From Gammaproteobacteria bacterium (GTDB taxonomy: Bacteria; Pseudomonadota; Gammaproteobacteria; Pseudomonadales; Azotimanducaceae_A): a stretch of DNA of 64,000 bases. The stretch covers positions 1 to 64,000 of the forward strand of contig DUAT01000068.1 in NCBI GenBank assembly GCA_012960755.1, written 5' to 3'. This document shows, in pieces, positions 1 through 64,000 of this stretch. How positions within the stretch are numbered: position 1 is the stretch's first letter; each line of letters opens with the position of its first letter. Under the pieces are notes generated by a model, which was not told the origin of the DNA, did not search any database, and worked only from the letters and a program-made list of their open reading frames with translations. Position numbers and translations under genes: made by a program.

Positions 1-1
1 A

Positions 2-103
2 GCCGTACACGAATTGCAACGCACCGGTGGCCAATACGGATTGATCTCCATGTGCTGTGGTGGCGGTCTGGGAACCGGGACGCTGATCGAAAACCTGGCC
101 TGA
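2..103 (+). CDS. Thiolase (acetyl-CoA acyltransferase), C-terminal end only
   Basis: The window opens inside this gene. The last 33 codons carry the thiolase C-terminal signature: a GGQYG stretch followed by a CCGGGLGTG loop, in which the second cysteine of the pair is the catalytic base of the thiolase fold, then the usual short tail and a TGA stop. Thiolases condense or cleave acyl-CoA thioesters in beta-oxidation or acetoacetyl-CoA formation. Whether this one is degradative or biosynthetic cannot be told from the tail. The next gene lies on the other strand. Confidence 0.9.
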   Translation, partial: AVHELQRTGGQYGLISMCCGGGLGTGTLIENLA

Positions 104-114
104 AATTCGCTGCC

Positions 115-882
115 CTACTTACGAACAGGCGCTAACGGTGGCTCTGTGTCGGTTGGGTATCCGGCAAAATGGCGAAAGATGGCAACTGCACGATTGATCA
201 ACGATTCGTCAGGCAGAAATGCCAGGGCCAGACCACCCCCAACCAACCGCGAGACATTATAAAAACGCCAGGTTGATTCATCCTCACGTTCCAAAAGGTA
301 ATAAAACTCGTAGTCGCCTGGGTCTATGACACGTGTCAACATCCAACGAACGGGCTCGGTGTTCGCCATTGTGATGACGAGTCTCTCCGGGGTTCGCTCC
401 AGTACCTGCATCTCCATCACCAGCGCCGAAGGCAGGTATGCCTCTTTCTGCCACAGATAAACTTCCGAGCCGGTGGTTAACTCACCGATGCTGAAATCAT
501 CACGCCGAGTCTCAGTACCAGGTTCAACAGCATAGGCGGCTTTGAATAGTGGTTTCCAGGCCTGGCGAGTCACTGACCAGTAGCGGATATCAGTCAAACT
601 TGATGCGGCAGCAAAACGGGATAGCAGCGTCGTAGCGTCACCGCTGTGGTAAAAACGTCCTCCAGTCGATACCAGAAATCGTGCTGGCTTTTTCACCCAG
701 GGAATACAGTCAGGCGGCTGCCATTGTTTACTCTCTTTATCTTGTATGAGGTTAACCCATGGATTTGCACCCGAGAGGGCAAATCCAGGGAAGGCGTCAC
801 CCACGCAGGAAGGCCGGTCAGACTCGCCGAAGGTACTTGCGCAACACAACAAGGAAACAAGAAACACACAACAACGAACCAT
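115..882 (-). CDS. Uncharacterised exported protein
   Basis: I do not recognise the family. About 255 residues, beginning with a clear Sec signal peptide (basic MVR, hydrophobic CCVFLVSLLCC, then an ASTFG-type cleavage region), so the product is probably periplasmic or outer-membrane associated. The mature part is mixed alpha/beta in character with several aromatic-rich strands and no obvious catalytic motif. A GTG three codons upstream (end 891) is an alternative start; I prefer the ATG at 880-882 because an AAGGG stretch lies about ten bases ahead of it. It converges with the thiolase, and a MITE-like repeat lies in its upstream region. Confidence 0.6.
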   Translation of the reverse strand: MVRCCVFLVSLLCCASTFGESDRPSCVGDAFPGFALSGANPWVNLIQDKESKQWQPPDCIPWVKKPARFLVSTGGRFYHSGDATTLLSRFAAASSLTDIRYWSVTRQAWKPLFKAAYAVEPGTETRRDDFSIGELTTGSEVYLWQKEAYLPSALVMEMQVLERTPERLVITMANTEPVRWMLTRVIDPGDYEFYYLLEREDESTWRFYNVSRLVGGGLALAFLPDESLINRAVAIFRHFAGYPTDTEPPLAPVRK

Positions 883-932
883 TACATCCACGCCCTTTCA
901 TACACAAGGTTTTGCGTGTCATTCATCTGATA

Positions 933-1097
933 CTAGGACGCTGACCGAGAATAGAAACCGTAGCGAGGGGAAGCTGATTTGAGTCAGATTTTTTCATAAT
1001 TTGAGGAGAATATAGAGCATATTTGACTAAAATTAGGGGGAATCTGGCCAAATCAGCTTTTCCGCAATAGGTTCTCTATTCTCGGTCAGCCTCCTAG
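933..1097. repeat. MITE-like inverted-repeat element, family A, copy 1
   Basis: A 165-bp element with imperfect terminal inverted repeats of about 27 bp. Left end CTAGGACGCTGACCGAGAAT, right end the reverse complement of CTAGGAGGCTGACCGAGAAT. Both ends carry CTAG, which may be a 4-bp target duplication. It has no coding capacity. The same ends and the same internal blocks (TTTTTCATAATTTGA, GAGAATAT-GAGCATATTT, GGGAATCTGG) recur at 27811-28017, which shows that it is a dispersed element. The right-hand CTAG provides the stop codon of the gene ending at 1094. Confidence 0.85.
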
Positions 1098-1627
1098 TCT
1101 TCACGGTCGACAACTTCGAACAGCCAGAAGTCTCCTGCGGAGAGTGAATCATTCAGCTGCTCAGCTGTAAAAGTTGGATTTGCACCATCTCCATATTTCT
1201 TGATGTTAATCGTCATGAGGTCAAGTAGCTGGGGATGTTCCATCATTCGCACCATGCGCTGTTCATACAATTTTTCGTCGATTCGCAGCACTACTCTGTC
1301 ATCAGCAACCAGATGATGAGGCCATTGTTTCCATATCTTGCCGTATCCGGTATTCATATAGCCACTGATCACGTACAAGCGCTTGTCTAACACCACCAAC
1401 CAGACAATGCGCGACGAATCAGGCTCCATGGTTTGGAACTCTATTTCCATTCGACCCGTCAGGAAGCTCCAGTCATCCGGCGCGGTAGCCAGTTCACCAG
1501 TTTTGAAAGGACCACCAGTAATGATCTCCATCGGGCCATCATGGAATCGCATACCAAAGAGAAAAATAGCAACACTCAATGCCAGAATACCTACAATAAT
1601 CCCAACCCACTTCAAAAATCCCAGCAT
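1094..1627 (-). CDS. Membrane-anchored hypothetical protein
   Basis: About 177 residues. One N-terminal transmembrane helix (roughly residues 5-25, WVGIIVGILALSVAIFLFG) is followed by a soluble domain of about 150 residues. The start is taken as the ATG at 1625-1627 because TTGGAGG sits eight bases before it; a start eleven codons upstream lacks such a site. The soluble part, with a GRMEIEFQT strand and a long basic/aromatic helix, is faintly reminiscent of FMN split-barrel proteins, but I would not assign it. Its TAG stop falls exactly in the CTAG at the edge of the MITE-like element, so the native C-terminus may have been altered by the insertion. Confidence 0.65.
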   Translation of the reverse strand: MLGFLKWVGIIVGILALSVAIFLFGMRFHDGPMEIITGGPFKTGELATAPDDWSFLTGRMEIEFQTMEPDSSRIVWLVVLDKRLYVISGYMNTGYGKIWKQWPHHLVADDRVVLRIDEKLYEQRMVRMMEHPQLLDLMTINIKKYGDGANPTFTAEQLNDSLSAGDFWLFEVVDRED

Positions 1628-1867
1628 GTTAGTTGCCTCCAATCTGTTTCTTTGAAGCATAACGCCTTTTATACCGTCCCTGCATCTGCTTAATTCAGCC
1701 GGGGAGAAAAGGTACTGGGCGTTGATCGCTACGAGTTCTGCGTCCTGGACCGATGAAACTGCCCAACTCGTGGAGTGTGCGGCAGGTCCAAATGCGTTGG
1801 GTTGTCTGGTAGTAGTCAGAGCATGGTTGGCTTAGAATGATTACACATCCTCGACGCAAAACAATCC

Positions 1868-2522
1868 ATGTTCAAGTTCAAACATATCACTCTGTTACTA
1901 GCTGTTCTCCTGACCTTTCAGGTTTACGCCGACATCCCACGTACCGCATCGGGCAAACCGGATCTTAGTGGTATATACGATACAGGTACCCTGACCCCAA
2001 CCCAGAGACCCGAATGGCTGGGCGAGACCGAGTATCTTTACCCGTTTGTCGCCAGCGTTGTTAACTGGGCACTCAACGTCGGCTTTGAATGGGCGATAGG
2101 AAGCGATAGTGATCCTGCATGAGATGGTGCACGATGCTCGAATCATTCGAATCGACTCCGAGCATGCGCCGTTGACAAACGGGCAATGGCTGGGGGATTC
2201 GGTCGGTCACTGGGAAGGAGATGTGCTGATTGTTGAAGCCAGGCACTTCAAGAAGACCAACGGTCTGCCGGGTGCCGATGAGAACCTGCACGTGACTGAG
2301 CGATTTCGCATGCGGGAGGACGGTAGCCTGAACTACGACTTTACCGTGGTAGATGAAACTGTGTGGACAGCACCCTGGAGTGGTCGCTACGTATGGCAGT
2401 CTAAACCCGACAGCCAGGTTTATGAATACGCCTGCCATGAGGGCAACTACGCGATGGGCAACATCCTGCGAGGTGCTCGCTTGTTGGAGAAGGAATGGCT
2501 CGAGCAGCAAGCGGCCAACTAA
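1868..2522 (+). pseudogene. Decayed paralogue of the exported protein at 59160-60245
   Basis: Two fragments in different frames match opposite ends of the intact protein at 59160. The first (1868-2122) has a signal peptide and the DIPRTASGKPDLSGIYD start, equivalent to DIKRTSEGKPDLSGVYD in the paralogue. The second (from about 2107) has LHEMVHDARIIRID, WLGDSVGHWEGD and the C-terminal CHEGNYAMGNILRGARLLEKE. Roughly 160 internal residues are missing and the frame is lost at the junction, so the gene is dead through an internal deletion. The remaining parts are still very similar to the paralogue, so the loss is probably fairly recent. Confidence 0.85.
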
Positions 2523-2700
2523 TATGTTTAGGGTCAGAGTAAAAACTACCGCCATCTTAATCTGAAACATTTGGCTAAATTCTAATCTGGTCACCACTGT
2601 CGAGGTTTCTTGCTGGGTGTACAGCGACAAACTCCTGCTCCTTCCTTAACAATGTCGGGCAAGCTCTGATATGTCGATGTAATTCGTCAGAACTTTCCCG

Positions 2701-4455
2701 CTATTCCCTGATGTTTTGGGGCCCGATATTCCCGAATATTTCGCGCATCACTCCTGGATCCAATTTAGGTTCACGTTCAAACGTCAATAATCCATTTATC
2801 TCCTGCTGAATGTCGGTAAGCTGCGTCCAGACAAAACCGGTCAAGGCACCAGCGCCGTGGACGTCTTCCGCGATTTTACGAATGTCATTTTCCAACGCTG
2901 CTTTGGATTCCGGCATTTCCCCATAGGCAAAAGCCTCCCGAGCGCCATCATACCCTTCAGGCACAAACCCGACTCCACCGCATTCTGTCAGTAACACTGG
3001 CAGCCCCGTGACATCTGCACCCGCCAAAGCCCCCACCCGGCCATTGGGAAACAATTCTGCATCCGGGTTGTCCAAAACAACGGCCAATCGTTCGGCAATG
3101 GATTCCCCCATTCCTTCATATAAATGTAAGGTCCATAAATCACCCGAGGAATACTCCCAGCCGTCATTCCCAACGACCAGGCGCGAGCTGTCCAGAGCTT
3201 TAGTCAGCCCCACAATGCCGTCAACAAAAGCCCGCTGCTGTGGCCGTTCTGTTTGATGCCATACTCCCCAGCTCTCATTGAAAGGAACCCACGCCATGAC
3301 GCAAGGGTGTGCCCGGTCCCGTTTGATCAACCGCATCCATTCACTGGTTAGGTCGGTGACCAGGTCGGTCGAAAAAATCCGACCTGAAGGCATTTCAGAC
3401 CAGACCAACAAACCAAGTTTGTCCGCCCAATAGAGGTACCGCGGGTCTTCAGCCTTTTGATGCTTACGGGCACAATTGAAACCGAGCGCCTTGGTCAGAG
3501 CCACATCTTTACGCAATGCGTCATCACTGGCGGCGGTATACCAACCTTCCGGGAAATAACCCTGATCCAGAATACCGCGAATATAAAGTGGTGAGCCATT
3601 TAACAGGAGTTGCCCGTCCCGGCTTTCTATTTCGCGCAGGCCAACATAGCTGTCTGCCTTATCGATGAGATCGCCGTCCGAATTATTTAGTTTCAATGCA
3701 ACATCATAAAGACAGGGATTGTCCGGTGACCATAGAACCGGGTCTTCCACGTAAAACTGACACTTGATTTCAGACCGATGGTTAGTCTCCACCTCAACGC
3801 CACCCAATATGCGCTCGCCGTCATTAACGGTGATCCCAAGTGTGCCATCCAATACACCGCTCAGCCCCACCGTATAGGACACCAGATTGCCTTCACACAC
3901 ATAATGGCATGCCAAATCCTGAATGGAGACCTGTGCGACAGGTTCCAGCCAGACGCTCTGCCATATGCCAATGATCGGGTCATAATCAATGGGCCAACGC
4001 GTGGTGCCTTCCTGCTTGCCACGCGGTTGTGACCAGGAAGCCCCATCTTGGACCCGGATCATGAGCATGTTTTTTGATCCATCGTTTTGAAGGGCGGGAG
4101 ACATATCTACAGAAATCGGCGCATATCCCCCGCGATTTTGTCCAACCTCGTGCCCATTGATGTAAATTCGGCTTTGAAAATCGCAGGCGCCAATGTGCAA
4201 CAAAATGCGTAGACCCCGCCAGGCTTCCGGGATTTCAAGCACTTTTTGATACCAAACCACATCGGGGGGCGCGTCGCTGACCAGACCCGATAGATCTGAA
4301 TTTATGGCAAACGGGACAATGATTTTCTGGTCAAAGATGGGTGTCTCACCAAGTGCGACATCTCCAGCCGTAAAATCCCACTCACCATTCAGGCTTAACC
4401 ATTCCTCCCGTCGCAAGATGGGGCGGGGGTATTCAGGACGCAAGTTGTAATTCAT
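2701..4455 (-). CDS. Glycoside hydrolase family 2 protein
   Basis: About 584 residues with GH2 architecture: an N-terminal jelly-roll sugar-binding domain (RPEYPRP, LNGEWDF, then a YINGHEVGQNRGGY strand), an immunoglobulin-like middle domain, and a C-terminal TIM barrel. The general acid/base glutamate is in WVPFNESWG and the nucleophile glutamate in LLTECGG. Family members cleave beta-galactosides, beta-glucuronides or beta-mannosides; the exact sugar cannot be read. No signal peptide is seen, so it acts in the cytoplasm on imported oligosaccharides. I take the ATG at 4453-4455, which has a CAGGGA site upstream, over one 16 codons further up. It stands alone, without sugar transporters next to it. 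Confidence 0.9.
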   Translation of the reverse strand: MNYNLRPEYPRPILRREEWLSLNGEWDFTAGDVALGETPIFDQKIIVPFAINSDLSGLVSDAPPDVVWYQKVLEIPEAWRGLRILLHIGACDFQSRIYINGHEVGQNRGGYAPISVDMSPALQNDGSKNMLMIRVQDGASWSQPRGKQEGTTRWPIDYDPIIGIWQSVWLEPVAQVSIQDLACHYVCEGNLVSYTVGLSGVLDGTLGITVNDGERILGGVEVETNHRSEIKCQFYVEDPVLWSPDNPCLYDVALKLNNSDGDLIDKADSYVGLREIESRDGQLLLNGSPLYIRGILDQGYFPEGWYTAASDDALRKDVALTKALGFNCARKHQKAEDPRYLYWADKLGLLVWSEMPSGRIFSTDLVTDLTSEWMRLIKRDRAHPCVMAWVPFNESWGVWHQTERPQQRAFVDGIVGLTKALDSSRLVVGNDGWEYSSGDLWTLHLYEGMGESIAERLAVVLDNPDAELFPNGRVGALAGADVTGLPVLLTECGGVGFVPEGYDGAREAFAYGEMPESKAALENDIRKIAEDVHGAGALTGFVWTQLTDIQQEINGLLTFEREPKLDPGVMREIFGNIGPQNIRE

Positions 4456-4610
4456 GAAGTTCCCTGGCTCGAAGTGGAAGCAAAATGGCGAGCACCGTTC
4501 CAAACTTCACGGGTGGTGCTCCATCCTATATAAAATTCAGCTGGCTCGCACGCGCAACCGTTGCCACTTTCATCAAAACAGCGCTTTCCTCTTTTCCCTT
4601 TCCCTTTTTC

Positions 4611-6293
4611 TCAGATGTCTAAGAGTAAGTTATCAACATAATCCTGAATAATTTCCAGATCTCCCAGACCGCTAATAAAACGTATTGATCGATCCAATCG
4701 AATCGGCTGTGGGTTCATGCTGATAATTTTTGGGAGGACGGGAAATGGGTCAATCAGGTAATCCATCGCATGAACTGCCGTATGATCCAGCACCAGGCTA
4801 AGCAGGTCAATGTCACGCTTCAGCTCTTCAAATTTACCTGCTGTAACCTTCTCGACCAGTGAGTCGCCAGGCAGGATGTGGTCCAATTGGGCGGCAATCC
4901 ATGGAACACGTTTCAACCTGCTGGTTGTCCTTTTGCTGGATAAAAACGACCTCAGTGCAGCGGCGCAATTTTCAGGTACCTGATTGAGCAGTTTGTAACC
5001 TATTTGAAATGGCAACAGGGCTCCTGGTTCTGCCGACAGAAATGAATAATACAATTCCTCCGGATCAGCATTTTGATGATGCACGAGATAGTCCAGCCCG
5101 AGGTTACAAGTTGACCTGACAGCCCTGACTGCATTGGTTTCAGTAAACTGTGCACCATGAACGCCAGTACCTGCTATCAATATATTGGACAGATAGAGAA
5201 TTTCATCCCGACGCTTCTCGAACAATTCCTCCGAATCCCGCTGCAGGCTGTGCATCGCCTGATCCAGCAAGTGAGTCAATGACTGATAAGATTTTTCTTC
5301 CGCAGACGGTAATAACTGTGGGCTCTCACGTCTCGGACCAATACCCAGCTCTACCAGAATTCCGTTGAGTTGTAACAGATCTTCCTGACTCGTTTCACTG
5401 GTTTGAACCTGCACGCCTGGCGTTTGGCTGTGAGTAAAGGCAGACTCAACACCCATCACACCTTCGCCTGGATCCGGTGTATCAATATCACCGGTTTTGG
5501 CGTCGGGCTGGGTGTTTTGAATTCGAAAATAGCGCCGGGTAAGGTCGTCATATTGAACGTTCAACATAACTTCCTCAAATGTTCCTGTGTCTGATATCGA
5601 AAGAAACGCGAAGGCGTCAGTTGCGGAAATGTAACCTGTTTCTTCTGCTCGCTCGTCTCGTTCCTGTCCAAGATCCCTTTGCATATCTTCCGGTAGGTGA
5701 TGCTCAGCGATATCTTCCCTGAGAATGGAGCGGACAAAACTGCAACGTTCCAGTACCGTATCGAGGAATTCTGCCGCATGAATATGTAGATGCCTAAGAG
5801 TGTCCAACAGCACAAACCAGATAAGTTCGTCCTCAATTTCATCGATACCGTTGGCCGGGATCACGTCAAATCTGCCAAAACTTTCTCCAGAAGCAGCAAG
5901 GCCGACGACTTCAGTATTGTAGGCAGTGAGGTGTTTTTCAAAACAGACCGCAACGAATTCCGCACCCAATGATACGAGTTTCTCACTGACAAACTCAGCC
6001 CCCAGATCATTCCAGATTTGCAGCCATGGAAAGAAACTATCAATCTGCAACAGATCCATCTTTCCCGGTTTGTTCTGCCACAACTGTATATCAAGCATGC
6101 CCTTTATTTGCTCGTTGGAAGCATGCAGTACGATGGCATGACTGTTCTCTACGCCTACCCGGTTAACCAGATCGGAAATAGAACGGGACGTCATGTTCTG
6201 AACCAGCACAGGTAAATGCGGACTCTCCATTATTTCTTTGATTTTTTTACTCGTATTTATCCCAACCATCGACCAACGTCGCTGTCTGTTCAT
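4611..6293 (-). CDS. DUF6178-like protein
   Basis: About 560 residues, soluble, largely helical, with leucine-rich LVQNMTSRSISDLVNRVG and ALRSFLSS segments and an acidic linker in the middle. Overall length and the opening pattern (repeated leucine/aspartate helices, an LWQNKPGKMDLLQID block) fit the uncharacterised DUF6178 family, which is otherwise best known from deltaproteobacteria; I assign it from memory, not from a search. The start is the ATG at 6291-6293 with GAGGTG just upstream; the GTG two codons earlier overlaps that site. It stands alone between a GH2 gene and a 530-bp non-coding stretch that holds a candidate promoter. Function is unknown. Confidence 0.6.
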   Translation of the reverse strand: MNRQRRWSMVGINTSKKIKEIMESPHLPVLVQNMTSRSISDLVNRVGVENSHAIVLHASNEQIKGMLDIQLWQNKPGKMDLLQIDSFFPWLQIWNDLGAEFVSEKLVSLGAEFVAVCFEKHLTAYNTEVVGLAASGESFGRFDVIPANGIDEIEDELIWFVLLDTLRHLHIHAAEFLDTVLERCSFVRSILREDIAEHHLPEDMQRDLGQERDERAEETGYISATDAFAFLSISDTGTFEEVMLNVQYDDLTRRYFRIQNTQPDAKTGDIDTPDPGEGVMGVESAFTHSQTPGVQVQTSETSQEDLLQLNGILVELGIGPRRESPQLLPSAEEKSYQSLTHLLDQAMHSLQRDSEELFEKRRDEILYLSNILIAGTGVHGAQFTETNAVRAVRSTCNLGLDYLVHHQNADPEELYYSFLSAEPGALLPFQIGYKLLNQVPENCAAALRSFLSSKRTTSRLKRVPWIAAQLDHILPGDSLVEKVTAGKFEELKRDIDLLSLVLDHTAVHAMDYLIDPFPVLPKIISMNPQPIRLDRSIRFISGLGDLEIIQDYVDNLLLDI

Positions 6294-6823
6294 TAGCACC
6301 TCTTCAACAAGCTGTCAGAAAGCTGATCAGGCATCTTTGACATGTTCAAAAATGCCCAACTGTTTTATCAGGGTGCGAAAACTATGTAGGTGTTTTAAAG
6401 ATCAGAAGAAAGGAAAAACAAAAGAGAAATTAACAAATCAGAGAGTTGTTTTTTGAAGAACGTAAATCAAAAGAGTCTTGGTTTGTAGCTTTGTTCTTTA
6501 TGAAGCTGTTTCTTGTAAAGCTGTATTTATAACTTTTACAGCGCAAAGTTAAAGATCGTCTGTTTCGAAAAAAGCCAACGAGAATAGAAGAATTGATCTG
6601 CATCTGACCCATAAAAACCCCAACCTGGCTGAATTGAGGCCGCACAATATACTTGGGAACACAAAAATCCAACAAGGAAAAAAACACTCGTTGACTTGAT
6701 AGAGAATTGAACTCAATAAAATAGAGATGTCAAGGATTTTTTTCGATTATTTTTAGACCGCTTTCTTCTCCACTTTCTTGTAAACGATGCCACCTCACCT
6801 GCCATCTTGTAGAAGATTTCCAG
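6294..6823. other. Non-coding AT-rich stretch
   Basis: About 530 bp between the DUF6178-like gene and the TPR lipoprotein, both on the minus strand. Short open frames here show no protein-like composition, no ribosome-binding sites and no family resemblance. Apart from the candidate promoter near 6705-6733 I see no terminator, repeat or RNA structure that I can support. A long leader or a small RNA is possible. Confidence 0.5.
6705..6733 (-). promoter_or_regulatory. Candidate sigma-70 promoter for the DUF6178-like gene
   Basis: On the minus strand a perfect -35 box TTGACA (6728-6733) is followed after 17 bases by TCAATT (6705-6710) as a weak -10. It would give a leader of about 400 nt before the gene starting at 6293. 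The -35 is strong and the -10 is poor, so this is a suggestion only. Confidence 0.3.
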
Positions 6824-7855
6824 TTACTCCTCACTTAACTGCCGCAGCTTTTCCAATATCCGTTTGGCTCGCTCGTTGCGAATGGCAGCTTCAGTATTAT
6901 CCGGCTCCAATGCCAGTACTTTGTTCCAGGCGGCAACCGCCTCCGTGTATTCGCCGCGGCTATAGTGATCGGCACCCAGGTCCAGATCTTCCTCGACCTG
7001 TTTACGAATATCACGATTCAGTTGCTGAATAAGCTGCTGCTCCTCTTTACTTGGGGTGCCCCGTTTTTTGAGCTGGATGGCTATGTCGGAGGCTTCTCCA
7101 AGCTGCCGTTGATTCAGCGCCTCCTGCAAAGAAACGGACAATGCTCTTTGAGCACTTTGCGCTTTTTTGACAATCACGCGCTGTTTTTCACTGGTCAGGG
7201 CTTTGCGAGTCGCCTCGATTGAAGGATCAGGGTGCAAGTCCAGCGAAAGATCCAGGGTCTCTTCAGCCAGCGTGTACTCACCCTGCCGTACTGCACGTTT
7301 TCCAACCACGCCGAGCGCGACAGACACCTGTATCGCTTCTTCCCTGACGACCTCATGCCGGACCACCTTAAACTGCTTTTCAGAAAGGAGCGGGAACAAT
7401 TTCGTCTGAACAATCAACTGCTGTTTTAGCCACTGTCCCTTTGCAATGAGTAATTCTACTTCCAATGCATCAATGGAGGCGCCTGTTTCGCGTTGCAGTT
7501 TGTCGTGCGCCGCTTGTATTCTTCTATTCTCATACAAGTTGTTCAGTGCTTGCTGATAGTGCTTCAGGGCTTGGTACCACTCACCCTGCCGTTCGAGCTC
7601 CTTCCCCTCTCGTATCACATTTTTTCGATAGGCTGTCGCTTTTTTACCCACGCTTTTCCGCAACGTTTCCCATTCAGCGAAATCCGGTGCGCTCTCTTCA
7701 ACTCGGGGTATCATGGCCAGCGCCTCTCCAAACTGCTGCTGCTCAACGAGCCGTGCAATCTTTTCAAGATCCGGTGATCGACTAACCTGTAGATTGGTGC
7801 AACCTGAAACCAACAGGATAAGTGGCACCATCCACTTCAATCCCGAAGCAATCAT
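6824..7855 (-). CDS. TPR-containing lipoprotein
   Basis: 343 residues. The first 19 residues form a type II signal peptide with lipobox LVSGC (Cys19 lipidated). The rest is almost entirely helical with tetratricopeptide-type repeats; the clearest is near the C-terminus (ADHYSRGEYTEAVAAWNKVLALEPDN). Its start codon overlaps the stop of the upstream adenylate cyclase by four bases (ATGA), so the two are co-translated. The context suggests a periplasmic or outer-membrane scaffold that works with the cyclase's sensory domain. Neither the partner nor the signal is known. Confidence 0.85.
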   Translation of the reverse strand: MIASGLKWMVPLILLVSGCTNLQVSRSPDLEKIARLVEQQQFGEALAMIPRVEESAPDFAEWETLRKSVGKKATAYRKNVIREGKELERQGEWYQALKHYQQALNNLYENRRIQAAHDKLQRETGASIDALEVELLIAKGQWLKQQLIVQTKLFPLLSEKQFKVVRHEVVREEAIQVSVALGVVGKRAVRQGEYTLAEETLDLSLDLHPDPSIEATRKALTSEKQRVIVKKAQSAQRALSVSLQEALNQRQLGEASDIAIQLKKRGTPSKEEQQLIQQLNRDIRKQVEEDLDLGADHYSRGEYTEAVAAWNKVLALEPDNTEAAIRNERAKRILEKLRQLSEE

Positions 7856-9318
7856 GTGACTGACTTTTTCGAGTTTAGGATGCTGTTCAGGATGTCTTCA
7901 ATCATCGGCTGGTCTTTCTCACTGACATCAAGTACCCGGTATGTCGGGACAGGGGTTTTTTTCCCACGCAGGGACAATGTCTTGAACTGGGCAGTGATAA
8001 TACCCCTCGCACGTAACGTTGAATTCACCTCATCGCTCACCAGCGTCGTACCAGGACCCGCGCCAGAGGCTATACGTGATGCCGTGTTCACAGTATCCCC
8101 CACCACCGTATAGTCCATCCGCTCTGCTGCTCCCATATTACCTGCGAGCATCCTACCGCTGTTGATTCCAATGCGGAACTCTACCTGTTGCTTCCCCTGT
8201 TGTTCTCTCTGGATATTCAGCTCACCAACCAGTCTCTGAATGGTTATCGCACAGACAGCGGCTTGAAAGCTGTGCTGAGGATCATATTGTGGGATACCAA
8301 ACACCAGCATGGCGCAATCACCGATGTATTTATCGACGTATCCTCCAAATCCTTGGGCTGCCTCTGAAATGATACCGAAATACTCATTCAACAGGCTGTT
8401 TACCTTCTCAGGATCCATGTTTTCTGACAATTGTGTAAAGCCCACGATATCGGCAAACAAAACACTTGCGTCAACATGCTGCCCACCCAGTTCGATCTGG
8501 GACATATCACCCAATACCGTCTTTGCCACCATGGGCGAGACATAGCGTGAAAAAGCCTGCTCGACCTGCTCTTTCTTCAGCAACCCTTCGGACATCTCGT
8601 TCATGGAGTGCATTAAAAGCCCCAACTCATCCCTGCGTCTTTCTACAAACCGCACGCCGTAGTCACCGGCGGAAATCGCCTGGCCTGCTTTAATCAACAG
8701 ATAAATAGGGCGGGTTAACCACTCACCCAATATAAATGAGGCGATAATCCCCACGATCACCAGCAGTATTGTTACCCCAATCACCGTGCGAATCGCATTC
8801 TGCTGGGCTACCTGTCTCAGATGCCCGTCAAAGGTGATCAGTGCGTAACCAGCCGTGATATCCTTGAACACGATGGGTCGGGAAAACGAGGCCATACTCG
8901 CCTTCTTCCCATCCTGCATGATTTGTTGCCATTCCTGGGTTGTAACGTCACCCAGTGTGTTTGCAATCTCCTCATCCACCGGTACAACACCCTTTATGAC
9001 GATGGGCAGCCTTTTTTCATTATAAAGTGCCGCCCCGAGGATCGCGCGCTCGCTCACCAGATTACTGACGATGATATCCATGGCAATCTCGTCATTGGCC
9101 AGCAGGGGCTCACGCGCAAAATCAGCCATTTGCCTGAGTACCGTGTTACCGGATTCCATGATCTGTTGTTCAAGCACCTGGCTCTGGTTGTGAGCAATAA
9201 ATGCCCCAAGTAGCGCCATGCCACTGCACATCAGCAACGTCAGCACGAACGCCAGTTTATAGGCAATCGGGTAATACGTTGGCATTAAGGCAGTTATTTT
9301 GCGACGTAAATTTTTCAT
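7852..9318 (-). CDS. Membrane adenylate/guanylate cyclase (class III) with HAMP domain
   Basis: About 488 residues. A transmembrane helix near residues 18-42, a periplasmic sensor region of about 130 residues, a second helix (TVIGVTILLVIVGIIASFILG), a HAMP linker (GEWLTRPIYLLIKAGQAISAGDYGVR), then a class III cyclase domain. The two metal-binding aspartates are in LFADIVGFT and in DKYIGDCAMLVFG, and the transition-state Asn/Arg pair in GDTVNTASRI, so the enzyme should be active. It probably makes cAMP in response to a periplasmic signal. The start is taken at 9316-9318, close to the membrane helix; an ATG 20 codons earlier is possible. Translation is coupled to the TPR lipoprotein downstream. 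Confidence 0.9.
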   Translation of the reverse strand: MKNLRRKITALMPTYYPIAYKLAFVLTLLMCSGMALLGAFIAHNQSQVLEQQIMESGNTVLRQMADFAREPLLANDEIAMDIIVSNLVSERAILGAALYNEKRLPIVIKGVVPVDEEIANTLGDVTTQEWQQIMQDGKKASMASFSRPIVFKDITAGYALITFDGHLRQVAQQNAIRTVIGVTILLVIVGIIASFILGEWLTRPIYLLIKAGQAISAGDYGVRFVERRRDELGLLMHSMNEMSEGLLKKEQVEQAFSRYVSPMVAKTVLGDMSQIELGGQHVDASVLFADIVGFTQLSENMDPEKVNSLLNEYFGIISEAAQGFGGYVDKYIGDCAMLVFGIPQYDPQHSFQAAVCAITIQRLVGELNIQREQQGKQQVEFRIGINSGRMLAGNMGAAERMDYTVVGDTVNTASRIASGAGPGTTLVSDEVNSTLRARGIITAQFKTLSLRGKKTPVPTYRVLDVSEKDQPMIEDILNSILNSKKSVT

Positions 9319-9587
9319 CTCAGTTGGTTCCTGTCCGCAAAGGCACGTCTTCGGACAAATCATGAAACTACTTAACATAGTTAGTCTGGAAATTAATCAC
9401 ATATAGAAGGAATTAACACTCACGAATCTATCTCCAGAGAAGAACTAGTCAAGCATTGCTTGCATTCTCCTGGTCAGAAATCAGTACAAGCCACGCAGTT
9501 GCGAGTTCAAAGCCTAACATGCCCTGAGCGGGTAAACTGTGACCAAATTCTATGGCACTAATTATACCCGGTCTGTTCATTTCTACA

Positions 9588-9675
9588 TCTCATCACGTGC
9601 TCTCATGGGACGCTCTCATCAGAACCGCTCATCAGTCCCTCCCATCAGAACTTCTCACCAGACTTTTTATCAGAG
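9588..9675. repeat. Degenerate 13-bp tandem repeat
   Basis: Six or seven imperfect units built on CTCTCATCAGAAC: GCTCTCATGGGAC, GCTCTCATCAGAAC, CGCTCATCAGTCC, CTCCCATCAGAAC, TTCTCACCAGAC and TTTTTATCAGAG, with ATCTCATCACGT just before. It sits between the cyclase start and the end of the luciferase-like gene. The rest of the 404-bp gap (9319-9722) shows nothing else I can name. Confidence 0.6.
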
Positions 9676-9722
9676 CCTTGGCTTGTGGTTTCCTAACTGG
9701 AAATTCCCTCGCCTGATGTCCA

Positions 9723-10577
9723 CTATGCATTAATCAGCTCACCCAGCTGCTGCCAGGTGGATGACGCTGTAACGTCCAGATTTACGGGGCTAAGAATAAT
9801 CTGATCGACCCCGTGCTCACGTTGCGAGCGATAACGCTCGAGAATCTTCTGTTGATCACCCCAGGCTATCAGCGTATCGATAAAGTGATCGTTACCGCCG
9901 TCGGCAAAGTCAGAATCGGCGAAGCCCGCTTCCCGCCAGGCCCTGTGATAGTTTTCGAGGGGCATATAGATAGAAACCGCGCGCCTTGCCTGTTCACGAG
10001 CAATGCTTGCATCTTTTTCAAATACCGTTGGCTGCATGAGGTGAAGTTTGCCAGCCCCAATCCTATCTTTTGACTGTCGCGAGTATTCCACCGGCATCAT
10101 ATAAACATAAGCCCCGTCCAGTCGCAGGGCAGCTACATTCATCAATTGTGGTCCGTGAGCGGCGAGGTAGACCGGTACATCGCCATGGTGCTGGAACATC
10201 AGCTCTGTCGCCTCATATCGATCTAAAAACGCATTCAATTTCTGTACAGGCGCCATCCAGGGGAGTCCGCGCTGATCATTGCCTACCTTGTTGGAAACGC
10301 CGATACCGAGTTCAAACCGATTACCGGATGCCTCCGCCAGCGAAAATGCAGCGGCTTTGATAGCGCGCTCATCCCTGGCGTAAATGTTGGTAATCGCTGT
10401 ACCGACATGGATCGTGCTCGTCGCGTTTAGCAGGCTGGCACAGGTAACAAACGGATCGCGACCAAACATTTCCGGCACCCACAGGTTGTCGAAACCGCAT
10501 TGTTCCGCACTACGTGCAATGTCAGCCAGCTGGCTGGTTGAAAAAAAATCAGCGGCGATCATCAACCCATAACTCAT
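9723..10577 (-). CDS. LLM-class (luciferase-like) flavin/F420 oxidoreductase
   Basis: 284 residues of bacterial-luciferase-like TIM barrel: ADIARSAEQCGFDNLWVPE at the N-terminus, then VTCASLLNATSTIHVGTAITN and the NRFELGIGVSNKVG loop, all typical of the F420- or FMN-dependent LLM superfamily. These enzymes move hydride to or from reduced flavin, or act as monooxygenases with free FMNH2. The substrate is not deducible. AAAGGAC stands six bases before the ATG. The gene is alone on the minus strand. It is one of two LLM proteins in the window (see 14451-15494), which differ in length and sequence and are not recent duplicates. Confidence 0.88.
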   Translation of the reverse strand: MSYGLMIAADFFSTSQLADIARSAEQCGFDNLWVPEMFGRDPFVTCASLLNATSTIHVGTAITNIYARDERAIKAAAFSLAEASGNRFELGIGVSNKVGNDQRGLPWMAPVQKLNAFLDRYEATELMFQHHGDVPVYLAAHGPQLMNVAALRLDGAYVYMMPVEYSRQSKDRIGAGKLHLMQPTVFEKDASIAREQARRAVSIYMPLENYHRAWREAGFADSDFADGGNDHFIDTLIAWGDQQKILERYRSQREHGVDQIILSPVNLDVTASSTWQQLGELINA

Positions 10578-10718
10578 GGTATGTCCTTTAGGTTATTTGT
10601 TAGGAAAAGGTGACAGATTTGTTTTTTCATAGCAAGCTACGGCTACCGGCAATGCCGGGGTTTAAGGTCGGATGAGATACAGTTTTTGTAAATCAAATTT
10701 CCAGGGGTTGGTTCGAAC

Positions 10719-11417
10719 ATGGGATTAAAGGTAATCGGCGCGGGATTTGGACGAACCGGTACGGCATCTCTTAAGGTTGCTCTTGAACATCTCGGATATG
10801 CACCCTGCCACCATATGAAGGAAGTATTTCCCAGCCTTGAACAAATCAACTGGTTTGATCAGGCATCAAGGGGAGATCCTGTTGACTGGGATAAAGTCTT
10901 TAGTAAATTTCAAGCCTCTGTCGATTGGCCTTCTGTAGCATATTATCAAGAGTTAGCTGAACATTTTCCCGATGCAAAAGTCGTACTCAGCGTACGTGAT
11001 GCTGAAGCGTGGCACAAAAGCGTGAGTGAAACGATTTACGCGATCAGCAATAACATACCAACATGGTTACGGTTCGTCGCACCGCCTGTTGATCGTATTT
11101 GTAAGATGATATACCGGCTGATCTGGGACGGGACATTTTCCGGAGAATTCGAGAATCGCGATTTTGCGATTGGTGTTTTTAACAAACATATCGAGGATGT
11201 AAAACAAATCATCCCCGCAGAGCGACTGCTGATTCATACCGCATCAGAGGGTTGGCAACCGTTGTGTGATTTTCTGGGTAAACCACTGCCTGATCTACCT
11301 TACCCCCGGGTTAATGAAGCAAAAGAACTCAAACGCGCTGTTATTGTACTGAAAATTCTACGATGGGTTCCGGCTTTGGCTATTGTTTTGCTTACACTTG
11401 GCCTTGTCTGGGATTAA
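10719..11417 (+). CDS. Sulfotransferase-family protein with C-terminal membrane helix
   Basis: 232 residues. The N-terminal GAGFGRTGTASLKVAL is the PAPS-binding 5'-phosphosulfate loop of the Sulfotransfer_4-type family, and VVLSVRDAEAWHKSVS is the 3'-phosphate-binding region. The last 25 residues (ILRWVPALAIVLLTLGLVWD) form a hydrophobic helix that should anchor the protein to the inner membrane. Homologues are common in marine bacteria and in eukaryotes, but few have known acceptors. It is transcribed rightward, converges with the SRPBCC-PDZ gene and has no obvious operon partner. Confidence 0.85.
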   Translation: MGLKVIGAGFGRTGTASLKVALEHLGYAPCHHMKEVFPSLEQINWFDQASRGDPVDWDKVFSKFQASVDWPSVAYYQELAEHFPDAKVVLSVRDAEAWHKSVSETIYAISNNIPTWLRFVAPPVDRICKMIYRLIWDGTFSGEFENRDFAIGVFNKHIEDVKQIIPAERLLIHTASEGWQPLCDFLGKPLPDLPYPRVNEAKELKRAVIVLKILRWVPALAIVLLTLGLVWD

Positions 11418-11456
11418 CCGATATCCCTCGGGAAGAAAAAGCCTGCACAAAAAGTA

Positions 11457-12101
11457 TTACAGTGTAGCGGTTCCCTTGAGGAGTTTACCGTCCCTTATCC
11501 AAGTGGATTCTACTTCATCACCGGATTTGAGGACCCTCAGCAAAGCCTGAACACACCACTGCGTGAAGACCGGCGCGCTGCCGAAAGTAACGAGGCGATC
11601 ACCCGACTGCAATCCGAGTCGTTCCCCAAACAGACCTGGCATGACCCCGGTGAGAATCAGCCCTGACCCACATTCATCAGCTGTGAACCCGGAAAAGGCC
11701 CAGGGCATCGAATGTCTCGAGACTTCAACCCCGGTTTCAAGGAATAAAATAAAATCGGCAGTGATCTGATCCCCACCGAGAACGAAAAGAGGTACCGCAG
11801 TCTTCACCCACTCAGGCAATTTATACTGACGAACTGTCACCTGCGTTCCGTTACCAGCAGGCACGAGAGCCACGGATATTTCAGAATCCATACAAGGTTC
11901 AGAGTGTTTGTGCACGGTAATGAGGCTTTCAGCTTCCATATTGGTAATTTCACCAGTAGTCTGAAAACCTGGCAAACAGGGCCATGCAGTCAGCCAGGCA
12001 GGCTGGCGGTCATTTCGTAGCTGTAACATCTGCCAGACCTTTTTCACGGGCTGATCAATTTCAAACTCGGCGAAATAACCGTTGTCCCGAAACTCTCCCA
12101 T
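11457..12101 (-). CDS. SRPBCC (START-like) domain fused to a PDZ domain
   Basis: 214 residues. Residues 1 to about 130 resemble the SRPBCC helix-grip fold (FAEFEIDQPVKKVWQMLQ at the start, the WPCLPGF turn, and paired strands ending in GTQVTVRQYKLP). Residues from about 145 form a PDZ-like module: SGLILTGVMPGLFGERLGLQSGDRLVTFG, the usual carboxylate-binding and strand pattern, then a VLKSGDEVESTWIRDGK tail. No signal peptide or protease domain is present. SRPBCC domains bind hydrophobic ligands and PDZ domains bind C-termini, so an adaptor or ligand-sensing role can be guessed. AAGGAGA seven bases before the ATG supports the start. Confidence 0.7.
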   Translation of the reverse strand: MGEFRDNGYFAEFEIDQPVKKVWQMLQLRNDRQPAWLTAWPCLPGFQTTGEITNMEAESLITVHKHSEPCMDSEISVALVPAGNGTQVTVRQYKLPEWVKTAVPLFVLGGDQITADFILFLETGVEVSRHSMPWAFSGFTADECGSGLILTGVMPGLFGERLGLQSGDRLVTFGSAPVFTQWCVQALLRVLKSGDEVESTWIRDGKLLKGTATL

Positions 12102-12289
12102 GAAGTCTCTCCTTTTACAGTTACTTTTACACTTTCCACCTTGTTTAGTTCAAGCATATTCACTGAAATACGCTGGCAACGCGAATACAAGGTGGGTATC
12201 GCTGCACACAAGACAAAACATTGATAAGAAAGTACTATCGCGTATCCGGTGACTCGCACCAAAGCAAAAATCAAAAAAAGGAACCCCCC

Positions 12290-13486
12290 ATGCCCGGTCC
12301 ACTGAGTGATTATCGTATCCTTGAACTTACAACCACCGTTTCCGGTCCCATGGCGACAATGGTTCTCGCGGATCAGGGTGCCGATGTCATCAAGATCGAG
12401 CCACCCCTATTGGGCGATACCTGCCGCTACCTTGGTAGTTCTCGAAATGGTATAGGTGCAATGTTTGCCGTGCTGAACAGGAACAAGCGATCGCTGGTAC
12501 TGGACCTCAAGGGTGAAGCTGATATGGCAATCTTTCATAAGCTGGTTGCAACGGCGGATGTTCTACTCGAAAATTATCGGCCGGGAGTCGTCAATAAACT
12601 TGGCATTGACTATGAAACCCTTACAAAGATCAATCCGGATTTAATCTACGTATCGATCACCGGCTACGGGCAATCTGGCCCTTATGAGACCAGAAAAGTA
12701 TATGACCCCCTGATTCAAGCAAGCAGCGGCATCGCCTCGGAACAGGACCTTGGGTCACCCACCAATTTGAGGACCATCATCTTTGACAAGGTCACTGCAT
12801 TGACGGCGGCACAGGCACTGACCGCCGCCCTGTTACAGAGAGAAAAAACCGGCAAGGGACAACATCTTCCTATTTCGATGCTGCACTCATCGCTTTACTA
12901 TCTCTGGCCTGATGTCATGTGGTCCCGGACACTACAGGGTGAAGGCATAACACACGCTGGTGAACTTGCCGACTACTTCCAGGTGTTTAAAGCGCAGGAC
13001 GGCTTTCTGAGTATAATCCTGATTGGTGATCCGGATTTTGAGGCCTTCTGTCTCTGGGCAGGCTCAGAATTACACAAGGACCCACGGGTGTTAACCCTTG
13101 CGGACCGTATTGCCAATGCACCGTTCTTTCAGGCGGAGGTCGACAAGTTACTCGCCGATAAGAGGACCGAAGATGTCTGCCTCGAGCTGGATGCAATGGG
13201 AATCCCTGTCGCTCGAGTCAATACAGTGGATAACGTCCATGAAGACCCCCAGGTTAATCACGAGCATATGCTGATTGAGACGGATCATCCCCTCATCGGC
13301 GCCATGCGCTACCCGGTCCCACCATTTCAACTGAATGATCAGGACGAGTTCCCAAGGCTGCACGCGCCGTCGCTCGGTGAGAACTCAACTGAGATTCTAA
13401 CGGAGCTGAAGATCGACCCTGAAGAGATTGAGCGACTTGAAAAGCGAGAAGCGACCAACCGTGAGCTGCTGAAGGAATTTGTGTAA
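12290..13486 (+). CDS. CaiB/BaiF family CoA-transferase (class III)
   Basis: 398 residues from the ATG at 12290, chosen because AAAAAGGA lies eight bases before it. The N-terminus LSDYRILELTTTVSGPMATMVLADQGADVIKIEPP is classic for family III CoA-transferases. The aspartate that forms the acyl-anhydride intermediate is D139 (KVYDPLIQASSG). The glycine loop ITGYGQSGPY precedes it and the C-terminal lid (PVPPFQLNDQDEFPRLHAPSLGENS) is intact. These enzymes move CoA between organic acids; examples act on formate/oxalate, carnitine, bile acids and alpha-methylacyl-CoA. It is likely part of a carboxylic-acid degradation route with the LLM, SDR and hotdog genes around it. Confidence 0.9.
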   Translation: MPGPLSDYRILELTTTVSGPMATMVLADQGADVIKIEPPLLGDTCRYLGSSRNGIGAMFAVLNRNKRSLVLDLKGEADMAIFHKLVATADVLLENYRPGVVNKLGIDYETLTKINPDLIYVSITGYGQSGPYETRKVYDPLIQASSGIASEQDLGSPTNLRTIIFDKVTALTAAQALTAALLQREKTGKGQHLPISMLHSSLYYLWPDVMWSRTLQGEGITHAGELADYFQVFKAQDGFLSIILIGDPDFEAFCLWAGSELHKDPRVLTLADRIANAPFFQAEVDKLLADKRTEDVCLELDAMGIPVARVNTVDNVHEDPQVNHEHMLIETDHPLIGAMRYPVPPFQLNDQDEFPRLHAPSLGENSTEILTELKIDPEEIERLEKREATNRELLKEFV

Positions 13487-13652
13487 GACTAGCGTTTTCT
13501 TTGGGTAGCGCATTTTGTATCTCACGGTCGTACGCTGTACCTGCATCGATTTTTCTGTCCCACCAGACTGACCAGCCTTCATTTTCCAATGCCGCGACGA
13601 GAGGCGCAACGCGGGTTCGGTCAGGTGATGCATATGAGATGAATATGTCCAT
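13487..13652 (-). pseudogene. TIR-domain protein, N-terminal fragment
   Basis: The minus strand from 13652 encodes MDIFISYASPDRTRVAPLVA, then ALENEGWSVWWDRKIDAG and AYDREIQNAL, the first half of a TIR domain of the type found at the front of bacterial TPR or cyclase-like signalling proteins. It then runs out into the 3' end of the CoA-transferase gene on the other strand, with no second half of the domain and no effector. It is a fragment left by deletion, not a functional gene. Confidence 0.7.
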
Positions 13653-13654
13653 GG

Positions 13655-14010
13655 TCAGAGCGTGAGCAGAAACCATTCGGGATGCATACCAAACATGAGT
13701 TGACCCACATCTTCATAACGGCAATAGGCTTTGGAAACATGTTGGGTCATGGCATGCGCATCGCGAAAGTTTCTCTCGAAACCGGCACCAATTTTAATGC
13801 CATGTATACCAACCGCTTCGTGAACCAGGTCAACCGCTTCGGTACAGGATTCCGCAACGAAACATGCGGCAAGCTGGCATCGTTCGACAGACGCATCAGA
13901 TAGAATTCCATCCCGTTCGCAATCTTCATAAGCAGCGGAAATAGAATCGATCAGGTAGACCCTGGACGCATCAACGAGTGCCCGGGCTTTCCCCGCATGA
14001 TGTTGAGTGA
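13655..14010 (-). pseudogene. Acyl-CoA dehydrogenase family, C-terminal fragment
   Basis: Reading the minus strand in one open frame to a TGA at 13655-13657 gives about 110 residues with AGKARALVDASRVYLIDSIS, EAVDLVHEAVG, FERNFRDAHAMTQHVSKAY and a short FGMHPEWF tail. This is the C-terminal helical domain of the acyl-CoA dehydrogenase/HsaA-type monooxygenase family; the full protein at 20996 is a distant relative. The flavin domain and N-terminus are gone, and the sequence stops resembling the family near 14010. The fragment abuts the TIR fragment, so at least two deletions have met here. Confidence 0.75.
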
Positions 14011-14037
14011 CGTCTCGACAATGGAGAAAGGAACTGG

Positions 14038-14376
14038 ATCATTGTTGAAGGTGCTACCCGGCACAATTCGACCCTGACATTCAAAGAAGTTCAGATTGCC
14101 GGTAACGGCTGGCTTGTCATGCATCCCTTTGAAGATGGCGCACCAAACGGCGATAAGTACGTTGCTGCCACATACGTTGAAGATGGCAGTAATCTCAATG
14201 TTGATATTAAAGTTCACAAAGGCGTTGCCACTGGAGAATTTTTTATCGTGATGCTGCACAGAGATCTCAATGAAAATAAAATTCTGGACTTTGTGTTCGT
14301 GGATGATGTCAATGTAATGGAGAAGGCTGTATTTGAAGGCAACACAATGATAGGCCACGCTATTCCCGCCCCATAG
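14038..14376 (+). pseudogene. Secreted-protein fragment (DUF7282-like domain)
   Basis: An open frame ending in TAG at 14374-14376 encodes about 110 residues: LTFKEVQIAGNGWLVMHPF, EDGAPNGDKYVAATYVEDGS, a beta-rich middle, and MLHRDLNENKILDFVF. The pattern resembles the small extracellular DUF7282-type domain that is often repeated in exported proteins. No start codon with a ribosome-binding site or signal peptide is seen before the homology begins next to the acyl-CoA dehydrogenase fragment. An internal ATG at 14119 would give only 85 residues. I read it as a 5'-truncated relic; a functional small ORF is less likely. Confidence 0.5.
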
Positions 14377-14450
14377 GGTGTACTGGTTTAGTCTGGAGCC
14401 TGTAGAGAACCAGCACACAAGTGTATAGTAAGGCTGAATCCTACCTCGGA

Positions 14451-15494
14451 ATGACCACTATGAAATTTGATTTGATGACCGGTAGCAGCAGCTGGAAAAA
14501 GACCGCCGAGCTCGCCACGGAGGTGGAACGAGCTGGTTTCTCTGGCATGCTTTTCACAGAAGGCGGTCAGGTGCCGTGGATGATGATAGCCGCAGCGGCA
14601 ACCACGGCACCCACCCTCGAGTTCTCCACCGGCATCGCAGTAGCCTTTCCCCGCAGCCCCATGATCTCTGCACAAATCGCCTGGGAACTGGCGCAGAATA
14701 CTGAAGGCCGTTTTCGCCTCGGTCTCGGCTCCCAGGTTCGCGGCCATGTCGAGAGACGTTACGGCGCCGTCTGGGACAAACCAGCACCTCAAATGCGTGA
14801 TTACGTGGAGGCGTTCAAGGCCTGCATCCGCGCGTTTCGCCGTGACGAGAAACTCAACCATGAAGGCCCGTATTACCAGCTATCGCTGTTACCGGAACAA
14901 TGGTCCCCACCACGTCACGATCATGAAGACATTAAGATCGACATTTCGGCAGTCGGCCCTTATATGTGCCGCGTGGCAGGGGAACTTTGCGACGGTGTGC
15001 ACGTGCACCCGATGCATTCCATGCACTACATCAACAATCGGCTGCTTCCCGAAATCGAGGCAGGCGCGGCCCGGTCCGGCAGGAGTGTCGACGATATTGA
15101 CCTCATCATTCCGGTGTTCGCGATTCCAGGAGATAGTGCTGAGGAACGGGCGCTGATGGTACAACGGGCTCGAACCCAGATCGCTTTTTACGGCTCGACC
15201 CCAAACTATGCGTTTCAATTCGACGACCTTGGTTTCACCGGCACCACTGCAAAGTTGCGAGAGTTGATGAAAAAGGGCGACATTCAAGGGCTGGCAGACA
15301 CAGTAACGGACGAAATGCTCGACCACTTTGCCCTGGTGGCGAAGTGGGACGACATGGCCGACGCGCTGAGCACCCGATATGCGGGCGTTGCGAGCCGTGT
15401 CGTCACTTATCTGGCAAGCGAAGATATTCGTCGCAAACCGGACAATCTGTCGAAATGGGGCGAAATAGCGCGGGCAGTGTCTAACGAATCTTAG
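14451..15494 (+). CDS. LLM-class F420-dependent oxidoreductase (TIGR03617-like)
   Basis: 347 residues of luciferase-like barrel: KFDLMTGSSSWKKTAELATE, then ERAGFSGMLFTEGG, AFPRSPMISAQIAWELAQ and GRFRLGLGSQVRGHVERRYG. The length and the PAPQMRDYVEAFKACIRAF helix fit the actinobacterial-type subfamily usually annotated as F420-dependent (TIGR03617). The substrate is unknown. The start at 14451 is one of several close ATG/GTG codons; none has a strong ribosome-binding site. It begins a rightward run with an SDR (gap 76 bp) and a serine hydrolase (gap 42 bp). Confidence 0.87.
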   Translation: MTTMKFDLMTGSSSWKKTAELATEVERAGFSGMLFTEGGQVPWMMIAAAATTAPTLEFSTGIAVAFPRSPMISAQIAWELAQNTEGRFRLGLGSQVRGHVERRYGAVWDKPAPQMRDYVEAFKACIRAFRRDEKLNHEGPYYQLSLLPEQWSPPRHDHEDIKIDISAVGPYMCRVAGELCDGVHVHPMHSMHYINNRLLPEIEAGAARSGRSVDDIDLIIPVFAIPGDSAEERALMVQRARTQIAFYGSTPNYAFQFDDLGFTGTTAKLRELMKKGDIQGLADTVTDEMLDHFALVAKWDDMADALSTRYAGVASRVVTYLASEDIRRKPDNLSKWGEIARAVSNES

Positions 15495-15570
15495 ATGGCG
15501 CATATAGTGTTAATCATCCTCGCATCAGAGGAGATTACTCGCTCTCTCATATATTCAGGTAGATTTAATT

Positions 15571-16377
15571 ATGGCAAATCGGCTCCAGAACAAGGTTGCA
15601 GTCATTACCGGCGGCACCAGTGGGATTGGTGCAGCGACTGCGGAACTGTTCTCCCGGGAAGGCGCGAAGGTGGTCATATGCGGTCGCTCGGAAGAAAAAG
15701 GCATGCGATTGGCAGAACGTTTAGGGCATGACGTTAAATTCATTCGAGCCGATGTCATGAACGAAGATGACATCAAGAACACCATTGAGTTTGCTGTCGC
15801 TGAATTTGGCGGTCTGGATATCCTGTTTAACAATGCGGGTGGGCCTACCCATGGAACACCCACAGATGTGGACGAAACCGCGATTCACTACGCGATGCAA
15901 CTGCTGTTCAGCAGTGCCGTGCTGGGTATCAAACATGCCGTGCCGTACATGGAGCAGCGTGGGGGTGGTGCCATCATCAATAACTCAAGTGTCGCTGCTA
16001 TTCGGGACAACCAGGGAGATCTCTTGTATTCAGCGGCCAAGGCGGCACTGACACACTACACCCGATTGACAGGTGTGCGACTTGGCCCCCTGGGTATTCG
16101 TGTTAATTGCATCTCCCCGGGCGCAATCGCCACGCCCATCTTTTGGGGTGGTTCGGCCAGGGCTAATGCTCTGACGGATGAAGACAACGAAAGGAAGATG
16201 GCAAAACTGCAACAGAATCTTGCCAGTGCCACGCCTATGAAAAAAACTGGTCTTGCGGACGACATTGCGCGTGGCGCACTCTATCTGGCGAGTGAAGATG
16301 GCCGGTTTGTAAACAGTCACGATCTGGTCATCGATGGCGGCAGAACGAGTATGTTCAACCAACCAAACAATGCCTGA
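15571..16377 (+). CDS. Short-chain dehydrogenase/reductase (SDR)
   Basis: 268 residues with a classical SDR fold: TGGTSGIG cofactor loop, NNAG at the central strand, catalytic Ser in NNSSVAA, YSAAK as the YxxxK pair, and the SPGAI after strand beta-6. The Arg after the second strand (CGRSEEK) favours NADP(H). It oxidises or reduces an alcohol/ketone; the substrate is not known. It lies between the LLM oxidoreductase and a serine hydrolase in the same direction, so the three may be an operon acting on one compound. Confidence 0.9.
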   Translation: MANRLQNKVAVITGGTSGIGAATAELFSREGAKVVICGRSEEKGMRLAERLGHDVKFIRADVMNEDDIKNTIEFAVAEFGGLDILFNNAGGPTHGTPTDVDETAIHYAMQLLFSSAVLGIKHAVPYMEQRGGGAIINNSSVAAIRDNQGDLLYSAAKAALTHYTRLTGVRLGPLGIRVNCISPGAIATPIFWGGSARANALTDEDNERKMAKLQQNLASATPMKKTGLADDIARGALYLASEDGRFVNSHDLVIDGGRTSMFNQPNNA

Positions 16378-16419
16378 TTGCAACAATCTACCAGCGCGAC
16401 CAAAACCGGACATCTGGTT

Positions 16420-17655
16420 ATGAAAATTTTGAAGATTACAGCAACTCTGATAGCCACAGGATTATTGGTCGCCGGGGTCTCTATCCTCTGGATTGGCAGC
16501 GGATTGACTCCCGTTCCCGACCTTGGCAAAACGACGGTGATTGACCGGGAAGTGTATAACCCCACTTATTCTGCCTCAATCGAAAAAGCAAGCGCACAAC
16601 TGGTTGACGCAAGGGTTCACCTTGTAGCACCGGCACTGTCTCTTGCTGTCGGAGTCGACGGAGAGCTGGTCTGGGCAGAACCACACGGATTTGCGAACCT
16701 CTCGACCATGGATCCGGTAAAAATCACGACCCGTTTTCCCATCGGCAGCGTGTCGAAAAGCATTCCCGCAGCCGCCGTATCCCAACTGGTTGAAACAGGC
16801 GCAATCGATCTTGATGCAGATATTCATACCTATGTGCCAGGCTACCCCCCGCAGGAATACGAGATAACCACACGGCAACTCCTGTCTCACCAGGCAGGTA
16901 TTCGCCATTACAATCTGGCGTTTATCCCACCCGTTTTTTCAGAAATGGGACTCAACCGTCAATTCAACACAGTGAAAGAAAGTCTTGTTATATTCGAAAA
17001 CGACGATTTGTTATTCGAACCCGACACTGACTTCAGCTATAGCTCTTTTGGCTATACGCTGATTAGTGCAGTCATTGAAGGCGCAAGTAACAAGGAATTC
17101 CTCCTGGTTCTCGAGGATCAGATATTCAGTCAGTTGAATATGAACCGAAGCCAGGCCAATTATTCAGACCGTAAGGTATCAGACAAGGTATCCGGATGCA
17201 TTTCCCGCTTTTCTGACAAGCAGGTTCTACCTGAACCTGTCACAAATTCCAGCAACAAATGGGCTGGTGGTAGTTTGCTATCAACTCCCAGTGACCTGGT
17301 GAAATTCGGCAATGCACTTTTGGCCGGACAGCTGCTCCAGGCTGAAACATTGAAGATGATGTTTACACCACGAAAGACCAGCAATGGCGAACTCAATCCA
17401 CAGCACTACGGCCTGGGATGGCGGATAGGTGGTATGTACTACCCAGGCGGAACTGAAGAAATCATCACGATGATTAATCATGGCGGCACAGCCATGGGCG
17501 CGATTAGCGTATTGGTACTAATGCCTGATAGCGGACTGGTATTTGCGATGAGCGCGAATTCTGCAGGCGATGCCGGATCCAGTGCATTGTTGCCCGAAGC
17601 TGCGTCAATGATAAGAATTTTCCTGGATCAATTGTCGGGGGATCACTTGATCTAG
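16420..17655 (+). CDS. Serine beta-lactamase-like hydrolase (class C/esterase type)
   Basis: 411 residues from the ATG at 16420. An uncleaved N-terminal signal/membrane helix (residues 3-27) puts the enzyme in the periplasm. The Ser-x-x-Lys nucleophile motif is S110-V-S-K113, and Y207-S-S stands where class C enzymes have Tyr-x-Asn; a GGTAMG segment near the C-terminus serves as the third motif. This family includes AmpC, D-aminopeptidases and many esterases; a true beta-lactamase role is not implied. It follows the SDR by 42 bp and ends 7 bp from the convergent PQQ dehydrogenase. Confidence 0.85.
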   Translation: MKILKITATLIATGLLVAGVSILWIGSGLTPVPDLGKTTVIDREVYNPTYSASIEKASAQLVDARVHLVAPALSLAVGVDGELVWAEPHGFANLSTMDPVKITTRFPIGSVSKSIPAAAVSQLVETGAIDLDADIHTYVPGYPPQEYEITTRQLLSHQAGIRHYNLAFIPPVFSEMGLNRQFNTVKESLVIFENDDLLFEPDTDFSYSSFGYTLISAVIEGASNKEFLLVLEDQIFSQLNMNRSQANYSDRKVSDKVSGCISRFSDKQVLPEPVTNSSNKWAGGSLLSTPSDLVKFGNALLAGQLLQAETLKMMFTPRKTSNGELNPQHYGLGWRIGGMYYPGGTEEIITMINHGGTAMGAISVLVLMPDSGLVFAMSANSAGDAGSSALLPEAASMIRIFLDQLSGDHLI

Positions 17656-17662
17656 GAAGCCC

Positions 17663-19990
17663 CTATTGTGGCAGTGCGTAAGCAATCACTTTGCCTCCTG
17701 CTCCCTCGGTACCATCGCTCCGCCCTTCTGTATCTCCCAGCGGATTGTCCCCCTGCGGTCTTGCCTGGCCTGGTACAGTGACCAGGACATATTGACGGCC
17801 GGTTTTTGGGCTCACGTAGCTCATTGGTGTGGCATCTGAACCGCTACGTAACTTGTCCTGCCAGATCACGTCACCGGTAAGCGCATCAATGGCCCGCAGT
17901 TGCCCATCCATAACACCGCCGTTAAAAATCAGCCCACCCGCAGTAATGAAGGAACCTGCGGTGGCAGGAAAGCCAAGATTAAGAGGTCCCATACCGCGTC
18001 GCCAGACAACCTGCTGGGTGGTGAGATCTACCACCGCGATCTCACTGTAGGGTGGTTTCAGGCAGGGCAGTGGCGAGGCAAACAACTCCACTTGTGCGGC
18101 AAAGGGTGTACCGCGCTGCGGTCCACCAACGCCATAGCCAAGATCGATTAGCTCCTCAGATGTATCCAAAATTTCTTCCCGGGGGATCATGTGAATGATC
18201 CACGGCAGATGCATGTTGTTTACCACCATTAACTGGCGCTCTTCATCGACGGCGACACTTCCCCAGTTCATGCCTCCGGCAGGTCCGGGATACAGCAGCG
18301 TGCCCTGAACAGACGGGGGCGTCATCGGCCCTTCATAACGCAACCCCAAGAATGTTTTACGACACGCCATCTGGTCGAACGGGCTGATGCCAAACAGATC
18401 CTTTTCACGAATACTCGGGTACGCAAAAGACGGCATGCCGGTGGAAAATGGTTGCGTGGCACTGGAGCGTTCGTCAGGCAGGTCCGTTTGTGGTACGGGA
18501 CGTTCGGTTACTTCCGTCAGCAGTTCGCCGGTAGCTCGATCAAGCACGAACACTTCACCCCTTTTTGTGGGTACGATGACCGCTTTGCGAAGGACCCCGT
18601 CAAGGGTGAGGTCAACCAGTGTCGGTTGTGATGGAACATCATAGTCCCAGATATCATGATGGGTTGTCTGAAAATACCACCGGGTCAACCCGGTCTTTGC
18701 ATCGATGGCGATGATTGAACTGGCATACTTATCCATAACCTCGGTGCGGTGACCGCCGAAGTAATCCGGTGTGGCATTACCTGTGGGTACATACACCAGG
18801 CCCAGTTCGTCATCTGCCGAGGTCAGGCTCCACACATTGGGCGTGCCACGAGTGTAATGGCTGTCAATCGGGGGTAAGCTGGTTTCGCCCTCGCGACCCA
18901 TATCCCACGCCCAAAGAAGCGAGCCGGTACGGGGGTTATAGCCCCGAACCACGCCGGACGGTTCCTGCGTTTCCTGATTGTCCAGAACCCAGCCGCCGAC
19001 GACCAATGCGCCGCTCGCGACCGTGGGCGGGGAGGAAACGAAATAATAAAGGGGTTTGACCTCGCCCATACCTGCGAGCAGTGAGATCTGCCCGTCATCG
19101 CCGAACTCCTGGCAAGGTTCCCCTGTCGCCTTGTCGAGAGCGATCATGCGCGCATCTGTGGTGGCTGTAAAAATACGTTCCGCACAGTGCTCACCCTTTG
19201 TGCGCTCGGGGATATGGTAGTAGGTTACGCCACGGCAATTACCCAGGATGCCGTAAGGAACAGTGTTGTTTTCGGGGTCGAATCGCCAACGTTCGGCACC
19301 GGTGTCCGCATCCAGGGCAAGTACAACATTTTGCGATGTGCAAAGGTAAAGCCCATCTTCAATCTGTATGGGTGTCGCGCTGAAACGGCCCACTCTGCCG
19401 GTTTCTGTCTCCCAGACCCGGGTCAGTTTATCAACGTTAGACGTATCGATTTGCGCGTGGGGCACATAACGGGTACCCGCCTGACTGCCTCCATAGGCGG
19501 TCCAGTCCGTGGCGTTTTGCACCGGGCCATAAGTTTTGTCTGGAATTGACAGAACCGGACGACTGACCAGGTTGTAGGTCATCGCTAATAGCACAGCAAG
19601 ACTCCCAGCCGCACAAATTTGTACCGTACGCATACTGAAAAGTGACGGCATATCATCACCCCACAGACTGCGCCGAATCACTGGCAGGCACAGCCAGAGT
19701 GAGAGCAGGCCAACGATCCAGATTCGTGTTCCTACCAGCCAGAATTCATTTCCTGCCTCATAGACAGCCCAGCCAAGGGTAAGCAACAGCGCTGCAGCAA
19801 AGAGATAAAAGCCACGACCCTGCACCCGCCACAACTCCACTGCACTGATCGACATCAAAATACCGGTACACAGGTAATAGGGCGTGCCACCCAGAAATGT
19901 CAGCTCAGCGCCGAACCAGACCATCGGCAACCCGATAATTCCGATCAGGGTTGCTGTGATTCTTAACGTTATTTTTCCTCTTCCCGGCAC
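17663..19990 (-). CDS. gcd: Membrane-bound PQQ-dependent dehydrogenase (glucose dehydrogenase type)
   Basis: 775 residues, close to the family size. Five hydrophobic helices in the first about 140 residues anchor it to the inner membrane and bind ubiquinone; the rest is an eight-bladed PQQ propeller facing the periplasm, with tryptophan-docking repeats (LDADTGAERWRFD, IDAKTGLTRWYFQTTHHDIWDYD, IDALTGDVIWQDK). It oxidises an aldose or another polyol/alcohol and feeds electrons to the quinone pool. The gcd name is by architecture; the substrate may differ. The start is GTG at 19988-19990, with CAGGAG seven bases upstream. No PQQ biosynthesis genes are in the window. Confidence 0.9.
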   Translation of the reverse strand: MPGRGKITLRITATLIGIIGLPMVWFGAELTFLGGTPYYLCTGILMSISAVELWRVQGRGFYLFAAALLLTLGWAVYEAGNEFWLVGTRIWIVGLLSLWLCLPVIRRSLWGDDMPSLFSMRTVQICAAGSLAVLLAMTYNLVSRPVLSIPDKTYGPVQNATDWTAYGGSQAGTRYVPHAQIDTSNVDKLTRVWETETGRVGRFSATPIQIEDGLYLCTSQNVVLALDADTGAERWRFDPENNTVPYGILGNCRGVTYYHIPERTKGEHCAERIFTATTDARMIALDKATGEPCQEFGDDGQISLLAGMGEVKPLYYFVSSPPTVASGALVVGGWVLDNQETQEPSGVVRGYNPRTGSLLWAWDMGREGETSLPPIDSHYTRGTPNVWSLTSADDELGLVYVPTGNATPDYFGGHRTEVMDKYASSIIAIDAKTGLTRWYFQTTHHDIWDYDVPSQPTLVDLTLDGVLRKAVIVPTKRGEVFVLDRATGELLTEVTERPVPQTDLPDERSSATQPFSTGMPSFAYPSIREKDLFGISPFDQMACRKTFLGLRYEGPMTPPSVQGTLLYPGPAGGMNWGSVAVDEERQLMVVNNMHLPWIIHMIPREEILDTSEELIDLGYGVGGPQRGTPFAAQVELFASPLPCLKPPYSEIAVVDLTTQQVVWRRGMGPLNLGFPATAGSFITAGGLIFNGGVMDGQLRAIDALTGDVIWQDKLRSGSDATPMSYVSPKTGRQYVLVTVPGQARPQGDNPLGDTEGRSDGTEGAGGKVIAYALPQ

Positions 19991-20130
19991 GCTTCTCTCC
20001 TGATTGTCGATGGTTCTGAATGAGCAATGACAGTATACAAAGCGTGTGATATTCGCAATGCGTGAACTTCGTGCGAGTCACTATACTTCTGGGCTAGACT
20101 ACAGGGGCAAAATGCTAAAAGGGAAATGCA

Positions 20131-20928
20131 ATGGAAAACAGAGTGGTATTGGTTACCGGTGGCGCCCGCGGCATTGGACTGGGTATTGTCAATGCGTTTG
20201 CCAGTATTGGCTGCAAGGTAATGATCGCGGATCTTGGCACCAGTGGAAATTGGAATTATGATCTGGCCGGGAAAGATGATCTGGAAAATGCCCAATCCTC
20301 GGCTGCCGCGTTAGGTGAAGTTGCCACGTGTGAGCTCGATGTAACAGATAGCGCAAGCTGCTCGCAGGCAGTCGCCGCCACGATTGAACGTTTCGGCGGT
20401 ATTGATGTACTCATCAACAATGCCGGTATTGTTCAATCAGGTCCAATCCAGGAATTTACCGAGCAGGACTGGGATCGCGTTTTCGCTGTTAACAGCAAAG
20501 GTATATTCCTCATGACACGAGCAGCCCTGCCTGCCCTGCTCGAGTCCGACGATGCAGCGATAGTGAACACAGCCTCTATAGCCGGGAAAAAAGGCCACCC
20601 GAACATGAGCGCCTATTGTGGCTCGAAATTTGCCGCCATCGGCATTACCCAATCATTCGCAGCAGAACTTGCACCGAAGGGTATTCGGGTAAATGCCATT
20701 TGCCCCGGGATTGTCGGGACGGCCATGTGGCTGGAACACCTGATGCCATCCAACAGCACAGATGAGGAAGAGAAGAATCGTAACTTTGAACAGGCGATGG
20801 CAACCAGGATACCGATGGGCAGACCGCAGTCAGTCGAAGACATGGGTCAGGCCGCCGTCTATCTGGCCACTGCTAAAAACGTCACCGGGGTGGCGCTGAC
20901 CATTGCCGGTGGTATTGAGATGAACTAG
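20131..20928 (+). CDS. Short-chain dehydrogenase/reductase (SDR)
   Basis: 265 residues: TGGARGIG cofactor loop, INNAG, a Ser in NTASIAG, and YCGSK as the YxxxK motif. The Asp after strand beta-2 (IADLGTSG) suggests NAD(H). An insertion of about 15 residues (SGNWNYDLAGKDDLEN) after that strand is unusual. It is followed 67 bp later by the flavin monooxygenase/acyl-CoA dehydrogenase and then by the class II aldolase, which look like one rightward unit. GGGAAATGCA leads to the ATG. Confidence 0.9.
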   Translation: MENRVVLVTGGARGIGLGIVNAFASIGCKVMIADLGTSGNWNYDLAGKDDLENAQSSAAALGEVATCELDVTDSASCSQAVAATIERFGGIDVLINNAGIVQSGPIQEFTEQDWDRVFAVNSKGIFLMTRAALPALLESDDAAIVNTASIAGKKGHPNMSAYCGSKFAAIGITQSFAAELAPKGIRVNAICPGIVGTAMWLEHLMPSNSTDEEEKNRNFEQAMATRIPMGRPQSVEDMGQAAVYLATAKNVTGVALTIAGGIEMN

Positions 20929-20995
20929 GCCGGTAGACAGCTCAACAGTTGGCAGCCTGCTAATAACTCCCAATCACGATAGAGGCATTGATCTA

Positions 20996-22150
20996 GTGGA
21001 AAACATCTCAGAGCAAGCATTAGTCGAGAAAATATCAGCACTCGCCCCGTTGCTGCAAGAACATGCCGCGATGGCTGAACAGCAGCGCAAACCCGTTGAT
21101 GAAGTCATGCTGGCAATAGAAGCCGCGGGCGCATACCGCTACTTTGTGCCGAAACGTTATGGTGGTTATGAGTTCTCCCTTTTGGGTTTTATGCATCTTG
21201 GCATGGCACTCGGTGCTGGCTGCCTGTCAACGGCCTGGGTTACAACATTTTGCATGGAACACAACTGGTTGCTTTCACTATTTGATGAGCCAGCCCAGGA
21301 AGACATATTCAGCAAACATCCCTATATTATCGCTCCCGGTTCCCTGGCACCCAATGGTCATGCTGCAAAGGTCGCAGGTGGTTACCGACTCACCGGGCGG
21401 TGGCAGTGGGCAACGGGTATCATGCATGCGAATTGGGTTATGGCAGGTGCTGCTATCCCGTACGAAAATGGCAAGCCGCAGCTGGGTATGTTTCTCGTGC
21501 CCCGATCAGAAGTTGAAGTCGTTGATACCTGGTTCGTAGATGGCATGGTCGGTACAGGGAGCAACGACATTTCAATTAAAGACGTCTTTGTTCCAGCTCA
21601 TCGGGTGGTTGATCTCAGCCTGCTACTGCACGGCCGCAGTCCGGGGGCAATATTTCATCAGAGCAGTTTATATCGGGCGCCCATGATCCCTTTTCTTGGT
21701 TTAACAGCAGCTGCCCCGGCAGTTGGGGCTGCAACAAAGGCAGTCGATTTATTCCAGGAGCGCATGCAAGGCCGAACAATCTACGGAACAAGAAGCAAAC
21801 AGGCAGACAAGCCAATTTCTCAAGCCCGCCTTGCCAGCGCACGAATCAGAATTACCAATGTCCGGCAACAGATATTTAACCTGGCCGAAGAAGTGATGCG
21901 CTTTGGTAACAACGAAGCACCTTGCCCGAATATCGATATCGCCAGGCTTCGGCTCCATATCGCACACACTGTCCACGAAGCACGAAACATCATCATTGAT
22001 GTGGTTTCTGCCAGTGGTGCAAGCGCTCACTTTCTCGACAACCCACTGCAGAGGATTCAGCGTGATATCAATACATTAGTCGGCCACACTGTTTTCGACC
22101 TTGACATCGCGAGCGAAACCTACGGTGCGATGCTTCTGAGTGATACTTAA
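20996..22150 (+). CDS. Acyl-CoA dehydrogenase-fold flavin monooxygenase (HsaA/DszC type)
   Basis: 384 residues with acyl-CoA dehydrogenase architecture: N-terminal helices, a middle beta domain (GRWQWATGIMHANWV and DGMVGTGSNDISI) and a C-terminal helical bundle (ARLRLHIAHTVHEARNIIID). The sequence fits the subgroup that includes HsaA, DszC and HpaB-like two-component oxygenases, rather than true beta-oxidation dehydrogenases, because the catalytic glutamate motif is not evident. Such enzymes need a separate flavin reductase, and none is adjacent. Start codon GTG. It lies between an SDR and an aldolase in the same direction, which suggests oxidation, hydroxylation and C-C cleavage of one substrate. 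Confidence 0.85.
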   Translation: MENISEQALVEKISALAPLLQEHAAMAEQQRKPVDEVMLAIEAAGAYRYFVPKRYGGYEFSLLGFMHLGMALGAGCLSTAWVTTFCMEHNWLLSLFDEPAQEDIFSKHPYIIAPGSLAPNGHAAKVAGGYRLTGRWQWATGIMHANWVMAGAAIPYENGKPQLGMFLVPRSEVEVVDTWFVDGMVGTGSNDISIKDVFVPAHRVVDLSLLLHGRSPGAIFHQSSLYRAPMIPFLGLTAAAPAVGAATKAVDLFQERMQGRTIYGTRSKQADKPISQARLASARIRITNVRQQIFNLAEEVMRFGNNEAPCPNIDIARLRLHIAHTVHEARNIIIDVVSASGASAHFLDNPLQRIQRDINTLVGHTVFDLDIASETYGAMLLSDT

Positions 22151-22163
22151 TGAGGAAACCAAC

Positions 22164-22913
22164 ATGTCATCAGAAAAATTAATCAACAACAATAAAACCT
22201 GGACTATCGAAGAAATTCGGCAGAACCGAAAGCGCGACTGTGCCCTGGGATATCGACTGTTCGCTGCCCTACACTGGGGTGATGCTGGTGATGGGCATAT
22301 CAGCGCACGTGACCCGGAGCGCCTCGAGTGTTTCTGGATGCTACGTTACGGCGTCTCCTATCATGAGGCCAGGATTTCTGACCTGCTACTGGTTGCCCCT
22401 GACGGTTCTCTTATCGAAGGCGATGGCTTCGTTAATACTGCCGGATACTATATCCATCGGCCAATTTTGGCGAGTCGACCTGATGCTGTTAGTGCGGTGC
22501 ACGTGCACACAGGTTGGGGTACGCCATTTTCAGCAGAAGCACGACTGTTAGAACCAATAACCCAGGAGTCTTGTGTCTTTTTTGAGGATCACGCATTGTT
22601 TGATGACGAGGAGGTGCAGATCCAAAGTGTTGAAGCAGGCCAGCGTATTGCTGATTCGTTGGGCAAAACCAGGGGAATTATCCTTCGTAATCACGGTCTG
22701 CTAACGGTGGGTGATAGCGTTGCCGAGGCCGTCGGCAGTTTTGTACTCATGGAACGGGTCGCTGAATCGCATATGAAGGTGCAAAACCCAAAACCCATCT
22801 CTGCGGCAGCAGCCCGATTCGCTCAGAAGGACCTCACCCGATACGGTATCGGAAAGGCAACTTTTGATTCTCTGATCAATCGGCACATCGGCGACCCTAA
22901 TGTGGTCAACTGA
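22164..22913 (+). CDS. Class II aldolase/adducin family protein
   Basis: 249 residues from the ATG at 22164, which has GAGGA seven bases upstream; an earlier ATG overlaps the previous gene. The HVHTGWG motif and a later NHGLLTVG carry the zinc-binding histidines of the aldolase/adducin fold, and GDGHISARDPE is the N-terminal substrate loop. Members cleave sugar phosphates or act as decarboxylases/epimerases; no phosphate-binding pattern is strong enough to name the substrate. It is the last gene of the SDR-monooxygenase-aldolase run. Confidence 0.88.
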   Translation: MSSEKLINNNKTWTIEEIRQNRKRDCALGYRLFAALHWGDAGDGHISARDPERLECFWMLRYGVSYHEARISDLLLVAPDGSLIEGDGFVNTAGYYIHRPILASRPDAVSAVHVHTGWGTPFSAEARLLEPITQESCVFFEDHALFDDEEVQIQSVEAGQRIADSLGKTRGIILRNHGLLTVGDSVAEAVGSFVLMERVAESHMKVQNPKPISAAAARFAQKDLTRYGIGKATFDSLINRHIGDPNVVN

Positions 22914-22957
22914 TATTGTTTTTTCCGGCTCGTTCAGGCCTGCGAACCACCGTTGAA

Positions 22958-23815
22958 TCAGGCGATTCCCTCATAAAGAGGTGAAGACGCCTTCATTGCC
23001 CGGGATTGAATGCGCAGCGTTGCAACCAGGTCACCCAATTCATTTTTCGCGGTGGAGTCATACCAGACGTACTCGGTTTTTGGGCTCTGACCCACGCACA
23101 CCACTTCACTTTCAATCTTGTACCGCTGTCCCATTATGAATGGTCCATTGCTGTAGCCGATTTCCATGGCTCCAAACAGTCCGGTTGAGTCTTCGACCAG
23201 TGGACCGAGACCTTTCATGGCAGAACCCCACAGGAATTCCAGGATGGTACAAGGTGCAGCGACCGGATCGCCCCACGGCGATGACTCCCGATACCATGAC
23301 AGCGGGTCGCTGATCAGGTTGGCATCGTATCTCTGGAACTGCTTGTCTGTGGTTGCGATTACATCGTAGCTGCCGAGGGACATACCAGGTTTTACGCGGC
23401 GAAGAATCTTGAGCTCTTCCGGGTCACAAGCTCGATAGTCTCTGGTGCGCAGTTCAGATTTTGAATGATCACCGATCGCAGCCGTACCTTCACAGACCAA
23501 CAATCCATCGTCACGTTCCATCCAGACGCGTACCTGAGTTTCACCCGGCACTAAAGACTCGGCGAACACCTGCACCTGTTCTTTGTCGATTGTTGCGTTC
23601 TTGAAAGACAGCGACAGGTTGCCGTGCTCAAACCATTCATTGCCAAAGATTTTGAGCAGCACGGGTGGAAACTGGTTCATGTGAATGTCCCCCGCGACGG
23701 TGCCCCCTCGAAATCCAAGTTCTGCAGCGGTTTCATCGTCGTGGATGCTGCCAGCGCCTTCGTCGGCAGACCAGTTTCTTGCGGCCCATAATGGGCCAGT
23801 CATTGTCTCTGTCAT
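22958..23815 (-). CDS. MaoC-like (hotdog-fold) protein
   Basis: 285 residues. A double-hotdog arrangement is suggested by the length and by a GFRGGTVAGDIHMNQFPPVLL segment, which resembles the G-x-x-V-x-G-x-x-x hydratase loop of MaoC-type enoyl-CoA hydratases. The usual D-x-x-x-H pair is not obvious, so catalysis is uncertain. The ATG at 23813-23815 is preceded by AGAGGAAAAAA; the open frame extends 17 codons further upstream without a site. The gene is convergent with the aldolase. Confidence 0.7.
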   Translation of the reverse strand: MTETMTGPLWAARNWSADEGAGSIHDDETAAELGFRGGTVAGDIHMNQFPPVLLKIFGNEWFEHGNLSLSFKNATIDKEQVQVFAESLVPGETQVRVWMERDDGLLVCEGTAAIGDHSKSELRTRDYRACDPEELKILRRVKPGMSLGSYDVIATTDKQFQRYDANLISDPLSWYRESSPWGDPVAAPCTILEFLWGSAMKGLGPLVEDSTGLFGAMEIGYSNGPFIMGQRYKIESEVVCVGQSPKTEYVWYDSTAKNELGDLVATLRIQSRAMKASSPLYEGIA

Positions 23816-23949
23816 TTTTTTTCCTCTTTGTGCTAAACCGTTTCTCGAGTGTATGCATGGCCACAATCATGGCCGTGACCAATCTGGTAAGCCAAGTACG
23901 CGCTTGGGTTCTTCCACTGAGCTTTGCAGCGGAGCACCTGAGCCCCGTT

Positions 23950-24323
23950 TCTCAATGACCGAACCCGGAGTGGAATTGGACACATGCCATATCACGCCGC
24001 CGATCAGGCGCCCACTGCCAGAACAGGAGGATCAGCGCCAGGCTCGTAGCAAGCAATTACGTGCTTCGTTCGATCACGTTGGGGATAATGCGTGTCCATT
24101 TTTCCTTAAAGCCTTGTCGTGCAATCACACTGTGTTGAACTGCAAAGACGCCAGGCAACATCGCATTGATGATCAGCGCCTCTAACAGAGGGGTCTCCAT
24201 ACCCGTGTCCATGGACCTGGGGACCATAAAGTTAACGACGATTCCCATTGAGTAAAGAAAGGATGCAAAAAAGACTGAATAGCAAGCTACACCATAGATA
24301 AAAAAACTACTCGCATGCGTCAC
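23950..24323 (-). pseudogene. mddA: Dead methanethiol S-methyltransferase (MddA-type) N-terminal half
   Basis: From a GTG at 24321-24323 the minus strand reads [20 protein letters not shown], then a [21 protein letters not shown] helix pair and [13 protein letters not shown]. This is the beginning of the NnrU/isoprenylcysteine-methyltransferase-like membrane protein MddA. At the next position, where the family has Tyr, there is a TAA. The frame continues with LLATSLALILLFWQWAP, then shifts by one base into GGVIWHVSNST, and the last half of the gene is absent. A stop, a frameshift and a 3' deletion make it non-functional. MddA makes dimethyl sulfide from methanethiol. Confidence 0.8.
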
Positions 24324-24402
24324 ACCCCCGTTTTTGGCATGTTAGCACGAGTAACATATTTAAACGCTTCACAAAATGATGTGAGTTACTACTGAGAACC
24401 CG

Positions 24403-25266
24403 CTAAGCGGAGTGTTGAGGACCTATGGATTGCCCTTGATGTTCAGGCGGTTCTGGCAGTTCGCCGGGTATAGGCCACAATATCGGCAAGCCTTCTCCTT
24501 GCATGAGTTCCCCGACTTTGACGCCTGCCCGATCCAGCGGAAAGATCGGCCATTTTTTTACTCGATGATATCCATCGGCGAAATACACCACCGTAAATAC
24601 GCGTCGAACCTTATCCGAATCATTGGCGGCAGCCTGATGCACGGTCAACCCTGAATGCCAGACAATAGAACCGGCTGACACGTTAACCTGTACTGGTTTC
24701 TCACCTTTCAATTCAGGGTCTTCCAGAATGTTGTAAGGCGTTGAAGTATGTGTAATATCCACGACCTTCAGCCTGCCAGCTAGCTGGGACCTGGGAACAT
24801 ATGCCATGGCCCCATCGATTGATGCCACGTCATCAAAAGGTATCCATGCCGTGATCAGTGGCACATCACCAACAGGCCAGAACGTCTGGTCCTGGTGAGC
24901 ATCTGTTACGCGACCACCAATTTCCTTGTACAAAGCCTGATCCTGCCAAAGTCGTACAGTCTCAACTCCCATCAACTGGGCGGCGAGTCCGGCGAGTCCA
25001 GGATGACAGGTCAGCTGACGAATTGTAGAATCGGTTTCCCATAATCGCATACACTGGATGAAGGATTGCTCATAGGTGGATTTTTCGCCGACCCCCCTCG
25101 TATCGAGCGCGGTTCTTCTTCGAACTTCTGAATCCACGGCAGTACCAAATCGATCCAGCTCCGATTTACCCAATACCTCAGGTGTCAGAACAAAACCCTC
25201 TGATTGATAGGCGTCAATCAACTTCGGTGACAGTGTAATAGGGTAGTTATTGTTTTCGATAATCAT
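24403..25266 (-). CDS. Phytanoyl-CoA dioxygenase family protein (PhyH)
   Basis: 287 residues. Fe(II) ligands of the double-stranded beta-helix fold are H124-Q-D126 (DAHQDQTFWP) and a distal histidine, probably H210 (LTVHQAAAN); Arg221 or Arg222 would bind 2-oxoglutarate. PhyH proteins hydroxylate acyl-CoAs or many other small molecules. It is the third gene of a tight minus-strand operon: nucleoside hydrolase, sulfatase (ATGA overlap), then this gene 12 bp later. It therefore probably works on the same compound class as those two. A second, longer PhyH protein lies at 33541-34710. Confidence 0.9.
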   Translation of the reverse strand: MIIENNNYPITLSPKLIDAYQSEGFVLTPEVLGKSELDRFGTAVDSEVRRRTALDTRGVGEKSTYEQSFIQCMRLWETDSTIRQLTCHPGLAGLAAQLMGVETVRLWQDQALYKEIGGRVTDAHQDQTFWPVGDVPLITAWIPFDDVASIDGAMAYVPRSQLAGRLKVVDITHTSTPYNILEDPELKGEKPVQVNVSAGSIVWHSGLTVHQAAANDSDKVRRVFTVVYFADGYHRVKKWPIFPLDRAGVKVGELMQGEGLPILWPIPGELPEPPEHQGQSIGPQHSA

Positions 25267-25278
25267 TGCTCTTGATTT

Positions 25279-26700
25279 TCACTGTAGAAGAGACCAATCC
25301 GGCAGGGATTCCGGGTGACTAAGCTCACCCTTTGCATTTCTGACGACGCGCCGTTGCTCGTCAAGCCAACATTTCCAGTCTGTGCAGGGTACCAGCTCAT
25401 CGTGCCGTTGAGCCTGATGGACGCTTAAGCGCTTCTTCATCCTGGCTAACGTTTCGGCTTGATTGGCATCATCTACAATATTGCGCATTTGCCATGGATC
25501 TTCAACGAGATCATAAAGCTCAGTCAATCCATTTAGCCGTTCAGCGTACATATGTGTTTTAGTGCGAACTCCCCGCCACTCTGCACCGTTCTGAAACCAA
25601 TCGAAGTATTTTGAGAAGTTCATTAGAAAAGCGCTGTCTGGTTCAGCCGCCATGGATTCGCCAAGAATCACTTTTGACATATCTGTTCCTTCTACCGAAC
25701 GGGGAATCGGCACACCAGCAAGGGAGCAAATAGTCGGAAACAGATCCACCATGCTCACGATAGACTCACAGCGCGTTGAAGGTGGCGTTTTTCCGGGATA
25801 GGAGAAGATACCAGGGATATGGATAGAAGCATCATAAGGATTCTTTTTTGACCATGGATTAATACCCTGCGAGCCACCCTGGGTCCCATGGTCAGATGCA
25901 AAGACGAGCAATGTATTATTCCTTAATCCATTTTCTTCAAGGTAATCAATTAACTTGCCTAACATTTCATCAATGGCGAGAATCATTGCCAGATAATGGC
26001 GATACATTTCTTCAGAGATATCCCTGACAGACTCAGGGACGTTTTTTGGCAGGGTCAGTTTCTCCGGCAATTTTTCGTAGTACTTCTCTGGCGCAAACTT
26101 TTCTGGCGTAAAGTGAGGTTGGTGTGGAGAGACAACTAACAAGAAAGGGTTGTCTTTCACATCATCCATAAATTCGAAAGCATATTTCAGCAAACCATCT
26201 GTTTCATAACCTTGCCAGCGTTCATAGTTCCAATCACCTTTGTTGACGAAACCATTGAAGTAGACCATATGCTGGTTGTAAGCGCGCCAGTAATCAAAAC
26301 CGAGTCTGTCACGACCCTCAGGAACCCAGTCTGGATGCATTGGCATTCGATCCAATGCGGGCCAGGTGCCAGTATGCAAATGCCACTTACCTACCCATCC
26401 AGTGGCATAGCCTTGATGCGCAAATGTATCAGCAATTGAAATCTCGGAATGGCGGGTTTTTGTGGTATTGATTAAATGTCCTGTGGTTTGTGGATAACGC
26501 CCAGTCACCATCATTGCTCGTGCCGGGGTGCAGACGGGACAATTAGAAATTGCATTATCCAGGGTAACACCTTCTCTGGCCAGGCGATCAATATTCGGCG
26601 TTTCAATCTGCTGCTCACCATACCGCTCACGATACAACGGCAATGACTGGGCACGCAGTTGATCAGGAAAAAGAACTACGACATTTGGATTCGAGGTCAT
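25279..26700 (-). CDS. Type I (formylglycine) sulfatase
   Basis: 473 residues from the ATG at 26698-26700. The sulfatase signature C57-T-P-A-R61 is intact, so Cys57 can be turned into formylglycine, with GRYPQ following. The first metal aspartate is in LFPDQ, and the second metal site in FASDHGTQGG. No signal peptide is present, which points to a cytoplasmic enzyme or export by another route; secreted polysaccharide sulfatases usually carry one. The start overlaps the stop of the nucleoside hydrolase (ATGA), so the two are translationally coupled. An anaerobic or FGE-type maturase is not in the window. Confidence 0.92.
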   Translation of the reverse strand: MTSNPNVVVLFPDQLRAQSLPLYRERYGEQQIETPNIDRLAREGVTLDNAISNCPVCTPARAMMVTGRYPQTTGHLINTTKTRHSEISIADTFAHQGYATGWVGKWHLHTGTWPALDRMPMHPDWVPEGRDRLGFDYWRAYNQHMVYFNGFVNKGDWNYERWQGYETDGLLKYAFEFMDDVKDNPFLLVVSPHQPHFTPEKFAPEKYYEKLPEKLTLPKNVPESVRDISEEMYRHYLAMILAIDEMLGKLIDYLEENGLRNNTLLVFASDHGTQGGSQGINPWSKKNPYDASIHIPGIFSYPGKTPPSTRCESIVSMVDLFPTICSLAGVPIPRSVEGTDMSKVILGESMAAEPDSAFLMNFSKYFDWFQNGAEWRGVRTKTHMYAERLNGLTELYDLVEDPWQMRNIVDDANQAETLARMKKRLSVHQAQRHDELVPCTDWKCWLDEQRRVVRNAKGELSHPESLPDWSLLQ

Positions 26701-27608
26701 GCGCTCAAGCGTTCGGACAGAAGTCGCTCGAATGCTTCCTGGTCCTTCCAGTTCATTGCGCAACGAATACTCTGACCGGAATCATCGACCAGGGTTTTAC
26801 CGTCATCGGTCACAACAATTGGCAGTGTTTCCATTTCGAGAAACTCTTCAGAAAAGGCCATATAGACTGCTACCGTGTCGTATAACAGGGAGGATTGCGT
26901 GTTGGGATCTGTGTCGGAGAACATGGGTAGATCCTGGACAGCTTCAAACCAACCAAAGTGGTTCTCAACAACAGCCCTGCACAAAGGGTCATCGCTGGCC
27001 ATTATTCTAGCAAAATTTTCATCTTTCAAAATGACCGTGCCACAAGTATCCAGGGGGGTGATGCTGATATCCCAGGGAGTAGCGAATACGGTCTGGCAAG
27101 ACATACTGTGTTTTTTTACATTGTATTCTTTCATTGGTTTGGGGGCGCCGAGGTAACCGCGCCGTATGCTGCCATGCATGCCAATAAACCTGGAGTTGTC
27201 GACAATTTCTGGTTCACGTGCAAGGGCAGCGGCAATATTTGGTACAGGGCCAATACATACAATCGCTACCTGTTCTGACGATTTCATAACGGTGTCGCAG
27301 ATTGCTCCCACACCATCGTGGTGAACCACACCTTTGAACTCATCGAGGGAATAATCTGCAAGCCATGCCGAGTGAGTTCGAGCTGACGAATCGAGAGGGA
27401 TACCAATGCCAAGTGGAATATCTTCGCGGCCAGCCACCTGCAGCAGTTTTGCCACTAACCTGGCGGAGTAATGTGTATCCCCCGTATCGGTGACTATCAA
27501 CTTGATATCCAGCTCAGGGCAACGCAGCATAAAGGCTAAAGCCCAGACATCATCAACGTCGAAGCCTATATCGGTATCCAGAATGACAGGGATTGGCAGG
27601 TGAGCCAC
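26697..27608 (-). CDS. Inosine-uridine-type nucleoside hydrolase
   Basis: 303 residues. The N-terminal DTDIGFDVDD (D11, D13, D17, D19, D20) is the calcium-binding aspartate cluster of the IU-nucleoside hydrolase family, and CIGPVPNIAAAL is the second conserved loop. It hydrolyses an N-glycosidic bond of a nucleoside or nucleoside-like compound. It is the first gene of a three-gene operon with a sulfatase and a PhyH dioxygenase, an uncommon combination. About 200 bp upstream lies MITE copy 2, beyond which is the BCCT transporter in the same orientation. Confidence 0.9.
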   Translation of the reverse strand: MAHLPIPVILDTDIGFDVDDVWALAFMLRCPELDIKLIVTDTGDTHYSARLVAKLLQVAGREDIPLGIGIPLDSSARTHSAWLADYSLDEFKGVVHHDGVGAICDTVMKSSEQVAIVCIGPVPNIAAALAREPEIVDNSRFIGMHGSIRRGYLGAPKPMKEYNVKKHSMSCQTVFATPWDISITPLDTCGTVILKDENFARIMASDDPLCRAVVENHFGWFEAVQDLPMFSDTDPNTQSSLLYDTVAVYMAFSEEFLEMETLPIVVTDDGKTLVDDSGQSIRCAMNWKDQEAFERLLSERLSA

Positions 27609-27810
27609 AGAAAAATGCCTCTAAAAAACACCCATTGTACAGAATAATCAGTAGTGTTTTCTTATCTGGAGGAACTAACTTGAGTTAAGAAACCAATTCA
27701 CCTGTCAGCAAAGACGAAAGCAATAAAACGACAGAGAGACAGTGCAATCTGAACTGCACACCTGTCCGGACTGATGAACCGGGCAACCGATTAAAAAGAT
27801 GGCGGTGACG

Positions 27811-28017
27811 AGCAGAGGCTGAGCGAGAATAGAGACCTGCCGCGGAAAAACTGATTTGAGGGCCTGCCGCTGCGTCCAGATTCCCCGCTAATTTTTGCTA
27901 AATATGCTCAATATTCTCCGAACTGTCAGACCAATCAAATTATGAAAAATGACGGGGACGCCGAGTCTCAAATCAGCTTCCCCTCGCTACGGTTTCTATT
28001 CTCGGTCAGCCTCCTAG
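27811..28017. repeat. MITE-like inverted-repeat element, family A, copy 2
   Basis: A 207-bp second copy of the element at 933-1097, in the opposite orientation. The right end matches CTAGGAGGCTGACCGAGAAT exactly when reversed; the left end is degraded (AGCAGAGGCTGAGCGAGAAT) and has lost CTAG. The subterminal GTAGCGAGGGGAAGCTGATT is identical in the two copies. This copy is about 40 bp longer inside (CTCGGCGTCCCCGTC and TTGGTCTGACAGTTCGG are extra), so the first copy is probably a deletion derivative. It ends 16 bp from the stop of the BCCT transporter. Confidence 0.85.
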
Positions 28018-28032
28018 ACAACAAATAACAAA

Positions 28033-29586
28033 TTACCTCACAATGCCACCCGACTGATCCCCGGTCTTTAGCATCCGTAGCGTAGACACTACCAACAGAA
28101 CGTAAACAAACAGCAACGGGATGGATGCGACGACAGAAGCTGTCTGCAATGCACGAAGACCACCCAGCATCAACAGGCAGACAGGCAATACCCCAAGTGC
28201 ACAAGCCCAGAATACCCGATGCCAGCGATCCGGATGTTCGTGCTCAGTCATTGATCGAGTGGCACCAGCAGCCAACGTGTAAGATGCTGAGTCATAGGTG
28301 GTTGCCGTGAAAATCAAACCGATTATCGCGAGATAAGCGAGCCAAAATGAACCCAGGGGCAACAGCTCCACAATCCCGGCAATCGCTGCAGACGGGCTGA
28401 CGTCCATGGCTTGTTGCACCACAGGGTAGATGCCATTAAGTTCCAGGTATATCGCGTAGTTACCCAACACAATAAAAAAAATCGAACAACCCAGGCTGCC
28501 CCAACCGAGCATGCCAAATATGAGAGACCGCAAGGTCCGGCCTTCTGAAATCTTACAAACGAACATCCCCACGAAAGGACCAAGCGCCAGCCACCAGGCC
28601 CAGTAAAAAACTGTCCAGCTTTCAACAAAGTCTGCCCTGGCCAAAGGGTCGGTCCAGGTCATCATCAGAATGAAATTCTGCGCTACCTTTCCGATGGACA
28701 TCACACCCATTTCGAGAATGAAAGAAGTCGGGCCAACAATCAGCACGAATACGATCAGCAGCAAAGCCAACACCGCATTGATGGTGCTTAGCACTTTTAT
28801 CCCTTCATCCAGTCCGCGGTAGACGCTATAGGCGATCATCGAGGTCACGAGTAGAATAATAAAGAACTGCATGGACATGCTGTCTTCCATGCCAGTCAAT
28901 CGGGTCACGGCTGAGGAAACTACAGAAGTACCAAGACCCAGGCCGGTGGCTGCGGTGCCCAACAAACCAACAATAAATAGCAAATCGACTATCCGACCCG
29001 GCCAGCGTTGCGTCATCGAACCCAACACAGCCCCGCACGCTGAACTTAGTCTCAACGATGGAATTTTAAGGACATGGTAAGTCAGGCCAAGTGCTACCGC
29101 TGGTAAACAATAAAATGCCCAGCCAATAGGGCCCCAGTGGAAAATGCCATAACTCGCAGCCCATAATATGGACTCGTCGGACCGGGGTTCGACACCAAAA
29201 GGGGGGTTTACATAATAAAACACCCATTCAGCCGCACCCCAATAAATTAACGAGGCACCGATCCCCGCACAAAATAACATCGACGCCCAGCTAAAATCCG
29301 AGTGGACCGGGATACCGTCGCCGCCCAGAACAACCTGGCCATGCCTGCTTAGCGCAATCCACAGAAGAAAGAATAAGGTCCCGATCGCAGCAACGACGTA
29401 AAGTACGCCCAAACGCTGGGTCAGGAAGCTGAATATCCGGTTTACCGCACCCGTAGCAGCTTCTGGTACAACAATGATGGGTACAACAACCGCCAGCAAT
29501 ATTACGCAGCCCACACCAAAAATGAACCAATCAACTTTCTTTTCGCTCGTTGCTGATGCTGAGGTCGACTGATCTTCCAATATCAC
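28033..29586 (-). CDS. BCCT-family transporter (betaine/carnitine/choline type)
   Basis: 517 residues with about twelve transmembrane helices. Family signatures are FCAGIGASLIYWGAAEW, GIFHWGPIGWAFYCLPA and, in helix 8, SWTVFYWAWWLALGPFVGMF, which carries the aromatic box that binds quaternary ammonium ions. It imports betaine, choline, carnitine or a related zwitterion with Na+ or H+. The cytoplasmic tail is short, so osmotic self-regulation like that of BetP is less likely. The start is probably the GTG at 29584-29586. It lies just upstream of MITE copy 2 and the nucleoside hydrolase operon. Confidence 0.92.
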   Translation of the reverse strand: MILEDQSTSASATSEKKVDWFIFGVGCVILLAVVVPIIVVPEAATGAVNRIFSFLTQRLGVLYVVAAIGTLFFLLWIALSRHGQVVLGGDGIPVHSDFSWASMLFCAGIGASLIYWGAAEWVFYYVNPPFGVEPRSDESILWAASYGIFHWGPIGWAFYCLPAVALGLTYHVLKIPSLRLSSACGAVLGSMTQRWPGRIVDLLFIVGLLGTAATGLGLGTSVVSSAVTRLTGMEDSMSMQFFIILLVTSMIAYSVYRGLDEGIKVLSTINAVLALLLIVFVLIVGPTSFILEMGVMSIGKVAQNFILMMTWTDPLARADFVESWTVFYWAWWLALGPFVGMFVCKISEGRTLRSLIFGMLGWGSLGCSIFFIVLGNYAIYLELNGIYPVVQQAMDVSPSAAIAGIVELLPLGSFWLAYLAIIGLIFTATTYDSASYTLAAGATRSMTEHEHPDRWHRVFWACALGVLPVCLLMLGGLRALQTASVVASIPLLFVYVLLVVSTLRMLKTGDQSGGIVR

Positions 29587-29713
29587 GCTTCTTTACAAAA
29601 TGTCATCGCACTAGCAAAACACAATCCGCCTCCGTGGACAATATAATGCTATGTGGCTTAATCTGCGTGCATCATTGCACAGATAAAAACAACAATAGAG
29701 ATGGGGTAGTACA

Positions 29714-30499
29714 ATGCGTTTGCTTACACTGATGATTTCAATTTGTGTTCTGTTCACAACGTCGATTTTCGCTGAAGAAAGCAAGGAGGACAAAGACAAA
29801 AAGCGTTTTAACGACATTATGAGGACAAGCTCGTATCCCATCGTACTGGAAAACGGCGTACTGTCTGGGCCAGGTGCCGATTTTCTGTTTGAAAACGCAA
29901 AAACATCCCAGTTCTTTATGATTGGCGAACAACATGGCACCGCTGATGTCGCTCTCTTTGCCCGCGCCCTTTATTCTAGACTGGCGACATTTAGTTATTC
30001 GAAAATTGCGCTGGAAGTCGGGGCCCAGTCGACTATTTTTGCTGAGAACCTGATGCGACATGATCTCAAGGCCTATGACGCTTTTATGTCAGATGAGAAA
30101 ACCTATTTCGCTTTGCCATTCCTCTTTTTTAGGGAAGAAAGTGATCTTGCCCTTGATGTGATACAGGCCGGTGGTCGCGAACCGGTCTTCTGGGGGCTCG
30201 ATCAGGAGTTTATCGCTGCCGCGCCTATCCTCCTGCCTATACTTTCAGAAAGGGTAAAAACCCCTGCCGAGCGTGATGCCGTTGATGTGGCTGAACAGAT
30301 GGCAACAGAGGATATGATGTACGTCGGCATGGCAGATGAAGCGGTATTCAACGATTTACGCTCAGCGTTTGAAAAAAGAAATGATGTTGCTGCGTTAAAA
30401 CTGATTGATGCCATGATTTTATCGAACCGCATCTACAAACCTTTCACTGGCCGCGGCAGCACGGGTTATGCGGGAAACCTTGAGCGTGAAATTACATGA
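29714..30499 (+). CDS. Tiki/erythromycin-esterase-like protein, N-terminal part
   Basis: 261 residues with a signal peptide (MRLLTLMISICVLFTTSIFA) and an MIGEQHGTADVALFARALY motif. This GE-x-HG pattern is that of the Tiki/ChaN/erythromycin-esterase group, and ALEVGAQSTIFAENL follows. The frame ends at LEREIT with a TGA, whereas the family continues with a basic MKxNF segment; that continuation is found in the next frame (30496-30948). The split leaves an ATGA overlap. The two halves are probably one gene broken by a single-base indel, although coupled translation of two chains is possible. Confidence 0.75.
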   Translation: MRLLTLMISICVLFTTSIFAEESKEDKDKKRFNDIMRTSSYPIVLENGVLSGPGADFLFENAKTSQFFMIGEQHGTADVALFARALYSRLATFSYSKIALEVGAQSTIFAENLMRHDLKAYDAFMSDEKTYFALPFLFFREESDLALDVIQAGGREPVFWGLDQEFIAAAPILLPILSERVKTPAERDAVDVAEQMATEDMMYVGMADEAVFNDLRSAFEKRNDVAALKLIDAMILSNRIYKPFTGRGSTGYAGNLEREIT

Positions 30500-30948
30500 A
30501 AATGAATTTTCTTAACCACTTCAACAATGCGAAATCCAACGAGCGTAAAGCACCGAAGGTCTTTATGAAATTTGGCGCCTATCACGGGGCCCGGGGACGC
30601 AGCGGTACCAATGTCCCTGCTCTGATGGATTTCCTGGCTGAATGGGGGCGTTCTGAAGGGTATCACAGTTTCAATATACATATGGATTGCAGAGGTGGTG
30701 TGTCACGTGACATTCGGTCAGGTAGGGAACTGGCTTGTGAGAGCTATTTCCTCAATTCAAAAGGTGGTAAATCAAATCCGTTTACAGAACATATCCCGGC
30801 GGATGGAATGACCGTCCTGGACCTGAGGGGTCTGCGTCCCTATGCGGCGCGAATGAAATTTCTCGGCGAGGACGTTATCGATCTGATTTATGCCTATGAC
30901 GCCTATCTCGCTATGTCGAACGTTGAGGCGGCCACAACTTATCGATAG
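30496..30948 (+). CDS. Tiki/erythromycin-esterase-like protein, C-terminal part
   Basis: 150 residues from an ATG that overlaps the preceding TGA. It begins MKMNFLNHFNNAKSN and continues KVFMKFGAYHGARGRSGTN, where the KFGAYH motif is a conserved metal/active-site region of the same family as the upstream half. No independent signal peptide or ribosome-binding site is seen; translation would depend on re-initiation. Read with 29714-30499 the product would be about 410 residues, a plausible full-length exported protein. No residues seem to be lost at the junction. Confidence 0.7.
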   Translation: MKMNFLNHFNNAKSNERKAPKVFMKFGAYHGARGRSGTNVPALMDFLAEWGRSEGYHSFNIHMDCRGGVSRDIRSGRELACESYFLNSKGGKSNPFTEHIPADGMTVLDLRGLRPYAARMKFLGEDVIDLIYAYDAYLAMSNVEAATTYR

Positions 30949-31001
30949 AAGTAATGGGGTCGAGCTTATAACCAACAACTTGATTAGGTTGCAATTAGTT
31001 A

Positions 31002-31120
31002 GTGCCTATCCATAAAAGATTATGTGTGCTTTTCCAGTCACGTTTTGTGCTATTAAAATAGACTCAATATGCGCAAAGTAGGGTGCTGGAGTCGAAATTT
31101 ACCTATTTATGGATAAGCAC
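31002..31120. repeat. MITE-like element, family B, with target-site duplication
   Basis: A 119-bp element bounded by 15-bp terminal inverted repeats, GTGCCTATCCATAAA on the left and the reverse complement of GTGCTTATCCATAAA on the right (one mismatch). It is flanked by the 6-bp direct repeat TAGTTA (30996-31001 and 31121-31126), which fits a target-site duplication. It has no coding capacity and is unrelated to family A. The right-hand duplication supplies the TAA stop of the TetR fragment next to it. Confidence 0.75.
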
Positions 31121-31123
31121 TAG

Positions 31124-31470
31124 TTAGTTGTTGTCTTCGGGTAGGTCTAAACGACCAACCCAATCGGCAATCGTTTTACGTGCAAGTTCGCGGTTCTTCG
31201 GGCTGGGGGTCAGGGTAAGTCGAACACCCAGGCCATCAATGATGGACATCAGCTCGTACAATCGACCATCCAGATGTTGGCTTGAGGTTCCACACTCGGT
31301 CAGCAGTCTTGCAATGAGATCCTGCCAATCCTTGTATCGGGCTGCGTTTTCCACAGCAAGGTTCTGGCTCGATGCAGCAGCTGCCCAGAAAACAATCCAG
31401 ACTTTCTGTTGGAAACGAGGGTCGACGCGGGGTAACAATCTTTTCGTCAAAGACTTGCCTGGGCTTTGTG
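31124..31470 (-). pseudogene. TetR/BetI-type regulator, C-terminal ligand domain fragment
   Basis: The minus strand encodes DPRFQQKVWIVFWAAAASSQNL, then YKDWQDLIARLLTECG, LMSIIDGLGVRLTL and a KTIADWVGRLDL tail. This is the C-terminal domain of BetI-like TetR regulators (the FWAAA and IDGLxxRL motifs). The DNA-binding helix-turn-helix is missing: upstream the frame runs into the 3' end of the ABC transporter gene. The stop codon falls in the target duplication of the family B MITE. It is a non-functional remnant, perhaps once linked to the betaine-type transporter 1.5 kb away. Confidence 0.65.
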
Positions 31471-33357
31471 CAAACGAAAATAGTATCCACATGCAGACAT
31501 CAACTGATCGTGCGTGCCTTGCTCTGCAATGCCATCGTCACCCAGTACGATGATGCGGTCTGCATGTAGAATCGTTGAAAGTCTATGCGCTATGACAATC
31601 ATCGTTCTGTCCCTGGCGATCCTGGCCAGTGCGTCTTGTACTGCCCGTTCACTTTGACTGTCCAATGCACTGGTTGCTTCGTCGAATATTAGAATTGGCG
31701 GGTTCTTCAGGAACGCCCGCGCAATTGTGAGCCGTTGTTTTTGCCCACCGGAAAGCTGCACACCTCTTTCCCCGATATCAGTATCATATCCCTTTGACAG
31801 GGCAGTGATAAAGTCATGAGCCTGTGCCCGTATTGCCGCTTCAACAATTTCAGCGTGCGATGCGTCGGTTCGGCCGTAAGCGAGATTCTCTGCAATTGTA
31901 CCTGCAAACAGATATGCATCTTGATGCACAAGCCCAATATTGCGGCGTAATGAATCGATCGATACCTGCCGAATATTGTGTCCGTCGATTAATATTTCAC
32001 CGCATGTTGGATCATAGAATCGGGGTATAAGAGAGCACAGCGTGGTCTTACCGACGCCTGAATAACCAACAAGAGCGATGAACTCACCGGCTTTTATCTC
32101 CATGGATATATTTTTTATCGCAAAGTCTGCATCTTCTGAGTATCTGAAACTGACATTGTGAAAAGAAATGTAGCCTGCGACGTTGACTAACTCCTTTGCC
32201 CCGGAGGCATCTTGAATTTCGGGTGAAATTTCCATCACTTCCACGAATCGATGGAATCCTGTCATGCCCTCCTGCCAGAGTCGCGCCAGGTTAGCTGCCC
32301 GTGCTATGGGGTCGGTCAGGATGGCAACGCACAACAGGAAGGTCATCAGGTCCGCTACGGACATATTCGATTCCACGATTGCGATGGTTCCAAAGACGAT
32401 CACCATCAACGTCAACAGCTGTGTGTAGGTTTGCAGACCGACAGAAAATAGCGCCTCCGCTTTGTAACCCTTGCGACGTGTTTGCAGAAAATGATTGTTC
32501 TCGGCATTGAATCTTGACATCTCCAGCTTCTGATTGCCGAATGATTGAACGACCCGAATCCCGGACAACGAATCTTCTACGTGTTCGTTAATTGCCCCAA
32601 CGCGCTCCTTGCTCTGACGTACGGCAACCCCCATACGGTTGTTAAAGTACAACGCATAGAGAACAGCAAATGGCATGGAGATGAGAATGATCATCGTCAC
32701 CACTGGATCAAAATAGAATAAGATGGCGAACGCACCAGCAAACTTCAGCACAGCGATTGCAATATCTTCCGGGCCATGGTGATAGAGCTCTGATATCGCG
32801 AACAGATCATTGGATATGCGAGACATTAATTGCCCGACCCGCTGCCGATCATAAAAGCTGAAAGACAGCTTCTGGTAGTGCTCGAACAGTTCCTGCCGCA
32901 TTGCGCTTTCCATCCTGGCGCCCATCACATGACCCTGATAGTCGACAAACAACCGGCAAATCGCCTGCAATGCAATGAAGAACAGCATGATGACGCCAAT
33001 GAAGTAGATTTCTCCATAGAGATCGACATTATCAGCTGCTGTCGTTATTCGTTTTACAATTACGTTGGCACACAAAGGCAGCGCAAGGGCCGTTGCTGCA
33101 ACCAGCACGGCACAACCGAGATCTGCGGCGAGAATGCCGAGGTAAGGTCGATAATAGGCGAAGAATTTTGTTCTTCGTGATCCCTTCAGGCCAGGACCTG
33201 AGTGAGCACTGGTGATTGCTTCTGAAAGATCATACGAAGCTGATTCCAGCCTGTCCGCAGATGCTGGTTCTGGCGCCCTGGTTTCAGTTTCGCTGCAACG
33301 ATTGGATTCAGGTGATTGAGGGGCTGCACCTGACAGCCTTGAATGAAATGATGGCAT
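31447..33357 (-). CDS. ABC exporter, fused permease and ATPase (MsbA/LmrA type)
   Basis: 636 residues: about 65 poorly conserved N-terminal residues, a six-helix membrane domain, then a nucleotide-binding domain with Walker A GYSGVGKTT (431-439), Q-loop VHQDAYLF, signature LSGGQ (535-539), Walker B ILIFDE (555-560) and H-loop His591. It forms a homodimeric exporter for lipids or hydrophobic compounds. All catalytic residues are present. The N-terminus has no good ribosome-binding site and the true start may be inside the first 60 codons. Its 3' end has overrun the neighbouring TetR remnant. Confidence 0.92.
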   Translation of the reverse strand: MPSFHSRLSGAAPQSPESNRCSETETRAPEPASADRLESASYDLSEAITSAHSGPGLKGSRRTKFFAYYRPYLGILAADLGCAVLVAATALALPLCANVIVKRITTAADNVDLYGEIYFIGVIMLFFIALQAICRLFVDYQGHVMGARMESAMRQELFEHYQKLSFSFYDRQRVGQLMSRISNDLFAISELYHHGPEDIAIAVLKFAGAFAILFYFDPVVTMIILISMPFAVLYALYFNNRMGVAVRQSKERVGAINEHVEDSLSGIRVVQSFGNQKLEMSRFNAENNHFLQTRRKGYKAEALFSVGLQTYTQLLTLMVIVFGTIAIVESNMSVADLMTFLLCVAILTDPIARAANLARLWQEGMTGFHRFVEVMEISPEIQDASGAKELVNVAGYISFHNVSFRYSEDADFAIKNISMEIKAGEFIALVGYSGVGKTTLCSLIPRFYDPTCGEILIDGHNIRQVSIDSLRRNIGLVHQDAYLFAGTIAENLAYGRTDASHAEIVEAAIRAQAHDFITALSKGYDTDIGERGVQLSGGQKQRLTIARAFLKNPPILIFDEATSALDSQSERAVQDALARIARDRTMIVIAHRLSTILHADRIIVLGDDGIAEQGTHDQLMSACGYYFRLHKAQASL

Positions 33358-33540
33358 AAGGGTTCATGTCCAGGTTGACGTTTAGAGGAATAGTTCTTTT
33401 CCACGTAGACATGAAATTTGCCATCGTTATTCCTTCCCACCTGTCGTGATTTATGCTGCACACCTTACCCTTTTTACAGGCTATTGCAACCAGGATTCTG
33501 CTTTTGTGTTTTATAATGTAGATCGACTATCTGCAGATCA

Positions 33541-34710
33541 TTAAATCGATAAATCCTTGAGATTGTAGTCAAGTAACAATTCATCGAATTTGTCCGGGTC
33601 CCACTGGTAGTTACCTTCAAGCCCGGCAAATGGTTGATAGTCATACCTTGACTCCCCTGAGTAATATTGTTGGCGAGCGTCTATCGCCAACGCTATGACT
33701 GTTGATCGATCAAAGATACGCTGCTCATCGTAGACCTCCTGGTCATTTTGACTCAAGGCACCGCACTGGCCAAGAATCGACTTTCTGCGGTGAAATCCAA
33801 ATGTGAGTGAAACTCTCGGGTCAGGTGAAGCATTAGCAAATGATCCGTGCAGGGTTTGTCGGTTGACGATAGTCACATCACCGGCTTCGCAAGTCAGCGG
33901 TACAGCCTCGGCAAGTTGCTCCGAGCCGCCATTTTTCTCAATCAGATCCAGAATGTCGATCTTCCCCATTTTGTGAGTACCTGGCACGACCCAGAGGCAA
34001 TTCGCAGCAGTACAGGCATAGAGCTGAACCTGGAAGTTAAATCCATGAATGCCTTCGTCCCAGTCAGGTGATTCCCAATGAGTCACTCCATCCTGGTGCC
34101 AGGCTACTGACCCACCGAGGCCCGGTTGTTTAACGAAAATAACATCGTTGTAGGGTACAAAGTCCACCCCGTTAATCGCTTCTGCAATGGTCAGTAACTG
34201 CGGATGCCCATAGATTCTGAGCCCGGCATCCATGGACTGACACATACCGCCAATGAGATGCACAACTTCTTCCGGTGCGCCCCTGGCAGGTGTGGGTTCG
34301 GCCATTTTACTCTGGTGCCGACCATTTAATAATTGAGTGCCACCCCAAGGGTCAGACAGGGGCGTAATGAAGATAAAGGGATTGCGCTTGAACTTTTGCC
34401 CAAAAGCGGGTCTGCCTTGTGCATCTTCTGTTGACCCGGAGTGCCTCGGTGCATTATCCAGAATGTTGTTTACACCGGCACGCAGTTCTGCGACCTCATC
34501 GGCACTGACCACACCTTCAAAAATGTAGAAACCTTGCGCCCAGTAGGCGTCCAGAATTTTCTGATCAAGCTTGCCATTTGCATCGAGGATAACTGGCCCG
34601 CGATTGCCAATGTTGGACAAACGTTGTTCGCCCAGACGCTGATAGTTCACCAACGAGTCAGAATACTCCGCAGCTGAGGGGGCTTTGTTTAAAACGGATT
34701 TGGAAGCCAT
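33541..34710 (-). CDS. Phytanoyl-CoA dioxygenase family protein (PhyH), long form
   Basis: 389 residues. Iron ligands H205-Q-D207 (SVAWHQDGVTHW) and the distal His288 (RQTLHGSFANASPDPR) with a following Arg for 2-oxoglutarate are all present, so the enzyme should be an active Fe(II)/2-oxoglutarate dioxygenase. The 60-residue N-terminal extension and the ADEVAELRAGVNNIL helix are typical of the longer marine PhyH proteins. GGAGAGTGG leads to the ATG. It lies downstream of the ferredoxin/PPOX pair on the same strand, 115 bp away, so it may belong functionally to the P450 cluster. Confidence 0.9.
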   Translation of the reverse strand: MASKSVLNKAPSAAEYSDSLVNYQRLGEQRLSNIGNRGPVILDANGKLDQKILDAYWAQGFYIFEGVVSADEVAELRAGVNNILDNAPRHSGSTEDAQGRPAFGQKFKRNPFIFITPLSDPWGGTQLLNGRHQSKMAEPTPARGAPEEVVHLIGGMCQSMDAGLRIYGHPQLLTIAEAINGVDFVPYNDVIFVKQPGLGGSVAWHQDGVTHWESPDWDEGIHGFNFQVQLYACTAANCLWVVPGTHKMGKIDILDLIEKNGGSEQLAEAVPLTCEAGDVTIVNRQTLHGSFANASPDPRVSLTFGFHRRKSILGQCGALSQNDQEVYDEQRIFDRSTVIALAIDARQQYYSGESRYDYQPFAGLEGNYQWDPDKFDELLLDYNLKDLSI

Positions 34711-34824
34711 GATGCCACTCTCCGGGTTTTTGGAAACAGCGTTGACCTGTAGAATAACATCAATTGGGGAATCGGGGAGTACAGTTTTACCCAGCTTTCA
34801 CGGTTTCAAGAACTATACCCGGTT

Positions 34825-35379
34825 TTAAGGACTGGCAGCATCCTCCCCGGCAAATTGTGCATAGGCGGCAGCGGTGCCTGCCGCCATCTTGTCGCCATCG
34901 AAGAGAATCGACATCTCCGGGGTAAACTCCATGACGATCCTTTCCGGGGTATCCAGAAACCTGACAAACAAACTCGCATCAAGCCCCGCTGTAAACTCAT
35001 TACCATCATCTGAAGCGGCACCCATACCGGCTGCCAACAGCTTGTACATCCACAGTTTTGTTTCCTGTGAGTCGTGGATAACAGTATGGCCTTTGTAAGT
35101 TACGGTTTTACCGCCTCCCATGGCTGTACCTGTACTGGTAATACAAATGCTTGATCGCCCGTCTCGCGCAATGGCTTTTACTCGCACTCGCTCTTTCGTT
35201 GCGGTCATCCAGATTTTACCATCTACCGGCACATAGGCCGTGGTGACACCAATCGGATGACCGGATTTATTGGCCCAGATAAAGGTGCATTCACCGGAAC
35301 TGTTAACCAGTTCTTTTTCTCTGTCCGGGTCAAGTTTGTATTGTTTAACATCATCATAATCAATTGATTGTTTTGTCAA
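34825..35379 (-). CDS. Pyridoxamine-phosphate-oxidase-like (PPOX) flavoprotein
   Basis: About 184 residues of FMN split barrel: CTFIWANKSGHPIGVTTAY, the VDGKIWMTATKERVRVKAIA strand pair that binds cofactor phosphate, and SSICITSTG. The most likely start is the TTG at 35377-35379, because AAGAGGTG stands seven bases ahead and no ATG fits in the frame. Members use FMN, F420 or haem; the cofactor cannot be fixed. It follows the ferredoxin by 29 bp on the minus strand, divergent from the P450 operon, so it may be a flavin-linked redox step of that pathway. Confidence 0.8.
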   Translation of the reverse strand: MTKQSIDYDDVKQYKLDPDREKELVNSSGECTFIWANKSGHPIGVTTAYVPVDGKIWMTATKERVRVKAIARDGRSSICITSTGTAMGGGKTVTYKGHTVIHDSQETKLWMYKLLAAGMGAASDDGNEFTAGLDASLFVRFLDTPERIVMEFTPEMSILFDGDKMAAGTAAAYAQFAGEDAASP

Positions 35380-35408
35380 AATATCCCACCTCTTCGGGAA
35401 ATGCCTGT

Positions 35409-35699
35409 TTACGCTATCAACTCTGCCTGGGACGTTACCCTGGCACGGGCAGCAGTTTTGTCTTTGAACCACAAGGCGTTGATTTCTATGAATTGTTGCG
35501 AGGCTGCCGGTGTATCACTATCGGCAAAAATAGCACCGACCGGGCAGGCAGACACGCAAACATCGCAATCCGTGCATGCATCAGGGTCGATGAAACAGAT
35601 AAGGTCTTCCTCGTCCTGGTATATGCATTCCACCGGGCACACCGCCTGACATGATGCGTCCAGTACATCAATACAAGCCTCAGTTATCACATAGGTCAT
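35409..35699 (-). CDS. 7Fe-type ferredoxin (FdxA-like), probable P450 electron donor
   Basis: 96 residues. N-terminal iron-sulfur ligands C9, C17 and C21 with CP, then C42-x2-C45-x2-C48-x3-C52-P. The first set lacks the second cysteine of a standard CxxC (valine at that place), the pattern of 7Fe ferredoxins with one 3Fe-4S and one 4Fe-4S cluster. An extra C35 is present. Such ferredoxins feed electrons to bacterial cytochromes P450, and the divergent gene 184 bp away is a P450. The ATG at 35697-35699 is six bases from GGA. Confidence 0.9.
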   Translation of the reverse strand: MTYVITEACIDVLDASCQAVCPVECIYQDEEDLICFIDPDACTDCDVCVSACPVGAIFADSDTPAASQQFIEINALWFKDKTAARARVTSQAELIA

Positions 35700-35760
35700 T
35701 GCATTCCAGTAATACAAAAAACGGCTGTTATCGTGTGAGTAAACGCGTGGCGGAAAATAA

Positions 35761-35774
35761 AGTCAAGCTTGACT
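35761..35774. promoter_or_regulatory. Perfect 14-bp palindrome in the divergent ferredoxin/P450 control region
   Basis: AGTCAAGCTTGACT reads the same on both strands. It lies between the ferredoxin start (35699) and the P450 start (35884), the place where an operator for a dimeric regulator of both units would be expected. No regulator gene is adjacent. Confidence 0.45.
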
Positions 35775-35820
35775 GTTTTTCGAAAGACCAACTCATTACT
35801 ATGTATCACAAGAAGTATCT

Positions 35821-35856
35821 CAAGAACAATCACAAGAACCATTACAAGAACAATGA
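35821..35856. repeat. Three 12-bp direct repeats upstream of the P450 operon
   Basis: CAAGAACAATCA, CAAGAACCATTA and CAAGAACAATGA follow one another without spacing (12-bp period, two to three differences). They end 27 bp before the P450 start codon. A fourth, poorer unit (CACAAGAAGTAT) lies just before. The phase of about one helical turn suggests a binding array on one face of the DNA. Confidence 0.6.
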
Positions 35857-35883
35857 CCACACTTAAACGTTGCAAGGTGCGCA

Positions 35884-37347
35884 ATGGCCTCAGATCCGTT
35901 AGCAGAAACGTTGGAAAGACTCCTTAGCCCCGCTGGGATTACGACCCAGGAGCCAGAAGGATCAAATCCCGCCAAAAGTGGCGCCCCTGCCTTTCCACTA
36001 ATGAAGATCGGCAATGTCGTTGATATGGGGCATGCAAAAGATGGCACGCCGCTGATAGACCCCCGATTGTTCGATAGCGTCGAATTTATGCGCAATCCGT
36101 ATCCCTACTATCGAATTATGCGTGACCACTATCCTGTGTATCACGACAAGCTCCATAATTGTTACTACCTTACCCGTTACGCAGATATCACCGAATGTTA
36201 CTTTGACGATGAGGGTTTTAATACCATCCCCAAAGGATCTTCGAGCGGTGTTTTGGGGAATACACAACTCGAGCTCAGTGGTGTTGAGCACCGGCGCAGA
36301 CGGAACCTTTATGGTCAGCATCTGGTTGGGAAATCCCTGGCCAACCGAATGCCATCAATTGAACGCTTGGCCCAGGAAATGATTTCAGCCTGGGATGACA
36401 AGACCGATGAGTCCTTTATCGAAGAGTACAAGGGCGTTCGAACCATAGAACTAGGGCGCGCCTTTGCCAATGAATTCCCCATTAGTGTTGTCTGTCAGGT
36501 TCTGGGTTTCCCCGATGAGGCACGGGGTGAATTTTACTACTGGTACAACTCCATGATGTCAGGCCTCGGCGGGTCAGCGACACATCAAAAGGGTCTGGAA
36601 GCTCGCCAGCATCTGGAAGACTATATTGAAGGGCTGGTGGAGGAGCGACGCACGACGCCAGGCTATCTGTTCGATACTGATGGCCAGCCACTGGGCAAAG
36701 ATATCATCACAAAATTGTGCGAAAGCAAAATCGACGATGATTATCTTTCCACTGAAGAAATAACATCAAATATAGCACTGGTGGTTGGCGGAGGAGGTGA
36801 AACGACGCGAGGTGCCATAATGAATATGTGGTACCTGCTATTGCAGCATGAGGATCAGTTTACCGAGGTAAAAAAGGATGATTCACTCTGGGATGCAGTG
36901 TTCCATGAAACACTGCGTCACTCCACCCCCATCGGCGGCCAGCCTCGACATAATAGCTTTGATATCACAATTCATGGGATAGATATTCCTGCGGGTTCTC
37001 TGATTAACATGGTTGATTTTTCAGCGAACCACGATGACCGTGTGTTTAAAGATCCGGAAACCTTCAACATATTTCGTGAAGATCTTTATTCCGGGAAATT
37101 AATTCGCAGTGGATACGCCAAAGAAGGCCGTTCCAGCCACATGGCCTTCGGTGTAGGACCCCATCTATGTCCTGGTGCATGGATATCCCATCAGGAAGCC
37201 GCCATTGGTTCTCGCCTGCTGAGTAAACAGTTGAAAAACCCACGGCTCAACGTAGAACGGATGAAGAAAGACATCGATGGTAAAAGCCTTGCGCCCATTG
37301 GACTGATTTCAGCCAGGGAAATCTGGATTGACTATGATCTGGAGTAA
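35884..37347 (+). CDS. Cytochrome P450
   Basis: 487 residues with all P450 hallmarks: I-helix G-G-G-G-E306-T-T in place of the common AGxDT, the K-helix E342-T-L-R345, and the haem-binding loop F422-G-V-G-P-H-L-C429-P-G with Cys429 as the thiolate ligand. About 50 N-terminal residues precede the fold, without a signal or membrane helix, so it is a soluble bacterial class I P450. It hydroxylates an organic substrate using electrons from a ferredoxin, probably the divergent one. It starts a rightward operon of about eight genes. The closest relative visible is the next gene, which lacks the cysteine. Confidence 0.95.
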   Translation: MASDPLAETLERLLSPAGITTQEPEGSNPAKSGAPAFPLMKIGNVVDMGHAKDGTPLIDPRLFDSVEFMRNPYPYYRIMRDHYPVYHDKLHNCYYLTRYADITECYFDDEGFNTIPKGSSSGVLGNTQLELSGVEHRRRRNLYGQHLVGKSLANRMPSIERLAQEMISAWDDKTDESFIEEYKGVRTIELGRAFANEFPISVVCQVLGFPDEARGEFYYWYNSMMSGLGGSATHQKGLEARQHLEDYIEGLVEERRTTPGYLFDTDGQPLGKDIITKLCESKIDDDYLSTEEITSNIALVVGGGGETTRGAIMNMWYLLLQHEDQFTEVKKDDSLWDAVFHETLRHSTPIGGQPRHNSFDITIHGIDIPAGSLINMVDFSANHDDRVFKDPETFNIFREDLYSGKLIRSGYAKEGRSSHMAFGVGPHLCPGAWISHQEAAIGSRLLSKQLKNPRLNVERMKKDIDGKSLAPIGLISAREIWIDYDLE

Positions 37348-37563
37348 CCAGTCAAACGGTTAGTCGGCTCTTTTGGAAAAAAAGGCAGGAAATAAAGCAC
37401 AATCGAGGGCAACACTATCGAGGATAACCAGTTAATTGTTGGAAAAAATGGCGTCTCACTCAAAAGAAAAGTCTCTGTCAGTGGTCGGGGCTATCGCACC
37501 TTTGAAATTTACCAGCGTCAACGGGTCGGCGAATCCACAGCCAGGCTCAACCCTTCTCAACTC

Positions 37564-38745
37564 ATGAATGCCGGGTTTCTTGACGATCCTTACCCGGCGC
37601 TGGCAATTCTTCGAGATAACTATCCCTGTTATCGTGACTGGCGATCAAACGCATTCTGGATATCGCGTTACAATGATGTCACCTCGATCTTAGTTGACGA
37701 TGCCAATTATGAGTCGCGACCGAAACGCTGGTTTTATGGTATCGGTGACTATGGTCGTGATTTAGGCCAACAGCTTCCCGTGCTGACCGCACAGTCACAG
37801 GCATTCGAAGTAGAAGTGCCGCGAATCATGCAAGGCATCATCGATCGCGCAATGCCCGCAGGTAAAATTGATATGGCCACCGGGTTTGCAGCACGTTTAC
37901 CCATAGAGTTATTGGCCCGTTGTCTGGGAATCCCCGAGCAGGATTTTAGTTTTTTCGCCAACGCTTACTGGCGTATGCAACATGGTTACCAATGGGAGCC
38001 AAAAGCCCAGCACGATGGCCTGGCGGCGATTAGATCCTTAACGGAATATTTTCAACCTCTGTTGGGCGAACGTCGACAGAACCCGACAGACGACCTGATA
38101 TCTGTTGTTGCAGCCCTGACCCTGGAAGATGGGCCAGCCACAGCAGAAGATCTCGTCACCACATTGCTGGAAGCTGATCATGAAACTTTGCATGGCGGCC
38201 TGGCTAATATGTGGTATCTGTTGCTAACTCATCAAACCCAGCTGGAAGCCATCAAATCAACACAACGCCTGGTTAAACATGCCTGGCTGGAGACATTGCG
38301 CCATTCACCCCCCGTGCTTGCAAGCAGACGATTTGCCCGGCATGAGGTAGAGCGATTTGGCCAACTATTCCCTGAAGGGGCGATGATAATCTGCTCCGCA
38401 GCAGCGGCTAATCGCGATCCAGAGATATTTGGTGATGCCGATAAATTTAATGTTGAACGCAAGGATCTTTGCCAAAGAGAACCACGGGGAATGTATCGGG
38501 CTGATGGTTTGCCTGCGGGTATTGCCTTCGGACTGGGTAAACCATCAAAACACCCTGCCATCCCGGAAGATCGGCCGATCTCTCTTTATGCACTCACCCG
38601 TAATGCCGCCGTCGATGTATCAACTATGATCCTGGACCAACTGCCAAATCTGCGCCTGCCGGTCGATGTTAACCCTCGATTACATAGTATGAGCCTGGGA
38701 GAAATGCACACCTGCTGGCACCTGCCAGCGGAATTTGATATTTGA
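37564..38745 (+). CDS. Cytochrome P450 homologue lacking the haem-ligand cysteine
   Basis: 393 residues clearly homologous to the P450 upstream: DDPYPALAILRDNYPCYRDW against RNPYPYYRIMRDHYPVYHDK, HETLHGGLANMWYLLL against ETTRGAIMNMWYLLL, and the K-helix E243-T-L-R246. The haem loop is destroyed: F322-G-L-G-K-P-S-K329 has Lys where the ligand Cys should be, followed by an unrelated segment, so it should not bind haem as a thiolate. The frame is open throughout. A 39-codon ORF (37448-37567) in another frame overlaps its ATG as ATGA, and P450-like residues continue upstream in the gene's own frame, so the true N-terminus is unclear. It may be a helper protein like EryCII/DesVIII, or a degenerate gene. 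Confidence 0.85.
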   Translation: MNAGFLDDPYPALAILRDNYPCYRDWRSNAFWISRYNDVTSILVDDANYESRPKRWFYGIGDYGRDLGQQLPVLTAQSQAFEVEVPRIMQGIIDRAMPAGKIDMATGFAARLPIELLARCLGIPEQDFSFFANAYWRMQHGYQWEPKAQHDGLAAIRSLTEYFQPLLGERRQNPTDDLISVVAALTLEDGPATAEDLVTTLLEADHETLHGGLANMWYLLLTHQTQLEAIKSTQRLVKHAWLETLRHSPPVLASRRFARHEVERFGQLFPEGAMIICSAAAANRDPEIFGDADKFNVERKDLCQREPRGMYRADGLPAGIAFGLGKPSKHPAIPEDRPISLYALTRNAAVDVSTMILDQLPNLRLPVDVNPRLHSMSLGEMHTCWHLPAEFDI

Positions 38746-38757
38746 AACGAGAAACCT

Positions 38758-39654
38758 ATGGTTGAACTAACAGGCAGAAATGCAATCGTCACAGGCGCAG
38801 CGATGGGGGTGGGCAAGGCCTACGCAATAGCGCTTGCAGAACAAGGTGTCAATGTGGCTGTCTGCGATATGGATTCAGGGATTAACAATGTCGCATCCAC
38901 CCTCGAATCAATGGGTGTCCAGACATTGGTTGCTGTCGCGGATGTTGCTAACCCTGACGACGTTAGAAAATTTGTCGACGATAGCGTACTGGCATTGGGC
39001 GGTATCGATATCCTCATCAATAATGCAGGGCAATGTCATGTCAGTCATCCTGATGACGACCTCGAAAAGTCGCTTGCCGATTATGAAACCATGATTGGCA
39101 CCAACCTCAAGGGTGAGTACCTGGTCGGCCGGGCAGTCATTGACCAGATGCTGAAACAGGGAGGACCAGGGGATATAGTCAATATTGCGACAGATCATAT
39201 GGTCACCTGCGGGACCCCCGATGAATTGTGCCCTCGCCTCGACAGCTGCCCGTGGGCTAACTCCCCGCGCCCTTCCGGTGGTGGCGAGGTGATGGACATT
39301 TACGATGCATCCAAGTGGGGTTTAAATGGTCTGCTTTTTGCCTGGGCAAAAGCCTTAAAGCCATACAACATACGAGTCAATGGCATCTGCATGGGGGCCA
39401 CCGATTCACATATGATCCGCTCATTTTATGGTTTTAGCGACGATGAGGAATTATCTAACCCTGAGGCAAAAAAGATCATTGATACCTGGATGACCGCCAG
39501 TGATTCGGCACAAGTTGTAATCGATCTTTTGAAGGAAGGACCTGAAGGAAGAACAGCACGCAACATGAACTTGTGTATTGGCCGCCAGCCAGTACTCGAA
39601 CCGGCACTGCCACACATTTATATTCTCGAGGAGGATCTTCATGCTGGATCTTAA
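38758..39654 (+). CDS. Short-chain dehydrogenase, first of a tandem pair
   Basis: 298 residues. Cofactor loop TGAAMGVG, NNAG, active-site YDASK (YxxxK) and NGICMGATD. The catalytic Ser region reads NIATDHM, with Thr at the usual Ser place. A stretch of about 25 residues with three cysteines (CGTPDELCPRLDSCPW) is inserted just before the catalytic tyrosine and is absent from the next SDR; it may bind metal or shape the pocket. It follows the cysteine-less P450 by 12 bp and overlaps the next SDR by 14 bp. Confidence 0.9.
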   Translation: MVELTGRNAIVTGAAMGVGKAYAIALAEQGVNVAVCDMDSGINNVASTLESMGVQTLVAVADVANPDDVRKFVDDSVLALGGIDILINNAGQCHVSHPDDDLEKSLADYETMIGTNLKGEYLVGRAVIDQMLKQGGPGDIVNIATDHMVTCGTPDELCPRLDSCPWANSPRPSGGGEVMDIYDASKWGLNGLLFAWAKALKPYNIRVNGICMGATDSHMIRSFYGFSDDEELSNPEAKKIIDTWMTASDSAQVVIDLLKEGPEGRTARNMNLCIGRQPVLEPALPHIYILEEDLHAGS

Positions 39655-40432
39655 AGGGAAAGTAGCCATCGTCTCCGGGGCTAACCAGGGTATAGGCACT
39701 GCGATTGCAAAGGCCCTTGCAGCACATGGCGCCAGCGTCGTGGCATTTGATAATCAAGAGGGTGTTGTAAAACTTGCAGAGGAAATTGCATCTGGCTCGA
39801 ATAAAAATGTGATCGGACTAGTCGCGGATGTGTCCCTGGCTGACGACTGCAAACGTGTGGTTGATTACACCCTGGCTGAGTTCGGTGGCATTGATATTCT
39901 GATTAACAATGCGGCGACTTATCGACAGACACCCGTCACTGCGAGCTGGGAACAGACGGTTGCTGATTGGGATTACATTATGGACACTAATATCAAAGGT
40001 GTTCTGATGTTATCCAGGTTATGTATTCCTGAACTGAAAGCCAGAGGCGGTGACATCGTCAACATGTCTACTTACTATGTGTTACCAGCACGTTCGAGAG
40101 GGACAAATTCGGCGACAACCGATCTTTACAATGCCTCTAAATGGGCACTGAACGGTTTTACTGATGCCTGGTCGAAGGTTCTGCGAAAATATAGTATTCG
40201 CGTCAACGGTTTATGTATGGGAGCCACCGACACACCGATGCTGCGCAGTTTGTTTGATAACAATGAACTACCCGGCGCACTGGTTAAAACTGTTATGCAA
40301 CCCGAAGCCATCGCGCAACAGTTGATAGATCTATTAGGCGATGGTCGAACGGGAGAAAACATTGGAGCGTGGATTGGCTCACCAATAGAGATACCATTGA
40401 GCCCGGCACCCCATAGATTAATTAGCGGGTAA
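39641..40432 (+). CDS. Short-chain dehydrogenase, second of a tandem pair
   Basis: 263 residues from the ATG at 39641, preceded by CTCGAGGAGGA, which lies inside the previous gene. Cofactor loop SGANQGIG, NNAA, active-site YNASK and NGLCMGATD; the latter motif is shared with the upstream SDR and marks the two as paralogues. The Asp/Asn after strand beta-2 (AFDNQEG) favours NAD(H). Together they could be successive steps, or subunits of a heteromeric dehydrogenase, acting on an alcohol made by the P450. Confidence 0.9.
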   Translation: MLDLKGKVAIVSGANQGIGTAIAKALAAHGASVVAFDNQEGVVKLAEEIASGSNKNVIGLVADVSLADDCKRVVDYTLAEFGGIDILINNAATYRQTPVTASWEQTVADWDYIMDTNIKGVLMLSRLCIPELKARGGDIVNMSTYYVLPARSRGTNSATTDLYNASKWALNGFTDAWSKVLRKYSIRVNGLCMGATDTPMLRSLFDNNELPGALVKTVMQPEAIAQQLIDLLGDGRTGENIGAWIGSPIEIPLSPAPHRLISG

Positions 40433-40513
40433 GCAACGTGAGAAGATATGACCTCACTAAACAAGCTATAGTTGTTCATGGACTAAATGACATTCAAAAA
40501 TTAAGGGGTAACA

Positions 40514-40921
40514 ATGAGAGTTGAAAACAAAGTCTCGCCTAACGAAGAGCAGATGAAAGGGTTCATGGAGGGAGATACGGACTCACCCATTCATATGGTG
40601 AACCTGCTCAAATTCAAGGAAAATGCTGAATATGCAGATGGTCGTGAAACCGATCTGACCGGCGCTCAAGCTTATGCAATTTATGGCCAGGAAGTTCAGG
40701 CACATCTCGCGAAAGTCGGTGGCAGCGGTGTATTTTCAGGCCGTGTCAGCCGACTTATGCTCGGTGAAGTAGAGGATCTCTGGGACGTCGTCGCCATTGC
40801 GACTTACCCCAGCAAGAAAGCGATGCTGCAAATGATTACCGACCCGGAATATATTGAAAGCGCAAAGCATCGAACCGCGGGCCTGGCCGGACAACTCAAT
40901 ATAGAGACAAAAGTGTCTTAA
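40514..40921 (+). CDS. DUF1330-type small protein
   Basis: 135 residues with a dimeric alpha/beta-barrel pattern: PIHMVNLLKFKENAEY at the first strand, AYAIYGQEVQAHLAKVGG, and WDVVAIATYPSKKAMLQMI at the last. This resembles the DUF1330 family of small monooxygenase-like or isomerase-like proteins. AAGGGG lies seven bases before the ATG. No catalytic residues are established for the family. Its place between the SDR pair and a crotonase suggests a helper or lyase role in the same pathway. Confidence 0.8.
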   Translation: MRVENKVSPNEEQMKGFMEGDTDSPIHMVNLLKFKENAEYADGRETDLTGAQAYAIYGQEVQAHLAKVGGSGVFSGRVSRLMLGEVEDLWDVVAIATYPSKKAMLQMITDPEYIESAKHRTAGLAGQLNIETKVS

Positions 40922-40978
40922 TCCCGGTGAGTGTCCTGTATTTTTTTGGCGAGAACTGACTAAATAAAAGGAAAAACC

Positions 40979-41752
40979 ATGAGCGATACCTGCCTGTACG
41001 AGACTAGAGATCAAGTAGCATTAATTACACTGAATCGGCCGGAAAAATTTAATGCATTCAACCTGGAGAGCTACCAGGCGACCACCGATGCGCTGAAACG
41101 GGCGAATGCGGACGACGATATTCGTTGCATTGTGCTTACCGGCGCCGGGCGCGGCTTCTGCAGTGGTGACGATGTGCAGGAACTCATGGGCGGTGACGGT
41201 TTAACAAGTCTGGGGGATACCAAATTCGAGATTCCCGGGCCAACAATGCGACGCGCTAAAACGCCAATCATTGCAGCGGTTAACGGCGCCGCGGTAGGTT
41301 ATGGGTTCGAGCTCGCACTCATGGCCGACATACGCATCGCTTCAACAACTGCCAGATTTTCCCAGATGTTTATCCGCCGGGGTCTGATTGCAGGTGCTGA
41401 CAGCTTTCGCATTCTTACGCAGCTGTGTGGTCCGGCAGGAGCAGCCGAACTCTTACTCGCCGGGGACATGATTGATGCAGCACGGGCCTTGCAGTTGGGT
41501 GTCGTTCTAAAAGTGGTGGAGGCAGATGATCTGATCGCCGAGGCGCTCGCATTGGCTGGGCGTATTGCCGTTAACCCTCCCATTGCGATTCAGCGTACAC
41601 GCGCAGCATTGCAATTTGCACGTTCCGGTCAAAATGAGCAGCTTGAGACACTGGCAAAAGATGCGCTTGCCGAACTCATCCGCACACAGGATCACAAAGA
41701 AAGTGTCGCCGCATTCCTCGAAAAGCGTGCGCCAACCTACAAAGGGCATTAG
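40979..41752 (+). CDS. Enoyl-CoA hydratase/isomerase (crotonase) family protein
   Basis: 257 residues. The two oxyanion-hole peptides are present (TGAGRGFCSGDDV and VNGAAVGYGFELALMADIRIA), and the RRGLIAGADSFRILTQLCG loop follows. The position of the first catalytic Glu in crotonase is occupied within the FELAL helix region, but the second is not obvious, so isomerase, hydratase or thioesterase chemistry cannot be separated. AAAGGA leads to the ATG. It lies 57 bp after the DUF1330 gene and 31 bp before the dehalogenase. Confidence 0.92.
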   Translation: MSDTCLYETRDQVALITLNRPEKFNAFNLESYQATTDALKRANADDDIRCIVLTGAGRGFCSGDDVQELMGGDGLTSLGDTKFEIPGPTMRRAKTPIIAAVNGAAVGYGFELALMADIRIASTTARFSQMFIRRGLIAGADSFRILTQLCGPAGAAELLLAGDMIDAARALQLGVVLKVVEADDLIAEALALAGRIAVNPPIAIQRTRAALQFARSGQNEQLETLAKDALAELIRTQDHKESVAAFLEKRAPTYKGH

Positions 41753-41783
41753 TCTAAAGACAGGTACTGGTTAGGAGAAAGTT

Positions 41784-42746
41784 ATGACTGCCTTTGTTCG
41801 TTCACCGGAAGACAACTTTAAAGACCTGGACGATTTTCCATTTGAGCCTCACTACCATGACTGGCATGACCTGCGCATGCACTATGTAGATGAAGGTCCA
41901 AGAGAGGGGCCGGTAATGTTGTTGTTACACGGGATGCCAACCTGGAGCTATCTCTACAGGCATATGATTCCTCCTTTGGTTGAGGCCGGTTATCGGTGCA
42001 TCGCGCCTGATCATATGGGATTCGGTCGATCAGATAAACCAACCGACCCACATTGGTTCACCATTGCAAGGCATACGGAGATCCTGACCACACTGATCAC
42101 TCATCTTGATCTAAATAACATCAATTTGCTTTGCCAGGATTGGGGAGGGCCCATTGGGCTTGCCCAGGCAGCAACAATGCCGGAACGATTTTCCCGGCTG
42201 GCGATCATGAACACCTGGTTGCATCATCCTGAATATACTTATTCAGAAGCGATTCGAAACTGGAACAAGAACTGGCATGCGGGGGGGCTATTTTGCAGAC
42301 AAACACCCAACATGGGCATTCTAATGGTACTCAGCGCTGGTCTGGTTGGCCCCGATGTGATGATTCCCGTGCTGGTTGAGGGCAAGTCGCCAGACCTTGA
42401 TGGCCAGGCTTCCAGAATCTATCGAGGATTTAATGCGCCCTTCAGGGGTCTCGACGACGGTGCCTATAACGGCGCGCGACGATTCCCTCTGTCAATACCA
42501 TTTGACAACTATGATGGTGGCAACGGCGCGGCACAGACCTATCACTACAAAACACTGCTAGGCTGGGACAAACCAGTACATTTTATCTGGGGTTGTGCCG
42601 ATGATGTATTTACAGAAAGCTGGGGTAAGCAGTGGGCTTCGCAAATGAAGGCAACCTTCGATGGTATAACCGAAGCCGGGCATTTCCTGCAGAACACGCA
42701 TGGGGCAGAAGTTGTCGAGCTGCTCCTGAATCGAATCAATGCATGA
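41784..42746 (+). CDS. Haloalkane dehalogenase (HLD-I type alpha/beta hydrolase)
   Basis: 320 residues. Oxyanion motif H49-G-M-P-T-W-S-Y-L-Y-R, nucleophile D119 in CQDWGG with the halide-binding Trp120 beside it, catalytic acid in the CADDVF loop (D273/D274) and His300 in EAGHFLQ. An Asp nucleophile followed by Trp is the mark of haloalkane dehalogenases and separates them from epoxide hydrolases, which lack this Trp. It releases halide from a carbon-halogen bond by hydrolysis. AGGAGA precedes the ATG. It overlaps the next small gene by ATGA. Its place in the P450 operon suggests a halogenated natural substrate. Confidence 0.92.
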   Translation: MTAFVRSPEDNFKDLDDFPFEPHYHDWHDLRMHYVDEGPREGPVMLLLHGMPTWSYLYRHMIPPLVEAGYRCIAPDHMGFGRSDKPTDPHWFTIARHTEILTTLITHLDLNNINLLCQDWGGPIGLAQAATMPERFSRLAIMNTWLHHPEYTYSEAIRNWNKNWHAGGLFCRQTPNMGILMVLSAGLVGPDVMIPVLVEGKSPDLDGQASRIYRGFNAPFRGLDDGAYNGARRFPLSIPFDNYDGGNGAAQTYHYKTLLGWDKPVHFIWGCADDVFTESWGKQWASQMKATFDGITEAGHFLQNTHGAEVVELLLNRINA

Positions 42747-43075
42747 GTGGAATCACCAAGACAATACCAGCAAGTGCCGGATCAGATGTGCTGAACTCTC
42801 TATACGATGGTTCTATTACCGAGTATGAATTCCATATGGCTGGTACACCATCCAAACTGGAGCCAGGTGAATACGTCTATACGATTTTTGGTGATGAGTT
42901 ACACGGCAGGATGAAAATTAGTCGAATTGTTGGTGGCGCTGTTCATCCCAGCTCTGGTCGGCCCCGCTCGCTCATTTATGTTGAAGCGCCGGGCGATCGC
43001 CTTGAGAAACCATTCCCGCGAAAGGGTCATCGTGGCACAAGATATTACGATGGAGCAGATTGGCCAGCCCTCTAA
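42743..43075 (+). CDS. Small hypothetical protein coupled to the dehalogenase
   Basis: 110 residues from an ATG that overlaps the dehalogenase stop codon (ATGA), so translation is coupled. I do not recognise the family. It contains a GEYVYTIFGDELHGRMKIS hairpin and a basic C-terminus (KPFPRKGHRGTRYYD). No cysteines, no membrane helix and no signal peptide. It is the last gene of the P450/dehalogenase operon and overlaps the stop of the convergent SDR by four bases. Confidence 0.7.
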   Translation: MSGITKTIPASAGSDVLNSLYDGSITEYEFHMAGTPSKLEPGEYVYTIFGDELHGRMKISRIVGGAVHPSSGRPRSLIYVEAPGDRLEKPFPRKGHRGTRYYDGADWPAL

Positions 43076-43836
43076 GCGGTAGAACCGCCATCTGCCATGT
43101 AGACCGAGCCCGTGACAAATTCACTGTCATCGGAAGCCAGAAAGAGCATAATTTTTGCGATGTCTTCCGGTTCAGCGTAACGCCCCAGTGGAATACGTGA
43201 GCGCATCTGTTCTCTAACGGTCTCGGCATGCCCTGGAGCAAATCCTTCTTCCAGGCTGCGCATCATGCGGGTTTCAACCGGTGATGGGTTTACAGTATTA
43301 ACCCGTATGTTCATGGAAGCGCACTCCCGCGCCGCGGATTTCATCATGCCAATGACAGCGTGTTTCGAAGTCACATAAGGTGCGACATTCGGTCCGCCGT
43401 TAATCCCTGCGACGCTGGAAGTGATTATGATACTGCCACCACCGCGTTTACTGATCGCCGGTATCGCAGCCTTCAGTCCGAGAAAAGGTCCTTTCACGTT
43501 CACGGCCATGACCTGGTCAAAACGAGCCTCGTCATAATCAACGATCGATGCCACATCCCCCTCGATACCCGCGTTAGCGAGTAGGACATCGACGCCTCCG
43601 TAGCGCTCTTCCGCGGTTTCAATCATTGCCTGGTTATCTGATGCGCTTGTGACATCTGCGACGCAGTAACTAACCTTGTTGCTGCCGATATCGTCACAGG
43701 CTGATTTAAGTGCCTGTTCGTCCAGGTCTACAAGCAGAACATCTGCGCCCTCTGCAACAAAAAGTTCCCCGACGGCCCTGCCGATGCCGCCAGCCCCACC
43801 AGTAATGACAGCGACCTTCCCTTCCAATCGATTCAT
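43072..43836 (-). CDS. Short-chain dehydrogenase/reductase (SDR)
   Basis: 254 residues: TGGAGGIG loop, VDLDEQ with Asp for NAD(H), LANAG, catalytic Ser in TSSVAG, YVTSK as YxxxK, and a full-length C-terminus ending in a FVTGSVYMADGGS motif. It oxidises a secondary alcohol or reduces a ketone. It is on the opposite strand from the P450 operon and overlaps its last gene by four bases at the 3' ends. GAGAGAACCC precedes the ATG. Confidence 0.9.
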   Translation of the reverse strand: MNRLEGKVAVITGGAGGIGRAVGELFVAEGADVLLVDLDEQALKSACDDIGSNKVSYCVADVTSASDNQAMIETAEERYGGVDVLLANAGIEGDVASIVDYDEARFDQVMAVNVKGPFLGLKAAIPAISKRGGGSIIITSSVAGINGGPNVAPYVTSKHAVIGMMKSAARECASMNIRVNTVNPSPVETRMMRSLEEGFAPGHAETVREQMRSRIPLGRYAEPEDIAKIMLFLASDDSEFVTGSVYMADGGSTA

Positions 43837-43924
43837 ATGGGTTCTCTCTGATTTGGATTATGATGAGCCAAGAGTAACAATCCTGCGTACAAAATACTGC
43901 ATAGATAACCAATCTACAGCGGGA

Positions 43925-44335
43925 CTAACGGATAACCCCGGACACCCGCCCGGGAATAATCCTGATAATCACTCTTTGCTGATTCTCTAGCCAGTCCGGA
44001 AGGTTTTCTGGCAATTCGTAGCCTGCCGACTCAATATTGGCAAACACGGCGCGCGTCCCTTCTACAAGATCTGCAGTTTCAACAAGGGCCTCACCTTCAA
44101 CGTTGACGAAACTAAATGGCTCCTGGTTGCTGATGACGCAAAGACTCACCCGAGGGTCTTGATCAATTGTTTTTCGCTTAAACGTAAACCCCGGCGTACT
44201 CACCAGCAATTCATCCCCTTGCCTGGCGTAAGCCACCATCGAACTGCAGGCAGATCCATCCGTACGCAATGTCGTTAACACCGCCCAGCGATGCTGGCTC
44301 ACAAAAGTATCAAATTTCTCATTATCACAGATCAA
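43925..44335 (-). CDS. PPOX-class F420/FMN-dependent oxidoreductase
   Basis: About 136 residues of split barrel: WAVLTTLRTDGSACSSMVAY, LLVSTPGFTFKRKTIDQDPRVSLCV (the cofactor phosphate-binding strand pair) and FVNVEGEALVE. This order is typical of the TIGR03618-like PPOX proteins, often F420-dependent in actinobacteria. I choose the TTG at 44333-44335 because TAGGAG is five bases upstream; an ATG 19 codons earlier (end 44392) is the alternative. It stands alone between the SDR and a dead ABC gene. Confidence 0.8.
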   Translation of the reverse strand: MICDNEKFDTFVSQHRWAVLTTLRTDGSACSSMVAYARQGDELLVSTPGFTFKRKTIDQDPRVSLCVISNQEPFSFVNVEGEALVETADLVEGTRAVFANIESAGYELPENLPDWLENQQRVIIRIIPGRVSGVIR

Positions 44336-44440
44336 GTTAGCTCCTATTATTTTTGTCGCATGCGGATAGTCAGCCGACGCCTCATCCAGCAAAGATGATG
44401 GTTCTGATGCTGCATATTGCTACAAGTCGATAGCAGGCTT

Positions 44441-44640
44441 CAAATCATTTCAGGGCTGGAAACTCAGCGGGGTCCTACCTGGCCTGACGGCGTGGAAGTG
44501 AGTTTCGGCCAATGGCAGAAACTGGCGCTTGCCCGTGGCTTTATGCGCGATTCACCCTTGCTGCTCATTCTTTGACGGATCCAGAGTAGCCGAAGTTGGG
44601 ATCCATGCTGAGTTAATCAAGAAACAGGGGCATCTGAACC
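44441..44640 (+). pseudogene. ABC transporter ATPase fragment
   Basis: The plus strand reads GLETQRGPTWPDGVEVSFGQ, then WQKLALARGFMRDSPLLLIL up to a TGA. This is the signature-motif region of an ABC exporter ATPase, with SFGQ for SGGQ, ending exactly before Walker B DE. Another frame continues with FDGSRVAEVGIHAELIKKQG, the end of the same domain (normally DGRIxExGxHxELL). The intervening Walker B and H-loop region of about 40 residues is deleted, as are the membrane domain and Walker A. Confidence 0.7.
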
Positions 44641-44699
44641 AGGACATCGCAGCCATAGCAGATCATGTCGAATTGCTCGTCGCCGGTATTTCGGTACCG

Positions 44700-45074
44700 A
44701 TTAAATCAGCAGGTTGAAAATGCAGCTGAGCATCCCGTGCGAAGGGGCGTTTTGAATCGGCGCCTTTGGTTTCACCAACATGAATTTCATAACCTCGTAT
44801 GGCTGTCCCACTTGTTTTATGTACACCCTGGTTGATACGCACAGTTTTTCCTGCATTCATCCTGGTGTCGATATCAAGAAGTTGTAAACAAGGCTTGAGC
44901 TCGACCAATCTCGCCTCCGTCCTGGCAAACCGCTGCATTGTTCGACATATTCTGCGGTTTAAAGGGCGCAACCCGGATGCCACGATTCACAGCGACCCGA
45001 CAGAGCCCTGCTACCAGTACTGATTTCCCGACATTTGATCCAGTCCCCTGAAACATCATCGATCGTGATTTCAT
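44700..45074 (-). pseudogene. cobQ: Cobyric acid synthase, gutted by an internal deletion
   Basis: The first about 60 codons are a perfect CobQ/CbiP start: [20 protein letters not shown] with the ATP-binding loop, then [15 protein letters not shown] and GGEIGRAQA. The sequence then jumps frame to [15 protein letters not shown] and SGTAIRGYEIHVGETKGADS, which belongs near the CobQ C-terminus. About 350 residues, including the catalytic Cys of the amidase domain, are missing. The start overlaps the btuD stop (ATGA), so it was the last gene of the btu operon. Confidence 0.85.
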
Positions 45075-45844
45075 AGCGTACCCAGAACATTCGCACTGGG
45101 GTAACCTTGATCGTAGCTGACTTCTGCATTAACGCTGTAAACTTCCGCCATCAATTCAGCATTGAAAGTCGTATCCGTCGGCCCATCAGCAACAATCCTA
45201 CCTTGCTTCATCCAAATCAGGCGGTCTGCAAATCGAGCCGCAAGTGCCGGTTCATGCGCCACAACCAAAGCACTACGATGCGCCGTCACATAATTCTTGA
45301 GTAACTGCAAAATTTCGAACTGGTGCCTGGGATCCAGCGCCGTTATCGGCTCATCTGCCAGCAATAATGGAGTTTCAGCAGCAAAGGCCCGTGCGCAATG
45401 AACACGTGCTGTCTCTCCACCTGATAGGGTATCCATGCGACGGTCAACAAAGTTTGTTAGATCACAGTCTTTTATCGCCCGCTCGACCGCACGCTTGTCA
45501 ACGCGGCTCATACGTCCAATATTCGCACCATAGGCAAACCTACCCAGCGCAACCACATCTCTGACAAGAATAGGCCACACCATCGGTCGTCGTTGTGGTA
45601 AATAGGAAACCTGTTGAGCCCGAAACTGGATCTCTAAATCTTCTACGCGCTTGCCTGCCAATTTAACAGAGCCGCTAGTTGCCCTAAGCAAACCAAGGCA
45701 ACATTTTAACAATGTGCTCTTACCCGCACCATTTGAGCCGAGAATCACAACCAACTCACCTGCACCAAGCAAAAACGAAACGTCTTCTAGCAGGCGCTGT
45801 CCGTCAATTTCGTAGCTGAGGTTCTTCACCTGAAGCTCAGTCAT
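45071..45844 (-). CDS. btuD: Cobalamin ABC importer, ATP-binding subunit
   Basis: 257 residues. Walker [11 protein letters not shown]-loop SYLPQRRPM, signature [14 protein letters not shown], Walker B LLLADEP and H-loop VVAHEP are all present, in the FecE/BtuD type ATPase order. The FecCD-type permease precedes it, overlapping by eight bases, and the cobQ remnant follows with ATGA. It powers uptake of cobalamin or corrinoid across the inner membrane. The ATG at 45842-45844 is chosen over the TTG just upstream. Expression should fall when adenosylcobalamin binds the riboswitch ahead of btuB. Confidence 0.9.
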
Positions 45845-46832
45845 CAAAATTTCCCGTCAATCTTTGTGATGCAATAAGAATGAACACGGGTGCACCAAAT
45901 AGCGCTGCCACAACACCCAACTTTAATTCCGCACTCGTGGGTACCACCCGGATAAACATATCCGCGATGACAAGAATAATACCGGCCAACAACGCTGATG
46001 GCACCAGGGTGCTCCCGGGATCATAACGTACAAACCGGCGGACCAGGTGTGGTGCGATAATGCCCACAAAACCAACAGCCCCGGCAATTGAAACTGCAGC
46101 GCCGGTACATAAACCAGTACCCAGTACTATCGCCAATCTGGCACGGCGAAGATTCACCCCGAGGCTGGTTGCTACCTCTTCGCCAAGCGTAAGCGCAGAC
46201 AGAGTCGATCGTGAAGTCATCAGTAAAAATGTTCCCAACAGCATGAAGGGGGCGCCAAGTAACAAGTCATCGTAACTGCGATTCGCCACCGTTCCCATCA
46301 TCCAATTCACCATATCCGAGAGTGAAAACGGGTTAGGTGCCAAGTTCATCAACAAGCTCATCAGCGCGCCACTAAAGCTCGATAGACCAACACCAATAAG
46401 GATCAGGACAACCACAGAAGAAATTCTTATGGCCACAAAAGCAAGAAAAAGTGTCACCACAAGTGCGCCCAGAATCGCTGCCAGCGGCAGTACAAAACCT
46501 GATATTGCCGTGAGTCCGTAGTATATCGACACGGTTGCAAACAAAGATGAAGTGGCTGAAACCCCGAGGACACCAGGTTCTGCCAGTGGATTACGGAGTA
46601 GTCCTTGCAGTGCCGCGCCACTTAATCCCAACATCACGCCAACCAGGTACGCAGCTAATGACCGGGGCAACCTGATGTCCCAGATAATGGTCTCATCAGC
46701 TATTAAACCTTCAAAAACTATCGCTGCGAGGGTTCGATCAAGACCTATGCTTGTGGGTCCGATAAATACACTTGTCAACAGCAGCAATAGACTGGCGCCA
46801 ACGAGCCCGAAGAGAAGCGTTTTTTCGCTCAT
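45837..46832 (-). CDS. btuC: Cobalamin ABC importer, permease subunit (FecCD type)
   Basis: 331 residues with about ten transmembrane helices. Signatures of the FecCD/BtuC family are WDIRLPRSLAAYLVGVMLGLSG, NPLAEPGVLGVS, and LVRRFVRYDPGS near the coupling helix. It overlaps btuF by four bases and btuD by eight, so the four uptake genes are translated together. The start is the ATG at 46830-46832. It forms the transmembrane path for cobalamin. Confidence 0.92.
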   Translation of the reverse strand: MSEKTLLFGLVGASLLLLLTSVFIGPTSIGLDRTLAAIVFEGLIADETIIWDIRLPRSLAAYLVGVMLGLSGAALQGLLRNPLAEPGVLGVSATSSLFATVSIYYGLTAISGFVLPLAAILGALVVTLFLAFVAIRISSVVVLILIGVGLSSFSGALMSLLMNLAPNPFSLSDMVNWMMGTVANRSYDDLLLGAPFMLLGTFLLMTSRSTLSALTLGEEVATSLGVNLRRARLAIVLGTGLCTGAAVSIAGAVGFVGIIAPHLVRRFVRYDPGSTLVPSALLAGIILVIADMFIRVVPTSAELKLGVVAALFGAPVFILIASQRLTGNFDD

Positions 46833-47668
46833 GGAATGAGACTTTCAGCGAGACGTTCAACCGCATCAACCAAAAACCATCCTCCACACGCTGTCGTGGC
46901 GCCGTCCAGCACCACTGACCGGGTAGATTCGAGCTGACCACGAATAATCGGATGCCGTGCGGCGGACCAGAAATTGCTGTGATTGATGGTAGTATCGAAA
47001 AAAGCGGTGGCAAGTAACTCGGGCTGACTAAACGCCAGTTTTTCCAGTGGCAGGCTGCGCCATCCTGGCTCCGTCTGGAAGTTGGACAGCCCAGCCGCCT
47101 TTATCATATCGTGTACCAGTGTCCCCGGGCCACTGGTTACGCCGCCTGGAGTCACATAAAGCATTACATTTGCCTCACGACCTGACCGTAATTGATTGAG
47201 CCGTTGGTTCATCGCTTCGACCAGTTGGTTTCCGGCGTCCTGCTTGCCAAGAGCTGTGGCAATTCGCAACAGCTCCTGCTGAACTTCAGCAATAGAACTC
47301 GTGTAGCGAACCTGAATCACGTCGAGGCCTAACCTTCTATAAAAGCGCTCTGCATTTGGACCACCACCATAACTGCGAACAATCAGATCCGGCGCCAGAG
47401 CGAGAACATTTTCAGCACTGGCTCTAACCTGCCGATGCAACTCCGCCTGCTTACGCATGTATGAAAAATCTTGCCTTGCGTCCATTGAAATGGCACGGAT
47501 TCGCTGTTTATCGACAAGCTTCAATACGAACTGATCCGCACAATAATCGAGGCTGACTACCCGGGTGGCATCGCTATAATCCGCAGCTTTCGGCTTCGCC
47601 CACAAGACAGGGGCCAGGCTCGTGATCGAGACCACCAGCAAGAACCATTTGGCGATTAGGGTAATCAT
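46829..47668 (-). CDS. btuF: Cobalamin-binding periplasmic protein
   Basis: 279 residues with a signal peptide (residues 1-24) and the helical-backbone fold of class III binding proteins: RVVSLDYCADQFVLKL, SAENVLALAPDLIV, and a glycine-rich VRSYGGGPNAERFYRR. It binds corrinoid in the periplasm and passes it to BtuCD. It begins nine bp after the btuB stop and overlaps btuC. An iron-siderophore role would be the alternative, but the riboswitch and cob genes argue for cobalamin. Confidence 0.88.
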   Translation of the reverse strand: MITLIAKWFLLVVSITSLAPVLWAKPKAADYSDATRVVSLDYCADQFVLKLVDKQRIRAISMDARQDFSYMRKQAELHRQVRASAENVLALAPDLIVRSYGGGPNAERFYRRLGLDVIQVRYTSSIAEVQQELLRIATALGKQDAGNQLVEAMNQRLNQLRSGREANVMLYVTPGGVTSGPGTLVHDMIKAAGLSNFQTEPGWRSLPLEKLAFSQPELLATAFFDTTINHSNFWSAARHPIIRGQLESTRSVVLDGATTACGGWFLVDAVERLAESLIP

Positions 47669-47677
47669 CAGCAGGAC

Positions 47678-49516
47678 CTATAATTGGTAGTCAATTCCCA
47701 CGTACGCAGACCGCCCGGGCGTGCCGTAACCAAAAACCTGCTGGTAGTCCTCATCAGCCAGGTTCTCTATCCGCCCGAAAAATTCGAAATGACGATTGAA
47801 TCGGTAGGAAAGTGACACATCAACACGCGTCCAGGCATCAACAGTCGCACGGGGGTCCTGTTCTTCATCGTTATACATCACAACCAGCGTTGACTGAAAT
47901 TTCGAAGTTGGTTGCCAGTTCAACGCCACATCAGCCGTCACCTCCGGTAGCCGAATCAGTGGCTGTCCTGTCCCGTCCACACTATCGATATAGGCCAGAT
48001 TGGTGCTCACAGACAGAGCCTCGGTGAATCTGTAATCGAACCCAAGCTCAACCCCTTTTGATTCGGCCTGTCTGATATTTTCGTAACCACCCACGGCAAA
48101 AGAAAAGGTAATCAGATTCTCGGTATCCTGTTCAAAGTAAGTCAACGAGACAGTACTTTCACCACCAGGCAACTGCCAATCAACGCCAATATCAAACGCC
48201 TCACTGGTTTCAGCAGCAAGATCGGTGTTCGGGCCACTTGCACCACAACAAAAGAATGTAGTTTGAAATATCGTCGGCGCCTTGAAGCCCTCTCCCCAAC
48301 TTGCACGTAAATTAACATCATCCCTGACATGCCATGCGGCACTGACTCTACCAACGGTTTCCTTACCAAAACTGTCATGGTCATCCTGCCGCAGGCCTGC
48401 CGACAAGGTTACATCGTCAGTCGGGTTGACCTGATACAGCGCATAGAGACCTTCGTTTGAGGAATCGGCCGTTTCATTTTTTGCATCCTCATTCTCATAA
48501 CCAAAGGTCAGTTTTTGTGACCCGGTTATTGTCAGGTTGCCCTGGTATTGAATCACCTTCCGTTCGCCTGTGGCCGAAAAACTTGGTAAGCCATTACTGA
48601 AATTATCGCGTTCAATATCGGTTTTACTATATCGAATGGTATTTTGAAGCCGATCTTCAAACGCAGAAAACACCAGGGCAATCTGAGCGACGGTCTGATC
48701 CGTCTCGCTCTTTTCATCCCCATCTTGTACACCAGTCACCAACCCAAAACTATCGAACTCAGTTGTTGCTGCGGTGCTTCTGTAATTGAATTGAAGTCTG
48801 GCATCCCCAGGAAGGTTAACCGCTGCTTTTGCTGAAACTGTCTGGGTATCAAACGCATCTTCTTCCGGGTTACCGTCATTTTTATCGGCTTTTGAAATAC
48901 CATCGGAACGCAGGTCGTTGTAACTGATGCGGAAGTCGCCAAATTCATTCCCGGCAGATACGCCACCCTGATACTGCTTCGTACCAAAATTGCCTGCCCT
49001 GATATTGAAGTTGACCGACAGTTCTTCACCAGGGTCTTTTGACACGATGTTAATAACCCCACCAATGGCATCAGTTCCCCACAGTGTCGATTGCGGACCT
49101 TTCAGCACTTCTATCCGCTGTATATCTGACACATCCATGCTGCCAAAATCAAAGCTGCCACCAGGTGACGTCATATCGTTAACGACAATACCGTCTACCA
49201 ATACCAGGGTATGGTCACTGCTGGCCCCTCTGATTCGTGCACTGGCCTGACCACCGAATGCGCCGTTTTGGTTAATGGTGACACCTGGCACCAAAAGGAG
49301 CGCTTCGGTCATTTGAATATACTGTCGCCGCCTGATTTCCTCTTCACTGACAATCCATATACTAGATCCTGTTTGTTTAACCGTGGATGGTAGCCTGAAG
49401 GCGGTAACAATGACTTCATTAATGATGGCTGAGTTTTGCTCCGCGGCCACAACTGGCGATATCAATGTGGTAAGAAAAAAAGAAATAGTACGAAATGTTG
49501 GCCTGAAGGTTGACAT
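47678..49516 (-). CDS. btuB: TonB-dependent cobalamin receptor
   Basis: 612 residues, the usual BtuB size. A signal peptide (residues 1-25) is followed by a TonB box (NEVIVTA), a plug domain (SIWIVSEEEI, LLVPGVTINQNGAFGGQ, IRGASSDHTLVLVDGI, DIQRIEVLKGPQSTLWGTDAIGGVINI) and a 22-strand barrel that ends with an aromatic residue pattern (RSAYVGIDYQL). It binds corrinoid at the cell surface and needs TonB/ExbBD, which are not in the window. AGGAG sits seven bases before the ATG. The cobalamin riboswitch lies about 150 nt upstream. Confidence 0.93.
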   Translation of the reverse strand: MSTFRPTFRTISFFLTTLISPVVAAEQNSAIINEVIVTAFRLPSTVKQTGSSIWIVSEEEIRRRQYIQMTEALLLVPGVTINQNGAFGGQASARIRGASSDHTLVLVDGIVVNDMTSPGGSFDFGSMDVSDIQRIEVLKGPQSTLWGTDAIGGVINIVSKDPGEELSVNFNIRAGNFGTKQYQGGVSAGNEFGDFRISYNDLRSDGISKADKNDGNPEEDAFDTQTVSAKAAVNLPGDARLQFNYRSTAATTEFDSFGLVTGVQDGDEKSETDQTVAQIALVFSAFEDRLQNTIRYSKTDIERDNFSNGLPSFSATGERKVIQYQGNLTITGSQKLTFGYENEDAKNETADSSNEGLYALYQVNPTDDVTLSAGLRQDDHDSFGKETVGRVSAAWHVRDDVNLRASWGEGFKAPTIFQTTFFCCGASGPNTDLAAETSEAFDIGVDWQLPGGESTVSLTYFEQDTENLITFSFAVGGYENIRQAESKGVELGFDYRFTEALSVSTNLAYIDSVDGTGQPLIRLPEVTADVALNWQPTSKFQSTLVVMYNDEEQDPRATVDAWTRVDVSLSYRFNRHFEFFGRIENLADEDYQQVFGYGTPGRSAYVGIDYQL

Positions 49517-49663
49517 AGTGCTCTCCTACGCTCCGCTTCACGTCGAAAGCAGACGATAAATACGACAATTGCCCGTTTGATTACGCGACGTGGGCATACT
49601 TGTCGCTGCAAAGGAAAGCACTTCCTGTCCCAAGAACTAATCCCGGTTCCGGACGAGCGACGA

Positions 49664-49857
49664 GACGGCAGGTCTTCTGGCTTACGGGTCATCACTTGCT
49701 CGCTCCTTCCCGAGAGCTGTCATAACAGATTGTTATTGGCAGCTGTTTCTCAGTGGTTTATGCGAGTAGCTCGTCGTTTACAGTTGCGGGTACAGCCTCG
49801 GATTCGTGGTCATACAACCCACTCACCAAGTTCCCTTTACGCCCCAATGGGCACCGT
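49664..49857 (-). ncRNA. Cobalamin riboswitch controlling btuB
   Basis: On the minus strand the conserved elements occur in order: GGTGCC, AAAGGGAA, TTGGTG, the CCGAGGC-GTACCCGCAACTGTAA core, CCACTG, CGGGAAGG, and the B12 box AGCCAGAAGACCTGCC (49667-49682). These are the hallmarks of an adenosylcobalamin riboswitch. It lies between cobO and btuB and should shut down btuBFCD when corrinoid is plentiful. I cannot tell whether it acts by terminator or by hiding the btuB ribosome-binding site. Confidence 0.95.
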
Positions 49858-49936
49858 CGCGGCAGATTATCGTTTAATAGTCCCGCCTCGTGCAAGTGAA
49901 GATTGCGGATCTATCTTATCGGGCCTGGCGCATCGA

Positions 49937-50533
49937 CTAAAAATCAATACCTTGCTTAGCCATGATCCCGGCCTGGTACGGGTGCTTGATCTCTCGCATC
50001 TCGGTGACTAAATCTGCCGCGGCTATCAGCTCGGCTTTTGCATCACGGCCCGTTAGAATCACACTGGTACGCTCATGCCGCGCAGCAATGGCAGCAATGA
50101 CCGCATGGATGTCCAGATAGTCATAACGAAGCGCGATGTTAATTTCGTCAAGTAATACAAGATCATAGTTCCCCGATGTGAGCAGCAATTTGGATCGCTC
50201 AAAAGCTGCCTCTGCCGCAGCAATATCTTTTTGACGGTCCTGCGTATCCCAGGTAAACCCCTCACCCATGACAAACCAGTCAACCGGCAAGGTATCGAAG
50301 AAGTTTTTCTCGCCAGTCTTCCAGGTACCTTTTACGTATTGAACCACTGCCACTTCATGGCCCCAGCCCAGGGCTCTAATCAAAACACCAAATGCAGAGC
50401 TGGATTTACCTTTTCCATTACCAGTATGAACCAGCACCAGACCCCGGTCTGATTTCTTGCTGGCGAGTCGTTTTTTCCGCTGACTCTCTTGCAAGGACTG
50501 CATTTTTTCTTTGTGTGATTGGTTTTCGTCCAT
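49937..50533 (-). CDS. cobO: Corrinoid adenosyltransferase (CobO/BtuR/CobA type)
   Basis: 198 residues. The P-loop TGNGKGKSS (37-45) is the variant used by CobO/BtuR to bind ATP, followed by LIRALGWGHEVAVVQYVKG, the DEINIALRYDYL Walker-B-like strand and a RDAKAELIAAADLVTEM segment. It transfers the 5'-deoxyadenosyl group of ATP to cobalt, making the coenzyme from imported cobalamin. GGAGGTTCT directly before the ATG is a near-ideal ribosome-binding site. It lies upstream of the riboswitch, so it is not under the same control as btuB unless it has a riboswitch of its own, and I see none. Confidence 0.95.
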   Translation of the reverse strand: MDENQSHKEKMQSLQESQRKKRLASKKSDRGLVLVHTGNGKGKSSSAFGVLIRALGWGHEVAVVQYVKGTWKTGEKNFFDTLPVDWFVMGEGFTWDTQDRQKDIAAAEAAFERSKLLLTSGNYDLVLLDEINIALRYDYLDIHAVIAAIAARHERTSVILTGRDAKAELIAAADLVTEMREIKHPYQAGIMAKQGIDF

Positions 50534-50574
50534 AGAACCTCCATTCCAGCTCCCTTCGAGGATTAGCGCAACGT

Positions 50575-50850
50575 CTATTCAACAATTATAGGACTGACAC
50601 GATATTCGACAAACTCGCCATATCCAACGCTAATATCCCGTTCATCTTTTGGCGCATCGTTCCGATCATCGTGAGAAGCATACAGCATGGTCAGGGCAGC
50701 GCGGATAAAACCGGCATGAGTTACCAACAACGTTCTCGGTTTATTGTCCAGGCTTTGCAACATTTTCGATGCTAAACGCTCTCCCCGCCGTGAGGCTTAG
50801 CGTGCTCATAGCCCGCCGCCCACTCGTGGCTTGTGAATGCAGGTTCTACA
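50575..50850 (-). pseudogene. cobC: Histidine phosphatase (alpha-ribazole phosphatase CobC type), 3' remnant
   Basis: The minus strand carries WAAGYEHAKPHGGESV ending in TAG. After a frameshift it continues ERLASKMLQSLDNKPRTLLVTHAGFIRAAL, the second half of a phosphoglycerate-mutase-like phosphatase (PHGGES and VTHAGFIRA motifs). The N-terminal RHG catalytic motif is absent. Its place just before cobO suggests CobC, which dephosphorylates alpha-ribazole phosphate in nucleotide-loop assembly. Nothing functional remains. Confidence 0.7.
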
Positions 50851-50890
50851 GGCCTAAGATACCCGCCGATACCCCAAAACGGAGTTCAAG

Positions 50891-51913
50891 ATGAAAGCAG
50901 TAACAATGGAGCGAGGTAAGCTAATCCAGGTGGAACTGCCTGACCCGGTTCCCGGTAAGGGTGAAGTACTCGTCAGGTCGCTTGCCTGCGGGATCTGTGG
51001 ATCTGATTTACATGCCACCCGATATACCGAGGACTTCGTCAACACCAGTCGCGACGCGGGCGGTGCCTTCAAATTGACAAGCTTTGATCCCGTCGTCCTG
51101 GGACATGAGTTTTGCGCAGAGATCATCGACTACGGACCCAATACCGAGCACTCTGTCGCGATTGGCTCCCTGGTCTGTTCGGTCCCAGTCTTGTTACGCT
51201 CTCCGCCTGAGTCGATTGGCTACTCAGACTTGATACCCGGTGGATTCGCCGAATACATGTTGTTATCAGAATCTCTTGTCACGCCGGTACCTGCCGGTCT
51301 GAATGCCGAGCTGGCAGCCCTAACAGAACCGATGGCAGTTGGCTATCACGCGGTGAACAAAGCCAGGCTTGACGGCAAGGAAGCTGTTTTGGTAATCGGC
51401 TGCGGCCCTGTTGGGCTCGCCGTCATTACAGCGTTAAAACAACGTGGTATCGCACCAATCGTTGCAGCTGACTATTCCGCCACCCGAAGACAATTGGCTG
51501 AAACAGTCGGCGCAGACGTGGTATTCAATCCAGCAGAGAGCTCCGCGTATGATTACAAGCCATTAAAGAAACCCGAGAATGTCGTCTATTTTGAGTGTGT
51601 CGGCGTCCCGGGCATGCTGGATGAAATATTTCTTGCTGCCCCAAGAAACGCACGGATAGTGGTCGTTGGTGTCTGTCTGCAAATGGATCACAGCAGACCA
51701 CTGATCGCGATAAATAAGGAACTCAATATTCAGTACGTACTGGGTTATTCAGTCGACGAGTTCGTGCAGTCACTGCAGTACATTAGTACAGGTGAGTTTG
51801 ACGTCAGCCCACTCATCACGAATGAAACCGGTCTGGCTGGCGTTGCCGACGCATTTACCCAACTCGCCAATCCTGACCAGCACGGTAAATTTCTTGTCAA
51901 GCCGTTTCTTTAA
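50891..51913 (+). CDS. Zinc-dependent medium-chain alcohol dehydrogenase (MDR), no structural zinc site
   Basis: 340 residues. Catalytic zinc ligands are in CGICGSDLH (Cys36) and GHE (His72-Glu73), and the Rossmann loop is GCGPVGLAV. The four closely spaced cysteines of the structural zinc lobe are absent (the region reads VCSVPVLLRSPPES), so this is a one-zinc enzyme. It oxidises an alcohol or reduces an aldehyde/ketone, probably with NAD(P). GGAG precedes the ATG by seven bases. It is followed, after 130 bp, by a quinone-oxidoreductase-like protein in the same direction. Confidence 0.88.
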   Translation: MKAVTMERGKLIQVELPDPVPGKGEVLVRSLACGICGSDLHATRYTEDFVNTSRDAGGAFKLTSFDPVVLGHEFCAEIIDYGPNTEHSVAIGSLVCSVPVLLRSPPESIGYSDLIPGGFAEYMLLSESLVTPVPAGLNAELAALTEPMAVGYHAVNKARLDGKEAVLVIGCGPVGLAVITALKQRGIAPIVAADYSATRRQLAETVGADVVFNPAESSAYDYKPLKKPENVVYFECVGVPGMLDEIFLAAPRNARIVVVGVCLQMDHSRPLIAINKELNIQYVLGYSVDEFVQSLQYISTGEFDVSPLITNETGLAGVADAFTQLANPDQHGKFLVKPFL

Positions 51914-52043
51914 CTCCGCCCCTTCAACCATAGTCAGCCAGGTTGCAGTCCTGACTCGACATGCCAAACTGTTCATCGGTCCAGGCGATTTCGCTGTCAG
52001 ACCTGTATGATGGATTCACCCAATTAAAAACAGGTTGTGAATT

Positions 52044-53030
52044 GTGCGAGCATGGATAGTAAACAGTTTCGGCGAGCCAGCAGATGTGCTGACTTTTGAA
52101 GAAAACGCTGCATCAGTTGAGGCGAAATCAGGTGAGGTAAAAGTTAAGGTTGAGGCTGCAGGTCTTGGCTTGCCGGATGTGTTTTCTTGCCAGAACAGCT
52201 ATCCACTCACGCCACCGTTGCCTTTCGTGCCATCCCAGGAAGCTGCCGGGGTGATTGTAGAAGTGGGGGGAAACGTCGACGCCAACCTGGTCGGCAAACG
52301 TGTGCTTGGCCCTACTCTCTTTCAGGCGCAAAGCGGCGGTTTGGCTGACTTTTGTTTAATGTCAGCCCGGTCCGTGTACGAGATTCCCGACGCAATGACC
52401 AGTGAGGAAGCGGCAGGATTCTTTATTCCTTATCAAACAGCCTGGGTTGGATTGATCCATCGAGCAAAACTCACCGAAGATGATTCTGTCTTAATTCTGG
52501 GTGCCTCCGGCAGCTCTGGATGTGCTGCCGTGCAGTTGGCAAAAGCGGTCGGGGCTAAGGTCATTGCTGTGGCCGGTGGACCAGAAAAGAGTGATTTCTG
52601 TTACGAAATAGGCGCGGACGAAGTGATTGATCATCACAGCGAAGATATCACCCACTCTACACGGGAACTTACCCAGGGAAAGGGCGTAAACGTAATATTT
52701 GACCCTGTGGGTGGTAAACCAGGTCGTGCCGCATTTAAAGCCATTGCCTTTGAAGGACGATTTGTTGTGATCGGCTTTGCCAGCGGTGAATGGGCCCGAA
52801 TCAGCATCTCGGAAACACTACTCAATAATGTTTCTCTCGTCGGGGCAATGCCCACAGGTTTTAGCCCGGAATACTATGTCGATGCCCATCACGACCTGAT
52901 CAAACATTGGAGCAGTGGTAAATTGAGAGTAGTGGGTAATCAGATTTTTGAATTTGAAGACGGGTTAAAGGCAGTCCAGCATATTGCCACCGGCAAGGTG
53001 GAGGGCAAAGTGGTTGTTCGTATTCCCTAA
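52044..53030 (+). CDS. NADPH:quinone oxidoreductase-like MDR protein
   Basis: 328 residues, GTG start. It belongs to the zinc-free quinone oxidoreductase branch of the MDR superfamily: PDVFSCQNSYPLTPPLPFVP with the conserved early loop, GQ-type substrate region, and the cofactor loop LGASGSSGCAAVQLAKA. No zinc ligands are present. It reduces quinones or enones with NADPH, or acts on acyl-CoA-like enoyl substrates. The stop overlaps the 3' end of a small minus-strand ORF. Confidence 0.9.
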   Translation: MRAWIVNSFGEPADVLTFEENAASVEAKSGEVKVKVEAAGLGLPDVFSCQNSYPLTPPLPFVPSQEAAGVIVEVGGNVDANLVGKRVLGPTLFQAQSGGLADFCLMSARSVYEIPDAMTSEEAAGFFIPYQTAWVGLIHRAKLTEDDSVLILGASGSSGCAAVQLAKAVGAKVIAVAGGPEKSDFCYEIGADEVIDHHSEDITHSTRELTQGKGVNVIFDPVGGKPGRAAFKAIAFEGRFVVIGFASGEWARISISETLLNNVSLVGAMPTGFSPEYYVDAHHDLIKHWSSGKLRVVGNQIFEFEDGLKAVQHIATGKVEGKVVVRIP

Positions 53031-53224
53031 GCCGCCGGTTTTCTCCTGACAAGGCGTGATCTAAACTGGGCTCTGATCTGGAAGTAGCCAAATAGACCAT
53101 AGGTGAGTTTAAAGTCAGTTGAATTTGCCGCTTTCAGGAATGATGTTGGTATCGAGACCATCTCAGCCGCTTGTTTGAAATCCGGACTTACAACTTCTTG
53201 GTCAATCCTTTCTGTACGTTGCAT
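53027..53224 (-). CDS. Small hypothetical protein
   Basis: 65 residues. I do not recognise it. It is supported mainly by TTGAGGA seven bases before its ATG. The C-terminus is very basic (RAQFRSRLVRRKPAA), which suggests nucleic-acid or membrane contact. No transmembrane helix. It converges with the quinone oxidoreductase gene, overlapping by four bases. It could also be a chance frame. Confidence 0.4.
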   Translation of the reverse strand: MQRTERIDQEVVSPDFKQAAEMVSIPTSFLKAANSTDFKLTYGLFGYFQIRAQFRSRLVRRKPAA

Positions 53225-53341
53225 CCGTTTTTCCTCAATCCAGTTTTCGAGGCAGATTATAGACTATCGATGCTGGCAACATTGTGTCACAGGTCACAGC
53301 TAGCTTTCCTTTGATCCGATTTTGGGTTTCTTTTCAGCCCC

Positions 53342-53488
53342 TCAAACTCCCAGACTTGAAGCGCGAAGTAGCCAGGCATACCCCTTGTTTCGATCTTGAC
53401 TGACATCTTCCATAAGCCAGGCCTTGATCAAAGACCGATACGGCATATCACGTTTGTTAGCCTCGATCTTGATCCAGTCAAGTTTTCG
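53342..53488 (-). pseudogene. CopG/BrnA-type antitoxin, C-terminal fragment
   Basis: Directly after the TAG of the ABC permease, and in the same frame, the minus strand reads KLDWIKIEANKRDMPYRSLI, then KAWLMEDVSQDR, up to a TGA at 53342-53344. The RDMPYRSLIKAWL piece is the second half of a ribbon-helix-helix antitoxin, in which it forms the second DNA-binding helix. The N-terminal strand is missing, and no toxin adjoins it. Confidence 0.55.
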
Positions 53489-55860
53489 CTACTGCCCGTA
53501 CCGCAGTGCAATCCCCGGATTCGCAGAGGCTGTTTTGTAACTCTGAAGTGCGACCGTAAGAAAGGCCACGGCGAGCGCGATCGATGTTGCCAGTAAAAAA
53601 ACAAACAGGTTGATGTCTTGCTTGTACTGAAAGCCGGAAAGCCAGGTACCAATAATATAGTGGGACACGGCTGAAGCAAAAATCGAAGCGATTAGAATAA
53701 GCCCAACAATATCTTTGAACAGTAAAAAGACAATACTCTGTTTGGAGGCGCCCAACACGCGACGGATACCAATTTCCTTGTTTCGCTGTGCGGTGGTAAA
53801 CGACGCGAGCCCAAATAGTCCCAGGCCTGAAATCAGGATACAGATACAGGCGAATACGGCAATCAATGTCATTTGTCGTTGATCTGAAACATAAAGTTTG
53901 TCCAATAGCTCATCCAGAAACTCGTATTCAAATGGATGGGATGGATCAAACTGGCTGAACTTTGATTGCAGGAATGACATCGTTTCCGGAATGTTGCGGT
54001 CCGCGATATGGATAATCAGTACTTCTGAAACCACCCGGCGGTTGAGTTCACTCAATTCAGAAAAGTCGTACCCAGTCATATGCATGAAAAGAGGCTCCAC
54101 CGGTCGATGCAGTGAATGAACGTGGAAATCTTTTACAACACCTATGACCTGATTCTGGAAGGGTCCGCTGATCACCCGTTTGCCAATTGGATCCTCCCTC
54201 CTCATTCGTTCAACGACTGCCTGGTTAATAATGACTGAGGAATTCGGCGGTGTATCGGGTCCGAAGTTGCGACCTTGCAGCAGCTCGATTTCCATAACTT
54301 CAAAAAAGTTCTCATCAACACCCATTCGATTGAATGTCTGGGATTCCCTTTTCCCTTCGTTAGTATCGACTTCAACGATGTTGATCGAAACGTCCGTACC
54401 TGGTACAGACTCCGCGAAGGCAATACCCAATATGTTGGTATTTGTCATTAGATCGTTGCGCAGCGCTGGTATCTGTTCGATAATATCAGCGCCACGCAGC
54501 GTGACCAGGACTTTGTTCTCTTTTGAGAAACCCAATGGTTTCGTCTGCAAATAGTGAATCTGGTTAGCCATGAGGATGGTGCAGGCAATGACGCTGATTG
54601 AAATCGCAAACTGCAGGAAAACGAGCACCTGACGAAGATTAAGGCCACCAACCCTGCTACTTTTGCCGGTGCGAATTGCCGAGATAGGTCTGATAGCAGC
54701 AAGATGGAAGGCTGGGTACATCCCTGATATCAGGCTAACCGCCAACCCGAGGGCTAGAATAAAGGCCAGTAACTCAGGTCGAAAAATATCAAATTCCAGC
54801 GGCTTTCCCAACAAGCTGCTGATGGGGCTGAACTCCGCGACCAGATAGGTAAGCCCCAGCGCGATGATCAAAGATAAGAAAGTAAAAACCAGGGATTCGC
54901 TGAGAAATTGCATGACGATCTGTTCTTTGTGTGCGCCAATGATCTTTCTCATCCCGATTTCCCTGGCTCGACTTACAGAACGAGCGGTCTCCAGATTCAT
55001 GTAGTTGATACAGGCAATCAACAGCACGAAACAGGCGATGGATGAGAAAACATAAACATAGAATCTATTCCCCCTTGGTTCGTCATAGGTGGTCTTCGAA
55101 TTCAGATGTATTCCTGCGAGAGGTTCAATAAAAAAACGCCAGTTCGAATTAAACTGCTGCGCATTTTCTGACATATACCGACTAAAAAAATCCTCTGAAA
55201 TGGCCTTGAAATCTGCTGGTTTTACATCAGGTTGTATCTTCAAATAAGTGTAGTCGCTGATATTCCAGAGAGCCTGGCTTATATTGGGTGTGTCGCCAAA
55301 AAAGGCTTTCAGCCGATTGTAGGACAACAGGGCCGGATACTTCAGGTGTGTGTTCGCGGGAGGGTCCGCAAACACGAGGGTCACCTGGTAAGCTGCGGTG
55401 TCAGTCGATAATGTTTCACCGATGGGATTACTCTCGCCGAAATAGCGTTTTGACATACTCGCGCTAATGGCGATTGCCAGCGGATCTTTCAGCGCCGATG
55501 TCGGGTCGCCATAGATAATTTCGTGCTGCAGGATATCAAAAATGTTCTCATCAGCCAGAAATACATTATCCCAATAGTACTGATCGCTGTCACTTCGAAG
55601 AATCAGTTCACCCCCCTTGTGCGCTGGGAAAAGAGCGGACGTAGTCGATAACCTCTTCATAATCCGCTTTCAACAGCGGCCCAAGTTCCCTGGAAGTCAC
55701 AGCGGAAAAGTCTACTTTGCCGTTGGTATTTATCTCGTTGACAACTCGAAAGACCTGCTCGTGACCTGGAAAATGCTGGTCATAGGTGAGTTCTGAAGCG
55801 AGGTGCAATGCCAGCACCAGGAAACAGTACAGCCCCAGGCTCAGACCAGTCAGATCTGGT
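53489..55860 (-). pseudogene. MacB/FtsX-type ABC permease with frameshift and lost N-terminus
   Basis: The long open frame (to 55660, 723 residues) has an extracellular domain, four transmembrane helices and the ARSVSRAREIGMRKIIGA and RNKEIGIRRVLGAS coupling helices of the MacB permease family. Its beginning lies in another frame, upstream: LTGLSLGLYCFLVLALHLAS, then LTYDQHFPGHEQVFRVVN. The two meet at a run of six G around 55615; one G fewer would restore one frame. Even then the first about 20 residues, before the first membrane helix, are missing because of the deletion that also cut the ATPase upstream. It is probably non-functional. Confidence 0.75.
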
Positions 55861-56230
55861 CCACCTTTTCGACTCGTTGCTAACGCGACATGTCTTTAAT
55901 GTAAAGCAGTGGCAACTCGACATTTTCAAACACGTTGAGTTCATCGATCAGGTTGAAGTTTTGGAAAATGAAGCCGATGTTGTTGCGACGCAAGTTGGTG
56001 AGTTGTCGCTCAGTGCTGCTGGTCACATCGATTCCGTTAAACAGGTATCGGCCGACATCAGGTCTTTCGATCAGGCCCAGGATATTCATCAGGGTTGATT
56101 TTCCACAACCGGACGGGCCCATGATCGTCACAAATTCACCGGTATTTATTTCCAGGTTGATATCATTGATTACGGTAGTCTCAATCACATCGGTCTGAAA
56201 GCGCTTGCTTAACTGTTCAAGCTTGATCAT
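55850..56230 (-). pseudogene. MacB/LolD-type ABC ATPase, N-terminal half only
   Basis: From the ATG at 56228-56230: IKLEQLSKRFQTDVIETTVI, Walker A GPSGCGKST, the ERPDVGRYLFNG turn and Q-loop FIFQNFNLIDEL. It stops at a TAG (55880-55882) after YIKDMSR; in-frame QRVEKVDQI follows, which continues the family pattern (MSRKxRxE), and then homology ends at a deletion. Signature motif, Walker B and H-loop are absent. Together with the damaged permease it once formed a MacB-like exporter. Confidence 0.8.
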
Positions 56231-56362
56231 TTGTTTTACTTCGAACACACGGTAGGACAATCATTGTTACATGAACATGTGGATTAGCCAAACGACAGCA
56301 CTTCGTCCGATGCCGTGTGTCATTTGGGAAGGCGATTTCGATAACATCCGAGGACGAACTTC

Positions 56363-56488
56363 GTGATCCTGATTGATAGTTCCATATGGACTGGATTTTA
56401 TGATCCTAAAGCTGATACAGCTGAATTCGATGGTGTTTTTACGGAGGTGTTGCAGGGATTTAAGTTACGTTATCGATTCGGTAACTAG
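56363..56488 (+). pseudogene. VapC-type PIN toxin remnant
   Basis: A 41-codon frame from GTG, with GAGGA eight bases upstream, reads ILIDSSIWTGFYDP, the first PIN strand with its catalytic Asp. After about ten residues it jumps to VFTEVLQGFKLRYRF, the second conserved VapC block, which carries the acidic TEVLQGF. The residues between, and the rest of the nuclease, are deleted. It shares a neighbourhood with an antitoxin remnant 3 kb away. Confidence 0.5.
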
Positions 56489-56499
56489 CGAACCTCTGG

Positions 56500-57345
56500 T
56501 TAAGTGTTAGGCGACCAGCGATAGATATCCTTCAAGCTGCCACCCATCAGCATCGCTCGTTCCGATGTTGAAAGCTGATCGGTTCCCCGGAAGGCCTCGA
56601 CACCCTGCTCATAGGTCAAAAGATTGACCGCCCGAGTCCAGTCAGTACCCCACATGCAACGTTCCAGACCGAAGGCATTGAAAACCTTAATTAGCGGCTG
56701 CCAGATATCATCAAAAGGAAATGGCTGGTGGGAAAGTGTGCAAACGCCGGATATTTTAATGGCGACATTGTCGTAGTCCGCCAGTGCAACAACCTTTTCC
56801 AGATCAGAGAATGGTCTGGCCGGAGCCGGTGGGTCGAACGGCTGAATCAAGCCCAGATGGTCAACAACAATTTGTGTCTTGGGGTGTTTTTTTGCAAGTT
56901 GATTGAGCAGAGGCAATCTACCCCACCCAAGTATATTCACAGGTAAACCATATTCTGCACCAGCACTGAGTATACGGTTGATGCCGGGGTCTTCTGCGTG
57001 AGAATCTGCGGTGAACATCAGGCGGGCACCGACAACACCCGGTGTTTCTGCCCAACGGCTTATTTCATCATCAATGGATTTCGATTGTGGATCAAAGGGT
57101 TTGATTAACCCGAATCGACCCGGATGTTTTGCGTGAACTTCGAGGGCGTAGCTGGCATCGAAACCATACATGCTAAACGGGGATACCAATAGCGCGCCGT
57201 CCACACCCACCGCATCCATTGCCGTAACCATTTCATCACCTGTGACCTCCGATGGTCCCTGTAAAAAACCTTTCCAGGGCCGTGCGGGATGATTGCGCTC
57301 GTAGGCGTGTACCTGTACGTCAATGATAGCCGTGACATCTGTCAT
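56500..57345 (-). CDS. Amidohydrolase (Amidohydro_2 type)
   Basis: 281 residues from the ATG at 57343-57345 with TGAGG eight bases ahead. A TIM barrel with DVQVHAYER at the first strand (the family often has D-x-H-x-H; here only the second His is kept), IVVDHLG after strand 5, and CMWGTDWTRAV with the last metal Asp. Members hydrolyse lactones or decarboxylate aromatic acids such as 2-pyrone-4,6-dicarboxylate. With one metal ligand changed it may use a single metal. It stands alone. Confidence 0.85.
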   Translation of the reverse strand: MTDVTAIIDVQVHAYERNHPARPWKGFLQGPSEVTGDEMVTAMDAVGVDGALLVSPFSMYGFDASYALEVHAKHPGRFGLIKPFDPQSKSIDDEISRWAETPGVVGARLMFTADSHAEDPGINRILSAGAEYGLPVNILGWGRLPLLNQLAKKHPKTQIVVDHLGLIQPFDPPAPARPFSDLEKVVALADYDNVAIKISGVCTLSHQPFPFDDIWQPLIKVFNAFGLERCMWGTDWTRAVNLLTYEQGVEAFRGTDQLSTSERAMLMGGSLKDIYRWSPNT

Positions 57346-57525
57346 AGTTTTTACCTCAAGGTAATTCAGGATTACTGTGGTTGTCAATCACATAAATAGC
57401 CCCCGGATGGATGAACAACAGATGATCCTGGCATATCCTGGGACAGATAGAGTTTAGCAAGCTTCGAAAATGATTCTCGGCTGGTCTGCTGATGTTTTTA
57501 TTCTCTCCAATCATTCGGTAAATTT

Positions 57526-57852
57526 CTATTCTTCGATAATGTGAAACCCGACCATCGAAGCCCTGGCAGTCTTCATATTTCCATGCCGAACGAACTTGGA
57601 CTTGTTGTCTGGATCTCGAAAAGCAAGAAATGCTTCACTTCCACCAGAGAGGTTTGCAAGTTCAGTACAGCCGTATGCTTCACTGATATTCTTTGCAATT
57701 GGATACAGGTGGCTTGGCTTCTTGGTGTAACCAAGAAGCGTCAGTTTGCCACAGACTCCAACGAATGCGCGAATTGCCTCATACCCGGATTGTTTTATTG
57801 GTTCTTCAGAATCAATATCGACTTGTCTACCTTCAATCAGCCCCGGGCCCAC
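57526..57852 (-). CDS. Hypothetical protein, possibly partial
   Basis: About 108 residues. I do not recognise the family. It contains YEAIRAFVGVCGKLTLLGYT, SEAYGCTELANLSGGSEAFLAF and a charged C-terminus. The proposed GTG start has no good ribosome-binding site; homology could begin a few codons earlier (LIEAGIQVGPGLIEG), so the gene may be 5'-truncated. It is antisense to a coding-like tail on the plus strand (57845-58050: NPKTLAVEIWEINPLGADLV and AVWTDAGLQRQGDLMLIF) that I also cannot assign. The stretch has the look of another decayed region. Confidence 0.35.
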   Translation of the reverse strand: MGPGLIEGRQVDIDSEEPIKQSGYEAIRAFVGVCGKLTLLGYTKKPSHLYPIAKNISEAYGCTELANLSGGSEAFLAFRDPDNKSKFVRHGNMKTARASMVGFHIIEE

Positions 57853-58293
57853 TTGAATTCCAGCTTCAATAAGATCGAGCTAAACCCGAAAACGCTTGCT
57901 GTTGAAATATGGGAAATCAATCCTCTGGGTGCCGACCTGGTTTCGGATGGCTCTCATGTGGGCACCCTGAGCAAAGATTTAAGCCGAATCGAAGCCGTTT
58001 GGACAGATGCAGGATTGCAACGCCAGGGCGATCTGATGCTCATTTTTTGAACAACCTATTCTGAAACAGGAGCTTCAGTTGTAACAGAAGCCTCATAAGA
58101 GAGATTACAATTGGAGTTTAGGATACCTTCTGGTAAAAAAGGTTTGAATGCCTTTTGAAATTATTCTGAAAGGACAGACGGCAGCAGGAAAAATATGTGA
58201 CCTTGAAGTCAATAATCTTAGCGTTTCCTGCAAGCCCTAGGTATTGGCCTGGAGAGAATTATCATCAACACCCTATGAGACTACGACAACAAT

Positions 58294-59058
58294 ATGCAAA
58301 TCACTACTGAGCTAAAGTTCGGCTCCATCCTGTTGCGGATCAATTGGATAGTTGCTTTTTTCGTGCTGGTGACGTTCGGTGCATTCATCCGATTGGGGCT
58401 ATGGCAACTTGACCGTGCGCAGGAAAAAGTTGCGTTGCAGGAAGAGCTTCAGTTGGAGCAACAAAAACAGGCAGTGGCGATTGAAGAGCTGCAGCTGCTG
58501 GTGCGCCAAAATAAAACCCACGAACTATCAAATCTGCATGTTTCACTGGAGGGTGAATACATTAACGAACATGCAATTCTGCTCGTCTCGAAATTCTTCA
58601 ATGACAAAACAGGTTATGAGGTTGTCACTCCCTTTAAGCTGAAGAGCAACGGGCAACTGGTGCTGGTAAACCGAGGCTGGATTTCCGTAAAACCCAACGC
58701 CCGGGCGCAACTTGATTTACGCCCGGTATCAGGCTTCCAGCACTTGACAGCGCAAATACAGGTACCGAGCAGAACTTTTACCGGGCTTTCCAACCAGATA
58801 GATACCAGTGCACAGCCAATTCGAATGCGGCACCTCGACGTAGATTTAGTATCAGGCATACTGCAGGAAAAACTGTTTCCATTCTCTGTGCGTCTAACGG
58901 AAAATCAACCGGGAGTGCTTGTAAGAAACTGGCCTGCCGTCGAGGTCAACATAAACACAAATTTAGGCTACGCGCTGCAATGGTTCCTTTTCGCGCTGCT
59001 TGTACTGGTGACAGGCATACTGATGAGTTCCAACATTCTTTCCTTACTTCGTGAATAG
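58294..59058 (+). CDS. SURF1-family cytochrome c oxidase assembly protein
   Basis: 254 residues with an N-terminal membrane helix (IVAFFVLVTFGAFIRLGLWQL), the SURF1 box GLWQLDRAQEK, a VNRGWI motif in the soluble domain and a C-terminal helix beginning LGYALQWFLFALLVL. SURF1 helps insert haem a into subunit I of aa3-type oxidases. No cox genes are next to it here. The stop codon TAG lies in a triple 12-bp repeat that gives three in-frame stops. Confidence 0.9.
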   Translation: MQITTELKFGSILLRINWIVAFFVLVTFGAFIRLGLWQLDRAQEKVALQEELQLEQQKQAVAIEELQLLVRQNKTHELSNLHVSLEGEYINEHAILLVSKFFNDKTGYEVVTPFKLKSNGQLVLVNRGWISVKPNARAQLDLRPVSGFQHLTAQIQVPSRTFTGLSNQIDTSAQPIRMRHLDVDLVSGILQEKLFPFSVRLTENQPGVLVRNWPAVEVNINTNLGYALQWFLFALLVLVTGILMSSNILSLLRE

Positions 59059-59083
59059 ATTCGTGAATAGATTCGTGAATAGG
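59048..59083. repeat. Triple 12-bp repeat over the SURF1 stop codon
   Basis: TTCGTGAATAGA occurs three times in a row (the last unit ends in G). In the frame of the SURF1 gene each unit reads Arg-Glu-stop, so three TAG codons follow one another at 12-base intervals. It probably arose by replication slippage. Confidence 0.85.
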
Positions 59084-59159
59084 CACCCATGAATCTGCTA
59101 ACATGATGTTAAGTTGAAAACGTATCCCAAAAATGTCTTTTAAGGTCAAAGGAGACGTC

Positions 59160-60245
59160 ATGAAAAACCTCACTAAGGTTTCAGCCTTGGTCATCTCACT
59201 GGTCATCTTTTCTATCAGCAACGCAGATATCAAGCGCACATCTGAAGGCAAACCGGATTTGTCCGGCGTCTATGATATTGCCACCGTAACACCCATCGAG
59301 AGACCGGAAGCACTGGATAATATTAAAACGCTATCCGATGAGAAGGCCCTGGAACTGGCCGGTCAAATTGCAGCATTCAAGGCTGCCGGCATTCAGGACA
59401 GCGATCCTGACAGACAAGCTCCGCCAGCAGGCGGAGACGGATCGGCGACCGCAGCTGGTAATGTCGGCGGTTATAACACCTTCTGGATTGATGCCGGTGA
59501 CACGGCGATAAAGATCGAGGGTGAGTACCGGACGTCTATCATCGTTGACCCAACCAATGGCAGATTCCCCCCGATGACCAGCCATGCCAAAATGAAAACA
59601 GCCAAAGTTTTTGGCGATGTTCTTCATGAGAACAAAGGGGATGCATGGTGGCTGGAACGCGAAGAACCCGGCCCTTACGATGACCCTGAAAGAATGACAC
59701 TGAGTGATCGCTGTTTATTGGGCTTCGGTTCCTCAACTGGACCTCCGATGCTACCAGCTCTTTACAACAATCTGAAACGCATCGTACAAACACCTGATCA
59801 CGTAGTCATATTAAATGAAATGGTCCACGACGCGCGGGTTATCAGGCTCAATAGCAAGCATGGTGACCCTTCATTCAAAAAATGGCTGGGTGATTCTATC
59901 GGCTGGTGGGAAGGCGATACCCTGGTAGTGGACACCGTCAATTTTACTGCCGAGTTTTGTCATTTAATCTGCCCTTTCGTTCCATCTGAGGGTGGTGATG
60001 GTGAGAGTCTGCATGTCGTTGAAAGATTTACACGCACAGACGACAACGCACTGCTTTATAGTTTTACCGTGGAAGACTCGAATTCCTGGGCGGCTCCATG
60101 GTCCGGCGAATATCCGTGGCCAGAATCAGACAGCCAGGTTTTTGAATACGCCTGCCACGAAGGTAACTATGCAATGGAAGGTATATTGAAAGGCGCAAGG
60201 TTATTAGAGAAAGAAGCGATAGCTGCGCGTAGCGCAAGCGACTGA
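59160..60245 (+). CDS. Exported protein of unknown function, intact paralogue
   Basis: 361 residues from the ATG at 59160, which has AAAGGAG seven bases upstream. A signal peptide (to about residue 22, ISNADI) is followed by IKRTSEGKPDLSGVYD, a middle domain and HVVILNEMVHDARVIRL, WLGDSIGWWEGDTLVVDT, RFTRTDDNALLYSFTVED and CHEGNYAMEGILKGARLL. Proteins with this GKPDLSG start and the WWEGDTLVVDT block are frequent in oligotrophic and soil proteobacteria and acidobacteria, without known function. It is the intact copy of the pseudogene at 1868-2522. A VOC protein follows 33 bp later. Confidence 0.85.
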   Translation: MKNLTKVSALVISLVIFSISNADIKRTSEGKPDLSGVYDIATVTPIERPEALDNIKTLSDEKALELAGQIAAFKAAGIQDSDPDRQAPPAGGDGSATAAGNVGGYNTFWIDAGDTAIKIEGEYRTSIIVDPTNGRFPPMTSHAKMKTAKVFGDVLHENKGDAWWLEREEPGPYDDPERMTLSDRCLLGFGSSTGPPMLPALYNNLKRIVQTPDHVVILNEMVHDARVIRLNSKHGDPSFKKWLGDSIGWWEGDTLVVDTVNFTAEFCHLICPFVPSEGGDGESLHVVERFTRTDDNALLYSFTVEDSNSWAAPWSGEYPWPESDSQVFEYACHEGNYAMEGILKGARLLEKEAIAARSASD

Positions 60246-60278
60246 CAATTAAGTTGAAACTTAACAAAGGGGATAATC

Positions 60279-60710
60279 ATGATTGTATGTCTTGACCACA
60301 TCGGTATTGTTGCCCACTCGATAGACGAAGCAATGAGCGTTCTGGATGCCAAATTGGGTTTTCCTCTGGATGACAGACGTTCACCACTACCGGACGGCGC
60401 TTACTTCGCACCGGAGGGTACGCACAACTACTTTTTTCAGGTGGGTAACGGGGAGACGCAAGTTGAGGTATTGATCCCGGTCGTACCTGAAGCTGGAACT
60501 TACAAATATCTGCAACGTTTCGGCGCTGGTCTTCACCACTGGGGTTATGCCTGTGACAGTGTTGACGAAGAAGCGGCGCGACTTCGTGCCCAGGGCTTAA
60601 GGCAGATAGACCTGGGCGTAACAAATCCCCCGCCTAACTCAGCGACTTTCTTTCACCCCAAGACGGCAGGTGGGATCCTCACGGAACTGGTTCCTGTGCG
60701 TAATAAGTAA
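60279..60710 (+). CDS. VOC-family (glyoxalase-fold) protein
   Basis: 143 residues with two beta-alpha-beta-beta-beta modules. LDHIGIVAHS carries the first metal His (H7), QVEVLIPV the first Glu, HHWGYACDSV the second His and GILTELVPV the final Glu. The arrangement resembles methylmalonyl-CoA epimerase or lactoylglutathione lyase relatives; the substrate is unknown. AAAGGGG precedes the ATG. It is downstream of the exported protein in the same direction. Confidence 0.88.
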   Translation: MIVCLDHIGIVAHSIDEAMSVLDAKLGFPLDDRRSPLPDGAYFAPEGTHNYFFQVGNGETQVEVLIPVVPEAGTYKYLQRFGAGLHHWGYACDSVDEEAARLRAQGLRQIDLGVTNPPPNSATFFHPKTAGGILTELVPVRNK

Positions 60711-60718
60711 ATCGGGGA

Positions 60719-60779
60719 ACCTCTGATAAAGGTAGGTATGCAGGACACTGTTTGATCAGAGGTCGCTAAAGTTTTAGCG
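60719..60779. repeat. Two adjacent inverted repeats at the VOC/nitronate monooxygenase boundary
   Basis: ACCTCTGAT (60719-60727) and its exact complement ATCAGAGGT (60755-60763) enclose 27 bp; directly after comes a perfect hairpin CGCTAAA-GT-TTTAGCG (60764-60779). There is no T-run, so neither is a standard terminator. A related GAACCTCTGGTTAAG occurs at 56490, just after the VapC remnant, suggesting mobile-element ends. Confidence 0.4.
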
Positions 60780-61761
60780 AGTTTCGGTATCTGTCCACAG
60801 TTTTTTTAGCTCACGAAGGCTATCTTTGGCCAATTCCCGGGTAAGGTCGCCTGAGCTCATCTCACGCCCGAGCCCGGCGGCTTGACCAGACCATAACGAC
60901 GAAAAATCACTGCTCCCCGCCGACTCGGCTTTTGCTTTCAACGGTGCGAGCGCGTTTCCTGCCGTTGGAAATGCCGGTGTCTGATCCGACATTGGGCCAA
61001 CTTCACGCATGACTCTATTTAGTAGTCCACGCGCAGGCTTGCCAGAAAAAACATTGGTCAACGCCGTTTCATCATCCCGTGCACCACGTAACGCATCGCG
61101 ATGCAGATCCGAGATTGTTGACTCTGGAGTAAAGAGATAAGCCGTACCGACCTGAACACCAGCCGCGCCCAGGGCAAATGCAGCGGCAAAGCCACGACCA
61201 TCCGCTATACCACCAGCCGCAATCACGGGAACCTTCACAGCATCAACAACCTGTGGCACCAGAGCAAAGGTTCCCGGCTGGGTGGCAATATTTTCCGCCA
61301 GGAACATACTGCGATGGCCACCGGCCTCATAGCCCTGTGCAATAATCGCATCACAACCATTGTCCTCCAGTCAGCAAGCCTCAGCAACTGTGGTTGCTGA
61401 ACTGAGAACGACAGAACCTGCGGCTTTAACACGATTTAACAGCATCGGCTCTGGCAGACCGAAATGGAAACTCACAACCATCGGTCGATATTCTTCAATG
61501 ACCTCGCATTTTAATTCATCGAAGGGCGCGCGACCTCCAACTGGCGGAGTAGAAGGTACGTCGACACCAAACTCCGAATAGTAGGTTTTCAGACGCCGCA
61601 GCCGCCTTTTGTGCATCCAATGTGCCACAAGGCAAAGACCCGAGCCCGCCTGCCTCACTGGTTGCAATTGCCATCTCCGACGCCCCGGCCCCCGCCATCG
61701 GAGCCTGAATGATTGGCAAGTCAAGACCGACAAAATCTAACAGTTTGTTATTCGGCCACAT
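60774..61761 (-). pseudogene. Nitronate monooxygenase-like flavoprotein, broken in three pieces
   Basis: The piece from the ATG at 61759-61761 has LDFVGLDLPIIQAPMAGAGA. A frameshift follows and another frame carries SEFGVDVPSTPPVGG and MVVSFHFGLPEP. A TGA then stands where the family has Trp (AEAC-stop-LEDNGCDAIIAQ), and the remainder continues as AGGHRSMFLAENIA, VPVIAAGGIADGRGFAAAFALGA and the C-terminal helices. All parts of the TIM barrel are there, but it has one frameshift and one nonsense codon. AGGAG precedes the original start. The intact enzyme would oxidise nitronates with FMN. Confidence 0.85.
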
Positions 61762-61891
61762 TAAAACTAACTCCTAATGTTCATTCGCAGGGTCGAAACG
61801 TTGCGCCCATCCCATTGACCTGAACAGGCCAACAAGAACCGACTGGTATCCACCGGGACTGGTGCACCGCGACGTACCTTATGACACTTGA

Positions 61892-62485
61892 TTATGGCCC
61901 TTCCAGACCCGGGAAATTATCACTGGCAGCAAACCTGGCATAGCCTTCTGACATGGCACGGGCACATTCACCCGGTGTTGTGCCACCGTCAAAAAAGCCC
62001 TGGCATGGCTCCCGAATAAGGTCAGGTAACTCTTTTTTGACCCAATCAGCAGCTTCAAAGTAGAGCGGCAGATCGTTTGAACTGGTTTCGACCGATGTAA
62101 TGTTGTTATTGGTGAAAGTGATTGTGAACGTATCTGTTACATGGAAGTCGATTCCCAGAGCAAGCATTGGGTCGTCCTCTACGATGATTGAACAACTGAT
62201 CACATTTGCTTCTTTCATCTCACATGGCTTTCGATCAATTATCCTGTAGTTCCCTCCCGCTGCCCAACCCTGGTAATAAACAATCGATGGGGCAGATGCC
62301 CCGGCGAACATGAGGAAAGATTCAAGGCTGGTCTGGTCATAGGAATAGAACGCGTCAACAAGTGCTTCGGCATTCGACAGCTTGATGCGTTGATTACTTT
62401 GAGGCGCAGTTTCGTTGGATCCTGCGCATGCGACCAGTAATATCACTGCAACAGTCAATAGGCCTGGGGTTAACTGTCTTCGCAT
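61892..62485 (-). CDS. Lipoprotein of unknown function
   Basis: 197 residues. A lipoprotein signal peptide ends in LLVACAG (Cys20). The mature part has an NTF2/Cif-like flavour: KLSNAEALVDAFYSYDQTSLES early on and several beta strands (DTFTITFTNNNITSV), but I do not assign a family. It also has a cysteine pair near the C-terminus (EPCQGFF and GECARAM). GGAG lies upstream of the ATG. It probably sits in the outer membrane facing the periplasm. Confidence 0.7.
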   Translation of the reverse strand: MRRQLTPGLLTVAVILLVACAGSNETAPQSNQRIKLSNAEALVDAFYSYDQTSLESFLMFAGASAPSIVYYQGWAAGGNYRIIDRKPCEMKEANVISCSIIVEDDPMLALGIDFHVTDTFTITFTNNNITSVETSSNDLPLYFEAADWVKKELPDLIREPCQGFFDGGTTPGECARAMSEGYARFAASDNFPGLEGP

Positions 62486-62554
62486 GATTTTGCTTTCTCC
62501 GTTTTAGAAAACCGGTCGCTGGATTGAGCCAATCGATCATGATGGTACACAGGT

Positions 62555-63451
62555 TCACAGGCTGCGCAGGACTTCGTTTGATCGAAACGGGATCGATAAC
62601 TGTGTAAGCAGTGAAAGACGGTCGCCGGTACCATTGCCTACCCGTTCGATACTGCTCTTGTCAGAAAAGGTGCCGAAAATCCTGTCCCAGATAATTACGT
62701 TACAACCATAGTTGGTATTGCTCTCGTCATAGTTGCAGGAATGGTGGAGGTGGTGCCATTCCGTCGTATTGAACAGCCAGCCAAAAACGCCTGCCTTCAG
62801 TGGAAGATTAGCGTGGTTGATGTGTGCGGTCGTGAGACTGAACACAATAACAACGCCGACCACGGCGTCACTCGCTCCCAGGAAGGCGAGCGCGATGGCC
62901 GAACCCAGATTCAGCCCGAGGAATTCAAGTGGGTGGGTCCGGTCGGCGCGGCCGACACTCATTTTTACTATGTGGTGGTGGGTGGCGTGAATCCGCCAAA
63001 GGAACATGAACCGATGCTGGACCCGGTGTGCCCAGTAAGCAATAAATTCCTTGGCAAAAACGCCAATCATGGCAGCAGCCAGCAGTCCAATTGTTGTCTC
63101 AGCGTCGAGCTTGAATGGGAAGCCAGAGGATTCCCGGAGTGACGTGAAGAGATTCGATATGGGCGTATCATAGTGCGCGTTGTAGATTGGAACCCAGATT
63201 AAATAGGTGGCTAACACCCAGAATGTATCCTCGGTTAGATCTCGCCAGGTAAGAAGCCAGTCCTGTCGTTTTGGCACCAATCGTTCCAGTATCAGTATTA
63301 ACACTATCGGGGCGAAAATCATTATGGAAACAAACAACCCCGGATCCATCCAATGTGTTGTCACAGCCGTGGCGGCAAGAATGGTACAACCAAAAACCAA
63401 AATAGGTTGAGGCAGTGACCAAAGTAGATCTTGCCGAGACTGTTGATCCAT
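62555..63451 (-). CDS. Sterol desaturase/fatty-acid hydroxylase superfamily protein
   Basis: 298 residues with four or so membrane helices and the full histidine set of the diiron hydroxylase superfamily: HRVQH (142-146), HATHHH (155-160) and HHLHH (233-237), with NHANL between. It should use a di-iron centre and O2 to hydroxylate or desaturate a lipid, sterol-like or terpenoid substrate. I take the ATG at 63449-63451 with AAGG eight bases upstream; an ATG 21 codons earlier (end 63514) is also possible. The DUF35-type gene lies upstream on the same strand. Confidence 0.88.
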   Translation of the reverse strand: MDQQSRQDLLWSLPQPILVFGCTILAATAVTTHWMDPGLFVSIMIFAPIVLILILERLVPKRQDWLLTWRDLTEDTFWVLATYLIWVPIYNAHYDTPISNLFTSLRESSGFPFKLDAETTIGLLAAAMIGVFAKEFIAYWAHRVQHRFMFLWRIHATHHHIVKMSVGRADRTHPLEFLGLNLGSAIALAFLGASDAVVGVVIVFSLTTAHINHANLPLKAGVFGWLFNTTEWHHLHHSCNYDESNTNYGCNVIIWDRIFGTFSDKSSIERVGNGTGDRLSLLTQLSIPFRSNEVLRSL

Positions 63452-63521
63452 CAGACGCCTTCTGTACTGTTGTGTTTCGCAATTCCAATCCGATCCCAAA
63501 ATATTGTTTGACATATGAACG

Positions 63522-63929
63522 CTAGTCCACAATACGAAATACCGGGATCGCCCATCCACCGGGTTCGATTTCAAACGTCACTTCTACCGGCATGCCTGCC
63601 TTAATCGTTTCTGCATCGCTGTGAACGATATTGCCGGGCACACGCACCCCTTCCTCAAGATCGACCCAGGCAATCACTATGGGTAGTTTGTCCTTATGCC
63701 TGGCGTGATATTGCCTGTGGAGCCTTGCATGGGCGTAGACCGCTCCCTTGCCACTTGCGTCTTTCCAGCTTAACTCATTCGAGCCACACGCCTGGCACCG
63801 TTTCTTTATCGGGTACATCCACATGCTACAATCGTCACAGGACTGCAGGCGCAGAACGCCCTGCTTCGCACCCTCAAAAAACGGCATAGTTGCTTCGGTA
63901 GGTTGTATCCATCCTGTTTGATCATTCAT
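63522..63929 (-). CDS. Zn-ribbon/OB-fold protein (DUF35 type)
   Basis: 135 residues. A rubredoxin-like zinc ribbon with C31-x2-C34 and C45-x2-C48 (SCDDCSMW and RCQACGSN), then an OB-fold domain (GKGAVYAHARLHRQYH, LPIVIAWVDLEEGVRVPGN). DUF35 proteins work with thiolases or MaoC-like hydratases of side-chain degradation, as ChsH2 does in steroid breakdown, by binding acyl-CoA. GGGAGG lies nine bases before the ATG at 63927-63929. The partner may be the gene that ends 13 bp upstream and runs off the window. Confidence 0.9.
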   Translation of the reverse strand: MNDQTGWIQPTEATMPFFEGAKQGVLRLQSCDDCSMWMYPIKKRCQACGSNELSWKDASGKGAVYAHARLHRQYHARHKDKLPIVIAWVDLEEGVRVPGNIVHSDAETIKAGMPVEVTFEIEPGGWAIPVFRIVD

Positions 63930-63942
63930 TATCAGTGCCTCC

Positions 63943-64000
63943 CTAGACCGATTCAGGCGACAACAGAAGCGCCGCCTGATAGTTGAGGATGCCACCGTTA
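63943..64000 (-). CDS. Unidentified gene, last 18 codons
   Basis: Open frame ending in TAG at 63943-63945 with the residues NGGILNYQAALLLSPESV. It runs in the same direction as the DUF35-type gene, 13 bp before that gene's start. The fragment is too short to assign; a thiolase would be expected from the usual DUF35 context, but this tail is not typical of one. Confidence 0.4.
   Translation of the reverse strand, partial: NGGILNYQAALLLSPESV

Follow-up and report, generated by a model that had tools for sequence, protein, structure and literature searches.

What does a P450 homologue without a haem-ligand cysteine do when it is encoded directly behind an intact P450? This arrangement is found in the gammaproteobacterial DNA analyzed here (contig DUAT01000068.1, positions 1 to 64,000; 'the window' denotes this whole stretch of 64,000 nucleotides). 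The Cys-containing P450 (487 residues) is encoded on the forward strand at 35884..37347 with an intact haem loop, FGVGPHLCPG (37147..37176, +), and the Cys-less homologue follows on the same strand; both proteins lie above the Pfam PF00067 cut-off. The usual picture of a soluble bacterial P450 is that of a single-chain enzyme supplied by redox partners. A sequence-only reading of the locus had reported that the second frame stays open for 393 codons (37564-38745). The frame is indeed open, but the conserved extent of the gene starts earlier and is longer, 449 codons plus stop (37396..38745, +), as the N-terminal residues common to the homologues are encoded in frame from 37396 in the window copy. 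ATG, GTG and TTG are all absent from window positions 37393-37563 at this conserved N-terminus, and the nearest relatives (L001-L003) start with GTG; the start of the window copy is thus ambiguous and might reflect a rare codon, a population variant or an assembly error.

The absence of the ligand is a property of the family and not of this copy only. Where the window protein reads FGLGKPSK, the haem-thiolate Cys of FxxGxxxCxG is missing, and it is equally missing from every row of three overlapping family sets (120/120, 82/82 and 200/200), so that the reported P450 homologue without haem Cys behind an intact P450 is confirmed both in the window and across the family. All of the best 119 homologues listed (57-73% identity; more exist) lack the haem Cys and carry a similar replacement loop. 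In its place stands an extended conserved loop (residues 357-399; 38464..38592, +): among 82 Cys-less genes from 79 loci, the haem-loop pattern is absent from all 82, which instead share the motif G-x-P-[ST]-x-x-P-[AG]-x-P-x-x-R-[PSA]-x-[SQ]-x-[YF]-A. A further 67 Cys-less genes, some of them from the same records, contain the motif in 65 cases (variants in L092 and L098) and the haem-loop pattern in none. When the window, 81 locus genes and 118 database proteins are aligned jointly (200 rows), the shared replacement-loop motif is found in 199 rows, the exception being P0019, and the haem-loop pattern in 0/200, with a Cys elsewhere in the 38-column loop span in 9/200. Mean conservation peaks at residues 361-375 (0.93), followed by residues 256-270 (0.89) and residues 316-330 and 391-405 (0.87 each); hence the region around the lost haem ligand ranks among the most constrained parts of the Cys-less protein. 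The neighbouring P450s retain FGxGxHxCxG in 80 of 81 cases, the exception (L061_3) being a fragment of 303 aa.

A second element of haem binding is lost as well. At 37723..37728 (+) the Cys-less protein has lost about 24 residues that the P450 next to it retains, among them the C-helix HxxxR; hhalign places a gap of 22 here. The C-helix HxxxR occurs in 0/82 Cys-less rows compared to 79/79 rows of the neighbouring P450s; if HxxxR or WxxxR is allowed at any place in the C-helix span, 6/82 Cys-less rows have one. The median length of this span is 63 residues in Cys-less proteins versus 87 in partner P450s. Ahead of the P450 core, the family shares an N-terminal extension, RTFEIYQRQRVG (residues 34-45; 37495..37530, +), with a predicted helix at residues 35-42 and with R34, E37, R41 and R43 present in 199/200 aligned rows.

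Other parts of the fold are kept, which bears on the question whether the protein might still hold haem, through another ligand or none, as an unusual haem protein. The ExxR motif (38290..38301, +) is invariant (E299 and R302 in 200/200 rows) and R312 is found in 197/200, as might be expected of a haem protein; yet the ligand Cys and the C-helix HxxxR are both gone, the I-helix core (38161..38205, +) carries LLExDHETLHG with the invariant D261 in place of the Gly-rich site, and C359, the conserved Cys closest to the replacement loop, is Val in 9/200 rows. We therefore regard a retained haem as very improbable. The DHETLH stretch of the I-helix (38170-38193) resembles HExxH and, together with the near-invariant C440, is a possible metal site. 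The conservation of D261 (200/200), H266 (192/200), H303 (192/200) and C440 (198/200) would agree with a function that the protein has acquired for itself in the emptied haem pocket, be it catalysis or metal binding, but HET is common in the I-helices of ordinary P450s and, by an estimate from helix periodicity without coordinates, both I-helix His residues face away from the haem pocket. Such a role appears improbable to us.

Is the gene simply decaying? Degeneration of a redundant copy had been named as the dull alternative, and two observations could be read in this way: there is no standard start codon for the conserved N-terminus in the window copy, and the evolutionary rate of the Cys-less gene is about 1.5 times that of its partner. 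Against this, the frame is open and conserved across phyla, and for the Cys-less gene dN/dS has a median of 0.08 (range 0.03-0.17) in 50 close pairs, whose Cys-less proteins are 82-99% identical, compared to a median of 0.04 (range 0.00-0.15) for the partner P450 in the same pairs. For the window versus L001 and L003 the Cys-less values are 0.09 and 0.11, with dS near saturation. In distant pairs, where dS is near-saturated or compositionally biased, the Cys-less dN/dS reaches at least 0.49 and the partner is equally high; for L008_11002 versus L008_8001 the values are 0.491 (Cys-less) and 0.482 (Cys P450). Relatives that keep the Cys and a dN/dS near 1, the two outcomes that would mark a dying paralogue, were both looked for and neither was seen. 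The earlier statement that this is not random decay thus holds, degeneration is rejected for the family as a whole, and we give the decaying paralogue hardly any credence. The Cys-less gene is conserved and under purifying selection, its product has neither the thiolate ligand nor the C-helix propionate motif, and it is inherited together with its partner.

This joint inheritance is seen in several ways. The same Cys P450 family lies directly upstream on the same strand of 81 of the 82 Cys-less genes in the 79 loci, and the remaining case (L078) ends at a contig edge. Judged by record titles, which are those of metagenome assemblies and in part apparently mislabelled, 51 of the 79 loci belong to Pseudomonadota and 23 to Actinomycetota. 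The titles of L004 and L054 (Candidatus Kuenenia stuttgartiensis and Bifidobacterium breve) are unexpected for the family and may stem from mislabelled metagenome bins. In the reverse direction, a search of genome samples with the Cys P450 alone returned 58 genes, 51 of which adjoin a Cys-less gene and 7 of which do not; this count omits genomes first found via the Cys-less search, and some records recur in it (e.g. L113 and L040). That many bacteria keep both genes side by side suggests that the Cys-less protein is a built-in helper of a working P450. The pair is common only in some families and rare in even samples, with 1/274 genomes in the class and 1/244 in the order of G001, the sole case each time being G001 itself. 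Matches to the Cys P450 were obtained in 35/150 and 36/150 genomes of two samples (largely the same genomes; G001, G006, G011, G012 and G014 counted), in 10/10 genomes of another (G003 counted) and in 9/198 genomes of the order of G013 (G013 and G015 counted).

A tree of 91 rows places the paired P450s in one clade (SH-aLRT 95), the solo P450s in another (90) and the Cys-less proteins in a third (100); the deeper node that unites the Cys-less clade and these P450s (86) lies on a long branch and is unsure. The 7 solo P450s form a sister clade in which the Cys-less partner is absent (L131, L132, L140, L147-L150). They are 58-62% identical to the window P450, and the five of their loci that were read represent other gene contexts. 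The existence of this clade without partner is a point against the helper reading. Twelve positions separate paired from solo P450s, including Y76, Y106, F107, S119, H346, I350 and H383 of the partner; position 383 is His in 128/129 paired and Arg in 7/7 solo proteins. Two loci (L004 and L021) contain two tandem P450/Cys-less pairs, each half of which groups with its counterpart in the tree, so that the pair duplicates as one unit. Between the two genes the evolutionary distances show a correlation of r 0.73 (78 pairs with the window; maximum of 1000 permutations 0.13), and the partial r is 0.69 when the third P450 is controlled for (24 loci) and 0.40 with the ferredoxin as control (42 loci), although shared ancestry alone can yield correlated trees and the partial corrections remove it incompletely. 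Gene fusion was rejected as a proof of interaction: no clean fusion of the Cys-less gene and the P450 was present among matches to a tandem query, and the five ORFs of 538-732 aa that do match it all hold garbled stretches (P0243-P0246; in P0079 the two genes are linked through a garbled tail), look like frameshifted assemblies and carry no weight.

The wider neighbourhood offers further candidates for a client. A divergent ferredoxin gene (Fer4; 35409..35717, -) lies upstream of the window P450 and is a plausible electron donor for it, and two SDR dehydrogenases follow the Cys-less gene (38758..39654, immediately 3', and 39641..40432, both +). Among 149 neighbour proteins of 26 sampled loci the commonest are SDR (25/149), other P450 (14/149) and Rieske proteins (11/149) as well as TetR regulators, and a divergent upstream ferredoxin is found in 39 of the 73 loci with room for one. 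In many Gammaproteobacteria (L013, L024-L028, L034, L037 and others) a third P450 is located just downstream of the pair; it is about 31-36% identical to the partner P450 and has the loop FGIGQHFCMG in most intact copies. Some of the genomes are very rich in P450s: at E 1e-20, a single P450-derived profile matches 23 times in L001, 24 times in L028 and 14 times in L048. As a guess, the pathway might degrade a hydrophobic compound, perhaps a terpenoid or steroid. Further downstream, window positions 45071-50533 resemble, by eye, a cobalamin/siderophore uptake set (ABC ATPase, FecCD-type permease, binding protein, TonB receptor and a corrinoid adenosyltransferase-like protein).

The frequency of SDR, Rieske and other P450 proteins in these surroundings leaves room for a haem-free fold that serves the same pathway without acting on the adjacent P450, by binding a substrate or product or by assisting an SDR, a Rieske oxygenase or the third P450. 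Structure prediction fits this as well: an AlphaFold2 model of both proteins as a tandem chain (94 alignment rows, with 24 paired ones in addition to the query) showed no confident docking and a pTM of 0.54, which by rough estimate is about the value that two undocked domains would produce and which counts against the helper reading. Across the replacement loop (residues 357-386), the pLDDT of three blocks was 70, 78 and 73 in the tandem model, compared to low-confidence values of 39, 52 and 56 in overlapping blocks (361-390) of the Cys-less protein modelled alone, while the next block after the loop was lower in the tandem model (59 versus 71 alone). As the alignments of the tandem and single models differed, the rise in loop pLDDT is no evidence of binding. 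What speaks against a role elsewhere in the pathway is that only the Cys P450 is constant, whereas the presence of SDR, ferredoxin and third P450 varies from locus to locus; we consider this explanation rather unlikely.

Cys-less P450 homologues with a helper function are already known, and their clients are glycosyltransferases. EryCII has neither the Cys nor the C helices, and its extra N-terminal helix is its interface (PMC3391682). The present family resembles EryCII and DesVIII in its P450 fold, in the retained I-helix and K-helix regions, in the missing haem Cys and C helix, in the extra N-terminal helix and in having an enzyme partner, and differs from them in that the constant neighbour is a P450 and not a glycosyltransferase. 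Measured against EryCII (PMC3391682), the traits of glycosyltransferase activators found in the Cys-less family are the loss of the Cys and of the C-helix motif and the gain of a predicted N-terminal helix, and these would fit an activator whose glycosyltransferase is encoded elsewhere. Membership in the P450-derived glycosyltransferase activator family TIGR04515 is rejected, though: the window Cys-less protein scores 84.8 bits against a cut-off of 343, below the ordinary P450s of three carrier genomes, which reach 178. Of 15 carrier genomes, a set that does not include the window's own, only one has an EryCIII-type domain over its cut-off, and a second shows a match below threshold. No EryCIII-type glycosyltransferase is present among the 14 window proteins scanned around the gene (both P450s included), in agreement with the initial reading of the locus, or in the 25 commonest of the 89 families among the 149 neighbour proteins. 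A remote glycosyltransferase as client is thus largely refuted and in our judgement extremely unlikely; given the EryCII-like traits, we read the family as having arrived independently at the same solution, its client being a P450.

Neither the Cys-less protein (122.3 bits) nor its partner (169.2 bits) passes the cut-off of 500 for the cyclodipeptide-associated P450s of TIGR04538. Public sources give some homologues, Cys-less ones included, the name pulcherriminic acid synthase, which looks like a misannotation. The name belongs to CYP134A1, the CypX of Bacillus subtilis (PDB 3nc3). CypX is a haem P450; the window Cys-less protein, in contrast, lacks the ligand Cys and the C-helix motif, and the name therefore cannot fit the Cys-less homologues. 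More generally, P450 annotation from profiles alone labels probably haem-free proteins as enzymes. Our searches of the open-licence literature listed no title about the pairing of a P450 with a haem-free P450, an absence that carries little weight. A comparable case is EutEFG, a split P450 made up of three gene fragments in a diterpenoid cluster of an actinobacterium, for which the authors suggest that a putatively catalytically inactive P450 complex structurally assists the P450 EutC, with 10-fold more of one product (PMC11574762). EutEFG resembles the present proposal in that an inactive P450 is suggested to assist another P450; it differs in being a split P450 from one cluster, whereas here a conserved one-gene family has a fixed partner.

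With the alternatives weighed, we lean slightly towards the view that the Cys-less gene encodes a P450-fold protein without haem, which serves the haem P450 directly upstream as a subunit or activator. The earlier suggestion of a helper for the neighbouring P450 rather than for a glycosyltransferase is thereby upheld in part, by the near-constant pairing in both search directions (81/82 and 51/58), the duplication of whole pairs and the rarity of EryCIII-type domains; the tandem model, in which the two proteins do not dock confidently, does not bear it out. The Cys-less protein would be unable to bind haem in the manner of a P450; it would associate with its partner, probably via the conserved N-terminal helix, the extended replacement loop or both, and might stabilize it or tune its access to substrate or redox partner, as EryCII does for EryCIII. 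Our confidence is evenly balanced on the more specific proposal of a two-subunit bacterial P450, in which a haem subunit and a haem-free pseudo-P450 of single origin have been co-inherited and co-duplicated ever since, the latter being required for catalysis or tuning it.

Compared to the Cys-less helpers already described, the new point is that the likely client is itself a P450. A conserved pair of P450 and pseudo-P450, shared by Pseudomonadota and Actinomycetota, would demonstrate that P450s can own a dedicated P450-fold subunit, and the principle known from EryCII would extend from glycosyltransferases to P450s, with the solo sister clade as a natural control for the role of the subunit. 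If true, this would establish the principle of a pseudoenzyme as subunit inside the P450 superfamily.
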